From contig JAEUHH010000091.1 of assembly GCA_016795505.1 (NCBI GenBank), forward strand, positions 1 through 45,937: a DNA stretch of 45,937 nt. Direction: 5' to 3'. A program made the position numbers and the translations under genes. The stretch is from Verrucomicrobiales bacterium. GTDB lineage: Bacteria; Verrucomicrobiota; Verrucomicrobiia; Verrucomicrobiales; DEV007. The notes beneath the pieces were generated by a model. That model had not been told where the DNA came from. It made no database searches and saw only the letters and a list, made by a program, of their open reading frames with translations. Position 1 is the stretch's first letter. Each line of letters begins with the position of its first letter. Below, piece after piece: positions 1 to 45,937 of the stretch.

Positions 1-826
1 CACCTCGACAATCCGATTCCAGGCATCCCAGACGGGTTGGAAGCCTTTCGACCAATCCCCGTCGGTGCCGGGCACGGTCTTGGTGGCATTGCCCGCCCGG
101 TCGTAGGCCAGCAGGGCGCTGCTGCCGTCGAGTTGAGTGAGTTGGTTGTCTTGGTTGTTGGCGCGGGTCTGGTCGAGTGCCACCGCACCGTCCTCATCCT
201 TGCGGTAGCCGAGCCAGTTACCGGTGGGGTCGTAGCGAAAAGTTTCCGCTTCGCCGGGAACGCCGCCGATGGCGGAGCGGTTGGTGTTGAGGGTGCCCAG
301 GGCGTCGCCGAGGACCTGGTAGAGGCTGTCGTAGCGGTAGGCCTCGTCCTGACTGGAGGGTGCGACGAGGTTCTTCTTCCACGTCCGATTGGAGGCGCGA
401 TTGTAGCCCCACTGCCAGCCGTCGATGATCGAGCTGCCAGAGGTCTTTTCCCAGCGCATCTCTTGCACTCGGCCGAAGCGGTCATAGCCATCGTAGGGAT
501 CACCGGCGTCGCCCTCGCTCCCGCCGCCGGGGCGCAGCATGGACATCTGAACGGCAGGCTGCGGGTAGGTGATGGAGACGTAGCGGCCGAGGCCGGCGCG
601 GGTGTAGGCGACTTTGTTGCCACTTTCCCCTTGGATTGCGATTGAGTTTACAAGACTGAACAAATCATCGATGCTGTCAGCGGCCCCGTAGCCGATGGTG
701 ACGACCCGGCCGTTGGGGTAGGTGATCGATTCGCGTCGGGCGGTGTTGGCGCTCATGCGGGCTCAGGGTGCGGCGTGGGCGTAGGTGACCTCGGGGGTGG
801 TGCCGGGATTGATGGTGTTCTTAAAA
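1..826 (-). pseudogene. RHS-repeat protein fragment, cut at window edge
   Basis: The minus strand stays open from an ATG at 756 to base 1 (252 codons) and continues out of the window. It encodes YD-repeat text, for example ITYPNGRVVTIGYG, DPYDGYDRFGRVQEMRW and YDRAGNATKTVPG, which is typical of RHS/YD-repeat shell proteins. The same frame carries RHS-like residues upstream (NTINPGTTPEVTYAHAAP) before a TGA at about 772-774, so the homology runs to about 826 but is interrupted by a stop. No N-terminal secretion or PAAR region is present. RHS proteins form a beta-cage around a C-terminal toxin; whether this piece is still expressed is doubtful. I read it as a 5'-truncated, stop-interrupted RHS copy whose C-terminus lies outside the window. 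Confidence 0.8.
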
Positions 827-937
827 AGTCGATGTTGGATTGAGATGCGGATTTGTTTTGTAATCTGAAAATTCAAGACATTTCTTGCGTTGAGAAAATC
901 GCATTCAAACGAATTCAGAGATTTATTTCGGTAAATC

Positions 938-1429
938 TCATCTTTTTTTGCGCTCTTTATCTAAAGTTGAAATAATCGAATTAATTCGATCTGTATCTTC
1001 AGTTTGAAGTAATAAATCGATGTAATAAGCTTTGATTTGTTCATTATATTCTATAATAAATAAGCTTTTGTTATTGAGGTTAGGTAGAAGTTTCTCGAAT
1101 TCAGGCTCCCAGAATACTGGTACTGAAAAAATCTCAACAGGGTTAGAAAATTCCGAATAGAATGGCAGGTGCTGTGACCAATTGTACAGAACATTCGAGA
1201 TTTTTAGTTCGGAGGCCGTGTATTTGATTTTTTCGATGTTAACCTCAGAATTAAAGCGAACTGATTCAAATTGCGTCCTTTTCTGAGATACGGTTCCTGT
1301 AATGATTATTGGTCTGCCGGTGCATAATCGATATTGAAAGTAATCGGTCGCCAATCCAATCGGGTCGGCGGCTTGTAGTGTCGCGAGAAAATATAGAATA
1401 ATTGGCGGCAGCAGAAGGGAAGTGGTCAT
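938..1429 (-). CDS. small secreted or lipid-anchored protein next to an RHS tip, unknown function
   Basis: 163 aa. The N-terminus (MTTSLLLPPIILYFLATLQA) looks like a signal peptide, followed by an AT-rich, Lys/Ile/Asn-rich region ending in a basic tail. I do not recognise a family. It begins 26 bp after the stop of the RHS fragment at 1456-2460 on the same strand, the position where immunity genes of RHS toxins usually sit. Base composition is much more AT-rich than the flanking housekeeping genes, as is the RHS tip before it, so the two may have arrived together. An immunity role is inferred from position only. No clear Shine-Dalgarno precedes the ATG. Confidence 0.5.
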   Translation of the reverse strand: MTTSLLLPPIILYFLATLQAADPIGLATDYFQYRLCTGRPIIITGTVSQKRTQFESVRFNSEVNIEKIKYTASELKISNVLYNWSQHLPFYSEFSNPVEIFSVPVFWEPEFEKLLPNLNNKSLFIIEYNEQIKAYYIDLLLQTEDTDRINSIISTLDKERKKR

Positions 1430-1455
1430 TATTGGTGATAGGTTTATGTTGTGGG

Positions 1456-2460
1456 CTAACCCATTCGTTCGATTTGCTTTTCAGTGTCCGGGAAATTTAG
1501 AAATTTATGCTTTATTTTTGGTGGCGCTAAATCTCCTTCTTCAGCTCCCTTGCAATCTGCGCATCCGCAGTCTGCGTCCGTCTCCTTGCATTTCATCGCA
1601 TTCGCTTTTTTGACAGCAGTTTGCACTGCTTTTTGAAGCACAGAGTTTGTGTCTTTTTGATGGAAGCCGGTGGCGGTTCCTGTGGCATGCTTTTCTCCAC
1701 ATTTAACGCTTCCACAAAAGCACGGAAAAGTTACTTCAACTGAAATTTCGTAGCCGGCGTAAACGCGAATAAGCCCGAAAATATCGACGGAGTTTCCTGG
1801 ACTATTGTTAGTGAATGCATATAAATTCATCCCGCCAGCTTCTTGAATGAGATCCCTATTAATCCATCGTCCCAGTTCCGGGACGTAGAAGCGGTAACCG
1901 TAGTTGAGCCATCCCGTTTCCTCGTCGCGGAACTGGCCCTGGAACCCGAACTCCCAGTCGTAGTCCGACCCGGTCTTTGGCGTGAAGTCCGCCGCCATCA
2001 CCCGGCGCACGCCGAAGGCCGAATAGCCGTAGCGCTCCTGAACGGCTCCCGAGGTGTCCAGCACGGTCGTCCCGTTGAAGTAATCCATCGTCGCGTAGAG
2101 CCGCTCGTCGAGCGTGCCGTTCCCGTCGGTGTCGCGGTCCCGCAACACCAATTCGTCCCGGTGACCGGGGCGCTCGCCCCAGAGATACTGCCGGGCGGCA
2201 GTGGTGGCGGAATCGATCCGCTCTTCCAGTGGCTTCCACCGGTCGCTCCAGTAGGTATGGACGACCTCGCCGCCGGTTTCCCGGGTGATGCGGTCATGCA
2301 ACAGTCGTCCGAGGGTGTCGCGATCGTAGGCGTGGATGGTTTCGTTCGGATCCTTGGTGTTGACGATTTCGCCCTGGCGGTTGTTGGCGTGCTCGATCTG
2401 CCTGTACGTCAGGGCATCGAACTTCGGCGGTTCGCCAGGGTACTGCCTTATCAGGGCCAT
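1456..2460 (-). CDS. RHS-repeat core end plus variable Cys-rich C-terminal tip (N-terminally truncated)
   Basis: 334 aa. Residues about 20-230 are the end of an RHS shell: YD-repeat text, then the conserved core closing segment (GFQGQFRDEETGWLNYGYRF, YVPELGRWINRDLI, NLYAFTNNSPGNSVDIFG). After DIFG the sequence switches to a tip of about 105 aa that is AT-rich and Cys-rich (CFC, CGCADC clusters). This is the usual position of the toxin domain in RHS proteins. The tip matches no toxin family I recognise; the Cys clusters suggest metal binding. An in-frame TAA lies about 22 bp upstream of the ATG and there is no good ribosome binding site, so this looks like a 5'-deleted RHS gene. It is followed by a small gene at 938-1429. 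Confidence 0.75.
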   Translation of the reverse strand: MALIRQYPGEPPKFDALTYRQIEHANNRQGEIVNTKDPNETIHAYDRDTLGRLLHDRITRETGGEVVHTYWSDRWKPLEERIDSATTAARQYLWGERPGHRDELVLRDRDTDGNGTLDERLYATMDYFNGTTVLDTSGAVQERYGYSAFGVRRVMAADFTPKTGSDYDWEFGFQGQFRDEETGWLNYGYRFYVPELGRWINRDLIQEAGGMNLYAFTNNSPGNSVDIFGLIRVYAGYEISVEVTFPCFCGSVKCGEKHATGTATGFHQKDTNSVLQKAVQTAVKKANAMKCKETDADCGCADCKGAEEGDLAPPKIKHKFLNFPDTEKQIERMG

Positions 2461-2580
2461 AGGATCTGAGTATGAAATTTTTTAGATGGGGTCAATCAAA
2501 AAGTGATCTTTTCGCAGCTTTCCAAGTAGGTTTTTGAGAGTCGGCGCGGAACAGGCTGTCATGACTGATGGAAGTGCGCC

Positions 2581-5500
2581 TCAGTGAAAATCGTGCGATT
2601 GTCCGCGCACGGTGGCGGCGAAGGCGATGCCCTCGACGTGCTCGGTGTAGACGGAGGTGACGCCGTGCTGGATCTGGAGGCGGCCGGTGATGCGGAGAAA
2701 GGGCTCCTGGGTGATGACGAGCCGGTAGTGGTCGAACAGATCGCCATGGACGAAGGCGTTGGCGATGCCGGTCTCATCCTCCAGGCTGATGAAAACGTGG
2801 CCTTTGGCGGTGCCGGGGCGCTGGCGGCAGATGACGAGTCCGGCGATGATGACCTCGTCGTCGGGTTGGCCGGTGGCGAGGTCGCAGGCCCGCCGCACGC
2901 GGGGGTCGCGGTCGAGGTCCCCGCGCAGGTAAGCCATGGGATGACGCCCGGTGGTCAGGCCGAGACCGTCATAGTCGGCCTGGAGCCGCTCGATGGCATC
3001 CATGGGACGGAGGGGGGGAGATTTTGGATGTTGGATCTGGGATGTTCGATCTGGGATGTTGGAACGGGGGTTCTGGATCTCGGATGTTGGGTCGGGGATG
3101 TCGGATGTGGGATGTTGGAGGGCTCGGGAGAAGAGATCGTCCGGGTCGAGGGGGCGCTCGGTTTTCCACAAGGCCTCGCGCCGGTGTCCAGAGCCGGGCA
3201 GGGAGCGGAGGGCGCCGACTTTGGCGAGTACGCGGCGCTCATCCCGTCCGGGCTGGACCCGGAGCAGGAAATCCTCGATCGAGGCAAAGGAGGCGAGCCG
3301 TCGCTCGGCGATGAGCCGTGCGGCGGTGGTCCGGCCGAGGCCCTTCACCTGATTGAGGCCGAGCCGGATGATGCCGGGAGCGGGGTGATGCTGGATCTTG
3401 GATTCCGGTGCTTGGCTGTTGGGTTCGGAGATTTCCTCCACGGTGCACTCGACCTCGCTCACGGTGACATCGACGGGCCGCACGGCGAGGCCGCGGTGCC
3501 GGGCGTCCTTCACCAGGGTGGCGCGGGAGTAGAAGCCCATCGGCTGGTTGTTCAGCAGGCCGACGTAGAACTCGGCGGGACGGTGTACCTTCAGCCAGGC
3601 GCTGGCGTAGGCGATGAGGGCAAAGCTGATGGCGTGGCTCTCGGGGAAGCCATAGAGGGCGAAGCTGGAGATCGAGGCCACGATGCGCTCCTGCACGGCG
3701 GGGGATACCTGCTTGCGGTCCATGGCGGCGCGGAGCTTGGCCATCACCCTGGTCATGCGCTCGTTCGACCGGTGGAAGCTGATGGCCCGGCGCAGCTCCT
3801 CGGCCTCGGAGCCGTCGAAGTCGGCGGCGATCATGGCCATCTGCAGCACCTGCTCCTGGAACAGGGGCACGCCGAGGGTGCGTTCCAGAGCGGGGCGGAA
3901 GCGCTCGTCGATGCAGTCGACGGGCTCGAGGCCGTTGCGGCGGTTCAGGTAGGGGTGGACCATGTCGCCGGCGATGGGGCCGGGCCGGATCAGGGCGACC
4001 TCGACGCAGAGGTCGTAGAATTCCCGCGGCCGCATCCGCGGCAGGGTGGCCATCTGGGCGCGGGACTCGACCTGGAATACGCCGATGGTGTCGGCGCGGC
4101 AGAGCAGATCGTAGGTGGCGGGGTCGTCCTTCGGGATGGTGGCGAGGTCGACGGGCCGGCCGCGGGCGCGGCACAGCTCGACGGTATCCTGCATGGCGGC
4201 GAGCATGCCGAGGCCGAGCAGGTCGACTTTGATGATGCCGAGGTCCTCGCAGTCGTCCTTGTCCCACTGGACGACGCGGCGGTGCTCCATGGTGGCATTT
4301 TCCAGGGGTACGACGGTGTCGAGGCCGCGGTCGGAGATGATCATGCCGCCGGAGTGCTGTCCGAGGTGGCGCGGCAGGCTGTGGACGCCCTGGTAGAGCT
4401 GGATCAGGGCCGGGAGCCGGGGATGGGCGGTATCGAGGCCGGCTTCGCGGACGCGCTCGCGGAGATCGGCTTCGTCATGGTGATGGCTGCTGCCCCAGGC
4501 GTCGGAGAAGCGGTTCAGGGTGTCCGTCGGGATGTCGAGGACCTTGCCCATCTCGCGCATGGCGGAGCGGCCGCGGTAGGTGATGACATTCGCCGTCATG
4601 GCCGCGCCGCGGGGGGCGTAGCGGTGGAAGACGCCCTGGATGACGGTCTCGCGGCGCTCGCCGCTGGGCAGGTCGAGGTCGATGTCGGGCCAGGAATTCC
4701 GCCCCTCGGAGAGGAAGCGCTCGAAGAGCAGCTTCTGCCGGATGGCGTCGACCGCGGTGATGCGGAGGCAGTAGCAGACGGCGGAATTCGCCGCCGAGCC
4801 GCGCCCCTGCACGAGGATGCCACGGGAGCGGGCGAAATTGACGATGTCCTGGACGATGAGGAAATACCCGGAAAAGCCGAGCTTGGCGATGAGGCGCAGT
4901 TCGTGGTCGAGCTGCCGGCGGATGGCGGGAGTGATGCGGGGCCAGCGCTCGCGGGCGCCCCGGTAGGCCTGCTCGCGCAGGAAGCTGGCGGCGTCGTGGC
5001 CGACCGGCACGGGGTAGTCGGGGAAGCGGTAGCCGAGGTCCTCGAGAGTGAACTCGATGCGGTCGGCGGTGCGCCGGGTATTGGCCAGCAACTCGGGATG
5101 GTCGGGGAAGAGGGCGGCCATCTCGGCGGGACCTTTGAGGTGGCGTTCGCCATTGCGCGAAAGCAGGGTGCCGGCGGCATCGAGGTGGGTGTGGTGGCGC
5201 AGGCAGGCAAAGGCATCGGCGACGATGCGACCCTGTCTGGTCGCCGATACAACACTGTTCGATGCGATGGCGCGCAGTCCGTGGGCGGCGGCGAGATCGA
5301 GGAGGCGGCGGTTGGTCCACTCCTCGCCGCGCACCCGGTGGCGCTGGATCTCGACGAGGACGTATTCCTTGCCAAAAAGGGCGATGAGGCGGCGCAGGCG
5401 GTCCGCGGCGAGGGCGTCGTCGCCGGTGGCCAGGGCGCGTCGGATGGGGCCCTCCTCGTCACCGGTGAGGGCGATGAGGGTGCCGGGCTCGATGAACTCG

Positions 5501-5976
5501 GCCAGCTCGCTCCAGTGGACACGGCTGTCCTTGCGGCGGTTCAGGTGCTCGGCATCAGGCACGCGGGCGGTGCGGTAGCGGAGTCCAGCCTCGGCGACGC
5601 GGGTGACATCGGCGGGATCGAGTCCGCGCAGCTTGGCGTGGGTGAGGAGCTGGCAGAGACTCTGGTAGCCGGTGCGGGTGCGGACCAGGACGGGCAGGGC
5701 CAGCTCGTCGTCGAGGGTGATCTCCGCCCCGACGAGGGCGCGAAAGCCGCCGCCGGCTTCCTGGGCGGCGTGATGGGCACGGGCCGAGCCATAGAGCCCG
5801 TCGCGGTCGGTCAGGGCGAGGGCCGGGCAGCCCAGCTCCGCTGCCCTCCGGGCCAGCGTCTCGGGATGGGAGGCGCCGCGGTGGAAGGAAAAGGCGCTGC
5901 GGGCGTGGAGTTCGACGTAGGACACGGGGCGGCTCGGGTGGGGAAGCGGAAAAAGGGGTGAAAGATACGTGTTCAT
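2581..5976 (-). CDS. dnaE2: error-prone DNA polymerase DnaE2
   Basis: 1131 aa from the ATG at 5976, chosen because MNTYLSPLFP leads directly into the PHP domain; the longer frame upstream is non-conserved. Family: C-type DNA polymerase III alpha subunit, DnaE2 branch, used for translesion synthesis in SOS mutagenesis. Visible parts are the PHP domain from about residue 19 (YVELHARSAFSFHRGASHP), the polymerase core with GRGSAANSAVCYCLRI and catalytic aspartates in PDIDLDLPS (D431, D433, D435), and a C-terminal OB fold (VIIAGLVICRQRPGTAKGHV). It lacks the beta-clamp-rich tail of replicative DnaE. Two low-complexity insertions (about residues 848-865 and 953-986) make it longer than I would expect for the family. 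No imuA, imuB or lexA is adjacent. Confidence 0.95.
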   Translation of the reverse strand: MNTYLSPLFPLPHPSRPVSYVELHARSAFSFHRGASHPETLARRAAELGCPALALTDRDGLYGSARAHHAAQEAGGGFRALVGAEITLDDELALPVLVRTRTGYQSLCQLLTHAKLRGLDPADVTRVAEAGLRYRTARVPDAEHLNRRKDSRVHWSELAEFIEPGTLIALTGDEEGPIRRALATGDDALAADRLRRLIALFGKEYVLVEIQRHRVRGEEWTNRRLLDLAAAHGLRAIASNSVVSATRQGRIVADAFACLRHHTHLDAAGTLLSRNGERHLKGPAEMAALFPDHPELLANTRRTADRIEFTLEDLGYRFPDYPVPVGHDAASFLREQAYRGARERWPRITPAIRRQLDHELRLIAKLGFSGYFLIVQDIVNFARSRGILVQGRGSAANSAVCYCLRITAVDAIRQKLLFERFLSEGRNSWPDIDLDLPSGERRETVIQGVFHRYAPRGAAMTANVITYRGRSAMREMGKVLDIPTDTLNRFSDAWGSSHHHDEADLRERVREAGLDTAHPRLPALIQLYQGVHSLPRHLGQHSGGMIISDRGLDTVVPLENATMEHRRVVQWDKDDCEDLGIIKVDLLGLGMLAAMQDTVELCRARGRPVDLATIPKDDPATYDLLCRADTIGVFQVESRAQMATLPRMRPREFYDLCVEVALIRPGPIAGDMVHPYLNRRNGLEPVDCIDERFRPALERTLGVPLFQEQVLQMAMIAADFDGSEAEELRRAISFHRSNERMTRVMAKLRAAMDRKQVSPAVQERIVASISSFALYGFPESHAISFALIAYASAWLKVHRPAEFYVGLLNNQPMGFYSRATLVKDARHRGLAVRPVDVTVSEVECTVEEISEPNSQAPESKIQHHPAPGIIRLGLNQVKGLGRTTAARLIAERRLASFASIEDFLLRVQPGRDERRVLAKVGALRSLPGSGHRREALWKTERPLDPDDLFSRALQHPTSDIPDPTSEIQNPRSNIPDRTSQIQHPKSPPLRPMDAIERLQADYDGLGLTTGRHPMAYLRGDLDRDPRVRRACDLATGQPDDEVIIAGLVICRQRPGTAKGHVFISLEDETGIANAFVHGDLFDHYRLVITQEPFLRITGRLQIQHGVTSVYTEHVEGIAFAATVRGQSHDFH
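3021..3120. repeat. GGATGTT-type minisatellite inside dnaE2
   Basis: The plus strand repeats variants of GGATGTTGGATCTGG, GGATGTTCGATCTGG, GGATCTCGGATGTTGG and so on, for about 100 bp. On the coding strand it reads as a hydrophilic tract of about 34 residues (HPTSDIPDPTSEIQNPRSN and onward) that interrupts DnaE2 between the polymerase tail and the OB region without breaking the frame. From memory, similar SNIQHPTSN tracts recur in annotated proteins of Verrucomicrobia and Planctomycetes, pointing to a spreading repeat rather than a functional domain. Confidence 0.75.
3384..3435. repeat. second, shorter GGATCTTGGATT-type tract inside dnaE2
   Basis: A 52-bp stretch (CTGGATCTTGGATTCCGG, then CTTGGCTGTTGGGTTCGG) related to the tract at 3021-3120. 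It encodes ISEPNSQAPESKIQHHPA, roughly residues 848-865 of DnaE2, just before the conserved IRLGLNQVKGLG helix-hairpin-helix segment. It keeps the reading frame and looks like an independent insertion of the same repeat type. Confidence 0.55.
5224..5264. repeat. possible copy of the 41-bp dispersed repeat, inside dnaE2
   Basis: Two 19-bp halves, GATGCGACCCTGTCTGGTC and GATACAACACTGTTCGATG, separated by GCC. This is the layout of the 41-bp repeat at 35057-35097. Here the DnaE2 protein (IASNSVVSATRQGRI) aligns with the family without an insertion, so chance similarity or local sequence exchange are both possible. Confidence 0.35.
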
Positions 5977-6132
5977 CTGTTCAGTTTCAAGTCCCGGCGA
6001 CCTCCCCCTGCCGGCAGCCGACCCCGGCCTTGCCGGAAAGCCCAACCGGGTCGTCATTGTGGGAAATCGCGCCGCCCATTCCCTTCCCAACCGGGCGGCT
6101 TTGCCTGCGCCCCACCCGCTCTGTCACCCTCC

Positions 6133-6771
6133 ATGCACCGTCCTGCGACACCAGGCCAAGTCCGCCGCATCCTGTGGGTCTCCGCGGCCTATCTGTCGGT
6201 GGCGGCGGTGTTTATCGGCCGGGACCGCAATTTCGAGTTCCTCATCTACCTGGCGGTGATGACGGTGATCATCGTGGCGGTGCTGGCGGTGAACCGCCGG
6301 GCGGGGCTCAGCGCCACGCTGCTGGCGGGATTCAGCTTCTGGGGACTGCTGCACATGATCGGGGGACTGGTGCCCATCCCACCGCACTGGCACAGCACGG
6401 ACACGTCGCCGGTGGTTTACAATTGGCGGCTCATTCCCGGCTATCTGCGCTACGACCAACTGGTCCACGGCTTCGGTGTGGGCCTGACGACCTGGCTCAT
6501 CTGGCAGGCGCTGAGCGTGCGGGTGCGGGGCCACGATGGCGGTCCGCTGCAACCGACCCCGGGGATGCTGGCGGTGTGCGCCACGGCGGGCATGGGATTC
6601 GGCGCGCTCAATGAGGTGGTGGAATTCATCGCCACCCTCATCCTGCCCAGCACCAATGTCGGCGACCACGTCAACACCGGCTGGGATCTGGTGGCCAATC
6701 TCGTGGGTGCAACCGTGGCCGGGCTGGTCATCCACGCGGTGAGCCGCTGGCGGGCGGCGCGGGAGGGCTGA
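6133..6771 (+). CDS. YjdF-like integral membrane protein (DUF2238)
   Basis: 212 aa, with about five or six hydrophobic segments (for example FLIYLAVMTVIIVAVLAV, ATLLAGFSFWGLLHMIGGLV, and MLAVCATAGMGFGALNEVVE). The conserved pieces YDQLVHGFG, NEVVEF and NTGWDLVANLVGA are the signature of the DUF2238/YjdF family of inner-membrane proteins, whose biochemical role is not established. It sits alone on the plus strand between two minus-strand blocks. The ATG at 6133 has no strong Shine-Dalgarno, but the membrane topology starts soon after it, so the start is plausible. Confidence 0.8.
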   Translation: MHRPATPGQVRRILWVSAAYLSVAAVFIGRDRNFEFLIYLAVMTVIIVAVLAVNRRAGLSATLLAGFSFWGLLHMIGGLVPIPPHWHSTDTSPVVYNWRLIPGYLRYDQLVHGFGVGLTTWLIWQALSVRVRGHDGGPLQPTPGMLAVCATAGMGFGALNEVVEFIATLILPSTNVGDHVNTGWDLVANLVGATVAGLVIHAVSRWRAAREG

Positions 6772-6800
6772 CCGATCGTCACGGCGCCGCGGCTTTCGCC

Positions 6801-7286
6801 TCACGATCGAGGTGCCCACTGCCGCAGCAGCGCGGCAAAGGCGGCCTCGTCGTAGCTGCCGTTTCGCTCCAGCTTTCCGGTATCCTGGGAATGCAGCAGC
6901 CGGCCGTCGTGGTCGAGGATGAACAGATGCGGGTAGGCTTCGATCGGGCCGAGGGGATTGAGAAAGCCGGTGTTGGAGACTTCGTCGCTCACGGTGACTT
7001 TCTGGACCACATAGCTCCTGGCGAGGATGGCGGCGACGGTGGGATTCGACTCGATGAATTTCCCCATCGCGCGGCACCACGGACACCAGTCGCCGCCAGC
7101 GATGATCAGAATGCGGCGGTTCTCCCGTGCGGCGATGGCTTTGCCCTTTGCCAGATCGGCATCGGGATCGGCCTTCGGGTCGTAGGTCGCGGCGGTGTAG
7201 ACGAGTTTCGGCGCCTCGGCGGCGACCAGCATGGCCGGCACGAGGAGCCAAAGGCAGGACAGCAGGGTGAGGAGACGGACATTCAT
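6801..7286 (-). CDS. secreted thioredoxin-fold protein with CPWC active site
   Basis: 161 aa. Residues 1-23 form a signal peptide (MNVRLLTLLSCLWLLVPAML, then VAA). The thioredoxin-like active site is GGDWCPWCRAMG (C68, C71), followed by the cis-Pro region AYPHLFILDHDG. This fits a periplasmic thiol-disulfide oxidoreductase or DUF255-like thioredoxin. The ATG overlaps the stop of the ceramidase-like gene upstream (ATGA at 7283-7286), so the two are translationally coupled, and it is the last gene of a three-gene unit with corA. Partner proteins are unknown. Confidence 0.85.
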   Translation of the reverse strand: MNVRLLTLLSCLWLLVPAMLVAAEAPKLVYTAATYDPKADPDADLAKGKAIAARENRRILIIAGGDWCPWCRAMGKFIESNPTVAAILARSYVVQKVTVSDEVSNTGFLNPLGPIEAYPHLFILDHDGRLLHSQDTGKLERNGSYDEAAFAALLRQWAPRS

Positions 7287-8710
7287 GGCGGGGGAAACAG
7301 CGATTCGGGCCGGCCTGCGTCGCGGGCGAGCCGGGCGATGGCTCCGGCGACGACCGTTTCGGCCTCGGGAGCGAAAAAACCGATGCCACCGGCATAGAGG
7401 CCGCGTGTCTCATAGCCGCCCTCGCGCAGCACACGCGCGCTCGGCAGGTAGCCGTAGACATCGTGACAATAAGCCGAGATCCACAGCCGCGATCCGCCCA
7501 GCGCGCTCTCGAGGAGGGTGACGTAGTCCACCACCACCTCGCCGGAGAGGCCAATCCAGGTGAGATCGTCACTGAATTGCCACACGGAGAACGGAGCGCG
7601 GTAGGCGGTCGGCAGCGACTCACCCGCAGCGCGGCGGCGCTCGATCTCGGACGCGACGAAGCCCCGCCAACTGCCGCCGGGCTGGAGCTTCATCGCCGCG
7701 AGGGCTTTCCCGTCGGGTGGCGGCTGGAGGGGCAGATCCACCTCGGCGAAACGCGTCGTCAGCGGTCCCGAGACCGGCGACCAGGCGTCGGGATCGGCCA
7801 GCAGCCGGCCAATCTCGTCACCCAGGGCCCGGCCGTGAGCCTCGGACATCTCGAGCGTGCCACGCGGATGAGGATTGGCGTCACCGGCACAGCCGAGGGT
7901 GAACAGCGCGGTCACGCCCGGGTGCGCCTCCTCGACCATCTGCTGCGCATAACCGGCATAGTCACCTGAAATCCGGTAAAAATCGCCACCCAGCGTCGTG
8001 TTGTGGCAGGCCGCCTGGAACAACACCGCGAGCAACCGGCCGTCCGGCGCGGTGATGCGCAGGGCCGGCACGCTGCGATCCACCGGGCCGCGGGGATTCA
8101 CTCCCAGCACCACGCCGCGGTCGGCGGTGGGCTCGCGGCGGTTCATCACGAAAGCCGCAAGACCCGTGGCCTGGCTGAGGCGGGCCGGCTGGGTGCAGCG
8201 TCCGAGCGCCTCGATGGCGAGCGCCGCCAGCTTTTCCTGCAGATCCCGGGTGTAGGCGGCCTGACGCGTGGCCTGGGAAGCATCCATCTTCGTCGTCGGA
8301 TCAGCCGACAGGGTCAGCATCGGGCCGGTGTGGGTGTGCGAGGCGCTCAGCAGGATGTCGGCCCGGTCGATCCCGGTGGCTGCCGTGATGCGTTCACAGA
8401 CCGGACCGGCCACCTCGGCGGTCAGACCGATCAGGTCGGTGGTCAGGATGACGGCCCGGTGACCGTCGGCATCCTGCAGGGCCAATGCTTTCGCATGGAG
8501 GGGCGCGGCGACACCCTCGTGGGCCCGATCGCGCGAGGCATAGCCGGCGAGGAAGACCGGTTCCGCCGGAGTGATGTCGGCCGCTGCGAGACCGATCTGC
8601 CAGTCGGCCCGGGCCTCCTGCTTCGCGGCGTGGCCGTGCCACACGAACCCCGCCGCGATGAGCGCAGGCAGACCGGCGAGCACGAGCCATCTGGGGCGCG
8701 GGGCGGTCAT
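7283..8710 (-). CDS. neutral/alkaline ceramidase-like hydrolase, membrane-anchored or secreted
   Basis: 475 aa from the ATG at 8710, which overlaps the corA stop as TGATG and precedes a hydrophobic signal/anchor (WLVLAGLPALIAAGFVW). The rest matches the N-terminal domain of neutral/alkaline non-lysosomal ceramidases: IGLAAADITPAEPVFLAGYA near residue 40, VILTTDLIGL, LLSASHTHTGP with metal-binding histidines, and a CHNTTLGGDFYRISGDY block. It is shorter than the full enzymes I know of, apparently lacking the C-terminal domain. Many bacterial members have unproven substrates, so ceramide hydrolysis is a family-level inference. It ends in an ATGA overlap with the thioredoxin-like gene. Confidence 0.82.
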   Translation of the reverse strand: MTAPRPRWLVLAGLPALIAAGFVWHGHAAKQEARADWQIGLAAADITPAEPVFLAGYASRDRAHEGVAAPLHAKALALQDADGHRAVILTTDLIGLTAEVAGPVCERITAATGIDRADILLSASHTHTGPMLTLSADPTTKMDASQATRQAAYTRDLQEKLAALAIEALGRCTQPARLSQATGLAAFVMNRREPTADRGVVLGVNPRGPVDRSVPALRITAPDGRLLAVLFQAACHNTTLGGDFYRISGDYAGYAQQMVEEAHPGVTALFTLGCAGDANPHPRGTLEMSEAHGRALGDEIGRLLADPDAWSPVSGPLTTRFAEVDLPLQPPPDGKALAAMKLQPGGSWRGFVASEIERRRAAGESLPTAYRAPFSVWQFSDDLTWIGLSGEVVVDYVTLLESALGGSRLWISAYCHDVYGYLPSARVLREGGYETRGLYAGGIGFFAPEAETVVAGAIARLARDAGRPESLFPPP

Positions 8711-9825
8711 CAGATCCATTCCCTTTTGCGGAAGTACCAGAACATGCCGATCGAGATCAGCCCGAAGACGACCCACAGCGCCGGATAAGCCCAGGCTGGC
8801 TGGAGTTCCGGCATGTGGTGGAAATTCATCCCGTAGACACCGGCGAGGAAGGTGAGCGGCAGGAAAATGGCCGAAAAGGACGTCAGCACCTTCATGATTT
8901 CGTTCATTCGGTGGCTGGCCTGGGAGAGAAAGAAATCCCGGAGACCGGAGGCGTTTTCCCGCAGATCCTCGGTCTGCTCCAGCACGTGGACGGCGTGGTC
9001 GTAGAGATCGCGAAAGTAGGGTCGCGTCGCCGGCGTGATCAGGTCCGACTCGGACCGGTGCAGGATGGTGGCGATGTCGCGGATGGGCCGCACCAGCCGG
9101 TGCAGGGCCGAGACTTCCTTTTTCAACTGATACAGCTCGGCGGCTTTCACGGAGTTCGGATCATCCTCGAAACGCTCCTCGAAGTCGGCGATCGCCTCGT
9201 CCACCCCGTCCATGACGGTGAAGTAGTGATCGACCACTGTGTCCAGCAGCGCCCAGGCGAGGTAATCGGCTCCCGATCGGCGGATGCGACCGGTGACGCC
9301 CGTCTGGATGCGCTGAAACACCGGGTCGAACACCGGCGTCGGCGCTTCGAGAAAGGTGATCACCGACGTGTCGGGCAGCAGCAGCAGCGAGAACTGCTGC
9401 ACCTCGACAGAGTGCTGCTCGGCATCGAAATGCAGCAGCTTCGTCACGACAAAGACGTAGTCGTCGAATTCCTCGATCTTCGGGCGGCAGTGGGTGCTCA
9501 GGATGTCCTCGAGGATCAGCGGGTGGATGTGAAAGGCTTCGCCCAGTTGGGCAATGCGCTCCGGGTCATGCAGGCCGGTGACCTGGATCCAGGTCACTTC
9601 GCGCGTGTCGGCGAAGCGCAGGCACTCCGACACATCCTCGGTGGCGATGCACTCGGCTTTCTCCTCATCGTACTCCGTCGCGGTGAAAATCACCTTGTCC
9701 ACCCGCTGCTCGCCGAGGTGGAGCAACAGTCCCGGCGATTGGCCGGGTGATTTCAACGGATGCGAGGCCGGGCGCAGCCACCGGTCGAGCCGGAAGAGGG
9801 TGAAGTCGGGCTTGGGCAGATTCAT
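8710..9825 (-). CDS. corA: CorA family Mg2+/Co2+ transport protein
   Basis: 371 aa from the ATG at 9825 (MNLPKPDFTLF). Soluble N-terminal domain, then a long helical region (AELYQLKKEVSALHRLVRP), then two C-terminal membrane helices with the diagnostic YGMNF motif after the first (FLAGVYGMNFHHMPEL) and a short basic tail. CorA forms a homopentameric channel in the inner membrane. The longer upstream frame adds an unconserved N-terminus. It is the first gene of a coupled set with the ceramidase-like gene (TGATG overlap at 8708-8712). Confidence 0.93.
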   Translation of the reverse strand: MNLPKPDFTLFRLDRWLRPASHPLKSPGQSPGLLLHLGEQRVDKVIFTATEYDEEKAECIATEDVSECLRFADTREVTWIQVTGLHDPERIAQLGEAFHIHPLILEDILSTHCRPKIEEFDDYVFVVTKLLHFDAEQHSVEVQQFSLLLLPDTSVITFLEAPTPVFDPVFQRIQTGVTGRIRRSGADYLAWALLDTVVDHYFTVMDGVDEAIADFEERFEDDPNSVKAAELYQLKKEVSALHRLVRPIRDIATILHRSESDLITPATRPYFRDLYDHAVHVLEQTEDLRENASGLRDFFLSQASHRMNEIMKVLTSFSAIFLPLTFLAGVYGMNFHHMPELQPAWAYPALWVVFGLISIGMFWYFRKREWI

Positions 9826-9907
9826 CGGAGCGGGTGACGGGCCGACGATAGCGCCGGATTGCTCCGTCACCAATGCGGAAGATGCCGCCAGGATTTCCGC
9901 CGCCGCG

Positions 9908-11296
9908 TCATTTCGCCACCGCCACCGCGGCATCGGGCGCAGGGGCACCGGGATAGCCCTCGAGAGTGTCGATCAGAATCTCGCGGATCTTCTCCCGCTC
10001 CGAGGCGGCGAGGTGGTCGCCCAGTTTTGACTCGCCCGAGGCGGTGAGGATACCGTCGAGCCGGGCCAGCAGCACCTGTTTCAACTCGACTGGCAGATTC
10101 CGGAAGGAACTGGAGTGGATCATGTAGCTGCAGCGGTATTTGAAGAGCCGGTCCAGCAGCTGGAAATCCCTCAGCGAGCGCCCCTGACTGCCGGGGATGG
10201 CCGCGTCCTGAAAGGCCGCCATGAATGGCCCCTTCGAGTCGATCCCGCCCTCGGGCAGCGGCGCCTCGTCGCGGAAGAGCAGCGCCTCGATGATGTTGTC
10301 GGCTTGGTGGCTGATGATGCGTCGGCAGGAGTCGCTCAGGGCGTCGGGATCGTCCACGCCCAGTTCGCGGTTCAGTTGCCGGCTCCGGTAGAGGGCCGAC
10401 CGGACTGTGTAATCGCCCTCGATGAAGCGATTGTGGACCGCGATCTGGTGCTCCATCACCATCAGCGCCACGATATCGCTGGTACCGAGCAGGTAGTCCG
10501 AGGTGTCGAAAAACTTGTCCAACTCCGTCACGTTGGCGCCTTCATCGCGGTCGAAGGTGGCCCGTCCGTCCGGCATCGGCTCCGAGAAAATGTTGCCCAG
10601 ATGCCGGGCGGCCCCGTGGTAGCCGGTGACATACCAGCCACCCCAGCGTTCCTCAAAGGGCGTCGCGTGATCGACCTGAAAGCTCCCCGCGGAAAAGATC
10701 GGCTGCCCCGACTTGTCCACATAGAGCGAGCGCACCGTCATGCCCGGCCGGCCGCCGGTGCGGCTCGAGGCGTGGCAGGAGAAACACTCACCCGACTCCC
10801 GGAACACCTCGATCTTGCCCGCCGCCGGATCGCGCTCCAGCAGGTAGAAAACCGCCCCGAGCTTCGGATCCGCCGAGATGATCTCGTATTTGTCGCTGCC
10901 ATGTGACCAGCCGAAATAGATGTCCTCGCTGAAATAGAGCGCGCGGGGCTGGCGGGGATTGATGTGCGAGTTTTGCAGGCTCGTCTTCGAAAAAACGAGC
11001 ACCTGGGAGGCGGCGGGAATCTCCAGCGCCTTCAGCAGCTCACCGACGAAGGCCTTTTCCGGCAGCTTGGCGTCGAGAGCGATCCGTCCGGCTTTCAGAT
11101 CGTCGCGGAGTCGGGCGATGCGGTCGGTCGGTTCCGTTTTCGAGTAGTTGATCGGCGGCAGCTCGAACGCTTCGTCCGATGCGGTCGCGAGGACCGGGAA
11201 GGAGGCGGCCAGCGCCGCCGCGGCGAGTCTGATGCAACAGGGTATGATCGGAGATGACACAGGGTTGGATCGGTGGATGAGTTCCGGAGCCGCCAT
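9908..11296 (-). CDS. secreted protein with one CxxCH haem motif, coupled to an NsrR-like regulator
   Basis: 462 aa from the ATG at 11296, which overlaps the stop of the Rrf2 gene as TGATG. A signal peptide follows a short odd N-region (hydrophobic LAAAALAASFPVLATA). A single CFSCH (C171, C174, H175) predicts covalent haem attachment and export. The rest (VFSKTSLQNSHINPRQPRA, ALYFSEDIYFGWSHG) resembles a family of large mono-haem or peroxidase-associated proteins often left as hypothetical in PVC bacteria; I cannot name the reaction. Residues about 9-22 of the leader are encoded by a 41-bp dispersed repeat. Coupling to an NO-type sensor and proximity to a cytochrome c suggest a redox or nitrosative stress role. 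Confidence 0.75.
   Translation of the reverse strand: MAAPELIHRSNPVSSPIIPCCIRLAAAALAASFPVLATASDEAFELPPINYSKTEPTDRIARLRDDLKAGRIALDAKLPEKAFVGELLKALEIPAASQVLVFSKTSLQNSHINPRQPRALYFSEDIYFGWSHGSDKYEIISADPKLGAVFYLLERDPAAGKIEVFRESGECFSCHASSRTGGRPGMTVRSLYVDKSGQPIFSAGSFQVDHATPFEERWGGWYVTGYHGAARHLGNIFSEPMPDGRATFDRDEGANVTELDKFFDTSDYLLGTSDIVALMVMEHQIAVHNRFIEGDYTVRSALYRSRQLNRELGVDDPDALSDSCRRIISHQADNIIEALLFRDEAPLPEGGIDSKGPFMAAFQDAAIPGSQGRSLRDFQLLDRLFKYRCSYMIHSSSFRNLPVELKQVLLARLDGILTASGESKLGDHLAASEREKIREILIDTLEGYPGAPAPDAAVAVAK
11231..11271. repeat. 41-bp dispersed repeat inside a signal-peptide coding region
   Basis: Halves GATGCAACAGGGTATGATC and GATGACACAGGGTTGGATC, separated by GGA. Both cores read ACAGGGT on the plus strand. 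It encodes RSNPVSSPIIPCC of the protein at 9908-11296. The same 19+3+19 layout is found at 14806, 18577 and 35057. Confidence 0.7.
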
Positions 11297-11766
11297 CAGG
11301 CCGCAGGCTGCTCCGCTGGGGGTGGGTCCGCGCCTCCCAAAAGGGCGAGGACCTGGGGACGATTGACGACGATATCGGCCAGGGTGTACTGGTCGAGGGT
11401 ATCGAGAAAAGCCTGGGTGGCATCGGCGAGCGCCCCGCGCAGCACGCAGATCGGCGTGAGCCGGCAGCGGTTGGCGCCCCGCTTTTTCTGGAAGCACTCC
11501 GCCATCACGAAGCCCGGCTCCGTCGCCTGGACGATCTCCGAGATGCGCACCGTGGCCGGGTCCTTGCCGAGGCGGATGCCGCCGCCCCGACCGCGCGTAT
11601 TTTCCAGATAGCCGAGGTGGCCCAGCTTGCGCACGACCTGGATGAGATGGTTCCGCGAAATGCCGTAGGCCTCCGCCAGTTCCGTCAAAGAAACTTGCCG
11701 GGGCGACCGGGCTGCGGCATAAATCAGGACCCGCAACGAGTAATCCGTGAACGTGCTGAGATGCAT
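11296..11766 (-). CDS. Rrf2 family transcriptional regulator, NsrR-like
   Basis: 156 aa. N-terminal winged helix begins MHLSTFTDYSLRVLIYAA, close to the NsrR type, with the recognition region VSLTELAEAYGISRNHLIQV and a wing RGRGGGIRLG. Three cysteines in CFQKKRGANRCRLTPIC fit the Fe-S cluster ligands of NsrR/RsrR proteins, which sense nitric oxide or redox state and release operators when the cluster is damaged. Its stop overlaps the start of the CxxCH gene (TGATG), and a cytochrome c gene diverges 43 bp away, so both are likely targets. The assignment as NsrR rather than another Rrf2 member is probable, not proven. Confidence 0.85.
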   Translation of the reverse strand: MHLSTFTDYSLRVLIYAAARSPRQVSLTELAEAYGISRNHLIQVVRKLGHLGYLENTRGRGGGIRLGKDPATVRISEIVQATEPGFVMAECFQKKRGANRCRLTPICVLRGALADATQAFLDTLDQYTLADIVVNRPQVLALLGGADPPPAEQPAA

Positions 11767-11808
11767 TTACGTGCTTGAAAGGTGTACTCTATATGCAACA
11801 ATTGCACC
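11767..11808. promoter_or_regulatory. divergent promoter/operator between NsrR-like gene and cytochrome c
   Basis: The 42-bp gap contains GGTGTA and TTGCACC arranged as an imperfect dyad (GGTGTA with spacer, then TGCACC) around an AT-rich TATATG that could be a -10 element. The location suits an Rrf2-type operator controlling both directions. This rests on a weak sequence pattern only. Confidence 0.35.
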
Positions 11809-12513
11809 ATGGCGCGATCGAGTCAACATCACATCGTGGGGCTTCTGGCCCTGATTTCTCCCGCGATTTCCACCCTTTTGGCTGAGGAGGGCGTGCCCGA
11901 GGCCGCCGCGACGGGTGCGGCCGATCTCGCCGCCGGAGCCACCCGCTACCAGCAGGTTTGCGCCCAGTGCCACGGGCCGAAGGGCGAGGGCAACTTCGAG
12001 TTGAAGTCGCCGTCCATCGCCGGCCTGCCCGATTGGTACGTGGCCATCCAGGTGGGCAAATTCCAGCGCAACTGGCGCGGCGCCAAGCCGGAGGATGTGC
12101 CCGGCCATCTCATGCACGCCATCGCCCAGGCGCTCGACCCGGTGGGGGTGCGCGATGTGAGCGGCTACATCGCCTCGCTGGAGCTGATCCCGACCCAGCT
12201 CACCCTGAAAGGCGGCGATGCCGAGCGCGGCGCCGAAATTTTCCGCGAGCGCTGTATGGAGTGCCACCGCTACAACGGACGGGGCGAGCCCGCCTTCCGC
12301 AGCGCCCAGCTCATCGGGTTGCAGGACTGGTACCTGCTGTCGCAGATGAAGAAATTCCGCGAAGGAGCCCGTGGGGGGCACGCGGAGGATGTCTACGGCA
12401 ACAAGATGCACCGCATCACCGAGCGCATGACCGACGAAAGCTTTCTGGACATCGCCACCCACATCTCTGATCTGGCTAAGCGCTACGCGAAGGAAAAGCC
12501 GCGCAATCGCTGA
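11809..12513 (+). CDS. di-haem cytochrome c (c4-like)
   Basis: 234 aa from the ATG at 11809, with a signal peptide (IVGLLALISPAISTLLA). Two cytochrome c domains each carry a CxxCH motif: CAQCH at 51-55 and CMECH at 149-153. Both domains contain the same GLPDWYVAIQVGKF / GLQDWYLLSQMKKF segment, showing internal duplication, and each has a candidate distal Met (GHLMHAI, NKMHRI). Family members carry electrons in the periplasm, often to terminal oxidases or reductases. It diverges from the NsrR-like gene and converges with uvrB after a 13-bp gap. Confidence 0.9.
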   Translation: MARSSQHHIVGLLALISPAISTLLAEEGVPEAAATGAADLAAGATRYQQVCAQCHGPKGEGNFELKSPSIAGLPDWYVAIQVGKFQRNWRGAKPEDVPGHLMHAIAQALDPVGVRDVSGYIASLELIPTQLTLKGGDAERGAEIFRERCMECHRYNGRGEPAFRSAQLIGLQDWYLLSQMKKFREGARGGHAEDVYGNKMHRITERMTDESFLDIATHISDLAKRYAKEKPRNR

Positions 12514-12526
12514 GCCAGCCCCCGGC

Positions 12527-14734
12527 TCACGAAGCGCCCTTGCCGCCTTTCCCACCGCCGCGCTTTCCCTTGCCGGCCGTGTAGCTGACCGGGCGGCGCT
12601 TCCCCGGAGTCGCGAGCAACGGCTGGCCGGTCTGTTTCTTCAGTTCGTTGATTTGATCGCGGATCAGCGCGGCCCGCTCAAACTCCAGCTTCTGCGCGGC
12701 GACCTGCATCTCCTCCTCCAGTTCGCGGATCACATTGACCGTGTCCAAGTCGGTGCCCGAGTCGCGGAGCACCCCGCTCTCGACCTCCTGACCGCGCACA
12801 TAGACACGCAGGCTGTCCTGCACCGCCCGCTTCACGCTTTGCGGGGTGATGCCATGCGTTTCGTTGTACTCGACCTGCTTGCGGCGGCGGTATTCGCTGA
12901 TGTCGAGCAGGGACTGGATCGACTTCGTGACCTGATCGGCAAACAACACCACTTCGCCCTCCACGTGGCGCGCCGCCCGGCCCGCGGTCTGGATCAGGCT
13001 CGTCTCGGAGCGCAGGTAGCCCTCTTTGTCCGCATCCAGGATGCAGACCAGACTCACCTCGGGCAGGTCGAGGCCCTCGCGCAGCAGATTGATGCCCACG
13101 AGGATGTCGAATTCCGCGGAGCGCAGCCCGCGCAGGATCTCGACCCGCTCGATGGCGTCGATGTCGGCATGGATGTAGCGCACCTTCAGCCCGGTGCCGC
13201 GCAGGTAGTCGGTCAGATCCTCCGCCGTGCGCTTCGTCAGCGTCGTCACCAGCACCCGCTGGCCGATCTCGATGCGCTGGCGGCACAACTCGATGGTCTC
13301 GTCGATCTGGTGCTTCAGGGGGCGCAGGGTGATCTTCGGATCCAGCAACCCGGTGGGCCGGATGATCTGCTCCACGATGAGATCTGTGCCCGGCTTGGTC
13401 GGATCGAAGGCCTCGACCGGCTGGGCGCTGCCGGAGATGCGGGGCAGGCGCTCCGGCACCGTCTCCTCCTCGCCGATGCGGGCGCGCTGGTGCGGGATGT
13501 AGCCCTTTTGCCCGGCCTTCGAGTTCTGGATCTCGAATCGGGCCGGCGTGGCGCTGACGTAAAGCTTCCGCTTGGTCAGGGCCATGAATTCGTCGAACTG
13601 GAGGGGCCGGTTGTCCAGTGCGCTGGGTAGGCGAAAGCCGAAGTCCACCAGCACCGACTTCCGCGAGCGGTCGCCCTCGTACATCCCCCCCACCTGCGGC
13701 ACGGTGGCATGCGACTCGTCCATGATGGTGAGGTAGTCACCGCGGAAAAAGTCCAGCAGCGTCCCCGGACGCGAGCCCGGAGGCCGGCCGGTGAGGTGGC
13801 GCGAGTAATTCTCGATCCCCTGGCAAAAGCCCATTTCCTGCATCATTTCGATGTCGTACTCGGTGCGCTGCTTGATGCGTTGGGCCTCCAGCAGCCTGCC
13901 CTGGGACTCGAACTCCTCCACTCGCGCCTTCAGCTCCTCGCGGATGGCCTTCACCGCCCGCGCCATCTTGTCCGCCGGCGTGACGAACTGCTTGGCCGGA
14001 TAGAAGGTGAAGCCGTCGAGCTTCGAGTGCGCGTGTCCCGTCAGCGGATCGAAGGCGCTGATGCGGTCGATCTCGTCGCCGAAGAACTCCACCCGGATCG
14101 CCTCCTCGTCGAGGTAAGCCGGATAGACCTCCACCACGTCGCCCCGCACCCGGAAGTGGCCGCGGGAAAAGGCGATGTCATTGCGCTCGTAGAGGATGCC
14201 CACGAGGCGCTTGAGGAACTCATCGCGATCCAGCTCCTGCCCCACCGCCACCGGGATCATCATCGCCTCATAGTCCTCCGGCGAGCCGAGGCCGTAGATG
14301 CACGACACGCTGGAGACGACAATGACATCGCGCCGCGTCAGCAGCGCGCTCATCGCCGAGAGGCGCAGGCGCTCGATCTCGTCGTTGATGGACGAGTCCT
14401 TCTCGATGTAGGTGTCTGTTCGCGGGATGTAAGCCTCGGGCTGGTAGTAGTCGAAGTAGGAGACGAAGTATTCGACCGCGTTGTGGGGGAAGAAATTCTT
14501 GAACTCCGAGTAGAGCTGGGCCGCCAGGGTTTTGTTGTGGGACATGATCAACGTCGGCTCGCCGATCTGGGCGATGACATTGGCCATGGTGAAAGTTTTC
14601 CCCGATCCCGTCACTCCGAGCAGGGTCTGGTGGGTGTTGCCCGCCCGCAGCGACTTGACCAGCTTGGCGATGGCCTGAGCCTGGTCGCCCTGCGGGCTGT
14701 AGTCGGATGCGAGTTGGAAGGGGATGTCGGACAC
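12527..14734 (-). CDS. uvrB: UvrABC system protein B
   Basis: 735 aa, start codon GTG at 14734. UvrB is the damage-verifying helicase of nucleotide excision repair, loaded by UvrA and partnering UvrC. Walker A is GVTGSGKT (residues 40-47). The beta-hairpin that clamps DNA is visible in YFDYYQPEAYIPRTDTYIEK, followed by SVSCIYGLGSPEDY. Helicase motifs include VLVTTLTKRTAEDLTDYL and QTAGRAARH. The C-terminal UVR motif (LEFERAALIRDQINELKK) binds UvrC. The tail beyond it is Gly/Lys-rich. A slightly later start is possible because no Shine-Dalgarno is evident. Confidence 0.97.
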   Translation of the reverse strand: MSDIPFQLASDYSPQGDQAQAIAKLVKSLRAGNTHQTLLGVTGSGKTFTMANVIAQIGEPTLIMSHNKTLAAQLYSEFKNFFPHNAVEYFVSYFDYYQPEAYIPRTDTYIEKDSSINDEIERLRLSAMSALLTRRDVIVVSSVSCIYGLGSPEDYEAMMIPVAVGQELDRDEFLKRLVGILYERNDIAFSRGHFRVRGDVVEVYPAYLDEEAIRVEFFGDEIDRISAFDPLTGHAHSKLDGFTFYPAKQFVTPADKMARAVKAIREELKARVEEFESQGRLLEAQRIKQRTEYDIEMMQEMGFCQGIENYSRHLTGRPPGSRPGTLLDFFRGDYLTIMDESHATVPQVGGMYEGDRSRKSVLVDFGFRLPSALDNRPLQFDEFMALTKRKLYVSATPARFEIQNSKAGQKGYIPHQRARIGEEETVPERLPRISGSAQPVEAFDPTKPGTDLIVEQIIRPTGLLDPKITLRPLKHQIDETIELCRQRIEIGQRVLVTTLTKRTAEDLTDYLRGTGLKVRYIHADIDAIERVEILRGLRSAEFDILVGINLLREGLDLPEVSLVCILDADKEGYLRSETSLIQTAGRAARHVEGEVVLFADQVTKSIQSLLDISEYRRRKQVEYNETHGITPQSVKRAVQDSLRVYVRGQEVESGVLRDSGTDLDTVNVIRELEEEMQVAAQKLEFERAALIRDQINELKKQTGQPLLATPGKRRPVSYTAGKGKRGGGKGGKGAS

Positions 14735-14805
14735 GGCGGGGAGCTAAAGGGCGGATGGTCGCCCGCGCAAATGTTCCCTCCCGGCGGGTGGGGGGGCTGA
14801 TATCC

Positions 14806-14846
14806 GATGCGACAGGGTTGGATCGGAGATCAGACCCTGTACCATC
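14806..14846. repeat. 41-bp dispersed repeat, intergenic copy upstream of uvrB
   Basis: Halves GATGCGACAGGGTTGGATC and GATCAGACCCTGTACCATC, separated by GGA. The two 7-bp cores (ACAGGGT and ACCCTGT) point in opposite directions here, giving an extended dyad. It lies between uvrB and the beta-barrel gene. Confidence 0.75.
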
Positions 14847-14984
14847 GGAAAGAGAAGCCAGCAGCCGGTCCCGATTCAAATGTAACGGTTGACGGGCGAC
14901 GATTTTTTTCTCAGGATCGCGGGGTGGTCGCTTTCGCGTTGGCGCAACCGACGAACCGACTGTTTGTGAACCGAGAGAAAAATA

Positions 14985-15887
14985 ATGAAAACGCTGTCCT
15001 GTCTCACTGTATTCACTGCCTGCTCGCTGGTCCTCGCCGGCGAGGCCGGAGCCCAATTCACCGGGCACTATCCGATGGGGGTCGAGGGCGTAAAGGGCGG
15101 CACGCTGCCGCCTCCGGGCCTGTATCTGCGGGATTACAATCTGTTCTATGGGGCGGATGATCTCGCGGTGGCGGGCCTGCCGCCGGGATTTGTCTTCGAC
15201 ATCGAGGCGGTGGCTTTGGCACCGCGGCTGGTGTGGATCTCGGAGATGAAGCTGCTGGGCGGCTACTACGGGGCGGATGTGCTGGTGCCTTTCGGCTATG
15301 TGGAGTGGGAGCAGGGCATCGCGGGTGCGCCGGGCTATGCGGCGGACGACTATTTCGGGATCGGAGACATCTTCGTGGAGCCGGTGACGCTCTCGTGGCA
15401 CGGCGACCGCTACGACGCGGGAGTGGGCTACGGCTTCTGGATCCCGTCGGGCGATTTCGACGCGGCACGCCCGGCACTGCTGTGGAAGGGATTCTGGTCG
15501 CACATGTTCACGGTGGGCACGACCTGGTATCCGGATGCGGAGAAGACGTGGTCGGTTTCACTGCTGAACCGCTACGAATTCCACCACGAACACGAGGACT
15601 CCGGCATCCGGCCGGGTCAGACACTGACGATGGAGTGGGGGCTGAGCAAGGCGCTGACGAAGACGCTGGAGCTGGGTCTGAGTGGCTATTACCAGCAGCA
15701 GACGACGGGCGACAGCGGAGTCGGCGCGAGCGGGGTGAAGGATCACGTGGTGGCTCTGGGGCCAGAGGTGAATGTCTTCTGGCCAAAAGCCGGGCTGTTC
15801 ACGTCGCTGCGATACAACCATGAAATCGATGCGCAGGACCGCCCGGAAGGGCACTCGGTCACGCTGACACTGACGAAGGGATTCTGA
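14985..15887 (+). CDS. outer-membrane beta-barrel protein (phenol MetA-pathway/transporter-like)
   Basis: 300 aa with a signal peptide (MKTLSCLTVFTACSLVLAGE, then AGA). A Gly-rich start (GVEGVKGGTLPPPGLYLRDY) followed by alternating aromatic strands and a C-terminal Phe (VTLTLTKGF) match the PF13557 family, named for a putative phenol-degradation MetA pathway and now annotated as transporter-like outer-membrane protein. The true substrate is unknown. The ribosome binding site is GAGAG about 9 bp before the ATG. A 41-bp repeat lies upstream. Confidence 0.8.
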   Translation: MKTLSCLTVFTACSLVLAGEAGAQFTGHYPMGVEGVKGGTLPPPGLYLRDYNLFYGADDLAVAGLPPGFVFDIEAVALAPRLVWISEMKLLGGYYGADVLVPFGYVEWEQGIAGAPGYAADDYFGIGDIFVEPVTLSWHGDRYDAGVGYGFWIPSGDFDAARPALLWKGFWSHMFTVGTTWYPDAEKTWSVSLLNRYEFHHEHEDSGIRPGQTLTMEWGLSKALTKTLELGLSGYYQQQTTGDSGVGASGVKDHVVALGPEVNVFWPKAGLFTSLRYNHEIDAQDRPEGHSVTLTLTKGF

Positions 15888-15900
15888 CCGGCGGGCTGGC

Positions 15901-16356
15901 TCACCGGGCCATTTTGGCGTAACAGCGACTGATGGGAATGCCCACGTAGCCGAGGAAGGCGGGAATGGGGAAGTAGCCTTCTGATTCGTAGAGCGCCCGG
16001 GCTTCGGCGTTGTTGCAGCCGGTCTCGAGGACGAGCGTGCGGAATCCCTGGCGGCGGGCTTCCTCCTCCAGGTGGCGGAGGATCTGGCGTCCGACGCCGC
16101 GCCGCCGGGCGCTGTGCCGGACGAACATGCGTTTGATCTCGACGCAGGTCTCATCGATGGGCCGGAAACCGCCGCAGCCGAGCGGGGCGTGGCCGGGCTC
16201 GCGGACGATGACGAAGTAGCCGCCGGCCTTTTCGAAAGCGGCGACATCGATGCCGTTGATGGTGGACCCGGGATAAAGACCGGCGATTTCCCGGTCGAGC
16301 TCGTCGATCAACTCGCGGGCTTCGGCCGTGCCGGGGCTGACGACTTCGATGGTCAT
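15901..16356 (-). CDS. GNAT family N-acetyltransferase
   Basis: 151 aa. The acetyl-CoA pyrophosphate loop is RRRGVGRQILRHLEEEA (from residue 84), preceded by the strand EIKRMFVRHSA and followed by TLVLETGCNNAEARALYESE and GYFPIPAF. This layout is standard for small GNAT enzymes resembling PA4794/YjgM-type members. Substrate cannot be told from sequence. It is convergent with the beta-barrel gene and next to the start of the accessory island. Confidence 0.9.
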   Translation of the reverse strand: MTIEVVSPGTAEARELIDELDREIAGLYPGSTINGIDVAAFEKAGGYFVIVREPGHAPLGCGGFRPIDETCVEIKRMFVRHSARRRGVGRQILRHLEEEARRQGFRTLVLETGCNNAEARALYESEGYFPIPAFLGYVGIPISRCYAKMAR

Positions 16357-16545
16357 GGATCGGAGCGATTCGGCGGGGCGTGCCCAGCCGGAGATCAGGA
16401 TGAACGGCAGACGGTCGGCTGCCGTTGGTCAGGCACTCTGGCCGCAATCGCGCCCGGCCGCAAGCCTGCGATGTTGTTTTTAGGGTAACAAGGGGTGGCG
16501 GGCCGGAGGGGAAATCCGGTCGGTCCGAAGAGCCGCCGGAGTCGG

Positions 16546-18070
16546 GCCGGGCACCTCGAAACCGTCGCTTCACCCGATCTGGGGGCGGTCTATGCCTATC
16601 ATCCCGGCTCGAGCCTCATCGCGGGGATCGAGCACACCTTCGGCGTCGGCATCGGTGGCAGCCCGGTGGCCCCGTGACAACGACGCACTGGACCGCCTGG
16701 AAAGCATCGGCTACACTGCGAGTGACCAGACCGCTCCCGTGACCGCGCACGCTCACCTCTACGAGGCCGCCAACCGCCGCACCCGGGCGAGGCGGGAGGA
16801 TGGCAACCTGCTCAGCGACGGGCGCTGGGCCTACACGTGGGACGCTGACAACAAACACTTCGGCATGGGGACCCATCCCGTGGCCGTGGCGGCCGGCGCG
16901 CCGGAGGAAAAGTATCAATTTGATTACGACAGCGGCTGGCGGCGCATCCGGACCCGGGTGTGGCGCTGGGACGAGGAAAAGCTGGGCGACGAAGCCGACA
17001 CCTTGGGCGCGTGGGTGATGGTGCGGGACGAGCGGACGGTGTATGACGAGTGGAACCCCGTGGCGCAGATCGACGCGGCGGGCCAGGTGGTGCAGCGGCA
17101 CCTGTGGGGCACGGACCTGAGCGGATCGATGCAGGGAGTTGGCGGCGTGGGTGGCCTTCTCGGCACCTGGGACAATGGCGCGACGACCCGCGACGGCAGC
17201 GAACCGGGCGATGCCGTGGCGCGGGTCTGGGTGTGCGCGTATGACGGCAACGGCAATGTCAGCGCGGCGATCGCTGCCACGGTCGCGGGTGGTGGCGGCG
17301 GCGGAAATGGCGGCGGAGCCGGCACGGTGCGGGTGGCGCGCTACGACTACGACGCCTTCGGCAAGACGCTGGCGACGTGGGGCGACGGGGCCGTGGCGGA
17401 GGCGAACCGGTATCGCTTCTCGACCAAGCCGGAGGACGGGACGGGGTTGTTGGATTACGGGTATCGGTATTTGGACACGCGGCTGGGGCGGTGGGTGTCG
17501 CGGGATCCGATTGGGGAACAGGGCGGGGTAAATGTTTGTGCAATGGTCCTGAACGATCCGATTAACATGCTTGATTATCTGGGTCTGGAAACTCGTCCGA
17601 TGCCGCCAAAAATTTTCATAATCGAACAGAAATTTGTCAACACTTCATGCAATTGCGTTGATTTAGTCGTTTTATATAAGCGGGAAGGGGACGCGCTTTC
17701 GGGGAATCAAAATTGGAAACGAGATTCAGATGGAAATCCGATCGTTGATCTCGTATCAAACGACTTCAAACCATCGGTTTCGGGGCATATGTATTTTTCA
17801 CTTCGTGACAAAGGTGGGGATTCCTGCGAAAATACGTGTGAGGTTTATTCATTGGAGGTAAAATGCGACCCTCCGCGGGGCACCTCGCCAGATGGCGCCA
17901 GCATTACTCCTTTTAATATCGATATCATTTGGACGCCCCGAAAATACGTAGGCCAGATAAGTCAAGACAAGGGTAAATATACGGTAACAATCAAAGTTTC
18001 CCCGAGTTGGGCGCACAGGTTTTCAAATGATTTGAATTTAGAGTGCTTCAAGAGGGAGTTTTCGATATGA
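16546..18070 (+). pseudogene. RHS-repeat gene, 5'-truncated and frameshifted, with variable tip
   Basis: RHS homology starts near 16546 (GHLETVASPDLGAVYAYHPG) in one frame and hits a TGA at about 16675. It continues in another frame from about 16680 (RDNDALDRLESIGY) to 18070, so one frameshift breaks the gene; the 5' shell and any secretion region are missing. The downstream frame has YD-repeat text, a Gly-rich low-complexity loop (AGGGGGGNGGGAGT) and the closing core (GLLDYGYRYLDTRLGRWVSR, DPIGEQGGVNVCAMVLNDP, NMLDYLGL). From about 17560 the sequence turns AT-rich and encodes a tip of about 165 aa with several Cys residues (NTSCNC, DSCENTC) that I do not recognise. The stop overlaps the next gene as ATGA. 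Confidence 0.8.
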
Positions 18071-18432
18071 AATTCCTGGTTTTAATAACATGCCTTATAG
18101 CGGCAATCTCATCAATAGCTGTGAGGAGCAGTTACCGCACAGATCACGTAATTTTATCCTGTCAGCGCTGTTCTGCTGAGTTGCAGCTAAGCGGCGGCGT
18201 TGTCCATTTCGGCATTGGATTAGGTGATTGGATGATCAATTCAATGGATACTTATAATAGGCGAAGCCAGATAGATATATTTTGCTTTCGAATTGGTAAA
18301 AGCGATGAGACGTCTGTTACTTCATTTTATCTTCAAATGGGGATGTTTTATCTCATGGTTCCAATTTTTCTGGCGAAGGCCTACCGTTCTGTGAGGATTT
18401 ACTGCCTCCGCCGGTCAATGGGTTTTCGCTGA
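18067..18432 (+). CDS. small membrane protein coupled to the RHS tip, candidate immunity protein
   Basis: 121 aa from the ATG at 18067, which overlaps the RHS stop (ATGA) and has GAGGGAG about 10 bp upstream. N-terminal hydrophobic segment (MKFLVLITCLIAAISSIAV), a CQRC pair, and a second hydrophobic segment (FYLQMGMFYLMVPIFLAKAY) suggest an inner-membrane protein. It is AT-rich like the tip it follows. Position and coupling are those of an RHS immunity gene; no family is recognised, so function is inference. Confidence 0.6.
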   Translation: MKFLVLITCLIAAISSIAVRSSYRTDHVILSCQRCSAELQLSGGVVHFGIGLGDWMINSMDTYNRRSQIDIFCFRIGKSDETSVTSFYLQMGMFYLMVPIFLAKAYRSVRIYCLRRSMGFR

Positions 18433-18482
18433 CGCACCGTCAGTGGCTAGTAGTCTGTCAGAGCAGAATTAGCAAATTAGAG

Positions 18483-18617
18483 AATTTAGAGGGACAGGAA
18501 AACTATTGGGAAAACTATTGGAACGCCCCGGCTTTGTTCCTGAGAATCAGTAATTCCCAGAGATTCTCGATCTCCCGATCGAACCCTGTTCCCTCTCCGA
18601 TCGCACCCTCTTTCATC
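18483..18617. repeat. long direct repeat, copy 1
   Basis: Starts AATTTAGAGGGACAGGA and ends in a 41-bp repeat. It shares a collinear order of blocks (AATTTAGAGGGACAGGA, GAGAATC, ATTCCCAGAGATT, GATC, GTTCCCTCT, CCTCTTTCA) with 18982-19104, about 500 bp downstream. No coding capacity is evident. Confidence 0.65.
18577..18617. repeat. 41-bp dispersed repeat, copy within direct repeat 1
   Basis: Halves GATCGAACCCTGTTCCCTC and GATCGCACCCTCTTTCATC, separated by TCC, both in the ACCCTGT orientation. A more diverged form of the same 41 bp is at 19064-19104 in direct repeat 2. Confidence 0.6.
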
Positions 18618-18644
18618 GGATCTTCTACCTATCGCCGCGCCCAA

Positions 18645-18750
18645 GACACTGGCGCGGCGCACGGGCTTCTCCGCCAGCTTGGGCGGCGCGTCCCTGCAAA
18701 GTGTCGCCTAAGGCTATGACGGCTTCGGGCGCCTCGAAACCGCTGACTCG
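18645..18750 (+). pseudogene. RHS remnant with internal stop
   Basis: One frame reads FSASLGGASLQSVA, then TAA at 18709-18711, then GYDGFGRLETADS, a typical YD-repeat string. It is a scar of an RHS gene; GYDGFGRLET is the segment expected just before the start of the RHS homology at 16546 (GHLETVAS). Confidence 0.55.
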
Positions 18751-18876
18751 GCCGCTGGCATCCCTCCGGGATGCTCGGTGTGATTCCCGTCCGATCCGGC
18801 GGTGTCGTCGCTACGCTCCTCAACCGCCGGCTAATGGCGGTGATGCCTCCGGCATCTTTTCTGCCGGAAACACCAA
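18751..18876. repeat. intergenic element with two short hairpins
   Basis: Contains CATCCCTCCGGGATG (18759-18773) and GATGCCTCCGGCATC (18842-18856), each a perfect short hairpin. Between them is a GC-rich tract (GGTGTCGTCGCTACGCTCC, CAACCGCCGGCTAATGGC). From memory, such pairs are common intergenic debris in Verrucomicrobia and Planctomycetes. It is non-coding as far as I can see. Confidence 0.45.
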
Positions 18877-18879
18877 GCT

Positions 18880-18980
18880 GCACCGACGAACCGTCTTCGT
18901 CCCGTGGGGATCAGGATGCGCGACAGCGGGGCCTGCTCACGATTGGCACCGACGAACCGTCTTGATCCCCTGGGGATCAG
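18880..18980. CRISPR. CRISPR-like relic: two 35-bp repeats and one 31-bp spacer
   Basis: Repeat copies at 18880-18914 and 18946-18980 differ at three positions and both begin GCACCGACGAACCGTCTT. The second contains a perfect hairpin, GATCCCCTGGGGATC; the first has lost part of it. The unique 31-bp spacer and the 66-bp period suit a CRISPR array, but there are only two repeats and no cas genes in the window. A simple tandem duplication is an alternative. Confidence 0.35.
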
Positions 18981-18981
18981 A

Positions 18982-19104
18982 AATTTAGAGGGACAGGACG
19001 ACTCTTGGAAAGACCCTGCTTTGATGTTGAGAATCCGCGATTCCCAGAGATTTTCGAACTTCTGATCGGCCCAGGTTCCCTCTGTGATACGATCCTCTTT
19101 CACC
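18982..19104. repeat. long direct repeat, copy 2
   Basis: Diverged second copy of 18483-18617, abutting the second CRISPR-like repeat. It ends in a degenerate 41-bp repeat (GATCGGCCCAGGTTCCCTC half at 19064). Confidence 0.6.
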
Positions 19105-19245
19105 TCAGTTCCGCTCCGCCGCCTCCGCCGTGCAGCCCGCCGATGTCACCCTTTGGTTTTACCATCCCGCCAGCGGGCAATTGATGGGGGAACGCGAGTT
19201 ATCCCTGGTGCGATAACTTTGGCCAAACGCCGCCCGGCGCCCATC

Positions 19246-19273
19246 TTGACATCATTGCTGGCAATGCTAGCAT
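19246..19273 (+). promoter_or_regulatory. promoter with internal operator for the toxin-antitoxin pair
   Basis: A TTGACA -35 (19246-19251) is followed after 16 bp by TAGCAT (19268-19273) as a -10. The imperfect dyad TGCTGGCAATGCTAGCA (19256-19272) fills the spacer and fits autoregulation by the ribbon-helix-helix antitoxin. The -10 ends only 7 bp before the antitoxin ATG and there is no Shine-Dalgarno, so the transcript is probably leaderless. Confidence 0.6.
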
Positions 19274-19280
19274 ACGCACC

Positions 19281-19544
19281 ATGGGCAATACGCTGACGAT
19301 TCGCAATCTGGATGAGGGAGTGAAGCAGAAACTGCGCGAGCAGGCGGCGCGGCACCAGCGCTCGATGGAAGCCGAGGCGCGGGAGCTTCTGGCGCGGGCC
19401 TTGGAGATTGGAGAGACTTTGTTCCCGCCCCGCACGAAGGAGGAAATGAGAGAACGGCTTCAAGCGGTCCGAGGAATCTGGAAGGATCGCGCGGGGGGCC
19501 GGAATACCGATGACATCATGAGAGAACTCCGTGGCGATGACTGA
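19281..19544 (+). CDS. ribbon-helix-helix antitoxin (FitA/VapB-like)
   Basis: 87 aa. The N-terminus (GNTLTIRNLDEGVKQKLREQ) is a ribbon-helix-helix DNA-binding motif, followed by HQRSMEAEARELLARAL, the typical FitA-like helix. The C-terminal half is the disordered toxin-binding segment. It overlaps the toxin gene by 8 bp. Antitoxins of this kind bind their PIN partner and repress their own promoter; the dyad at 19256-19272 is the likely operator. Confidence 0.88.
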   Translation: MGNTLTIRNLDEGVKQKLREQAARHQRSMEAEARELLARALEIGETLFPPRTKEEMRERLQAVRGIWKDRAGGRNTDDIMRELRGDD

Positions 19545-19944
19545 AAGTTCCTGGGCCATCGTAGACACAAACGTGCTGCTGGATGTGATCGAGCAGGACG
19601 CCCGCTGGGCCGATTGGTCTCAAGAGCAGATCGTGCAACACGCGAATCGGTTGATGGTCAACCCATTGATTTACACGGAGCTTTGCTACGAGGCGGGAAG
19701 TGCGGAAGACGTGGATGCCATCCTTCTGACACTGGGGCTTCGCTACGAGGAATTGCCACGCCAAGCCTTGTTTCTGGCCGCGCGAGCCTTTCGGCTTTAC
19801 CGCGGGCGTGGAGGAACCAAGGCGGCACCGCTCCCGGATTTTTTCATTGGTGCCCACGCAGCCGCGCTCGGGACTCCGATCATTACCCGGGACGTAGCTC
19901 GTTACCGGACGTATTTCCCGAACGTGGAGCTAATCTCCCCTTGA
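19537..19944 (+). CDS. vapC: PIN-domain ribonuclease toxin (VapC/FitB-like)
   Basis: 135 aa from the ATG at 19537; a GTG six bases earlier is also possible. The acidic PIN residues are visible: D10 in IVDTNVLLD, E48 in YTELCYE, D101 in PDFFIGAHA and D119 in TRDVARY. VapC toxins are Mg-dependent RNases that cleave tRNA or rRNA. All four acidic positions are present, so it is likely active. It overlaps and follows its antitoxin. Confidence 0.9.
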   Translation: MTESSWAIVDTNVLLDVIEQDARWADWSQEQIVQHANRLMVNPLIYTELCYEAGSAEDVDAILLTLGLRYEELPRQALFLAARAFRLYRGRGGTKAAPLPDFFIGAHAAALGTPIITRDVARYRTYFPNVELISP

Positions 19945-19984
19945 GGGGTTTTTGCCCTGAATTGATGATTTCGCATGCTCCGCT

Positions 19985-20340
19985 TAGGGGGAGATCGCGA
20001 TAGGGACTGCCGTTGCCGGCGGCCCCCCCACCCCGCCCAAATCCGGACGAGAAGCACTCCTTCATCCGCTTCTTGACTTGACTCCCGCAGCGCGAACAAA
20101 ATTCCTGGATCGATGGATAGCAGACGAAGACCACCGGCTCGCCCCCACAGGGCAGGGCGAAGGCGACGAGATGCTTCTCCCGACTTTTGGCCATCTGAAA
20201 CCCGCAATCCGGACGGGCGAGTCTGCGGGGGTGGGGGCATCCCACCGCAAAATGATTTGAATCCCGACGACCGGGCAGTTTACACTCTCGATGACATAGC
20301 CCTCGAAGGGATAAAGGGCTTGGAAGTTCTTGATTTTCAC
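19985..20340 (-). pseudogene. ISL3-like transposase N-terminal remnant, frameshifted
   Basis: Reading from 20340 down gives MKIKNFQALYPFEGYVIESV and IILRWDA. After a frameshift near 20245 it gives LARPDCGFQMAKSREKHLVA, then PCGGEPVVFVCYPSIQEFCS and RCGSQ. The order (short beta region, Cys-rich CxxC-type finger, R-x-R-x-L-x-D/A-L-P, then a second CxxCG) matches the zinc-finger start of ISL3-family transposases. The DDE catalytic part is gone. Family assignment is moderate; no terminal repeats were found. Confidence 0.45.
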
Positions 20341-20589
20341 AACACCTTCAAAGCCGCTCTTCGGGGTCGCGTCTCCTCAAAAATCCGCCGATTTTGCTCT
20401 GCAATCTTGAAAGAACACCATAAAATATCAGAAGAGACATTGACATGTTAGCTAAGAATTCGCATACAAAAAGCCGGCCAATTGGCTTGCCATCTTCATC
20501 TCTGAGCGCATCAATAAACGTCGCGTGAAAGACAGACGATGAACTGCTAGAAACAGACTTTACCAAAAGTGAGAGAGGAGTAGATTAAA
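20341..20589. other. AT-rich non-coding stretch before the FGE-fold gene
   Basis: No convincing gene on either strand. The base composition becomes AT-rich at about 20440. GAGAGGAG at 20573-20580 is the ribosome binding site of the next gene. Confidence 0.4.
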
Positions 20590-21672
20590 ATGAAATGGGT
20601 TTTGGTGTCGTCTTTGGCGTTCTTTGCAACTTTAGTAACTTTGCAATCCGAGGAACGATTTTCGGACTACAGGGCGAGTGTTATTCTTGGAGAGACGATC
20701 TCTTTTCCCGACTTTGATTTAGCCGCCATTTCATTCGAAATGGCGGCTGTTCCCGGGGGTGAGTTCAAACTGGGCTCGAGGGAAAAATATTTAGACGCTC
20801 CCCAGCGATTCTTGCCCAACCCCTTGGTGCGTGTTCGAATTTCTCCTTTTTGGATTTCAAAATTCGAAGTGTCTACGTTGCAATATACTTCATGGCTGAT
20901 GACATCCGCTGATGGGAAGGACGGTTCAATTCCTCGGGGGATTCCTCCCGGATGTTCGGAATTGGAAACTGGTTTCAATAGTCCGGCTTTTGGCGTTACC
21001 CCGATGGGAGCAAAGATGTTTTGTAAATGGGTTTCAGAAAAAACTGGCCATTTTTTTCGCCTTCCCACGGAAGCTGAATGGGAATATTCGTGTAGGGCAG
21101 GTGGAAGTCACAGTTATTGGTTTTACGAAGGAGAGAATCTGGAAGAGGCGGTAGTCTCCGCCAAGCGGAATCGAATAGATTTCTTCGAAAATAATAGCAC
21201 TGGGATTCCAAAAACCATGACTGAAATGGAAGCTGCAATTCCAAATCGATTTGGAATTTTTTCTATGCAAGGTGGCGTTTCTGAGTGGACGCAGGGTAGT
21301 TCAATTCCTGATAATTATGACGGAAGATCAGTTCTGGTTGACCCTTACTTTCCAAGGGGGTTATTTGGTGATGTTGTTAGAGGCGGGGATTGCAATGCAG
21401 GTATAGAGGAGTTGAGGTCTTGGGTTCGTTTCACCGTAGAGCCAACGTTTCTCAATGTTCCGGCCGCGTGGTGTGGTTTATATCGCAATACGATTGATGA
21501 CGTGAAAATCGGATTTAGGATCGTTAGGCCATTGAATCCTCCTCCAAAGGAGTTGTGGAACTCCTATTGGTTTGTCCCAGCGGGCCAGTCGGATATAGAG
21601 GTCTTTTTTAATATTCCGGATTCTTGGAAGGTCCCTGGAAAAGCAGTGCAAGAAAAGCCGTTTATCGAATAG
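20590..21672 (+). CDS. secreted formylglycine-generating-enzyme-fold protein (SUMF1-like), AT-rich
   Basis: 360 aa with a signal peptide (MKWVLVSSLAFFATLVTLQS). The FGE-sulfatase domain shows its standard blocks: AAVPGGEFKLGS near 53, WISKFEVSTLQYTSWL, FFRLPTEAEWEYSCRAG, NRFGIFSMQGGVSEWTQ, VVRGGDCN and KIGFRIVRP. The two catalytic Cys near the C-terminus of true aerobic FGE are not evident (GFRIV where enzymes have GFRC), so it is probably a non-catalytic carbohydrate- or protein-binding member. GAGAGGAG lies about 9 bp before the ATG. It is strikingly AT-rich compared with the genome. A second frame downstream may hold a displaced C-terminus. Confidence 0.8.
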   Translation: MKWVLVSSLAFFATLVTLQSEERFSDYRASVILGETISFPDFDLAAISFEMAAVPGGEFKLGSREKYLDAPQRFLPNPLVRVRISPFWISKFEVSTLQYTSWLMTSADGKDGSIPRGIPPGCSELETGFNSPAFGVTPMGAKMFCKWVSEKTGHFFRLPTEAEWEYSCRAGGSHSYWFYEGENLEEAVVSAKRNRIDFFENNSTGIPKTMTEMEAAIPNRFGIFSMQGGVSEWTQGSSIPDNYDGRSVLVDPYFPRGLFGDVVRGGDCNAGIEELRSWVRFTVEPTFLNVPAAWCGLYRNTIDDVKIGFRIVRPLNPPPKELWNSYWFVPAGQSDIEVFFNIPDSWKVPGKAVQEKPFIE

Positions 21673-21785
21673 CTGATTTTGATTCGCGGGAAAATGTGGA
21701 CGAAATCTGGTGGGATAATATTTCAGTATATGGGGTTGCTATTTCACCTTTGGAAAGGTATTTTGCCGTGAGAGAATTGATGGCA

Positions 21786-22244
21786 ATGAAAAATATGAGA
21801 AAAATATTTAAACATATTTTCATTTCAATATTCGCGATTTCAATCGTTCGGGCCGAGTCGTCAGAGAGGCTATTAAAGGTTCTGAATGAATATAGGATGG
21901 AAATTCCGATGCCTATTGATAGCGATGAGGCGTTTCGGGTTTCACGAGGGCTTCCGATTGTCGGGAGGGCCGGTGTGTTTCCGTTGCCGAGGGTTCGTTA
22001 CGCAGCGTGGCAGATTGCTCTTGCTGATGACAAGGATTTAGTTAGTCTGATGACGTTCGCAAGGGATGAAGATGGAATTGTAAGAATGGTTGTTTGCATT
22101 AGATTGTCAGATGAGTTATCGATTCCCCAGGAATTGTATTTTGATGCTGCGGAGGAAGCAAGGAACGGCGGACCCGCTCATGAGAAATTGATTTCTGCTA
22201 TACTTGATAAGATTTTGGTGAAGCGTTTTGATGTGCCCCGCTAG
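21786..22244 (+). CDS. small secreted protein of unknown function
   Basis: 152 aa from the ATG at 21786 (MKNMRKIFKHIFISIFAISI), chosen because a signal peptide starts there and GAGAGA is about 10 bp upstream. No family recognised; residues after the signal peptide include SSERLLKVLNEYRMEIPMP and MTFARDEDGIVRMVVCIRL. The same frame is open upstream from 21624 and reads RIADFDSRENVDEIWWDNIS, VYGVAISPLERYF, which looks like genuine protein and may be a frameshifted end of the preceding FGE-fold protein. AT-rich like that gene, and probably co-transcribed with it. Confidence 0.55.
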   Translation: MKNMRKIFKHIFISIFAISIVRAESSERLLKVLNEYRMEIPMPIDSDEAFRVSRGLPIVGRAGVFPLPRVRYAAWQIALADDKDLVSLMTFARDEDGIVRMVVCIRLSDELSIPQELYFDAAEEARNGGPAHEKLISAILDKILVKRFDVPR

Positions 22245-22316
22245 AGGAGCGTTTCACAAATAGATATGCAAAATCATGCAGTGGTGTAAGTTTGCCGCAA
22301 GGCTAGGTCGATCCGT

Positions 22317-22580
22317 GTGCTCGCAATCGATCCCGACCAAATGAAGAGGCTCAAATCCGCCGCGGTCGGGCGTTCCGGCCCTCAACACATGGTCATGCGG
22401 GCCAACATCGTGTTGCTTCGTGGTCAGGGTTTTTCCCAGCTGGAAGTGGCTGCCCGTCTTCAAGTGGAACGCGTCGTGGTCTCAGAATGTGGAAGCCGTT
22501 TCTGCAAAGAAGGTATCGCCGGGCGTTTCGCAAGGGGGCAGGCAATAATTATTGACAAAAGGGATTTCTCTCGATGGTAG
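22317..22580 (+). pseudogene. IS630-family transposase N-terminal remnant
   Basis: 87 codons. MVMRANIVLLRGQGFSQLEV, AARLQVERVVVSEC and SRFCKEGIAGRF are the helix-turn-helix start of IS630-type transposases (usual form RANIVLLAAEG, then VSRWRKRF, then GLAGL). After GIAGRF the similarity ends and the DDE catalytic domain is absent, so it is a dead 5' fragment. Confidence 0.7.
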
Positions 22581-22704
22581 GATAGAGTCTGGGCAGAACC
22601 CGGAAACTTCGATAGAACCCTCAGGAGGCGATTCCTCCGACTGGCTCAAAATTTCGGTCGCCCCGTTTTCGAAATCCGCCCACCGCGACACCCTTTGCGC
22701 GAGG

Positions 22705-22774
22705 GTGATGGTGCGGGACGAGCGGACGGTGTATGACGAGTGGAACCCTGTGACGCAGATCGATGCGGCGGGCG
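22705..22774 (+). pseudogene. RHS scar nearly identical to the RHS gene at 17013
   Basis: The 70 bp encode VMVRDERTVYDEWNPVTQID, AAG and differ from 17013-17082 at only a few bases. It is isolated between an IS630 remnant and the ferritin-like gene, with no further RHS text either side. Confidence 0.75.
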
Positions 22775-23048
22775 CTTCGGAGGGGGCAGCCCTGATTTTT
22801 TTGACAGAAGCGTTCGGGCCGGGCGGCGAGAATTTCTCTTGTGGCCAGGGGGCGTGCCTGATAGCGTCGGCGCCAGAGAGGGAGGGAACCGAATCCGACA
22901 GTCTCGACACGCCCCATCGGCGACCGATTGACGATGGCGGCTTGGAACGTCTGCCATGGCTCCATTTGTTCTCGCGCCCTGTGTTTGGTCGTTGAATGAC
23001 GGCGCGCAGGGTTTCCCAGCAGATCGACCGCGCAACCGTAACGAGTCA
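22775..23048. other. non-coding stretch upstream of the quinone-cofactor operon
   Basis: No conserved gene found on either strand. It must hold the promoter of the operon beginning at 23049, but I see no clear -35/-10 pair. A TTTTTTTGACAG at about 22796-22807 could provide a -35. Confidence 0.3.
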
Positions 23049-24569
23049 ATGTCCAGGTATTCATCCCAGTTGTTGAGTCATATTGCCGGACACCGGGCCC
23101 GGCGGATGCTGATCTCCGCCGGTGCGGCGCCGAAGATCCGGCCGGAGCTGACCAAGCCGGACGACATGACGTGGCGGGATTTCACGATCCGTCTGCTCCA
23201 CATCGGGGCGGAGCTGGAGCATGGTCTGATGGTCCAGTACCTCTACGCGGCCTATTCGCTGGGCGGCGACCATCTAAGCGAGGCGGATCAGGAGGAGGTC
23301 CGGGAGTGGCAGGACTTGATCCTCACGGTGGCGCGGGAGGAAATGGGACATCTGCTGACGGTGCAGAACATCCTCTGCCTGTTGGGTGGGCCGATCACCT
23401 TCGAGCGGGAAAATCTGCCGTGGGATGGTCCGTTCTATCCGTTTCCCTTTCAGTTCGAGCCGCTGAGCAGGGCGTCATTGGGAGCTTATGTCTTTGCGGA
23501 GATGCCGGGCAACTTCGAGACGCTGGAGAAGCTCTATCAGTCCGGAACGACGGAGTTTGACCGCCTGTTTCGCGAGAAGGATCTGCCTTTCATCGAGGAG
23601 TTGGCCCGGGAATGGGTGACGCGGGGTGGGGCGATGCCGGTCGGGGAGGTTTATCACCTGATCCATGACATTCTGGCCGATCCGACGAAGATCGCCGATG
23701 CGGATTTTCGGGGGGATTCCTACCCGATGCAGGCTTCGTGGGATGATTGGGGGCGCGGTTACCATCCGCGGCCGGACTCGCCCAGCGGGGAGCCGGCGAA
23801 GCTCGATCCCAACAAAGCGAATGTGATCATCGAGCGGGTGGCGACCCGGACGCAGGCGCTCTACGCCATCCGCGAGATCTCCGGCCAGGGCGAGAATCCC
23901 GACCTGCGGCGCCCGGCGAACGAAGAGCCTTCGCACTTCGAGCGTTTCGTCGGGGTGCTGGAGGCTTTTGACAAAAAGGTGGAGGCGTGTCCGGACTGGA
24001 GCCCGTCTCGGCTGGTGCCGTGCAATCCGACGACCGGGGAAGTGTCGGATCCTCTCCATTTGCCGACCGGGACGACCCTGATTGCCAACCCGGTCTCGGC
24101 CAAATGGGCGAACTTGCTGAATTGCCGCTACCGGATGCTGCTGACTTATCTGTCGCACACCTATCGCATCGCGAGGCTCGTTGATCCGGACGAACCCAAT
24201 CTCCGCGGGGCGGTGATGCACCGGATCTTTGGTGAAATGTATCATTTGAAGGCCCTGTCCGGCATCCTGGTCCGGCTGCCGCTGACGGAAGATCCAGAGG
24301 ATCCCCGGCGCGCCGGGCCGCCTTTTGAAATGCCCTACACGCTGGCTTTGCCTCCCGATGAGATCGACTGCTGGCGCCTGCACCAGGATCTGGTGCGCAC
24401 GTCGGAGCTGATCTGCGGCGCGCTGCTCGGAGATCGGGAAGCGCTGGAGATGGGGCCGCCCGAGGGCGAGGCCTACCTCCGCACGTTGAGAAATCACGAC
24501 CAGCAGGCCATCGCCTGGCTAGACACGGTCATCGCCGGTCTCATCGCCAATGGAGGTCGACATTCATGA
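23049..24569 (+). CDS. ferritin-like protein (VioB/RebD-type PF12902 domain), first gene of quinone-cofactor operon
   Basis: 506 aa from the ATG at 23049; the longer frame upstream is unconserved. Residues about 45-240 form the ferritin-like domain found in iminophenyl-pyruvate dimer synthases (VioB, RebD, StaD) and in stand-alone proteins: HIGAELEHGLMVQYLYAAYS, then AREEMGHLLTVQNILCLLGG. The candidate metal ligands are E55 or E57, E98 and H101, with a second ExxH in the C-terminal half (GEMYHLKAL, E396/H399). Such sites bind iron or manganese. The stop overlaps the next start as ATGA, so it is coupled to the LodA-like gene. It could oxidise the product or deliver metal/oxygen chemistry; its role is unknown. 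Confidence 0.8.
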   Translation: MSRYSSQLLSHIAGHRARRMLISAGAAPKIRPELTKPDDMTWRDFTIRLLHIGAELEHGLMVQYLYAAYSLGGDHLSEADQEEVREWQDLILTVAREEMGHLLTVQNILCLLGGPITFERENLPWDGPFYPFPFQFEPLSRASLGAYVFAEMPGNFETLEKLYQSGTTEFDRLFREKDLPFIEELAREWVTRGGAMPVGEVYHLIHDILADPTKIADADFRGDSYPMQASWDDWGRGYHPRPDSPSGEPAKLDPNKANVIIERVATRTQALYAIREISGQGENPDLRRPANEEPSHFERFVGVLEAFDKKVEACPDWSPSRLVPCNPTTGEVSDPLHLPTGTTLIANPVSAKWANLLNCRYRMLLTYLSHTYRIARLVDPDEPNLRGAVMHRIFGEMYHLKALSGILVRLPLTEDPEDPRRAGPPFEMPYTLALPPDEIDCWRLHQDLVRTSELICGALLGDREALEMGPPEGEAYLRTLRNHDQQAIAWLDTVIAGLIANGGRHS

Positions 24570-26923
24570 AAATCCGCGCACTCCGCATCCTCCCGCCCTT
24601 CGCGATCGCCCGTCTGGGTTCGTCTCCGGACCCCTTGGTGAACTACTCGATCGACGACGATCCCGACTTGCCTCTGGAATTCCGCGGCATCGTCGCCCGG
24701 GAGACATTGGTGGTCGATCCTGCCACGGGAGAGATATCCGAGTCGTTTCTGCCCGAGGAGATTGCCTTCAAGGATGAGCAGGAGCGCATCCGGCCGGTCG
24801 CTCCGTTTCTCGAAGTTTTCGCTGTGACGGATGAGGACAAACTGGTCCCGCTGACGACGGCGATGCTCGTCGCCGAAGGGCTCGGGCCGGAGGATCTGTC
24901 GTGGAATGTCCGCGTGGCCAATCGCAAGGTGGCGCGGCGCACGGGCAACGAGAAGGATGCGGTCACGGCTGACTCAGGGTGGTTTTCCCATCACGAGGCC
25001 GCCCGGCTGGAGGGCCACTCGCCCCACTTTGTCAGCGAAGAGGCCTCGATCCATTTCGGAGAGGTCCGCTTCATCAGGCCGAACGAGCGATTCCCCGAGA
25101 TCCGTCTGCGCTTTACTCCGGCTCAGGGGCTGATTTACGGCCCGGACCGGCCGCCCAGAAAGCACCCCGATGTGGATCCCTACTCGGAGCCGGTAAACCA
25201 GTATGTGGTGCCGGAGGAGCGCCGCGTCTACCGGGCGACGGACGAAAAGGATAACTGGTGTGGCTTTGAGGTGAGCCCGGGGATCGACAATGCGGATCCG
25301 GATTACCAGGGGCCGTTCATGAACGAGACCCTGCCACCGTCGCTGTTTGCAATCGTGCCGCCGGCTCCCTGCTGGCTGCATGGCAACATCGCCATCAGCC
25401 GCGGCTATTTTGACGATGCCTGCGATGGGATCGTCGAGGTGCGGCTGAATCGAAAGCAGGGCGAGCCGCTTTCGGCCCTCGCGCGGGTCACGGCAGGGCC
25501 GCCCGCGATGATCCCGGACACTCTTTTCCTCCGCAATCTGGCCGACGACCTCGACCAGGTCATCCACGGTCCCGCGGTGCCTGCCGACGAACCCGCCGAA
25601 GTCACCAGGTCGCGAGCCATCGACATCGTCAGGCGGGCCTTTGAGACGGTGCGCTTCCTGAATGTCGCGGTGATGAACGGCAATCCGGTGAATGGGCAGG
25701 ATCCGCTGGCTTTCGACACAATGCCGGCCGAGGAGGCCTTCGACATGCAGCGCCTGATGCGGCCCGTGGTGCCCGAGCGCACCGCCGACACGCTGGCGAT
25801 CCTGGGGCTGCACCAGCAGGTCTTCATCGCCCTGCGCGGAGGCGCTGCACCGTGGTTTGCCGATGTCCTGCGGCGGCCGGATGAAGTCGCGGACTTTACC
25901 AACCGGGGCCGCCGGAAAATGCCCGCGATGATGTGCGGTGCCGACGGGAACTATCTCGCGCTGACCTGGCGACAGATCGACACCATCGTCCGGGCATCGC
26001 GTCTGGCTCTCGGTGCCGGCATTGAAACCAAAAATTCGACCCCGGCGATCGAGTCGCTGCGGCCCGGTCCGTTGACGCCGCGCAACCGTTCGGCACAGAT
26101 CCACTACATCGCCGCCGGGAACCCGGTGGCATCGCGCCCGCTGACGGCGATCTCAAACTGCACTCCCGGGCTGGAGGTGGACTTCCGGGCGGTCTGGCGG
26201 CGGGTTTTTGCCGGCATCGAATTGCGGGAGTGGGACAACCTGGTGATCCGGATGGACCCCGGTGCCACTGCGGATGTCCTGCCGGACCTCTCCGGTCACC
26301 GGTTGCTACGGGTGAACGGAAAGCACATGATGACCCAGGCCATCGGACCGTCGCCCGCGGATGTCGACAACCAATCGGTGGTACTGTCGACCGAGGACAA
26401 TCCGTCGGCGATCGCTCCGCTAGAGTGGTCCAACTCGCTCGCCGAGATTCTGCACCATTTCACCGGCAAACGGGTGACCTGTGATTTCACCGCCGAGGCG
26501 GTCTGGCTCGATCAGGCGGCCTGGACGGGCAAGGCGGGGGACTACATCACGCTGGAGTTGGAGGTGAGGCCCTTCTTTGATGCCGATACGGCGGTCATCT
26601 CGCCGTCACTGGCGGTGCCCGGCGAGTTGACTCAGGGGCTGTGCTCCCCCTGGCAGAACGACTACCGTGAATGCTCATGCTACTACTGGGCCGGTGCCCG
26701 CCCCGACTACGTCAATGTCGAGGCCGCGCCCTCCGGGATGAGCAAGGGCGACAACTGGATGCAGAAAGAGCGTACCGGCGACTACGTGGCCGATGACTAT
26801 GTGGACTCCCGCATCCTGCACTACGACGACCTGTTCAATGACTGGGAGAAGGTGCTGAAATTCCAGATCGGCGGGCGCGATGCCGACAAAGCGGCGTCGG
26901 CGAGCAGGCCGCAGGATAGTTGA
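24566..26923 (+). CDS. LodA-like quinone-cofactor oxidase with a QhpC-like C-terminal crosslink motif
   Basis: 785 aa, coupled to the upstream gene (ATGA) with GGAGG 9 bp before the ATG. The N-terminus (RILPPFAIARLGSS) and the block NCTPGLEVDFRAVWRR (from about residue 531) are typical of LodA/GoxA proteins, which oxidise amino acids using cysteine tryptophylquinone (CTQ) made from their own Cys and Trp. Near the C-terminus, C693, W696, D699, C703, C705, W708 and D714 lie in LCSPWQNDYREC and CYYWAGARPD. Their order resembles QhpC, where Cys27-Asp33 and Cys41-Asp49 are thioether-linked and Cys37-Trp43 is CTQ. C639, 69 residues before W708, is an alternative CTQ Cys (LodA spacing is 65). No signal peptide. 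Substrate unknown. Confidence 0.85.
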   Translation: MKIRALRILPPFAIARLGSSPDPLVNYSIDDDPDLPLEFRGIVARETLVVDPATGEISESFLPEEIAFKDEQERIRPVAPFLEVFAVTDEDKLVPLTTAMLVAEGLGPEDLSWNVRVANRKVARRTGNEKDAVTADSGWFSHHEAARLEGHSPHFVSEEASIHFGEVRFIRPNERFPEIRLRFTPAQGLIYGPDRPPRKHPDVDPYSEPVNQYVVPEERRVYRATDEKDNWCGFEVSPGIDNADPDYQGPFMNETLPPSLFAIVPPAPCWLHGNIAISRGYFDDACDGIVEVRLNRKQGEPLSALARVTAGPPAMIPDTLFLRNLADDLDQVIHGPAVPADEPAEVTRSRAIDIVRRAFETVRFLNVAVMNGNPVNGQDPLAFDTMPAEEAFDMQRLMRPVVPERTADTLAILGLHQQVFIALRGGAAPWFADVLRRPDEVADFTNRGRRKMPAMMCGADGNYLALTWRQIDTIVRASRLALGAGIETKNSTPAIESLRPGPLTPRNRSAQIHYIAAGNPVASRPLTAISNCTPGLEVDFRAVWRRVFAGIELREWDNLVIRMDPGATADVLPDLSGHRLLRVNGKHMMTQAIGPSPADVDNQSVVLSTEDNPSAIAPLEWSNSLAEILHHFTGKRVTCDFTAEAVWLDQAAWTGKAGDYITLELEVRPFFDADTAVISPSLAVPGELTQGLCSPWQNDYRECSCYYWAGARPDYVNVEAAPSGMSKGDNWMQKERTGDYVADDYVDSRILHYDDLFNDWEKVLKFQIGGRDADKAASASRPQDS
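26642..26707 (+). other. candidate multi-crosslink/CTQ motif in the LodA-like protein
   Basis: Codons C693 to D714. Recalled QhpC has LC-x5-D, then x3, then Cys, then Trp-Trp-Pro, then D; here LC-x5-D-x3-C-x-C-x2-W-x5-D. The Cys693/Asp699 spacing (6) equals QhpC Cys27/Asp33, and Trp708/Asp714 (6) equals Trp43/Asp49. Cys703 to Trp708 is 5 rather than 6. The downstream DDLFNDWEKV resembles QhpC DDVMQDWRKL. The comparison is from memory. Confidence 0.6.
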
Positions 26924-28349
26924 GCAAGCCATCGTGCAAATACTGGCCACAGATCTGAATGGCGAACGGCGAACCGAGCGCCTGAGGCGCACGGCCCGCA
27001 GCGTCATGGCTGTTTCCCGGCCCCGGGCGGAGCAGATGCACCTGATCGAATCCCCGGACGGACTGGGCCAGGGTCACCTGTTCGTGGTGGACGGGAGCCG
27101 GCTCTTCGATGTGGAGGCAGGGTTGTTTTCTGAGCTAAGACAGACGGCTGGTGGCGAAAGCCTGTCCCGTCTGCTGGATCGGGTGGGGCTTGGCGGGCCT
27201 CCCCGGATCGACGATGAGCCGCTGACAGCCCCACCGGTGAGGGCTCTGTCGCTTGCGATCGCGCAAAAGTGCAATCTGGGCTGCACCTATTGCTATGCCC
27301 AACAGGGTGAGTTCGGCGGGGCCGCCAAGAACATGTCACCTGGGATAGCCGACGCATCGGTGGATCTGCTGCTCGCCGATGCCGCGCCGGGCGAGCGGTA
27401 CAATCTAGCCTTTCTCGGAGGCGAACCGCTCGCGAACCGGGCCACCCTGCAGGCCACTACCCGGCGGGCCGCCGCCCTGGCGGGGGAACGGGGCGCAACC
27501 CTGACGTTTTCCATCACCACGAACGGCACCCTGGTCACGGAGGCGGACGCCGATTTTTTTGAGGAACACGGATTTGCTGTCACGATCAGTCTCGACGGTC
27601 CGGCAGAGGTCCACGATGCCCTGCGCCCCTACAAGGGAGGCCGCGGCAGTTATGAGACCGTGATGGAAAGAATCACGCCGCTTCTTCGCCGACAGCGCCA
27701 GATGCAGGTATCAGCCCGGGTGACCGTGACGCCGCGAAACCTGCGCTTGCGTGAGACGCTCGAGCATTTCCTCGCGGCAGGGTTTCACAGCGTCGGCTTT
27801 TCTCCCTTGCTCCGTTCGCCGAGTGGCGCGGATGAAATGTCCATCGAGACGCTGGAGACGATGCTGGGCGAGATGATCGATTGCGGCCTGGAATACGAGC
27901 GCCGCACCCGAAAGGGAGAGCGTTACGCGTTTGCCAACCTCACCAATGCCTTGAAGGAAATTCATCGGGGTACCCATCGGCCCTATCCCTGTGGAGCGGG
28001 AGCCGGCTATCTCGGGGTGTCTGCGGATGGCGACCTGGCCGCCTGCCATCGGTTCGTCGGCGACGACGAGGGACAGATGGGATCGGTGCTGGGCGGATTG
28101 GACACAGCGAGGCGCGGCGACTGGCTGGCGGAGCGCCATGTCCACCGCCAGGAGCCCTGCCGATCATGCTGGGCACGCTATCTGTGTGGTGGCGGGTGCC
28201 ACCATGAGGTGATCCAAAAAGGCAGGCCCGCGTGCGACTACATCCGCGGCTGGCTGCACTATTGTCTGGAGGCCTATCTGCGCCTCACGGCGGCGGGTAT
28301 GTATCCGGATCCTGCCGAAGCACGGGCTGAGGGGATGACGAACCGGTGA
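26880..28349 (+). CDS. radical SAM/SPASM maturase, QhpD (PeaB)-like
   Basis: 489 aa as an open frame overlapping the oxidase gene by 44 bp; starts at 27006 (MAVSRP) or 27036 (MHLIESPDG) are more natural because homology begins there. The radical SAM cluster motif is CNLGCTYC (C131, C135, C138). The SPASM region has YPCGAGAGYLGVSADGDLAA, CHRFVGD, PCRSCWARYLCGGGCHHEV and ACDYIRGWL (C371, C389, C427, C430, C436, C440, C452), ligands for two auxiliary Fe-S clusters. This layout is that of QhpD, which forms Cys-to-Asp/Glu methylene thioethers in QhpC. No qhpA, qhpB or qhpC is nearby; the LodA-like protein is the obvious substrate. Confidence 0.88.
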   Translation: MPTKRRRRAGRRIVEQAIVQILATDLNGERRTERLRRTARSVMAVSRPRAEQMHLIESPDGLGQGHLFVVDGSRLFDVEAGLFSELRQTAGGESLSRLLDRVGLGGPPRIDDEPLTAPPVRALSLAIAQKCNLGCTYCYAQQGEFGGAAKNMSPGIADASVDLLLADAAPGERYNLAFLGGEPLANRATLQATTRRAAALAGERGATLTFSITTNGTLVTEADADFFEEHGFAVTISLDGPAEVHDALRPYKGGRGSYETVMERITPLLRRQRQMQVSARVTVTPRNLRLRETLEHFLAAGFHSVGFSPLLRSPSGADEMSIETLETMLGEMIDCGLEYERRTRKGERYAFANLTNALKEIHRGTHRPYPCGAGAGYLGVSADGDLAACHRFVGDDEGQMGSVLGGLDTARRGDWLAERHVHRQEPCRSCWARYLCGGGCHHEVIQKGRPACDYIRGWLHYCLEAYLRLTAAGMYPDPAEARAEGMTNR

Positions 28350-28355
28350 CCGGCC

Positions 28356-29783
28356 ATGGCGATCCAGTGCGACATCTGCATCATCGGAGGAGGACCGGCC
28401 GGAAGCGTCCTCGCCTCCCGGCTGGCGGCCTGGGGCTGGAATGTCATCGTCGTCGAGCGGGCGGCGTTTCCCCGCCGGCATCTGGGGGAATCGCTCTCCC
28501 CGGGCGTGTTGCCCCTGCTGGAGACGATTGGAGCCGCGGACGCCATTGAGAGCGCCGGTTTTACCCGCGTGAGACGGGTCTCAGTCGATTGGGACGTGGC
28601 TACCGAACGCGACGATCCCGCCGGCCGAGGGCTGCTTGTGGATCGGGGTCGTTTTGATCGGTTGCTGCTCGATCATGCCCGGGGACGGGGAGCCAGGGTG
28701 TTGCAACCGGCCAGAGCCGGCCGTCGACGCTGGACGGGGAGCGCCTGGGAGGTGGAGGTGACGTTGGGAACCCGCCCGATGACGCTGCAGGCGACATTTT
28801 TGGCGGACGCCTCGGGCCGGGGTGGGATCACCGGGAGCCGTCGCCCCACCGGGGCAAGGACGGTGGCCCTGCACGGCTACTGGGAGGGCAAGGGGCTTCC
28901 CAGCCATCCGAAGATCGAAGCCGGGCCGAACCGATGGCATTGGGGTGTCCCACTTCCGGACGGCTCCTACAACACGCTGGTATTTCTGGATCCCGCCGAT
29001 CTGAAAACCATGTCCGGCACGCTCGGGGAAAAATTTCACACCTTGTTGGCCGGATCCGGGCTGATTCCACGCGGCGCCGAGGCATTCCTGTCCGGGCCGG
29101 TTCGAGCCTGTGATGCGACGCCCTATCTGGATGAGGCGTGCGTGTCTGACGCGTTCATCCGGGTCGGGGATGCCGCTCTCGCGTTGGATCCGCTGTCCTC
29201 AAGCGGTGTGCAAAAGGCGATTCAGAGTGCCCTGTCGGGCTCAGTCGTCGTGAACACCCTCTTGAGACGGCCCGAATCCGCAGAGTTGGCCCGCCAGTAT
29301 TTCCTTCACAGTCTCAGCGAGGCATCGGCCCGTCACCAGGAGTGGGCGGGCGCCTACTACGGCCTCGTCGCCTGTCGTCGAGCCGATCCCTTTTGGCAAA
29401 AGCGGGCCACGGGAGTGGCTTCCGGGCCTCTTTCGCCGGAAATGGGTGAAGGCATCGCCGGGCTCACGCCGGAGACCCGGCTGCGACTCTCCCCGGACGT
29501 GAGGATTCGCCAGGTGCCCTGCGTGGGCGACTCGTTTATCGAGGCGCGGCCCGCCGTTTGTTCCACCGCTCTGGGCACGCCGGTGGCTTATCTGGGTGGT
29601 GTGGAGCTTGTTCCTCTGATCTGTGGCGTCAGGGATGGCATGACGGTGCGCGAGTTGGTGACAAACTGGTCGCGGGACATGGCCCCGGCGAGAGGGATGG
29701 AATCACTCCGATGGATGGTGTCACGTGGTCTGCTGATTGCCGGTGCGGCCAGACAGGCTGCGGAAAAAGGAGGGGGCTCATGA
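28356..29783 (+). CDS. FAD-dependent monooxygenase, QhpG/LodB-like (tryptophan-halogenase superfamily)
   Basis: 475 aa. Rossmann FAD motif IIGGGPAGSVLASRLA (residues 9-24), FPRRHLGESLSPGVLPLL, and a second FAD motif RVGDAALALDPLSSSGVQKA. These blocks are those of flavin monooxygenases related to tryptophan halogenases, the group that includes LodB/GoxB (needed for CTQ formation in LodA/GoxA) and QhpG (hydroxylates the QhpC Trp). It lacks the halogenase WxWxIP active-site string as far as I can see. The C-terminal 90 residues (PVAYLGGVELVPLICGVRD, GMTVRELVTNW) look like a small winged-helix or PqqD-like domain, possibly for peptide recognition. It starts 6 bp after the radical SAM stop. Confidence 0.85.
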   Translation: MAIQCDICIIGGGPAGSVLASRLAAWGWNVIVVERAAFPRRHLGESLSPGVLPLLETIGAADAIESAGFTRVRRVSVDWDVATERDDPAGRGLLVDRGRFDRLLLDHARGRGARVLQPARAGRRRWTGSAWEVEVTLGTRPMTLQATFLADASGRGGITGSRRPTGARTVALHGYWEGKGLPSHPKIEAGPNRWHWGVPLPDGSYNTLVFLDPADLKTMSGTLGEKFHTLLAGSGLIPRGAEAFLSGPVRACDATPYLDEACVSDAFIRVGDAALALDPLSSSGVQKAIQSALSGSVVVNTLLRRPESAELARQYFLHSLSEASARHQEWAGAYYGLVACRRADPFWQKRATGVASGPLSPEMGEGIAGLTPETRLRLSPDVRIRQVPCVGDSFIEARPAVCSTALGTPVAYLGGVELVPLICGVRDGMTVRELVTNWSRDMAPARGMESLRWMVSRGLLIAGAARQAAEKGGGS

Positions 29784-32700
29784 GCGCCACGCTGACAGAT
29801 TGGCTGAAGGCGAACGATCTGCTCGAGTTTGAGCCGATTCTGGTGGAGAACGAGGTCGACCTGAAAGCCCTCAAAGTGCTGACGGAGTCGGACCTCGCTG
29901 AGCTCGGGCTGGCTTTCGGGCCGAGGAAACGGTTTCTCAATGCCATCGCGGCCCTGAAGAGCGCGGATGACGGCGCCGGACCCGCGAGAGAGGCGGCCGT
30001 CACGCCGGTGCCATCGGGCGAACATCGCCACCTAACCGTGATGTTTTGCGACTTGGTCGGTTCCACCACCCTGGCGGAGCGGCTGGATTCCGAGGAGTTG
30101 CACGAGCTTTTCAAGGAGTACTACAAAGTCTGCACCGATGTGGTGCTGAGCTACGAAGGCTATGTGCATAACCTGATGGGAGACGGCCTCCTGATCTATT
30201 TCGGCTGGCCGGTGGCCTACGAGGACGCGGCGGAACGTGCGGTGCGGGCGGCGTTGAAGATGGTGGAGGCGGTGAAGCGCATTCCCGCCGCCGAGCCGCT
30301 GGTCGTCCGGGTCGGACTGGCCACGGGATCGGTGATTGTGGGGGAGGCCTCTCGTGACGGCCGGGTGGAGACGGGACTGGTGGTGGGCGAGATACCGAAT
30401 CTCGCGGCGAGATTGCAGTCGCTCGCGGGACCGGACGAGGTGGTGATCGCTCCGTCGACCCGCCGGCTCCTGAAAAATACCTTTGCCCTGACCTCGCTCG
30501 GCCTGCATTCGCTGAAGGGCATTGCCCAGCCCGTGCAGGTGTGGCGGGTGGAGCGAGCTCTGCGAACCGAGGGGCGCTTCGACGCGGCCAAGGGCGGCGC
30601 TGGCCTCTCGCCGCTCGTCGGTCGCGAGGAGGAGTCCCAGTTGCTCTGGCAATCCTGGATGCGTGCCCGTCGGGGCGAGGGGCAGGTCATCCTGCTCGGG
30701 GGACAAGCCGGCATCGGCAAATCCCGGCTCACTCAGGGGCTCAGGGAGAGCATCGAGGAGACCCATCACGAGCTTCTCTATCAGTGTTCTCCCTACCACC
30801 TGAACTCTCCGCTCCATCCGTTTGTCGAGCAGTTTGAGACCTTGGCCGGCTTTACCCATGATGACAGTGAGGCCCTGCGGCTGGACAAACTCGAGGCCGC
30901 CCTGGTGGGTGATCGAGAGCAGATCTTTCAGACAGCTCCATTGATCGCCGCGCTGCACTCCCTGCCTGCCGATCGATACGCATCGCAGCCACTTTCGCCC
31001 CAGAAGCAGAAGGAATTGACCCTGGAGGCCCTCTCCGCCCAGATCGAGACCCGGTCGCGGCTCGCTCCCGTACTGATGGTGGTGGAGGATTTTCACTGGA
31101 TCGATCCCACCAGCCAGGAGTTGCTCAATCTCCTGGTGTCCCGCATCCGCAACCTGCCGATTGTCCTGATTCTGACATTCCGCTTGGAAAGCAATCCCCC
31201 GTGGGAAGGACAGCCGGGAGTGACCACCGTCAAACTGGATCGACTCGAGCGACAAGCCGGAGCCCAGATCGTCGAGACGGTGACGGGTGGAAAGACCCTG
31301 CCGTCCGGCGTGCTCGATGAGATCCTGGCCCGCACCGACGGGGTCCCTTTGTTCGTCGAAGAAATGACCAAGTCGGTCATTGAGTCGGGGCAATTGCGTG
31401 AAGAAGAGGGCCGTTATGTCCTCGACGGATCTCTGGCGGCCCTGAGTATTCCCGACTCATTGCGGAATCTGCTGATGGCTCGTCTCGACCGGTTGGGACC
31501 CGCGAAGGAGCTGGCTCAGATCGGCGCCTGCATCGGACGCGAATTTTCCGGCGAGTTGCTTGGTCATGTGTCCGGAAAGGCTTCCGACCGGCTGGTGGCG
31601 CCGCTGGAGACGCTCATTTCGGCGGAATTGGTGACTCGCGCGGGCGGTTCCTCCACGGACCTGTATCGATTCAAGCATGCCCTCATTCAGGATGCCGCCT
31701 ACGACTCACTCCTGAAAAGCACCCGGGCAAAGATGCATGGGCGCATCGCGCAGATCCTGGAGACGGCATTCGCCGATCGGGTCACCAATACCCCGGAGCG
31801 GGTGGCCCACCATCACACCCAGGCCGGCAACCTGTCCGAGGCGATTCCGCTCTGGCGTCAGGCTGGCACCCTGGCCGTGAAGCGAGTCGCCCTGCAGGAG
31901 GCGGTGGCCCATTTTCAAAAGGGCCTGACCCTGATCCATCAATTGTCCCCGTCGCAGGAGCGTGATCGCATCGAGCTCACCATCCGGGAACCCCTGAACG
32001 CCGCATGGACGGGCTTGCGCGGATGGGCGGCGCCCGAGGTGGGCGAGAATGCCGCGGCCGTGCTACGCCTGGCCGAGCGGCAGGAGGATTCGCAGAGCCT
32101 GATGCTGGCGATGTGGTGGGTCTGGACCAGCACCATCACCCAGGGGAAGATCGCCGATTCCGAGCAGTGGGCGGATCGCCTCCTGGCCAAGGGGCGCGCC
32201 GACGGAGGGATTGATCTCAGGATTTTCGGTCATGCGACCGCCATGGTGCAGCATTTCCTCAGCGGTCGGCTGGCCGAATCGAGGATTCATTCCGATCACG
32301 CGCTCGATCTGTGGGAGCCGAAGGATGCGAACCGTTGGATCCAGCTGACCGCTTTCGACATGCGCACGTTCGTCGAGGTGTATGCCTGCCAGCTGATCTG
32401 GATCATGGGCTATCCCGAGCAGGCAAAGCGCCTCAGTGACGAATGCGTCGCCTATGCACGGTCGAGCGGACACATCTTCAACCTGGTCTGGGCGCTGACC
32501 TTCAGTGCCTACGTCTTCGCCTACCGCAGGGAGCCGGAGAGACTGCTGGAAAGGGTCGAGGAAGCCGAGCGGCTGGCCCGCGAGCAGGGGCTGGCTTTCA
32601 TATCGGAGGTTTCCGTGCCCCAGGCCAAGGGAATTGCCGAACTGCAGCGCGGACAGGTGCCCGTGGCGATTTCCCTGCTCAAACAGGGCATCGAGCGATG

Positions 32701-33148
32701 GACGAGGACGGGCGGCAACGTCCGCATCCCGCTGATCAAGACCGCGCTGGCCGAGGCTCTCGAAAAGAGCGGCGATCCCTACCGGGCGCTCGAGTTGATC
32801 CAGGAATGTCTCAAGCAGATCGAGGCACCGCATGGACAGGAGAGACTTTGGCTGGCCGAGGTGTTGAGATGCAAGGCCTCCATACTCATGGAAATGGATC
32901 GGGAGGCGGAAGCCGAGGCCCTGCTGCGATCGGCGCTCGCCTGCGCGCGGGAGCAGCGGGCCCGATCGTGGGAATTGCGCAGCGCCGTGACGCTCGCGCG
33001 CCTGCTGGCACGCAAAGGCCACCTCGGAGAGGCCCGCATCCTGCTCGCGCCCGTTTACGAGTCTTTCACCGAAGGCCGCGACACCGCCGATCTCATCGAG
33101 GCAGGGCAACTGCTAGGGGAACTCACTGCCGGCGTGCTTGTGGATTGA
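29780..33148 (+). CDS. SAM-domain / class III adenylate cyclase / AAA ATPase / TPR signalling protein
   Basis: 1122 aa, ATGA overlap with the flavoprotein and a strong AGGAGGGG Shine-Dalgarno. Domains in order: sterile alpha motif (about 5-60, WLKANDLLEFEPILVENEVD); class III cyclase (about 84-255) with metal aspartates D91 in VMFCDLVGSTT and D135 in NLMGDGLLIYF; AAA/STAND ATPase with Walker A GGQAGIGKSRLT near 310 and Walker B VLMVVEDFHWID; then TPR-like helical repeats to the end. Such proteins are usually soluble cyclases or ATP-dependent regulatory switches. Placement at the end of a cofactor-oxidase operon is unusual and suggests cyclic-nucleotide control of the pathway. Whether it makes cAMP or cGMP is not determinable here. 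Confidence 0.9.
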   Translation: MSATLTDWLKANDLLEFEPILVENEVDLKALKVLTESDLAELGLAFGPRKRFLNAIAALKSADDGAGPAREAAVTPVPSGEHRHLTVMFCDLVGSTTLAERLDSEELHELFKEYYKVCTDVVLSYEGYVHNLMGDGLLIYFGWPVAYEDAAERAVRAALKMVEAVKRIPAAEPLVVRVGLATGSVIVGEASRDGRVETGLVVGEIPNLAARLQSLAGPDEVVIAPSTRRLLKNTFALTSLGLHSLKGIAQPVQVWRVERALRTEGRFDAAKGGAGLSPLVGREEESQLLWQSWMRARRGEGQVILLGGQAGIGKSRLTQGLRESIEETHHELLYQCSPYHLNSPLHPFVEQFETLAGFTHDDSEALRLDKLEAALVGDREQIFQTAPLIAALHSLPADRYASQPLSPQKQKELTLEALSAQIETRSRLAPVLMVVEDFHWIDPTSQELLNLLVSRIRNLPIVLILTFRLESNPPWEGQPGVTTVKLDRLERQAGAQIVETVTGGKTLPSGVLDEILARTDGVPLFVEEMTKSVIESGQLREEEGRYVLDGSLAALSIPDSLRNLLMARLDRLGPAKELAQIGACIGREFSGELLGHVSGKASDRLVAPLETLISAELVTRAGGSSTDLYRFKHALIQDAAYDSLLKSTRAKMHGRIAQILETAFADRVTNTPERVAHHHTQAGNLSEAIPLWRQAGTLAVKRVALQEAVAHFQKGLTLIHQLSPSQERDRIELTIREPLNAAWTGLRGWAAPEVGENAAAVLRLAERQEDSQSLMLAMWWVWTSTITQGKIADSEQWADRLLAKGRADGGIDLRIFGHATAMVQHFLSGRLAESRIHSDHALDLWEPKDANRWIQLTAFDMRTFVEVYACQLIWIMGYPEQAKRLSDECVAYARSSGHIFNLVWALTFSAYVFAYRREPERLLERVEEAERLAREQGLAFISEVSVPQAKGIAELQRGQVPVAISLLKQGIERWTRTGGNVRIPLIKTALAEALEKSGDPYRALELIQECLKQIEAPHGQERLWLAEVLRCKASILMEMDREAEAEALLRSALACAREQRARSWELRSAVTLARLLARKGHLGEARILLAPVYESFTEGRDTADLIEAGQLLGELTAGVLVD

Positions 33149-33200
33149 CTTCGGCAAAGAAACCGTCCAACCATGGCGAAGTAACCGCAACGAACCGAAA

Positions 33201-33653
33201 ATGAACCAGAATAGTGAAGCCCAGACCCTGAACCCGGATCTCGATCCCGGCCTGCTCAAAGCCCACAAAGCCTACGAAGCCGCCATCAATTCCAACAATG
33301 TCGACTGCGTCATGGCGATGTACGACAAGGACGCCGAGATCCTCCAGCCAGATGGACCGATCGTGACCGGTCTGGATAACATCCGGAAATGGGTCGAGGA
33401 CTACTTCAATGCCTATCACACCCATTGGGTGAAGGTTCCGTTGAAGAACTTCGTCTTCGGCGATCTCGGATTCGACGAAGGCATCGACACTGCCGTCGAC
33501 ACGCCGAAGAACGGAGGCAAAGCCATCCACTGGGACTGCAAGGGCATCCTCGTCTACAAAAGACAGGCGAACGGAGAGTGGCTGATCTTCCGGGACATCT
33601 GGAACAACACCACGCCCCCGAAGGAAGTGGACCCGGGCGCCCCGGCCAACTAA
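33201..33653 (+). CDS. SnoaL/NTF2-like protein (DUF4440-type)
   Basis: 150 aa from the ATG at 33201. The region LLKAHKAYEAAINSNNVDCV, MAMYDKDAEILQPDGPIVTG and KWVEDYFNAY is the standard start of the cone-shaped SnoaL/DUF4440 fold, ending GILVYKRQANGEWLIFRDIW. Members bind small molecules or assist isomerisations, and many have no known role. It follows the cyclase gene by 52 bp and may be part of the same transcript; no strong ribosome binding site. Confidence 0.8.
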   Translation: MNQNSEAQTLNPDLDPGLLKAHKAYEAAINSNNVDCVMAMYDKDAEILQPDGPIVTGLDNIRKWVEDYFNAYHTHWVKVPLKNFVFGDLGFDEGIDTAVDTPKNGGKAIHWDCKGILVYKRQANGEWLIFRDIWNNTTPPKEVDPGAPAN

Positions 33654-33685
33654 GTCGTGGTGCGATCCCAACATTCTGACCGGAG

Positions 33686-35005
33686 ATGAGCCAGCCGATC
33701 CAATTTCCCCTCCCCGCCAGTGAGCTGCCCACTCACTGGTCCAATCTGCTGCCGGACTTTCCCGAGCCCCTGCCGCCACCCCTGCATCCCGGCACCGGGG
33801 AGCCGGTCACGCCCGACCTGATGGAGGCGCTGTTTCCGGCGACCCTCGTGGCCCAGGAAATGTGCGGCGACGAGACCGTCGAAATCCCGCAGGAGGTGCG
33901 GGATGTCTACTCACTCTATCGACCCACGCCGCTGCTGCGGGCGGTGAGACTCGAGAAGGCTCTCAATACGCCGGCCCACATCTATTACAAATACGAAGGG
34001 GTGAGCCCGGTCGGCAGCCACAAGCCGAACACCGCCATTCCACAGGCTTACTACAACAAGATCGCCGGCACGAAGCGCCTCGCCTCCGAGACCGGCGCCG
34101 GTCAATGGGGCTCATCGCTGGCTTTTGCCTGTAGTCTGTTCGGGCTCGAATGCACCATCTACATGGTCAAGATCAGCTTCCAGCAAAAGCCCTACCGGAA
34201 GCTCCTCATGCAGACCTATGGGGCCGAGGTCCACGGCAGTCCGAGCCTGCGCACGGAGTTTGGCCGCAAGGTGCTGGCTGACCATCCCGACAGCCACGGC
34301 AGCCTGGGCATCGCCATTTCCGAGGCGATCGAGGATCAGGCCACCCACCCGGGCACCAAGTATTCGCTGGGCAGCGTGCTCAATCACGTCTGTCTCCACC
34401 AGACCGTGATCGGCCAGGAGACGATCAAGCAGATGGAAATGGCCGGCGAAGAGCCCGACATCGTCATCGGTTGCTCGGGCGGTGGCAGCAATTTTGCCGG
34501 GATCGCCTTCCCCTTCGTGCGGAAAAAGATCCGCGAGGGCAGGCGCTACCGCATCATTGCCGTCGAGCCGGCGTCGTGCCCGTCGCTGACGCAGGGCGAA
34601 CTGCGCTACGACTTCGGCGACACGGCCATGACCACGCCGCTCATGATGATGCACACGCTGGGCCACGATTTCATGCCGCCGAGCATCCATGCCGGCGGTC
34701 TGCGTTACCACGGCATGTCGCCCATGGTGAGCCATTGTTTGAAGCTCGGCCTCATCGAGGCGGCCGCCGTGCCTCAGTTGAAAGTATTCGAAGCCGCCGT
34801 CCAGTTCGCCCGCAGTGAGGGCATCGTGCCCGCGCCCGAGTCGGCCCACGGCATCGCCACCGTCATCGATGAGGCGGTCCGGTGCCGCGAGGAAGGGAGG
34901 AAGGAAGTCATCGTCTTCAATCTCAGCGGGAATGGCCTGCTCGACCTGGCGGCCTACGATTCCTTCTTGTCCGGCAAAATGATGGATTCAGGGGACGACG
35001 CGTGA
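33686..35005 (+). CDS. trpB2: tryptophan synthase beta-like protein TrpB2
   Basis: 439 aa. PLP lysine K113 in [11 protein letters not shown], the [12 protein letters not shown] loop, and the phosphate-binding [11 protein letters not shown]. The extended N-terminus with YRPTPLLRA and the variant HKPNTA place it in the TrpB2 group, which condenses indole and serine without a fixed TrpA partner. No trpA is present nearby. The ATG has CGGAG directly abutting it, closer than usual, so a different start cannot be excluded. Transcribed separately from the quinone operon. Confidence 0.93.
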
Positions 35006-35056
35006 AGTGGCCCCAGGCCGTGCCGGCTTTTGTCAGACTCGGAAGGCTTCGCCGAC

Positions 35057-35097
35057 GATCAGACCCTGTCTCATCGCCGATCGAACAGGGTTGAATC
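35057..35097. repeat. 41-bp dispersed repeat upstream of pgsA
   Basis: Halves GATCAGACCCTGTCTCATC and GATCGAACAGGGTTGAATC with GCC between. The cores face each other (ACCCTGT, then ACAGGGT), the opposite arrangement from the copy at 14806. It lies in the gap between trpB2 and pgsA. Confidence 0.75.
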
Positions 35098-35164
35098 GTT
35101 TCTGGATGGCCACATCTTCACTTGTTCTTGGATCGATTTCGACCGAGAGCGACTGTTGCGACCC

Positions 35165-35746
35165 ATGAATCTCCCGAACCGGCTCACCGTCCTCCGCCTG
35201 ATCCTGACATTCGTCTTTGTGGCGATCCAGACGGTCGACCTGCCCCATGGCAGAAGCATCGGGCTGATCGTGTTCATCATCGCGGCCGTGACCGACTTTC
35301 TCGACGGTCACCTGGCCCGGAAGCACAATCTGGTCACGAATTTCGGCAAGCTGATGGACCCACTGGCCGACAAGGTGCTGATGTGTGCGGGCTTCGTGAT
35401 GCTCGTTTCCCACGAGCTGATGCCCGCCTGGGTGGTGATCCTGATCCTGGCCCGCGAGTTCCTCGTCACCGGCCTGCGCCTCGTCGCCTCGGCCGAAGGC
35501 GTCGTGCTGGCGGCGGAAAACCTCGGCAAGCACAAAACGATCTGGCAGATCGTGGCGGTGATCTATTTCCTTGTCTATCAGGCCTCGCCGGAGCCGGCCT
35601 TTTCCTGGATGCGCTGGCTCTTCGAGTGGAAGCCGACCGGTCCGACCATTGCCGGCCCCATCCTCATCGCCATCTGTCTGGTGCTCACGATGGTGTCGGG
35701 CCTGAGCTACGTGTGGAAGAACCGCAAGCTGCTGGCGGATTGTTGA
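35165..35746 (+). CDS. pgsA: CDP-diacylglycerol-glycerol-3-phosphate 3-phosphatidyltransferase
   Basis: 193 aa from the ATG at 35165 (MNLPNRLTVLRLIL). The CDP-alcohol phosphatidyltransferase signature is complete: D47-G48-x2-A51-R52-x8-G61-x3-D65-x3-D69 (DGHLARKHNLVTNFGKLMDP). Several membrane helices follow. PgsA makes phosphatidylglycerol-phosphate, the committed step to phosphatidylglycerol and cardiolipin. Upstream in-frame codons run through the 41-bp repeat and are not conserved. Confidence 0.95.
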   Translation: MNLPNRLTVLRLILTFVFVAIQTVDLPHGRSIGLIVFIIAAVTDFLDGHLARKHNLVTNFGKLMDPLADKVLMCAGFVMLVSHELMPAWVVILILAREFLVTGLRLVASAEGVVLAAENLGKHKTIWQIVAVIYFLVYQASPEPAFSWMRWLFEWKPTGPTIAGPILIAICLVLTMVSGLSYVWKNRKLLADC

Positions 35747-35836
35747 TTTCAGGGCGGTGGGAGATTTTAAAAAATCGCTTGCCGCTCCGGCGGTCCGGTG
35801 GCAGTTTCACCGCCCCTCCAACCAAGGGCTCAACAG

Positions 35837-36145
35837 ATGGCTTACGCGATTTTCAAGACTGGCGGCAAACAATACCGCGTTTCAGAAGGCGACAAGATCG
35901 ACGTCGAATTTCTCGACGCGAAGGTCGGCGACAAACTGACGTTTTCCGATGTCCTGCTGAAGGGCGCGGGCGAGACGGTCACGGTGGGTGCTCCTTTCGT
36001 GGACGGGGCGGCGATCACCGCCGAAGTGGTGGACCAAAAGCGCGCCAAGAAGGTGATTTCCTTCAAATACAAGCGCCGCAAGGGCTACCACAAGACGAAG
36101 GGTCACCGTCGTCAGCTCACCCGCCTGCAGATCGTGTCGATCTGA
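35837..36145 (+). CDS. rplU: large ribosomal subunit protein bL21
   Basis: 102 aa from the ATG at 35837 (MAYAIFKTGGKQYRVSEGDK). The C-terminus KYKRRKGYHKTKGHRRQLTR is the conserved 23S rRNA-binding end. It is followed 43 bp later by rpmA, the usual pair. The leader (35747-35836) holds a GC-rich inverted repeat (TGCCGCTCCGG with CCGGTGGCA) that could be a leader structure; evidence is weak. Confidence 0.97.
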   Translation: MAYAIFKTGGKQYRVSEGDKIDVEFLDAKVGDKLTFSDVLLKGAGETVTVGAPFVDGAAITAEVVDQKRAKKVISFKYKRRKGYHKTKGHRRQLTRLQIVSI

Positions 36146-36188
36146 TGGGTTTTCCTGATTTTCTGTTCATCCCAACCATTCCTGCGTC

Positions 36189-36440
36189 ATGGCCCATAAG
36201 AAAGGACAAGGCTCCGTCAAGAACGGACGCGACAGTAAGAGCAAGCGCCTCGGCGTGAAGCATTTCGGTGGCGAAGTCGTCATCCCCGGCAACATCCTGA
36301 TCCGCCAACGCGGCACCAAATGGCAGCCGGGTAAGAATGTCGGCATGGGTCGCGATCACACGATCTACTCGTTGGTCGAGGGCCGCGTGCGGTTCGACCG
36401 CGATGGTCGGCGCGTCAATGTGGAGCCGGCTCAGGCCTGA
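36189..36440 (+). CDS. rpmA: large ribosomal subunit protein bL27
   Basis: 83 aa, starting directly with [20 protein letters not shown], so there is no cleavable N-terminal extension of the Firmicutes type. [20 protein letters not shown] is the conserved body. bL27 sits at the peptidyl-transferase centre. It is followed by a strong terminator. Confidence 0.97.
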
Positions 36441-36489
36441 GTCCGGTGTCGGGTCGGCTCCCGGTCGCCTGATTTTCCTTTTTCCGATG

Positions 36490-36518
36490 AAGGCTCGCCG
36501 GTGAGGCGGGCCTTTTTT
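36490..36518 (+). terminator. intrinsic terminator after rplU-rpmA
   Basis: AAGGCTCGCC, loop GGTGA, GGCGGGCCTT followed by Ts, giving a long GC stem with one G-T pair and a T run. It ends the ribosomal pair before the convergent minus-strand gene. Confidence 0.85.
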
Positions 36519-36529
36519 CGTGAAGTTTT

Positions 36530-38746
36530 TTAGTAGTTCACGGCACTGACGGCATCGAGGTCGAAGCCGGAGCTGCCGTCGCCGGACAGGGAGCCGAGCA
36601 GGTCGATGTGCTGGACAGGATCGCCGCCGAAGTCGTCGCGCAGGGCGCCATGCCCGGTGGATTGGATGCGGATGTAGCGAATCCAGGTCAGGCCGGCGAC
36701 TCCGAGCCGGTCGACATCGAAGGAGTCGCCGCCGCTCCGGGTGGGGTCGGTGGGATCGCCGCCGGTGGTGGCGTTGCGGCCGGCGAAGCCCCGATTGTAG
36801 TAATACGGGTCCATCGTGACGGGCGTCGAGGAAACGGTCGAGGGCGGCACCACATCGATGGGAAAGCGGTGCCACTCGCCTTCGAACAGGGCGACCGAGA
36901 CGATGGCTGGCTCCATGAACCGCTGGTCGGGATCGCCTCCGATGAAGAAGACGTTTTCAAAAATGGTGAAGTCTTCGCCGGGCCCGAGTTCGACGATGTT
37001 GTCCACGAAGGCCAGCTCGATCACGCCGCCGCTGCGCCCGGTGGCGGCGTGCAGGGAGACCACATCGCCGGGTTGGGAAGCCGGCGCGAAGGTGCCGCGG
37101 CCGGAGGGTGGGCCGGTCACATTCAGAGGCAGAAAGCCGGCTCCATGGCCGCCGGACGCGAGGGGAGTGAAGCGTTTCACCGCATCGACAAAGGGATCGG
37201 CCGACACGCCGGGGACGCCGCGGCTCTGGGTAAAGGGCAGGAGCCGTGCCTCGGCGCGCCCGATTTCGACCGGCTCGCCGCCGGCGGCGGGATGGGCGAA
37301 GAGGGCGTAGGCGTAGGTGGCGCCGGTGACGAGTCCGCGGTCGACGAAATTAGAGCCCGTGCCTTGGTAAACGACCGCGCCAGCCGCTCCGGCGGCGGCT
37401 GCACGTACCACGGTCACACCAGCTACGGGAAAGCCGGCGGCTTCCGACACTTCGCGCGGCGACCAGGCCAGTCCGGCCTTTTCCCGGCTCGGCACGACGG
37501 TGAGCAGGCGGCGATTGGAGAGGCGGAACTCTTTCTGGGCGGTTGCTCCGACGGCATCGACGACCTCAATGACGAAGCGGGTGGCCGCCTCGACTGGCGA
37601 GCCGGAGCCGATGAGTTCGCCCTCGGGCGTGAGTTGCCAGGGACGGCCCTGGGCATCGAGCGGCAGGCTGCCTGAGAGGAGGCGAAACTGGTACGGTGGC
37701 ACGCCGCCTTCGGCGGTGAAGCGGTGGAGATAGGGTGATCCCGGGATGGAGGATCGCAGCACCGGTCGGTCGAGGATCTCGATTTCCCCTGCGACGACGA
37801 GCCGCAGCCATCGGGTGGCCTCGGCGCCGCCGGCATCGACGACGCGGAACTCCAGTTCGGTCTCAATCGCCTGACTGGTCGTCCCGGCGAGCTGACCCGA
37901 CGAGGCGTCGAGGAACAGGCCGGCCGGCAACGGGCCGGTGGCACTCCATTGATAGGGAAGCAAGCCCCCGGAGGCCGACAGGGTGGCGGTGTAGGCGTTG
38001 CCGGCAGTGCCTGTCGGCAGTTCGCCGGTATCGATGACGAGCGGGATGCCATCGTCGATGGCGAGAGTGTAGAGGGCGGAGTCCTCCGCGTCTTCGGCAT
38101 CCCGGACGGTGATGGCCAGCGAGGCGGCGAGCGGCTGGTCGGATCGTCCGGTGAACAGGCCGGTCCCGGCGTCGATCTGAAAGCCGGAAGCGGTCAGAGA
38201 CATCTCCCAGCGATAGGGCGGCACGCCGCCGACGGCTTCGAAGGAGTGGGCGATGCTTTCTCCGACGCGGAATCGCGGTGGCGATCCCGAGGTGATGAGG
38301 AGCGGGAGCCTTTTGGCGTCGCTGCCGTCGGCGAGACCGGTTGCGCTCCCTGAAAACAACGGAATCCAGGCGCCGCCGACTTTCACGGCCCGGTGGGCGC
38401 CGGAGCCGCCGATGCCTTCGATGGCGGCGGGGGCGATGCCGCCGAAACGCGAGAGCAGCGCGGCCTGTTGGGTCGTGGCAGAGCGGCTGTCGGGAGAGTT
38501 GGCGCCCGGTGCTTCGTTCTCTTCACCTTCGAGCGCGTCCTCGGGCAACGTCACCGCGGGCAGGCGGCCGGAAGCTCCGCCGCGGGCCTGATTTCCGCCC
38601 GGTTGGCCGAGTTCGGCCCGGCTTTGGCCTCGGAAGCCATCGGGGTCGGTGAGTTCGATGGCGAGAAAAAGGCCCAGCGGCAGCCCCACCGCCCCGGCGG
38701 CGAGCCAGGCGAGACTGCGTAAGCGGATGGGCAGGTGGAAATCCAT
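36530..38746 (-). CDS. large secreted protein with putative-Ig (He_PIG) repeats
   Basis: 738 aa. N-terminal hydrophobic segment (LAWLAAGAVGLPLGLFLAIE) acts as signal or anchor. A linker is followed by at least three He_PIG-like repeats, recognised by GGVPPYRWEM, GGLLPYQWSATGPLPAGLFL and GGVPPYQFRLLSGSLP. The last 250 residues have the pattern of a surface-protein domain (FVDAVKRFTPLASGGHGAGF, DNIVELGPGEDFTIFENVFF, DLLGSLSGDGSSGFDLDAVS). Cell-surface adhesion or matrix binding is likely. It starts 5 bp after the stop of the gene at 38752-41427, so the two form an operon. Confidence 0.75.
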   Translation of the reverse strand: MDFHLPIRLRSLAWLAAGAVGLPLGLFLAIELTDPDGFRGQSRAELGQPGGNQARGGASGRLPAVTLPEDALEGEENEAPGANSPDSRSATTQQAALLSRFGGIAPAAIEGIGGSGAHRAVKVGGAWIPLFSGSATGLADGSDAKRLPLLITSGSPPRFRVGESIAHSFEAVGGVPPYRWEMSLTASGFQIDAGTGLFTGRSDQPLAASLAITVRDAEDAEDSALYTLAIDDGIPLVIDTGELPTGTAGNAYTATLSASGGLLPYQWSATGPLPAGLFLDASSGQLAGTTSQAIETELEFRVVDAGGAEATRWLRLVVAGEIEILDRPVLRSSIPGSPYLHRFTAEGGVPPYQFRLLSGSLPLDAQGRPWQLTPEGELIGSGSPVEAATRFVIEVVDAVGATAQKEFRLSNRRLLTVVPSREKAGLAWSPREVSEAAGFPVAGVTVVRAAAAGAAGAVVYQGTGSNFVDRGLVTGATYAYALFAHPAAGGEPVEIGRAEARLLPFTQSRGVPGVSADPFVDAVKRFTPLASGGHGAGFLPLNVTGPPSGRGTFAPASQPGDVVSLHAATGRSGGVIELAFVDNIVELGPGEDFTIFENVFFIGGDPDQRFMEPAIVSVALFEGEWHRFPIDVVPPSTVSSTPVTMDPYYYNRGFAGRNATTGGDPTDPTRSGGDSFDVDRLGVAGLTWIRYIRIQSTGHGALRDDFGGDPVQHIDLLGSLSGDGSSGFDLDAVSAVNY

Positions 38747-38751
38747 CGGGC

Positions 38752-41427
38752 TCAGGGGTTCCGCTCCAGCAGGACGAGCCCGGACCGGATTTCGTTGGGA
38801 ACGGTGGCGAGGAAAAAGTAGCCGTGCCCCACTGTATCGAAAGGATCGGCTGTGGCGAGAACGGGCACCAAGAGGCCGACGAAGGGGACGCGGCGGGTCA
38901 CGCCATTGGCATCGGCCACCCCCACGAATCCTTGGAACAAGCCGCTGGCATTCCGGATCGTCAGCCGATGGGGAGCGGTCAAAGTGGCTTGGTTCGGGCC
39001 ACTGATGCGGACGGAAAAGGTGCGGGGATTGACTCCCCAGGCATCCAGACCGGCATCCTGGAGGGTCAGGGTGGCATTGTCCGCACCGCCCGGAGCAGCG
39101 TCGAGAGGCAGGGTGGCTCCATCAACCGGCCGGTAGCGCCCGCCCTGAGCGGCGAGCGGCAGAGGGACGGCCCAGCCGCCTCGATAGAGGGTACCGCGAA
39201 GCTGGGGGGCCTTACTCCAATCCAGACTGCCCACAACAGCCTGGTCGGGATCGGCAATGGTTTGGAGAGTCCCGAGCAGCGAGCCGGTCAGCCGGTAGAG
39301 TCCCTGAAAGACCGGAATTTCCCCCTGCGGACCCAGCCATCCGGCCGAGGCAAAGGCCGAGCCGTCGGCCAGCCGACCGTAGGCGAGACCGGTGGCGACC
39401 GATTTGCCAAATCGCATCAAGCCGAAGCCGGTCCCTTCGGGCACCGCCGTGGCCGGTCCTCCCTGTACGGCGAGCCAGTAGTGGCACAGACCGGTGGGAG
39501 GAAGGCCACCCGCGGCCCGCCAACCAGTGACCGCGCCACCCCCTACGAAGCCTCCGCTCAACGAGCCGTCCGCGGCGCTGATCGTGATCCGCAGGGTATG
39601 CAGGATGCCGCGCTGGGACAGCGGAATTTCGAGAATGGGATCTGCCCCGGAGGTGTCGAGCCGGCCGCGGGTGCGGTACCGGGCGCCTCCCGCGACAATC
39701 ACGGCCGACCAGGCGCCACCGGCGGTGGTGACGAGATCGATCCGGCCTCCCAAGCCGGCCGATTCGGGTCCGGTGCGATCCAGCAGGCCCTGGAAGGTGC
39801 CGACAGCCATCGCCGTGACAGGTTCGACGTTGAAAAACAGCACCCGGGAGGCGGTCTGGCCGAAGGCATTGGCCGCGTAGATCACCACCCGGTCGTATTG
39901 ACCGGGCACGGTGGGATTTCCCGAGATCTCGCCGGTTTTTGGATCGATTCTCAGGCCGGGCGGCAGTCCGCGGGCGCTCCAGCGGGTCGCATCGCCGCCT
40001 CCATCCATCGTCACGGCATGGCTGAAGGTCGATCCGGCTTTGAGCGGAGCCAGTGCCTGCTGGTCGGCGATTTTCGGCGCTACATCATTATCCGCGACCG
40101 TCAGGGTGAACCGGTCCGTGCCCGGAGCACCGAGGCCGGCTTCGGACTCCGGGGTGGGGCGATCGAGCTTGAGGATCAGGGTTTCGTCGGGCTCGCGGGC
40201 GGTGGCGTCGTCCACCAAAATCAGATTGATTGTGCGGCTCGTTTCGCCCGCGGCAAATGTCACCGGCTCGGGAGCGTCGAAATCGCTCCCTGGCGTGGCC
40301 GTGCCCGACACGATGAGCGGCACCCGGACCGTCGTGGTGGGCGCCGGGGTGATGGTGACCGTCACGGACACGGTTCCGTCGTCCTCGCGGGCCGATCCGG
40401 TCGATTGGGTGAACTGCACCGAACGCAACGCCAGTTCGGAGACCCTGCGGTAGCCGAGCAGCAGGTCTGATCCGCTGGTGTAGTAGCTGTCATTGGCTAG
40501 GAAGCTCACGAAATCCTCGCCCGCATGGGTAAACGCTCGCGGCGCATAACTCGTCGGGCCCGCGGCTCCTGCCAGCGGCCCGTGATCGGGGAAAAAGCGC
40601 CGGGTTACCCCGTTCGCTGGGTCGTGGGCCTGCAAATGATCGATCTGGTAGCCGCCCAGCCACAATCGGCCGGCTCCATCGACCGCGAGCGCTCCCGAGG
40701 CGGCTGCGACGAAGATCTCAGAGGCGGCCGCCTTCGCCAGCGGAGTCGGCGTCCCGGCCATCACGGCGGCGACAGCGGTGTCGATTTGGGTCGGCGAGTA
40801 ACTGAGCACCCGGTTGTCCACCGCCGGGTTGAAATCGGCCAGCGCGACAAAGACTCGGCCGGCACCATCCGCCGCGATGCCGCCGCTGTAGGCGCTTAGC
40901 ACCCCGGTCACAGCGCCGACCTGGGTTCCGTCGAGGGAGATGAAAGTCAGATTGTTGGCTCCTCCGACGCCATTTCCCCCGGCAATGAGCCAGCCTTCCC
41001 GACCCGTCGTCGGGTGTTTCCAGTACGTGGCAGCGTAGTTTTGCAGCGTCGCCACGGCCGGCCCCACCGGAGTGGCCAGTGCGCCAGGATCGAACGGAAA
41101 AAGACCTGTAGGGGCAAAAAAGCCGCCTCCGCCGACCAATCCCACTCCTCCTGATGTGATCACGACGAACGACGGATCGAACGTCCGGCCCGCCGAATTG
41201 TCCACCTGGGTGAAAGCGGTGGCGCCAAAGATATCCTGCACCGACAAGCTGCCAGCCGCCCCGAATACGAACCGTCCATCGCCGGTGTGCGCATGGGTGA
41301 AGGCAAAGCCGGACAGCCCGGCCACCCGGAAGCTGGTCCAGTCCTGAGCAACGGCGGGCCAGGTCAATAAAAGGCCGGCGAGCGTCGCACAGGTCCGCAG
41401 GGCAAGGAAACGGAGCGGGATTTTCAT
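38752..41427 (-). CDS. large secreted protein with Calx-beta and putative-Ig domains
   Basis: 891 aa from the ATG at 41427, where a clear signal peptide starts (MKIPLRFLALRTCATLAGLL, LTWPAVA); the much longer upstream frame overlaps trmL and has no signal. N-terminal half is a repeat-rich, possibly propeller-like region. A Calx-beta domain follows (STGSAREDDGTVSVTVTITP, SDFDAPEPVTFAAGETSRTI, REPDETLILKLDRP), then a He_PIG repeat (ARGLPPGLRIDPKTGEISGN). The C-terminal 350 residues contain repeated strands of unknown type (GLLDRTGPESAGLGGRIDLV). Calx-beta domains usually bind calcium. First gene of a two-gene unit with 36530-38746. Confidence 0.75.
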   Translation of the reverse strand: MKIPLRFLALRTCATLAGLLLTWPAVAQDWTSFRVAGLSGFAFTHAHTGDGRFVFGAAGSLSVQDIFGATAFTQVDNSAGRTFDPSFVVITSGGVGLVGGGGFFAPTGLFPFDPGALATPVGPAVATLQNYAATYWKHPTTGREGWLIAGGNGVGGANNLTFISLDGTQVGAVTGVLSAYSGGIAADGAGRVFVALADFNPAVDNRVLSYSPTQIDTAVAAVMAGTPTPLAKAAASEIFVAAASGALAVDGAGRLWLGGYQIDHLQAHDPANGVTRRFFPDHGPLAGAAGPTSYAPRAFTHAGEDFVSFLANDSYYTSGSDLLLGYRRVSELALRSVQFTQSTGSAREDDGTVSVTVTITPAPTTTVRVPLIVSGTATPGSDFDAPEPVTFAAGETSRTINLILVDDATAREPDETLILKLDRPTPESEAGLGAPGTDRFTLTVADNDVAPKIADQQALAPLKAGSTFSHAVTMDGGGDATRWSARGLPPGLRIDPKTGEISGNPTVPGQYDRVVIYAANAFGQTASRVLFFNVEPVTAMAVGTFQGLLDRTGPESAGLGGRIDLVTTAGGAWSAVIVAGGARYRTRGRLDTSGADPILEIPLSQRGILHTLRITISAADGSLSGGFVGGGAVTGWRAAGGLPPTGLCHYWLAVQGGPATAVPEGTGFGLMRFGKSVATGLAYGRLADGSAFASAGWLGPQGEIPVFQGLYRLTGSLLGTLQTIADPDQAVVGSLDWSKAPQLRGTLYRGGWAVPLPLAAQGGRYRPVDGATLPLDAAPGGADNATLTLQDAGLDAWGVNPRTFSVRISGPNQATLTAPHRLTIRNASGLFQGFVGVADANGVTRRVPFVGLLVPVLATADPFDTVGHGYFFLATVPNEIRSGLVLLERNP

Positions 41428-41561
41428 CGAAACAAGCAAGAGAGACCCCGCAGGGTTGCCCGGGCATCTCCCGAAGTCAAGAATACAAATCAACAAATCA
41501 TGATTTGTAGATGGGTGTGTTTTAGCTTGAAAGCAGCGCTGGCCGTTCGTCTCGTGGCGAC
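41428..41561. promoter_or_regulatory. divergent promoter region with a 16-bp perfect palindrome
   Basis: Between the secreted-protein operon (minus) and trmL (plus). ACAAATCATGATTTGT at 41493-41508 is a perfect 16-bp palindrome in an AT-rich patch of an otherwise GC-rich region, a strong candidate operator for a dimeric repressor. No regulator is nearby. Confidence 0.55.
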
Positions 41562-42017
41562 ATGCTTCATGTCGTTCTCGTCGAGCCGGAGATCCCGCCC
41601 AATACCGGCAATATTGGCCGACTTTGCCTGGCGGCCGGCGCCCGATTGCATCTGGTGGGACCGCTGGGCTTTTCCCTTGATGACCGGGCGCTGAAGCGTG
41701 CCGGACTGGATTATTGGGCCGATGTCGATGTCCGACACTGGGCATCGTTGGAGGCTCTCCAAGCCGAAGCTGGTGAGGCGGCGCGCTACTTTTTCCTGAC
41801 CACCAAGACCGACCGACCCTACTGGTCGCAGGCGTTCCGGGCTGGCGATCACCTCGTCTTTGGCCCCGAGACACGGGGATTGCCGGAGAGTCTGCTGGCC
41901 GACCGGGCTGACGATTGCCTGACCATCCCGCAGCAGGCCGGCCGGAGCCTGAATCTCGCCACTGCCGTGGGCATCGTCCTCTACGAGGCGGTCCGGCAGC
42001 TCGCCGTGGAGGGGTGA
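41562..42017 (+). CDS. trmL: tRNA (cytidine(34)-2'-O)-methyltransferase TrmL
   Basis: 151 aa. SPOUT methyltransferase with the TrmL blocks VLVEPEIPPNTGNIGRLCLA near the start, LVFGPETRGLPESLLA, and IPQQAGRSLNLATAVGIVLY forming the knot and SAM site. TrmL methylates the wobble nucleotide of tRNA-Leu isoacceptors. The length matches the family. The minus-strand operon starts 134 bp away on the other strand. Confidence 0.95.
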   Translation: MLHVVLVEPEIPPNTGNIGRLCLAAGARLHLVGPLGFSLDDRALKRAGLDYWADVDVRHWASLEALQAEAGEAARYFFLTTKTDRPYWSQAFRAGDHLVFGPETRGLPESLLADRADDCLTIPQQAGRSLNLATAVGIVLYEAVRQLAVEG

Positions 42018-42082
42018 CGACTGTCCCGTCGTATATTTTTCCCCGATACGGCCTATCTGGTGGCATCTTTGCCGCCCCTTCC

Positions 42083-42868
42083 ATGTCCTCCGATCCCACC
42101 TACCATGATCGCTTTTCCGGTCTCGGGCGCCTCTACGGCGCAGAGGCTCTGGAGCGTTTCCGCGATGCTCATATCGCGGTGATCGGCATCGGCGGGGTCG
42201 GTACCTGGGCGGTGGAGGCGCTCGCCCGCAGTGGCATCGGCCGGCTCACCCTGATCGATCTCGACGAGGTCTGCGTGACCAATGTGAACCGCCAGATTCA
42301 CGCCCTCGACGGCCAGATCGGCCGACCCAAGACCGAGGCCATGGCTGATCGCGTGCGGCTGATCTCGCCAGGCTGCGAGGTCTGTCCGGTGTCGGAATTT
42401 TTCACCGAAGCCACCGCTGATCGCCTGCTCGGGTTGGACTACGATGTCGTCATCGACGCCATCGACAACGTGAAGCACAAAGCCCTGCTCATCGCCGAGT
42501 GCGTCCAGCGTGGGATTCCCCTCATCGTCTCCGGCGGTGGCGGCGGGAAACGCAACCCCGCCTCTCTGAGCGTCGCCGATCTGGCCAAGGCCACCAACGA
42601 CCGCCTGCTCAAGCGGGTGAGAAAGATCCTGCGCCGGGACCATGGTTTTCCCGACGAGCCGAGCAAGCGTGATTTCGGCGTCACGGCCGTATTCTGCGAC
42701 GAAAAAGCGCTCTATCCTTGGGCTGACGGCACCGTCTGCGCCACACCCGAGCCGGGGAGTGAGTTGCGGCTGAACTGCGAGAGCGGTTTCGGCACGGCGG
42801 CTTTCGTCACCGGGGCGATCGGTTTTGCGGCCGCGGCGGAGGCTGTCGCGCGGCTGGTGGGCCGCTGA
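42083..42868 (+). CDS. tcdA: tRNA threonylcarbamoyladenosine dehydratase (TcdA/CsdL)
   Basis: 261 aa from the ATG at 42083 (MSSDPTYHDRFSGLGRLYGA). An E1/ThiF-like enzyme: ATP-binding GIGGVG (35-40), LIDLDEVCVTNVNRQIHALD, DYDVVIDAIDNVKHK, and the catalytic region KRDFGVTAVFCDEKALYPWA. It cyclises t6A to ct6A at position 37 of tRNA. The longer upstream frame overlaps trmL and is not conserved. It is next to another tRNA-modification gene, trmL. Confidence 0.93.
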   Translation: MSSDPTYHDRFSGLGRLYGAEALERFRDAHIAVIGIGGVGTWAVEALARSGIGRLTLIDLDEVCVTNVNRQIHALDGQIGRPKTEAMADRVRLISPGCEVCPVSEFFTEATADRLLGLDYDVVIDAIDNVKHKALLIAECVQRGIPLIVSGGGGGKRNPASLSVADLAKATNDRLLKRVRKILRRDHGFPDEPSKRDFGVTAVFCDEKALYPWADGTVCATPEPGSELRLNCESGFGTAAFVTGAIGFAAAAEAVARLVGR

Positions 42869-42950
42869 TGCACTACCTGCTGCCTGCCGAAGCAGATTTG
42901 ACCCCGTCTGTCTCCGAGTCGATTTTTGCAAAACCTCATATCCCCTGTCG

Positions 42951-44309
42951 ATGGACCGAAGAAACGCGCTTCTGCTCTTGGGCTTGTCGCTGCCGGCCGC
43001 CCAGGCTCCCGGGCAGTCGATCCGGACAAAGGCGCCAGACGGGAAACCTGCCCGCCGTACCCTCATCATCGGGGCGGGTCTCTCCGGTCTCGCCGCCGCC
43101 CAGGCCCTCCAAGCTGCCGGGGAAGACGTCGTCGTGATCGAGGCTCGTGGTCGGATCGGCGGAAGGATCTGGACGAGCACCCTGTGGCCCGAAACACCCC
43201 TCGATCTCGGCGCCTCGTGGATCCATGGCGTCAGGGGGAATCCCCTCACGAAAGTGGCGGACCGCATCGGAGCCGCACGATGGGTGACCGAGTATGATCG
43301 GTCAGTCATCTACGATGCGAGCGGTCAGCCTCTCGACGAAACTGCCGGAGAGCGGCTCGAGAAGCTGGACGGGCAGTTGTGGAAACGCATCAGGCAGGCC
43401 CAGGACCGGGATCCCGATGTGTCGGTGCGAAGCCTGGCCGAGTCCCTCGCCAAAAATTCCGAGGAGAGGCGTTTCGTGAACTTTCTCCTCAGTGGGGGCA
43501 TTGAGCAGGAGTATGCGGGCAGCGCGGACCGCCTCTCCGCTCACTGGTTTGACAGCGCGAAGGAATTTCGCGGCGACGACGCGCTGTTTGCCGAGGGATT
43601 TCATGTCATTACCCGGCACCTCGCCGAGGGGCTTCGCATTGAGACCGAACAGGTCGTTCAGGAAGTCCACTGGCAGGAGACACCGGTTCGGGTCGTCACT
43701 CGGAAATCGACTTTCACAGGCGACCGCATCGTTATCACGTTGCCACTGGGCGTGCTGCAGGCCGGGAGCGTCCAGTTCGTGCCCGACCTGCCAGCCACCA
43801 AGCGCGCTGCCATAGCCGCGCTCGGCATGGGCGTGCTGAACAAATGTTATCTGCGCTTTCCCCGCGTCTTTTGGCCGGATGACGTGGACTGGCTGGAATA
43901 TGTGTCCGAAAAGCACGGGGAGTGGACCGAATGGGTCAGCCTGGCCCGTGCCGCCGGAAAGCCGGTGTTGCTCGGGTTCAATGCCGCCACGCAGGGACGC
44001 GCGCTGGAGGCTTTGCCCGACAGGCAGATCGTGGCTGATGCCATGCGCACGCTGCGCCGGATTTTTGGTTCCGGCATACCGGATCCGACCGGCCATCAGA
44101 TCACCCGCTGGGCTTCCGATCCCTTTGCTCGCGGATCCTATTCCTACACGCCGATTGGCGCCACGCCCCGGTCGCGCCGCGAACTCGCCCGCCCGGTGGA
44201 TGGTCGGCTCTTTTTCGCCGGCGAAGCCACCGATGCCGACTATCACGCCACCGCTCATGGCGCCTATCTATCCGGTCGGCGCGTCGCGGAAGAAGTGATC
44301 AAGAGTTAG
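42951..44309 (+). CDS. exported FAD-dependent amine (polyamine-type) oxidase
   Basis: 452 aa. The N-terminus (MDRRNALLLLGLSLPAAQA) has twin arginines and looks like a Tat signal, fitting export of a folded flavoprotein. FAD motif IIGAGLSGLAAAQALQAAG is followed by EARGRIGGRIWTSTLWPE. The C-terminus (LFFAGEATDADYHATAHGAY) carries the second FAD contact. This is the flavin amine-oxidase family (plant polyamine oxidase, lysine demethylase-like). The substrate is not predictable. It is on the same strand as tcdA, separated by 82 bp. Confidence 0.9.
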   Translation: MDRRNALLLLGLSLPAAQAPGQSIRTKAPDGKPARRTLIIGAGLSGLAAAQALQAAGEDVVVIEARGRIGGRIWTSTLWPETPLDLGASWIHGVRGNPLTKVADRIGAARWVTEYDRSVIYDASGQPLDETAGERLEKLDGQLWKRIRQAQDRDPDVSVRSLAESLAKNSEERRFVNFLLSGGIEQEYAGSADRLSAHWFDSAKEFRGDDALFAEGFHVITRHLAEGLRIETEQVVQEVHWQETPVRVVTRKSTFTGDRIVITLPLGVLQAGSVQFVPDLPATKRAAIAALGMGVLNKCYLRFPRVFWPDDVDWLEYVSEKHGEWTEWVSLARAAGKPVLLGFNAATQGRALEALPDRQIVADAMRTLRRIFGSGIPDPTGHQITRWASDPFARGSYSYTPIGATPRSRRELARPVDGRLFFAGEATDADYHATAHGAYLSGRRVAEEVIKS

Positions 44310-44375
44310 GCCGTTGCCACGGGCTGTTTCTGGATGCCTGGGTTGAGGCTGGCGCCATTTTGACTGCCGTCGGGA

Positions 44376-44696
44376 TTATTCCTGCATGAAGTGGCTGAAC
44401 ATGTCGATCAGGGCGCCGGCGAAAGAGAGCGCCACCCCGGCGATCAAATACAGCAGGGTGCGCGCATGGTAGGCTTCGGCCTGATCGCGCGGGTAATCCA
44501 TCCGGAGCACGCGGTGCAGGACGGCGATGAGCATCACGATTCCGGTCAGCACGCAGGCACCGACCAGATAGGCCAGCCAGTCCGGCATGGGAGTCTCCGT
44601 TTTGACCCAATTGGCGGCAAAGTTCAGGATAAACCCCAGCAGGATACCCGTGGCGGTGACGATGGGCTGGCGAAATGACTGGAGCTTGTCTTCCAT
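44376..44696 (-). CDS. small three-helix membrane protein, unknown function
   Basis: 106 aa from the ATG at 44696 (MEDKLQSFRQPIVTATGILL). Three hydrophobic helices are visible (IVTATGILLGFILNFAANWV, WLAYLVGACVLTGIVMLIAV, LLYLIAGVALSFAGALIDMF). The overall pattern recalls small uncharacterised inner-membrane proteins. The upstream part of the open frame is not conserved-looking. It diverges from the DUF155 gene. Confidence 0.65.
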   Translation of the reverse strand: MEDKLQSFRQPIVTATGILLGFILNFAANWVKTETPMPDWLAYLVGACVLTGIVMLIAVLHRVLRMDYPRDQAEAYHARTLLYLIAGVALSFAGALIDMFSHFMQE

Positions 44697-44866
44697 GATC
44701 GGGTGATGATGCGTCGCGTCAGCCGGGGGCGCAACCTTGTCGTGCCCGACCCGCTCGACCCCGCCTCGCTGCTCCGGCGGTAGTTTTTCGGTTTGAAGCG
44801 GGTGAAACGACAAACGGATCGGGATTCGATTGCCGTCGGAGCCGAATCGGGCTTAGGGTGGCTCCA

Positions 44867-45658
44867 ATGGACGATACGACGTTCACCCTCCGAGCTTGGT
44901 TTGTCGGCACCCGCATTGAGATTCGTTCCCGGCAGCGGCGCGACAGTCTCGACACCGTGCCGGAGACCGTCATCGATGAGCGGGGTCGGCTCATGGCCGT
45001 CTTTCGGTTTGGTGTGGTCTGCTTTGCCGGCTATTCGGAGATGGAGGAATCCGGTCGGCTCGGCAGCTTGGCCGAACGGATTTCCGGCCGATTCGATGCG
45101 CCCGAGAGCGAGTCGCTCGCCGTTCGCATTGTGCCCGGCGAGACCGAGCGAATTGACGACGAAGGCACCCTGATTCTGAATGAGCACACGACCGAGCGAC
45201 TCCTCGCCGCCGCCAGCGTCCTGGCCAAAAGCGTCGTGCTGGCTCACTATGAGCAGTGTCTCGCGCCCATCTTGGAACGCGTCGAGCGACTCGGAGAGAA
45301 TCTTCAGGGCGGTCACAGCGGAGCCGAGCGCCGGCAGTTGCTTCAGGAGATCGGCCAGTCGCTGGTCATCCAGACCCGCACCGTCGGCCGCGTCGAAATC
45401 GCCGAAAAGCCTGATCTCGTCTGGGACGATCCGGATCTCGACCGCCTCTACGTGCGCCTCGCTGCCGAGTACGAGTTGCGCGACCGCGACCTCGCCCTCT
45501 CGCGAAAGCTCGACCTCGTCTCGAAGACCACCGAACTCTATCTCGATCTCGTCCAAAATCGCCAAAGCCTCCGGGTCGAGTGGTACATCGTTATCCTGAT
45601 CCTGTTCGAGATTTTTCTGAGCCTCTACGCAATGTTTTTCGCTGGCAGCGCCCATTGA
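44867..45658 (+). CDS. RMD1/YagE family protein (DUF155)
   Basis: 263 aa from the ATG at 44867; a GTG 9 bp upstream is also open. The signature is near the C-terminus: LDRLYVRLAAEYELRDRDLA, SRKLDLVSKTTELYLDLVQN and the single membrane helix WYIVILILFEIFLSLYAMFF. This is the RMD1/YagE (PF02582, DUF155) family, known from yeast Rmd1/Rmd8 and mitochondrial RMND1 and anchored to a membrane by its C-terminus. The bacterial role is not established. Confidence 0.9.
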   Translation: MDDTTFTLRAWFVGTRIEIRSRQRRDSLDTVPETVIDERGRLMAVFRFGVVCFAGYSEMEESGRLGSLAERISGRFDAPESESLAVRIVPGETERIDDEGTLILNEHTTERLLAAASVLAKSVVLAHYEQCLAPILERVERLGENLQGGHSGAERRQLLQEIGQSLVIQTRTVGRVEIAEKPDLVWDDPDLDRLYVRLAAEYELRDRDLALSRKLDLVSKTTELYLDLVQNRQSLRVEWYIVILILFEIFLSLYAMFFAGSAH

Positions 45659-45833
45659 GCCAACTCGCCACTGAGGCCATCTACGATCACGTCTTATCAA
45701 TAAGCCGGGGCACATCGTTTATGCGGCATTTTATTAATGAGCCGGAGAAATTGAAAGAGAGAATGCTTGCATTCGGCCATCGGCGTGCCATTCTGAATGG
45801 ATCAGTTTCCCGCTCAGCCACCCTGCCTGACCC

Positions 45834-45937
45834 ATGAGAGCTTCCAGACTTATTCCCGATCGCGGTGACGGCTATTTTCATGTCGTCTCCCGCGTGGTCG
45901 ACAAGCGCTTCATCTTCAATGCCAAGGAGAAAAACCA
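45834..45937 (+). CDS. REP-associated Y1 transposase (RAYT/IS200-like), truncated by window edge
   Basis: The last 104 bp start an open frame MRASRLIPDRGDGYFHVVSR, VVDKRFIFNAKEKN. The YFHVVSRVVDKRF string is the beginning of the HUH-type transposase_17/RAYT family. The HUH motif and catalytic Tyr lie beyond the window. RAYT proteins act on REP hairpins. Confidence 0.75.
   Translation, partial: MRASRLIPDRGDGYFHVVSRVVDKRFIFNAKEKN

Follow-up and report, generated by a model that had tools for sequence, protein, structure and literature searches.

Cysteine tryptophylquinone (CTQ) cofactors are known to be made by two routes, in LodA/GoxA with the help of a flavoprotein alone, and in quinohemoprotein amine dehydrogenase (QHNDH) by a radical SAM enzyme together with a different flavoprotein. 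In a stretch of 45,937 nucleotides from a Verrucomicrobiales bacterium (contig JAEUHH010000091.1, positions 1 to 45,937; the window), genes resembling parts of both routes stand in one operon, which raises the question of what this operon makes, and by which chemistry. An earlier note on this DNA had proposed a single large oxidase that gains both thioethers and a tryptophylquinone. Judged by the comparisons reported here, the operon probably encodes a cytoplasmic CTQ oxidase of LodA/GoxA fold that would be matured by QhpC-type chemistry, with Cys-Asp staples. The cassette is real and occurs widely, and no earlier description of it was found in the open-access literature. Its features in the window are as follows:

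23049..24569, + strand: ferritin-like protein gene (PF12902, 77.5 bits; distant VioB-type; ORF opens at 22956, likely start ATG 23049)
24566..26923, + strand: LodA/GoxA-fold protein gene, 785 aa (PF17990, 27.4 bits; profile match and AF2 model)
24566..26005, + strand: LodN, the N-terminal half of the LodA-like protein (encoded on its own in about half of the relatives)
26006..26920, + strand: LodC, the C-terminal half with the cofactor loop (likewise encoded on its own in about half of the relatives; in five it is joined to a ferritin-like domain)
26159..26176, + strand: C532-x-PGLE537 motif of the LodA-like protein (possible counterpart of QhpC Cys7...PGWE16)
26204..26611, + strand: putative PDZ-like insert, residues 547-682 of the LodA-like protein (Foldseek; no Pfam match)
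26618..26707, + strand: cofactor loop PGELTQGLC693SPWQND699YREC703SC705YYW708AGARPD714 (proposed CTQ C703-W708; proposed thioethers C693-D699 and C705-D714)
27006..28349, + strand: QhpD-like radical SAM/SPASM enzyme gene (ORF opens at 26880; TIGR03906, 322 bits; cluster cysteines; tree)
28356..29783, + strand: QhpG-type flavoprotein monooxygenase gene (NF049967, 319 bits; nearest PDB structure 7CTQ)
29780..33148, + strand: SAM-domain/class III cyclase/AAA/TPR protein gene (accessory, kept in 14 cassette loci)
33138..33653, + strand: DUF4440/SnoaL-like protein gene (accessory, kept in 7 cassette loci; likely start near 33201)

ORF and homology checks confirmed the operon of LodA-like, QhpD-like radical SAM and flavoprotein genes described in the earlier note. 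The span given there (23049-33148) also takes in the ferritin-like and cyclase genes, which its title omitted. The role of the ferritin-like protein as a partner had been overlooked, as had the QhpC-like loop and the fact that the LodA-like protein also exists in split and fused forms. The ferritin-like gene overlaps the ATG of the LodA-like gene by 4 bp, the radical SAM and flavoprotein genes are separated by the claimed 6 bp, and the flavoprotein stop overlaps the cyclase ATG by 4 bp (ATGA coupling). An overlap had also been claimed between the LodA-like and radical SAM genes; it requires the radical SAM ORF to be read from 26880, 44 bp within the LodA-like gene. As similarity to most relatives begins at residues 41-46, ATG 27006 is the more likely start, leaving a gap of 82 bp after the LodA-like gene. 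The intergenic gaps of the operon leave no space for a separate precursor peptide gene. The window holds no qhpA, qhpB or qhpC, as the note had it; across the window's own genome, the QhpA heme domain (PF09098) was absent in a search with a working positive control, and the QhpC family (PF08992) gave no match in a search run without one. PADLOC matches to Viperin and a Pycsar cyclase were discarded as superfamily-level only. Just upstream of the cassette, at 22317-22580, a short ORF resembles a transposase remnant by eye.

The assignment of the LodA-like protein required profiles and a predicted fold, as a single-sequence search of the PDB gave no match. LodA_N (PF17990) was found above its gathering score (27.4 vs 26.3 bits) and LodA_C (PF18417) below (18.0-19.6 vs 25 bits), and a profile of 51 relatives matched a profile of 14 LodA-type proteins over the N-terminal half (99.1%, E 8e-19). 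The top PDB matches of the AF2 model (pLDDT 80.6, pTM 0.88) were all LodA/GoxA structures, aligned end to end over 450 residues at Z 16 (rmsd 4.2 for GoxA), after which Z drops to 7. As modelled, the protein has the overall LodA/GoxA fold. An insert that follows the NC-x-PGLE motif and precedes the cofactor loop lacks a Pfam match; all of its top Foldseek matches were PDZ domains (E 0.02, Z 5-7), moderate support for a predicted PDZ-like domain. The cofactor loop itself was modelled at low confidence, and a prediction of LodC only left it at a pLDDT near 38. By eye, no signal peptide is evident.

The loop follows the pattern LC-x5-D-x3-C-x-C-YYW-x5-D and reads LC693-SPWQN-D699-YRE-C703-S-C705-YY-W708-AGARP-D714 in the window, where QhpC (PDB 1JMX) reads LC27-QPMEA-D33-LYG-C37-SDP-C41-W-W43-PAQVP-D49. 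In QhpC, the gamma subunit of QHNDH, thioethers join Cys7 to Glu16, Cys27 to Asp33 and Cys41 to Asp49, and the CTQ is formed by Cys37 and Trp43 (PMC8172795, PMC7876137). The spacings of C693, D699 and C703 and of W708 and D714 (C-x5-D, D-x3-C, W-x5-D) are identical to those of QhpC; in the loop alignment, C705 is displaced by two positions relative to Cys41, which makes the C705-D714 distance 9 and not 8, and the Cys-to-Trp gap is 5 vs 6 in QhpC. All six residues (C693, D699, C703, C705, W708, D714) are invariant in 94 aligned cassette proteins. An hhalign comparison of LodC with QhpC gave the same register at a weak score (E 0.026), on which we do not claim homology of the whole domains, and QH_gamma (NF037958) weakly matched seven of eight LodC proteins (best E 0.029). 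With respect to LodA, C703 aligns with the CTQ cysteine, which sits in the sequence PWQADFFNC, and W708 is equivalent by motif; the LodA cofactor is formed by Cys516 and Trp581, 65 residues further (PMC4417212). Asp699 is also the conserved aspartate of LodA and GoxA, a point against the staple reading. Since C532 is missing or shifted in 5 of the 98 readable relatives, a third link between C532 and E537 is only a possible one, and doubtful.

Relatives were gathered by tblastn on plasmids and by a scan of GTDB genomes with a C-terminal profile (199 relatives, 80 kept), and compared with 16 LodA-type proteins drawn from 14 genomes or plasmids, the cassette being present in several of these as well. 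The two extra cysteines are present in 100 of 100 cassette proteins, 80 of whose loci were found with patterns containing these very cysteines, vs 0/16 and 0/16 of the LodA-type proteins; the latter carry Ala or Gly at the position of C693 (Cys in 0/16) and no cysteine between the CTQ cysteine and the tryptophan (0/16), at longer gaps (12-34 by the parse of the script). An aspartate at W+6 is found in 100/100 vs 4/16. The pattern holds in all 20 loci found independently of the motif, 13 on plasmids (whole-protein tblastn) and 7 from myxobacteria (LodN profile), some of the same species as among the 80; for 13/13 vs 0/16, Fisher's p is 1.5e-8, ignoring relatedness. The radical SAM gene is present in 98 of the 100 cassette loci; of the two others, one is a MAG without any radical SAM match, and the second apparently has its gene immediately beyond the fetched stretch, if the contig numbering matches. 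None of the 16 LodA-type genes has a cassette-type radical SAM gene of its own; an adjacent cassette and the radical SAM gene belonging to it fall within the stretches L126 and L129, and an unrelated SPASM protein lies at the edge of L131. Comparative evidence thus strongly supports the single large oxidase that had been proposed, with Cys/Asp pairs in every cassette protein and in none of LodA/GoxA type; from it we infer the crosslinks, the quinone and the identity of the radical SAM substrate. In Flavobacterium, Dyadobacter and Bradyrhizobium, no more than a few kilobases separate the cassette from a LodA-LodB operon (L063/L129, L071/L126, L088/L130), as if the two were used together.

The radical SAM enzyme scored best with the QhpD family (TIGR03906), at 322 bits vs a curated equivalog cut-off of 453, followed by PapB (275 bits), nif11 (233) and SCIFF (220). 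All 8 QhpD sequences and nearly all of the 103 from cassettes keep its CX3CX2C motif and seven SPASM cysteines. In the tree, the cassette enzymes form a clade (SH-aLRT 95) separate from the eight QhpD sequences (96), in an analysis with poor outgroups, and the residue corresponding to Cys335 (numbered from ATG 26880) is Cys in 100 of 103 cassette enzymes and Leu in all eight QhpD. The earlier note had made a place in the QhpD clade a test of its reading; with the enzyme outside that clade and its score below the cut-off, we rejected QhpD proper, although QhpD is still the best-scoring family; by sequence, the enzyme classifies as QhpD-like, not QhpD. QhpD and PapB, the two best-scoring families, are both reported to form thioethers between Cys and Asp/Glu (PMC8172795, PMC9413430). 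The PapB ranthipeptide maturases share this chemistry, but their substrate is a small peptide, and the cassette enzyme scores below the curated PapB cut-off.

The flavoprotein had been called QhpG/LodB-like, of which the first half stands: it passed the cut-off for QhpG (NF049967, 319 vs 240 bits) and stayed far from those for LodB (106 bits) and GoxB (103 bits), both set at 400. The flavoproteins of six relatives likewise scored 270-333 bits with QhpG, above 240, whereas three from LodA-type operons scored 163-190 bits, below the cut-off, and best with LodB or GoxB. In Dyadobacter (L071/L126), where the cassette is adjacent to a LodA-LodB operon, the two flavoproteins sort to the QhpG type and the LodB/GoxB type accordingly, and a flavoprotein tree gives a single clade for each of the three groups (cassette, LodB, QhpG). 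Of the residues Glu42, Arg47, Trp183 and Arg314 of the nearest PDB structure (7CTQ), all but Arg47 are kept, as read off one alignment. In QHNDH, QhpD forms the thioethers and QhpG dihydroxylates the tryptophan of the crosslinked QhpC (PMC7876137).

Compared with the known systems, the cassette shares with QHNDH the CTQ-loop spacing with Cys-Asp pairs, a QhpD-like radical SAM enzyme and a QhpG-type flavoprotein, but it has neither heme alpha nor beta nor small secreted gamma subunit, carries the loop in a protein of predicted LodA fold and has its radical SAM enzyme outside the QhpD clade. With the amino-acid oxidases LodA and GoxA (partners LodB and GoxB) it shares the fold, the motif PW-x-x-D-x3-C and a flavoprotein partner; these, however, are without the two extra cysteines, have a Cys-Trp gap of 12 or more (65 in LodA) in place of 5, and mature without a radical SAM enzyme and with LodB in place of a QhpG-type protein. 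The best reading of these comparisons is that the cassette works like the QHNDH maturation system on a LodA-fold oxidase, and is not QHNDH itself.

In the proposed mechanism, the radical SAM/SPASM enzyme would bind the C-terminal domain and fix the loop by two links, each from a cysteine to the methylene carbon of an aspartate (Cys693 to Asp699, Cys705 to Asp714), perhaps with a third between Cys532 and Glu537. The QhpG-type flavoprotein would then dihydroxylate Trp708, and Cys703 would add to Trp708 to yield the cysteine tryptophylquinone. The mature oxidase would deaminate an amine or amino acid, with the ferritin-like partner probably acting on the imine product.

That LodC is the substrate of the radical SAM enzyme is suggested by the gene order, by the lack of space for a precursor and by a residue pattern that tracks the presence of the enzyme. 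Should the enzyme instead make the Cys703-Trp708 link, or a crosslink other than Cys-Asp thioethers, with the extra cysteines serving otherwise, this would suit its position in a clade of its own with clade-specific conserved residues such as Cys335, as well as the C-x-C-YYW segment, which is more tightly packed than in QhpC; we consider this unlikely, given that each extra cysteine has an invariant Asp at a distance equal or close to that in QhpC, and given the Cys-Asp/Glu links reported for both best-scoring families. A still lower probability goes to the extra cysteines being metal ligands or disulfides, perhaps for the ferritin-like partner, with the radical SAM enzyme modifying that partner or another protein. 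Fusions of LodC to the ferritin-like domain in some relatives would fit such a role, but the pattern fits QhpC and not a known metal site, and the ferritin-like partner is also found beside LodA-type genes without the cassette radical SAM enzyme (L132, L134). It is very improbable that the enzyme's substrate is a separate small peptide (a RiPP) and that the enzyme stands beside the oxidase incidentally: its family neighbours, the PapB, SCIFF and nif11 maturases, do act on peptides, but the operon has no room for a peptide gene, and the cassette is kept across phyla.

With thioether formation on the LodA-like protein as the preferred reading, the cassette applies QHNDH-type maturation to a LodA-type protein, which suggests that the two routes are evolutionarily linked. 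With an oxidase of one or two chains, the purpose of the thioethers can be tested directly, and radical SAM crosslinking, so far described chiefly for small peptides and for QhpC, would extend to a large enzyme in at least nine phyla. More tentatively, and with rather less than even confidence, the cassette could represent a widespread class of quinoprotein oxidases linking LodA/GoxA and the QHNDH gamma subunit, in which the stapled loop is coupled, in some cases within a single polypeptide, to an imine-using ferritin-domain enzyme as an oxidase-coupling pair for unknown natural products.

The ferritin-like gene opens the cassette in the relatives, and its product is the only PF12902 protein in the window's own genome. 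It scored 33 bits with VioB (cut-off 1250), with only the ferritin-like domain matching. VioB, RebD and StaD act on the imine product after their flavin oxidases. The cassette likewise has a ferritin-like domain beside an oxidase that would yield an imine, but the likeness to VioB, RebD and StaD is confined to that domain, and the oxidase would be a quinoprotein in place of a flavoprotein; by this analogy, the partner may use the imine product. In L132 and L134, ferritin-like genes lie directly upstream of ordinary LodA-LodB pairs without a cassette radical SAM gene, so this partner also occurs apart from the radical SAM version. That it is found beside these LodA-type genes, and also fused to LodC, points to a role together with the oxidase. 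A second cassette type consists of LodN, the radical SAM gene and then the LodC-ferritin-like fusion (L012, L014, L015, L016, L017; Streptomyces, Nostoc, Rhizobium, Microvirga). Fungal lodA genes also have a ferritin-like gene nearby (PMC4417212).

The synteny search across genomes that the earlier note had called for found the order ferritin-like, LodN, LodC, radical SAM, flavoprotein in nearly all of the 80 loci, far beyond chance. Cassettes occur in at least nine phyla (Verrucomicrobiota, Pseudomonadota, Bacteroidota, Myxococcota, Acidobacteriota, Planctomycetota, Gemmatimonadota, Actinomycetota, Cyanobacteriota). Among 100 loci, the LodA-like protein is encoded by a single gene in 48, is split or incomplete in 47 and has LodC fused to the ferritin-like domain in five; both halves are mostly annotated as hypothetical protein by NCBI. 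A search of 195 genomes from the window's phylum gave no LodA_C, and among 289 genomes only the window's own contained a relative of the LodA-like protein, so this copy was possibly acquired by transfer.

The SAM-domain/class III cyclase/AAA/TPR protein adjoins the cassettes of 14 relatives spread over several phyla (L019, L021, L023-L025, L027-L031, L033, L034, L036, L037) and is perhaps a dedicated signalling partner. The DUF4440/SnoaL-like protein accompanies the cassette in seven, on either side (L021, L023, L030, L031, L032, L034, L037). A TrpB2-like PLP enzyme adjoins the cassette in three distant loci (window 33686-35005, L031 11917-13959, L034 15613-16797), a hint at indole or tryptophan chemistry that may be due to chance.

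Follow-up and report, generated by a model that had tools for sequence, protein, structure and literature searches.

The biogenesis of cysteine tryptophylquinone (CTQ) in QHNDH and in LodA and GoxA has been described as convergent, the QHNDH route employing a radical SAM enzyme and a peptidyl-Trp dihydroxylase, and the LodA/GoxA route a first, supposedly autocatalytic hydroxylation together with LodB or GoxB (PMC7876137). The locus described here raises the question of whether the two systems are related after all, as it encodes a LodA-like protein that carries the Cys/Asp/Trp pattern of QhpC, followed by genes for QhpD-like and QhpG-like enzymes. The window is the whole stretch of 45,937 nucleotides of a Verrucomicrobiales contig that was analysed, and the cassette within it comprises the following genes:

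22956..24569, + strand: ferritin-like/VioB-like protein (PF12902, 1.8e-21; start probably downstream of 22956)
24566..26923, + strand: LodA-like quinoprotein, 785 aa (ORF, Pfam and structure match)
26880..28349, + strand: QhpD-like radical SAM/SPASM enzyme (TIGR03906, PDB; the true start may be further downstream)
28356..29783, + strand: QhpG-like peptidyl-Trp flavin monooxygenase (NF049967, PDB)

The LodA-like protein and its family

The 785-aa protein is of the LodA type by profile and by fold. Pfam LodA_N matches above its cut-off (4.1e-6, 27.4 bits against 26.3), while the LodA_C match, over residues 682-709, is weak and stays below it (18 bits against 25). Plain phmmer against the PDB returned no relevant match, and a family profile was needed to reach LodA and GoxA there, the motif block being weak in that comparison (2.5 bits). 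The AlphaFold full-length model, with a pLDDT of 54 overall and about 28 at the motif, matches LodA (2ymw/3wev; Z 11.0, rmsd 3.7, 191 residues aligned) and GoxA (Z 9.5-10.2) over its N-terminal half, mainly residues 3-370. The model of the C-terminal part (pLDDT 58 overall, about 35 at the motif) gave weak PDZ-like and other matches (Z of 6.0 or below) over window-protein residues of about 542-684, and LodA and GoxA were absent among the best 50 matches listed.

The LodA/GoxA family (PF17990/PF18417; 2ymw, 3weu, 6byw) thus has its N-terminal fold in common with the window protein (Z about 10-11), and both families also possess the PWQ.D...C block, the CTQ Cys and Trp, and a downstream flavoprotein gene. 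The window family, which spans several phyla, differs from LodA/GoxA in its sub-threshold LodA_C match and in that the N and C parts are separate genes in several lineages, with a subunit of 260-300 aa. It also has a short C-x4-W loop, shared among the LodA types considered here only by L058 and L021.

The motif and its conservation

The C-terminal part reads C693-x5-D699-x3-C703-x-C705-x2-W708-x5-D714 at residues 693-714, and the translation of the + strand agrees with the spacing claimed in the initial annotation. The residues concerned are as follows:

26642..26707, + strand: CTQ motif with QhpC-like cysteines, C693 to D714; translation CSPWQNDYRECSCYYWAGARPD
26642..26644, + strand: C693, candidate donor in a thioether with D699 (in register with QhpC C27; LodA A506, GoxA G672)
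26660..26662, + strand: D699, active-site Asp and proposed thioether acceptor (QhpC D33, LodA D512, GoxA D678)
26672..26674, + strand: C703, proposed CTQ cysteine (QhpC C37, LodA C516, GoxA C682)
26678..26680, + strand: C705, candidate donor in a thioether with D714 (one residue off the place of QhpC C41)
26687..26689, + strand: W708, proposed CTQ tryptophan (QhpC W43, LodA W581, GoxA W697)
26705..26707, + strand: D714 (register of QhpC D49)
26825..26854, + strand: DDLFNDWEKV segment, residues 754-763, like the QhpC C-terminus (W760 invariant)

None of the 26 proteins retaining the region departs from the motif (the window protein and 25 homologues, among which L006 and L007 are near-identical across the aligned region), and two further Rhizobiales copies also carry it. 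Outside these counts stand L008, whose contig ends ahead of the motif, L067, in which no block was found, and L029, which has no C part and whose radical SAM gene is broken off ahead of an IS3 transposase. Regions were taken from 11 of 20 plasmid records and from 8 of 26 and 4 of 37 in two further record sets; the LodA/GoxA-type comparison regions are likewise part of the records found. Among 5,229 ORFs from loci gathered for this question, the pattern occurs in 48 (overlapping gene copies counted), all of the LodA superfamily, and it was never met in 20,000 shuffled versions of the 785-aa protein. Invariant columns make up 17 of the 22 at residues 693-714, while 22-residue windows of the C-terminal part average 5.6, with a maximum of 18 for those starting at 688 and 689. 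The motif is not due to chance. D714 is not diagnostic, an Asp being found at that place in L058, a LodA-type protein with no radical SAM gene nearby.

Relationship to QhpC

Six qhpC genes, five annotated and one found by similarity, read C27-x5-D33-x3-C37-x3-C41-x-W43-x5-D49, which confirms the numbering given in the initial annotation. The bonds of QhpC are given as C7-E16, C27-D33, C41-D49 and C37-W43 in PMC8172795. All partners of the last three pairs are present in the LodA-like protein, in the same order and with C27, D33, C37, W43 and D49 in the same register, but the counterpart of C41, which lies at W-2 in QhpC, is C705 at W-3. The C7-E16 bond has no counterpart, and no Cys is found about 20 residues ahead of C693. 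Whereas the QhpC motif belongs to a subunit with a leader, that of the LodA-like protein lies 692 residues into a 785-aa enzyme, in which inspection revealed no QhpC-type leader. PF08992 (QhpC) gives no match to this protein at E 0.01.

The proposed homology of QhpC with the LodA C-terminus finds support at the sequence level. Profile alignment of the C-terminus with QhpC and with LodA/GoxA recovers a shared Cys/Asp/Trp register, within which the equivalence of QhpC D33 and GoxA D678 had already been published (PMC7876137), and the profile-profile scores exceed those of 300 out of 300 column shuffles. When run against the 5,229 ORFs, the QhpC HMM retrieves QhpC first and then LodA-superfamily ORFs only (38 of 38, overlapping copies included, representing 18 distinct motif blocks), while 34 of the 72 LodA-superfamily ORFs have no match at E 1. 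These HMMER scores are individually weak (best non-QhpC match at E 0.0026; with a combined HMM, best QhpC match at 3e-5 and the remaining ones at 0.006-0.07), and their strength lies in their specificity.

The likeness might instead be convergent, if unrelated CTQ proteins had taken up the same maturases and evolved the motif independently. Indeed, the stretch in common covers only about 40 to 100 residues, and hhalign gives the motif family alone a probability of just 59 % against QhpC. However, the likeness extends beyond the modified residues (LC.P...D...C, W-A-x-x-P-D-x-V-N and a C-terminal D-W-x-x-L), LodA-type proteins without the extra cysteines still match QhpC at 88 % with none of 300 shuffles equalling them, and the QhpC HMM reaches no family other than the LodA superfamily. 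The resemblance of DDLFNDWEKV to the end of QhpC (DDVMQDWRKL) also holds, W760 being kept in all 14 aligned sequences, among them the window protein. Convergence therefore appears unlikely, and the comparison suggests that the two CTQ systems share an ancestor. We lean towards a model in which the CTQ domains of QHNDH and LodA/GoxA derive from one ancestral domain, and in which the radical SAM-linked LodA family would be a living intermediate: a LodA-fold oxidase with the QhpC thioether pattern, QhpD/QhpG maturases and, in some lineages, a separate quinone-bearing subunit like QhpC.

The putative maturation genes

The radical SAM enzyme displays CX3CX2C at residues 131-138 and further SPASM-type cysteines. 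TIGR03906 (QhpD) is its best match of all NCBIfam models at 322.7 bits, below the 453-bit equivalog cut-off; an annotated QhpD (L033) scores 707 bits on the same model, and NF047865 gives 275 bits on the window enzyme. A loss of the N-terminal domain was considered; in a profile comparison this part aligned with QhpD N-termini at 98 %, over a stretch that includes the start of CX3CX2C. The best PDB match is CteB (5wgg, 3e-48), which, like PapB, is a ranthipeptide maturase of the same radical SAM/SPASM branch; PapB makes Cys-Asp thioethers (PMC11002830). The substrates of PapB and CteB are short peptides, whereas the LodA-like substrate would be an enzyme domain.

The flavoprotein scores above the QhpG equivalog cut-off, with 319.4 bits on NF049967 against 240 and model positions 1-422 of 423 aligned, and its best PDB match is the peptidyl tryptophan dihydroxylase 7ctq (1.3e-36). 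It scores 105.9 bits with LodB and 103.5 bits with GoxB, and the neighbour is thus of the QhpG type and not of the LodB/GoxB type. All four family flavoproteins tested (window, L022, L024 and L026) exceed the QhpG cut-off, and those of L028 and L032 are weaker with QhpG still best, whereas five of five tested neighbours of LodA/GoxA types match LodB or GoxB best. No QhpG-like neighbour was found in L030 and L031 by blastp at 1e-5. The QhpG match was absent from the initial annotation.

A QhpD-like radical SAM gene adjoins 25 of the 26 motif carriers and is usually followed by the QhpG-type gene. The exception, L012, a Gemmatimonadetes MAG, keeps the motif with neither gene adjoining, and its 3.1-Mb genome gave no radical SAM match. 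Because the carriers are relatives of one another, collected for their similarity to the window protein, these associations do not represent independent events. LodA and GoxA, by contrast, have neither the two extra cysteines nor a QhpD-like gene: counterparts of C693 and C705 occur in 0 of 11 LodA/GoxA-type proteins whose block could be read (12 regions, no radical SAM gene found) and in 0 of 10 LodA_N proteins from 297 Rhizobiales genomes. The motif family is present in three of these genomes. A search of 12 of them (the three with the family and ten with LodA_N, one in common) found a strong radical SAM match in exactly the three family genomes (382-678 bits; the G547 copy has one internal stop), while the other nine gave 60 bits or less or no match. 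Of 288 genomes from the window's phylum, two gave a match to the family profile: the window's own and, weakly, G240, whose match (L021) is a LodA-type protein without the extra cysteines. A Cys immediately after the place of C693, present in LodA (C507) and L064, was not counted as an extra cysteine.

The two extra cysteines thus go with the radical SAM gene, and the motif residues are invariant among the homologues linked to it, consistent with the initial idea that homology to QhpC accounts for the QhpD-like enzyme. The QHNDH system and the cassette share their closest maturase families, but the QHNDH haem alpha/beta subunits, QhpE and QhpF were not seen in the cassette, and QhpA/QhpB families were not found among the larger window ORFs scanned. 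A radical SAM enzyme serving a QhpC encoded elsewhere was also considered. PF08992 matched none of 11 genomes (the window's own and ten cassette genomes, several of them draft), while the positive control matched four of four qhp plasmids and none of 14 named control genomes; the plasmid control carries the weight because those 14 genomes are silent and several genomes are draft. As no QhpC was found in these 11 genomes, it is improbable that the enzyme serves a QHNDH gamma subunit.

A further alternative is that C703 and W708 form CTQ in the LodA way, with C693 and C705 serving as metal ligands or joined in a disulfide, and with the radical SAM enzyme carrying out a different modification or having another cassette protein as its target, such as the ferritin-like one. 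The Cys-Asp thioethers are inferred chemistry, the C-x-C spacing could suit a metal, and a ferritin-like gene neighbours that of the LodA-like protein in many further cassettes; in the window its stop overlaps the LodA-like start, and VioB TIGR04492 gives its product 33 bits, far below the cut-off. Ferritin-like genes are, however, sometimes near LodA/GoxA types too, including LodA-type genes without a regional radical SAM gene (L057, L058), whereas the extra cysteines track that gene. In addition, the closest relative of the radical SAM enzyme is QhpD, a Cys-to-Asp/Glu thioether former (PMC7876137), and the Asp partners of C693 and C705 stand at QhpC spacing. This alternative is accordingly judged quite improbable, and thioether formation remains the preferred role of the two cysteines.

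The proposed CTQ residues

Because D699, C703 and W708 align with the triads D512/C516/W581 of LodA, D678/C682/W697 of GoxA and D33/C37/W43 of QhpC, C703 and W708 are likely to be the CTQ pair. No point was found in favour of a non-catalytic relative that has lost CTQ. Since all 26 proteins, which come from several phyla, retain the CTQ residues and nearly all of them are accompanied by maturase genes, such a loss is very hard to credit. C639 had also been put forward as an alternative, LodA-type CTQ cysteine:

26480..26482, + strand: C639, rejected as CTQ cysteine (12 of 14 aligned sequences have Cys here)

Its distance of 69 residues from W708 is close to the 65 that separate C516 and W581 in LodA, yet L012 has Gly and L017 has Ala at this position, and the ungapped block pairs C703 with C516 of LodA and C682 of GoxA. 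C639 was rejected, its candidacy being next to negligible.

Proposed maturation pathway

Starting from what is directly established, namely the motif, the residue register, the conservation, the gene neighbourhood and the profile homology, we infer that the window protein is quite probably a CTQ oxidase of the LodA fold that undergoes Qhp-type maturation and bears C693-D699 and C705-D714 thioethers. In such an oxidase, with an amine or amino acid as its presumed substrate, C703 and W708 would give rise to CTQ and D699 would serve as the active-site carboxylate. Its maturation, unlike that of LodA and GoxA, would fall to the Qhp-type pair whose genes lie immediately downstream. In this scheme, the QhpD-like enzyme would install two Cys-Asp thioethers, from C693 to D699 and from C705 to D714, that pin the short CTQ loop in place. 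The QhpG-like flavoprotein would hydroxylate W708, and closure of the C703-W708 bond would yield CTQ. Reoxidation would probably be by O2, as in LodA, because no haem subunit (QhpA/B) is seen in the cassette.

Implications

No report of LodA-like proteins joined with a radical SAM gene appeared among the matches listed from the open-access literature. A LodA scaffold with a Qhp-type motif and Qhp-type maturases makes the common descent of the two CTQ systems directly testable, and the occurrence of the same scaffold with and without Cys-Asp thioethers would offer a natural set-up to probe the role of these bonds. If the proposed pathway is correct, radical SAM thioether chemistry would be extended to the active site of a full-size enzyme, the maturase acting within that enzyme and not on a leader-borne peptide.

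The CTQ motif and its gene cassette

The initial annotation had noticed the motif C693-x5-D699-x3-C703-x-C705-x2-W708-x5-D714 in a LodA-like protein, an observation that is confirmed here.

26642-26707, + strand, stretch bearing the cysteine tryptophylquinone (CTQ) motif, translation CSPWQNDYRECSCYYWAGARPD, residues 693-714
24566-26923, LodA-like ORF of 785 aa, containing the motif

The antisense strand of 26642-26707 contains a stop in the same register. Pfam places LodA_N barely above and LodA_C under the cut-off on the 785-aa protein. For the N-terminal half of the protein, the AlphaFold model has LodA as its top PDB match (Z 11.0, rmsd 3.7, 191 residues), with GoxA also among the top matches (Z 9.5-10.2) and unrelated PDB rows ranking below (Z <=7.5); the motif itself is left poorly modelled in the predicted structures. 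It is preceded by an insert (about 26189-26617, residues about 542-684), whose weak PDZ-like resemblance in the predicted structure (Z <=6.0) is unconvincing. The gene lies in a cassette with the following partners.

Upstream, overlapping the LodA-like gene by the start/stop codons: ferritin-like (PF12902) protein
Downstream: radical SAM/SPASM enzyme, top NCBIfam model QhpD, a maturation protein of quinohemoprotein amine dehydrogenase (QHNDH), 322.7 bits, below the cut-off of 453
Downstream: flavoprotein, QhpG 319.4 bits, above the cut-off of 240, LodB and GoxB far lower

The top PDB match of the radical SAM enzyme is 5wgg, named CteB in PMC7876137, and that of the flavoprotein is 7ctq, a peptidyl tryptophan dihydroxylase. 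A gene for a TrpB-like pyridoxal-phosphate enzyme (TIGR01415, PRK12391) is also found downstream (33686-35005), with no evident link.

Sixteen homologous loci come from Verrucomicrobia, Alpha- and Gammaproteobacteria, Gemmatimonadetes, one Cytophagales MAG and one unplaced MAG. The radical SAM gene is present in 14/16, being absent from L008, where the contig ends, and from the Gemmatimonadetes MAG locus L012; the flavoprotein is present in 11/16, and the loci missing it are L008, L011, L016 and L017, all on contigs of 3-5 kb, and L012, which is not so short.

Conservation of the motif in homologues had been proposed as a check: C693, D699, C703, C705, W708 and D714 are all invariant in the 26/26 proteins retaining the region (the window protein, 15 genome loci and 10 plasmid loci), and a radical SAM gene is close by in 25/26. 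The motif block falls within the best-conserved stretch of the C-terminal part, with 17/22 columns invariant (mean 5.6, maximum 18), and residue 639 is Cys in 12/14 aligned proteins, the two exceptions being L012 with Gly and L017 with Ala.

Split and fused versions

Mycetohabitans, Rhizobium and Mesorhizobium encode the protein in two genes, for an N part of about 460-570 aa and a C part of about 260-300 aa with the motif, after which come the radical SAM gene and the flavoprotein. On Streptomyces and Nostoc plasmids, the C part forms a fusion with a ferritin-like domain, an arrangement that ORF analysis also shows for Microvirga.

L022, L024, L026, L027: split LodA-like protein, adjacent genes, the second carrying the CTQ motif
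L028 8921-10810, L031 8976-10772, L032 5962-7857: ferritin-like domain protein with the CTQ part fused at its N-terminus

At L028 and L031, the radical SAM gene lies between the N part and the fusion. Because the C part is its own gene in several lineages, the part that carries the quinone can exist as a polypeptide of its own, like QhpC, the gamma subunit of QHNDH. Dyp-type peroxidase genes near two variant clusters (L028 4683-5951, L032 10425-11957) possibly serve to dispose of H2O2. On an Azospirillum plasmid (L029 5977-8204), the cluster has the N part and a radical SAM gene that is truncated ahead of an IS3 transposase, and no C part was found in it.

Register with LodA, GoxA and QhpC

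By family profile, GoxA aligns as PGDLTKWMGIPWQSD678AASC682, with W697 anchored via a GoxA relative, in agreement with its CTQ, formed by C682 and W697. LodA, anchored by aligning PDB 3weu with a LodA-type relative, reads C507-P-W-Q-A-D512-F-F-N-C516 and S-Y-W-W581-P-P-Q, where C516 and W581 form the CTQ (PMC4417212). QhpC of fetched qhp operons reads LC27QPMEAD33LYGC37xDPC41WW43PAQVxD49. Since these alignments are in register, D699/C703/W708 match the CTQ triad in each of the three proteins; the equivalence of QhpC D33 and GoxA D678 is already stated in PMC7876137. The position of C693 is C27 in QhpC but A506 in LodA and G672 in GoxA, and that of D714 is D49 in QhpC. C705 lies one residue further from Trp than C41, and nothing in the window protein corresponds to QhpC's C7-E16 bond.

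The Cys-Trp gap is 5 in the window protein, 6 in QhpC, 15 in GoxA and 65 in LodA. Two LodA-type proteins with a short loop, L058 (WWPTQRPD) and L021 (WWPAQRPD), also have a gap of 5 (C-x4-W) but lack the extra cysteines, and form a candidate sister group; the L058 region has no radical SAM gene. Because L058 has Asp there too, Asp at D714 is not diagnostic. A divergent QhpC (L063 4501-4842), whose motif comes nearest of the QhpC sequences to that of the window family in HMM score, reads GLCQPVERDIYDCYVTCFWPVQVPDHVN, near the family's GLCSPWQNDYRECSC-YYWASARPDYVN. Its Novosphingobium plasmid also bears a radical SAM-linked LodA-like cassette, L025.

Probable homology of QhpC and the LodA C-terminus

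The initial annotation's main reading, that QhpC and the LodA C-terminus are homologous, is supported by sequence and gene-neighbourhood evidence. hhalign gives 97.2 % for the LodA type versus the window family, 87.9 % (score 40.5) for QhpC versus the LodA type and 59.2 % (score 31.7) for QhpC versus the window family; column shuffles equalled the real score in 0/300 cases for each QhpC pair and 0/100 for family versus LodA. A QhpC HMM of four sequences was run against 5,229 ORFs, all from loci collected to address this question. At E <=1 it retrieved 10 QhpC entries, followed by 38 ORFs that all belong to the 72 LodA-superfamily ORFs; both lists contain overlapping gene copies, and the 38 comprise 18 distinct motif blocks. 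Individual E-values are weak (best 0.0026), and it is the specificity of the matches, not single values, that makes the case persuasive. PMC7876137 describes the QHNDH and LodA/GoxA routes as convergent.

Extra cysteines and the radical SAM gene

Besides the 25/26 motif carriers with a radical SAM gene close by, two further Rhizobiales copies have both motif and radical SAM gene. LodA/GoxA-type regions, chosen by hand (8 from 26 records of a search with a GoxA fragment lacking the motif, 4 from 37 records of a LodA-type protein search), have Cys at the C693 or C705 place in 0/11 with a readable block and a radical SAM gene in 0/12. Among 297 Rhizobiales genomes, LodA_N matches above cut-off in 10/297, with the extra cysteines in 0/10, and the motif family is present in 3/297. 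Twelve Rhizobiales genomes were searched for the radical SAM gene: exactly the 3 motif-family genomes give a strong match (382-678 bits), the remaining 9 a match of <=60 bits or none. The radical SAM copy in one of these Rhizobiales genomes, G547, has one internal stop; in the same genome (L089, G547:C2:1183000-1199000), a GoxA/LodA-type gene without the extra cysteines and a radical SAM-linked relative with them lie within 16 kb.

QhpG is the top model for 6/6 radical SAM-linked flavoproteins tested, two of them weak, and LodB or GoxB for 5/5 LodA-type ones. No flavoprotein was detected at loci L030 and L031 at blastp 1e-5. At L012 (8001-10379), the motif is intact; its surroundings hold neither a radical SAM nor a QhpG-like gene, and the 3.1-Mb MAG as a whole gave no radical SAM match.

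Proposed maturation

QhpD forms Cys-to-Asp/Glu thioethers, and Trp43 is dihydroxylated by QhpG within a QhpCDG complex (PMC7876137). The best reading for the window family is that the radical SAM enzyme would form thioethers C693-D699 and C705-D714, the flavoprotein would hydroxylate W708, and C703-W708 closure would yield CTQ; this order of events is suggested by analogy. As no haem subunit is seen in the cassette, the LodA-like protein would be an oxidase rather than a dehydrogenase.

The covered parts of PMC4417212 report a lodB-like gene near every lodA-like gene but one and make no mention of a radical SAM gene near them; among the matches listed in the open-access literature, no report was found that links a radical SAM gene to a LodA-like protein. 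Sequence comparison and gene neighbourhood together support common ancestry with QhpC and a Qhp-type maturation of this LodA-like family, with thioethers and CTQ as its predicted products.
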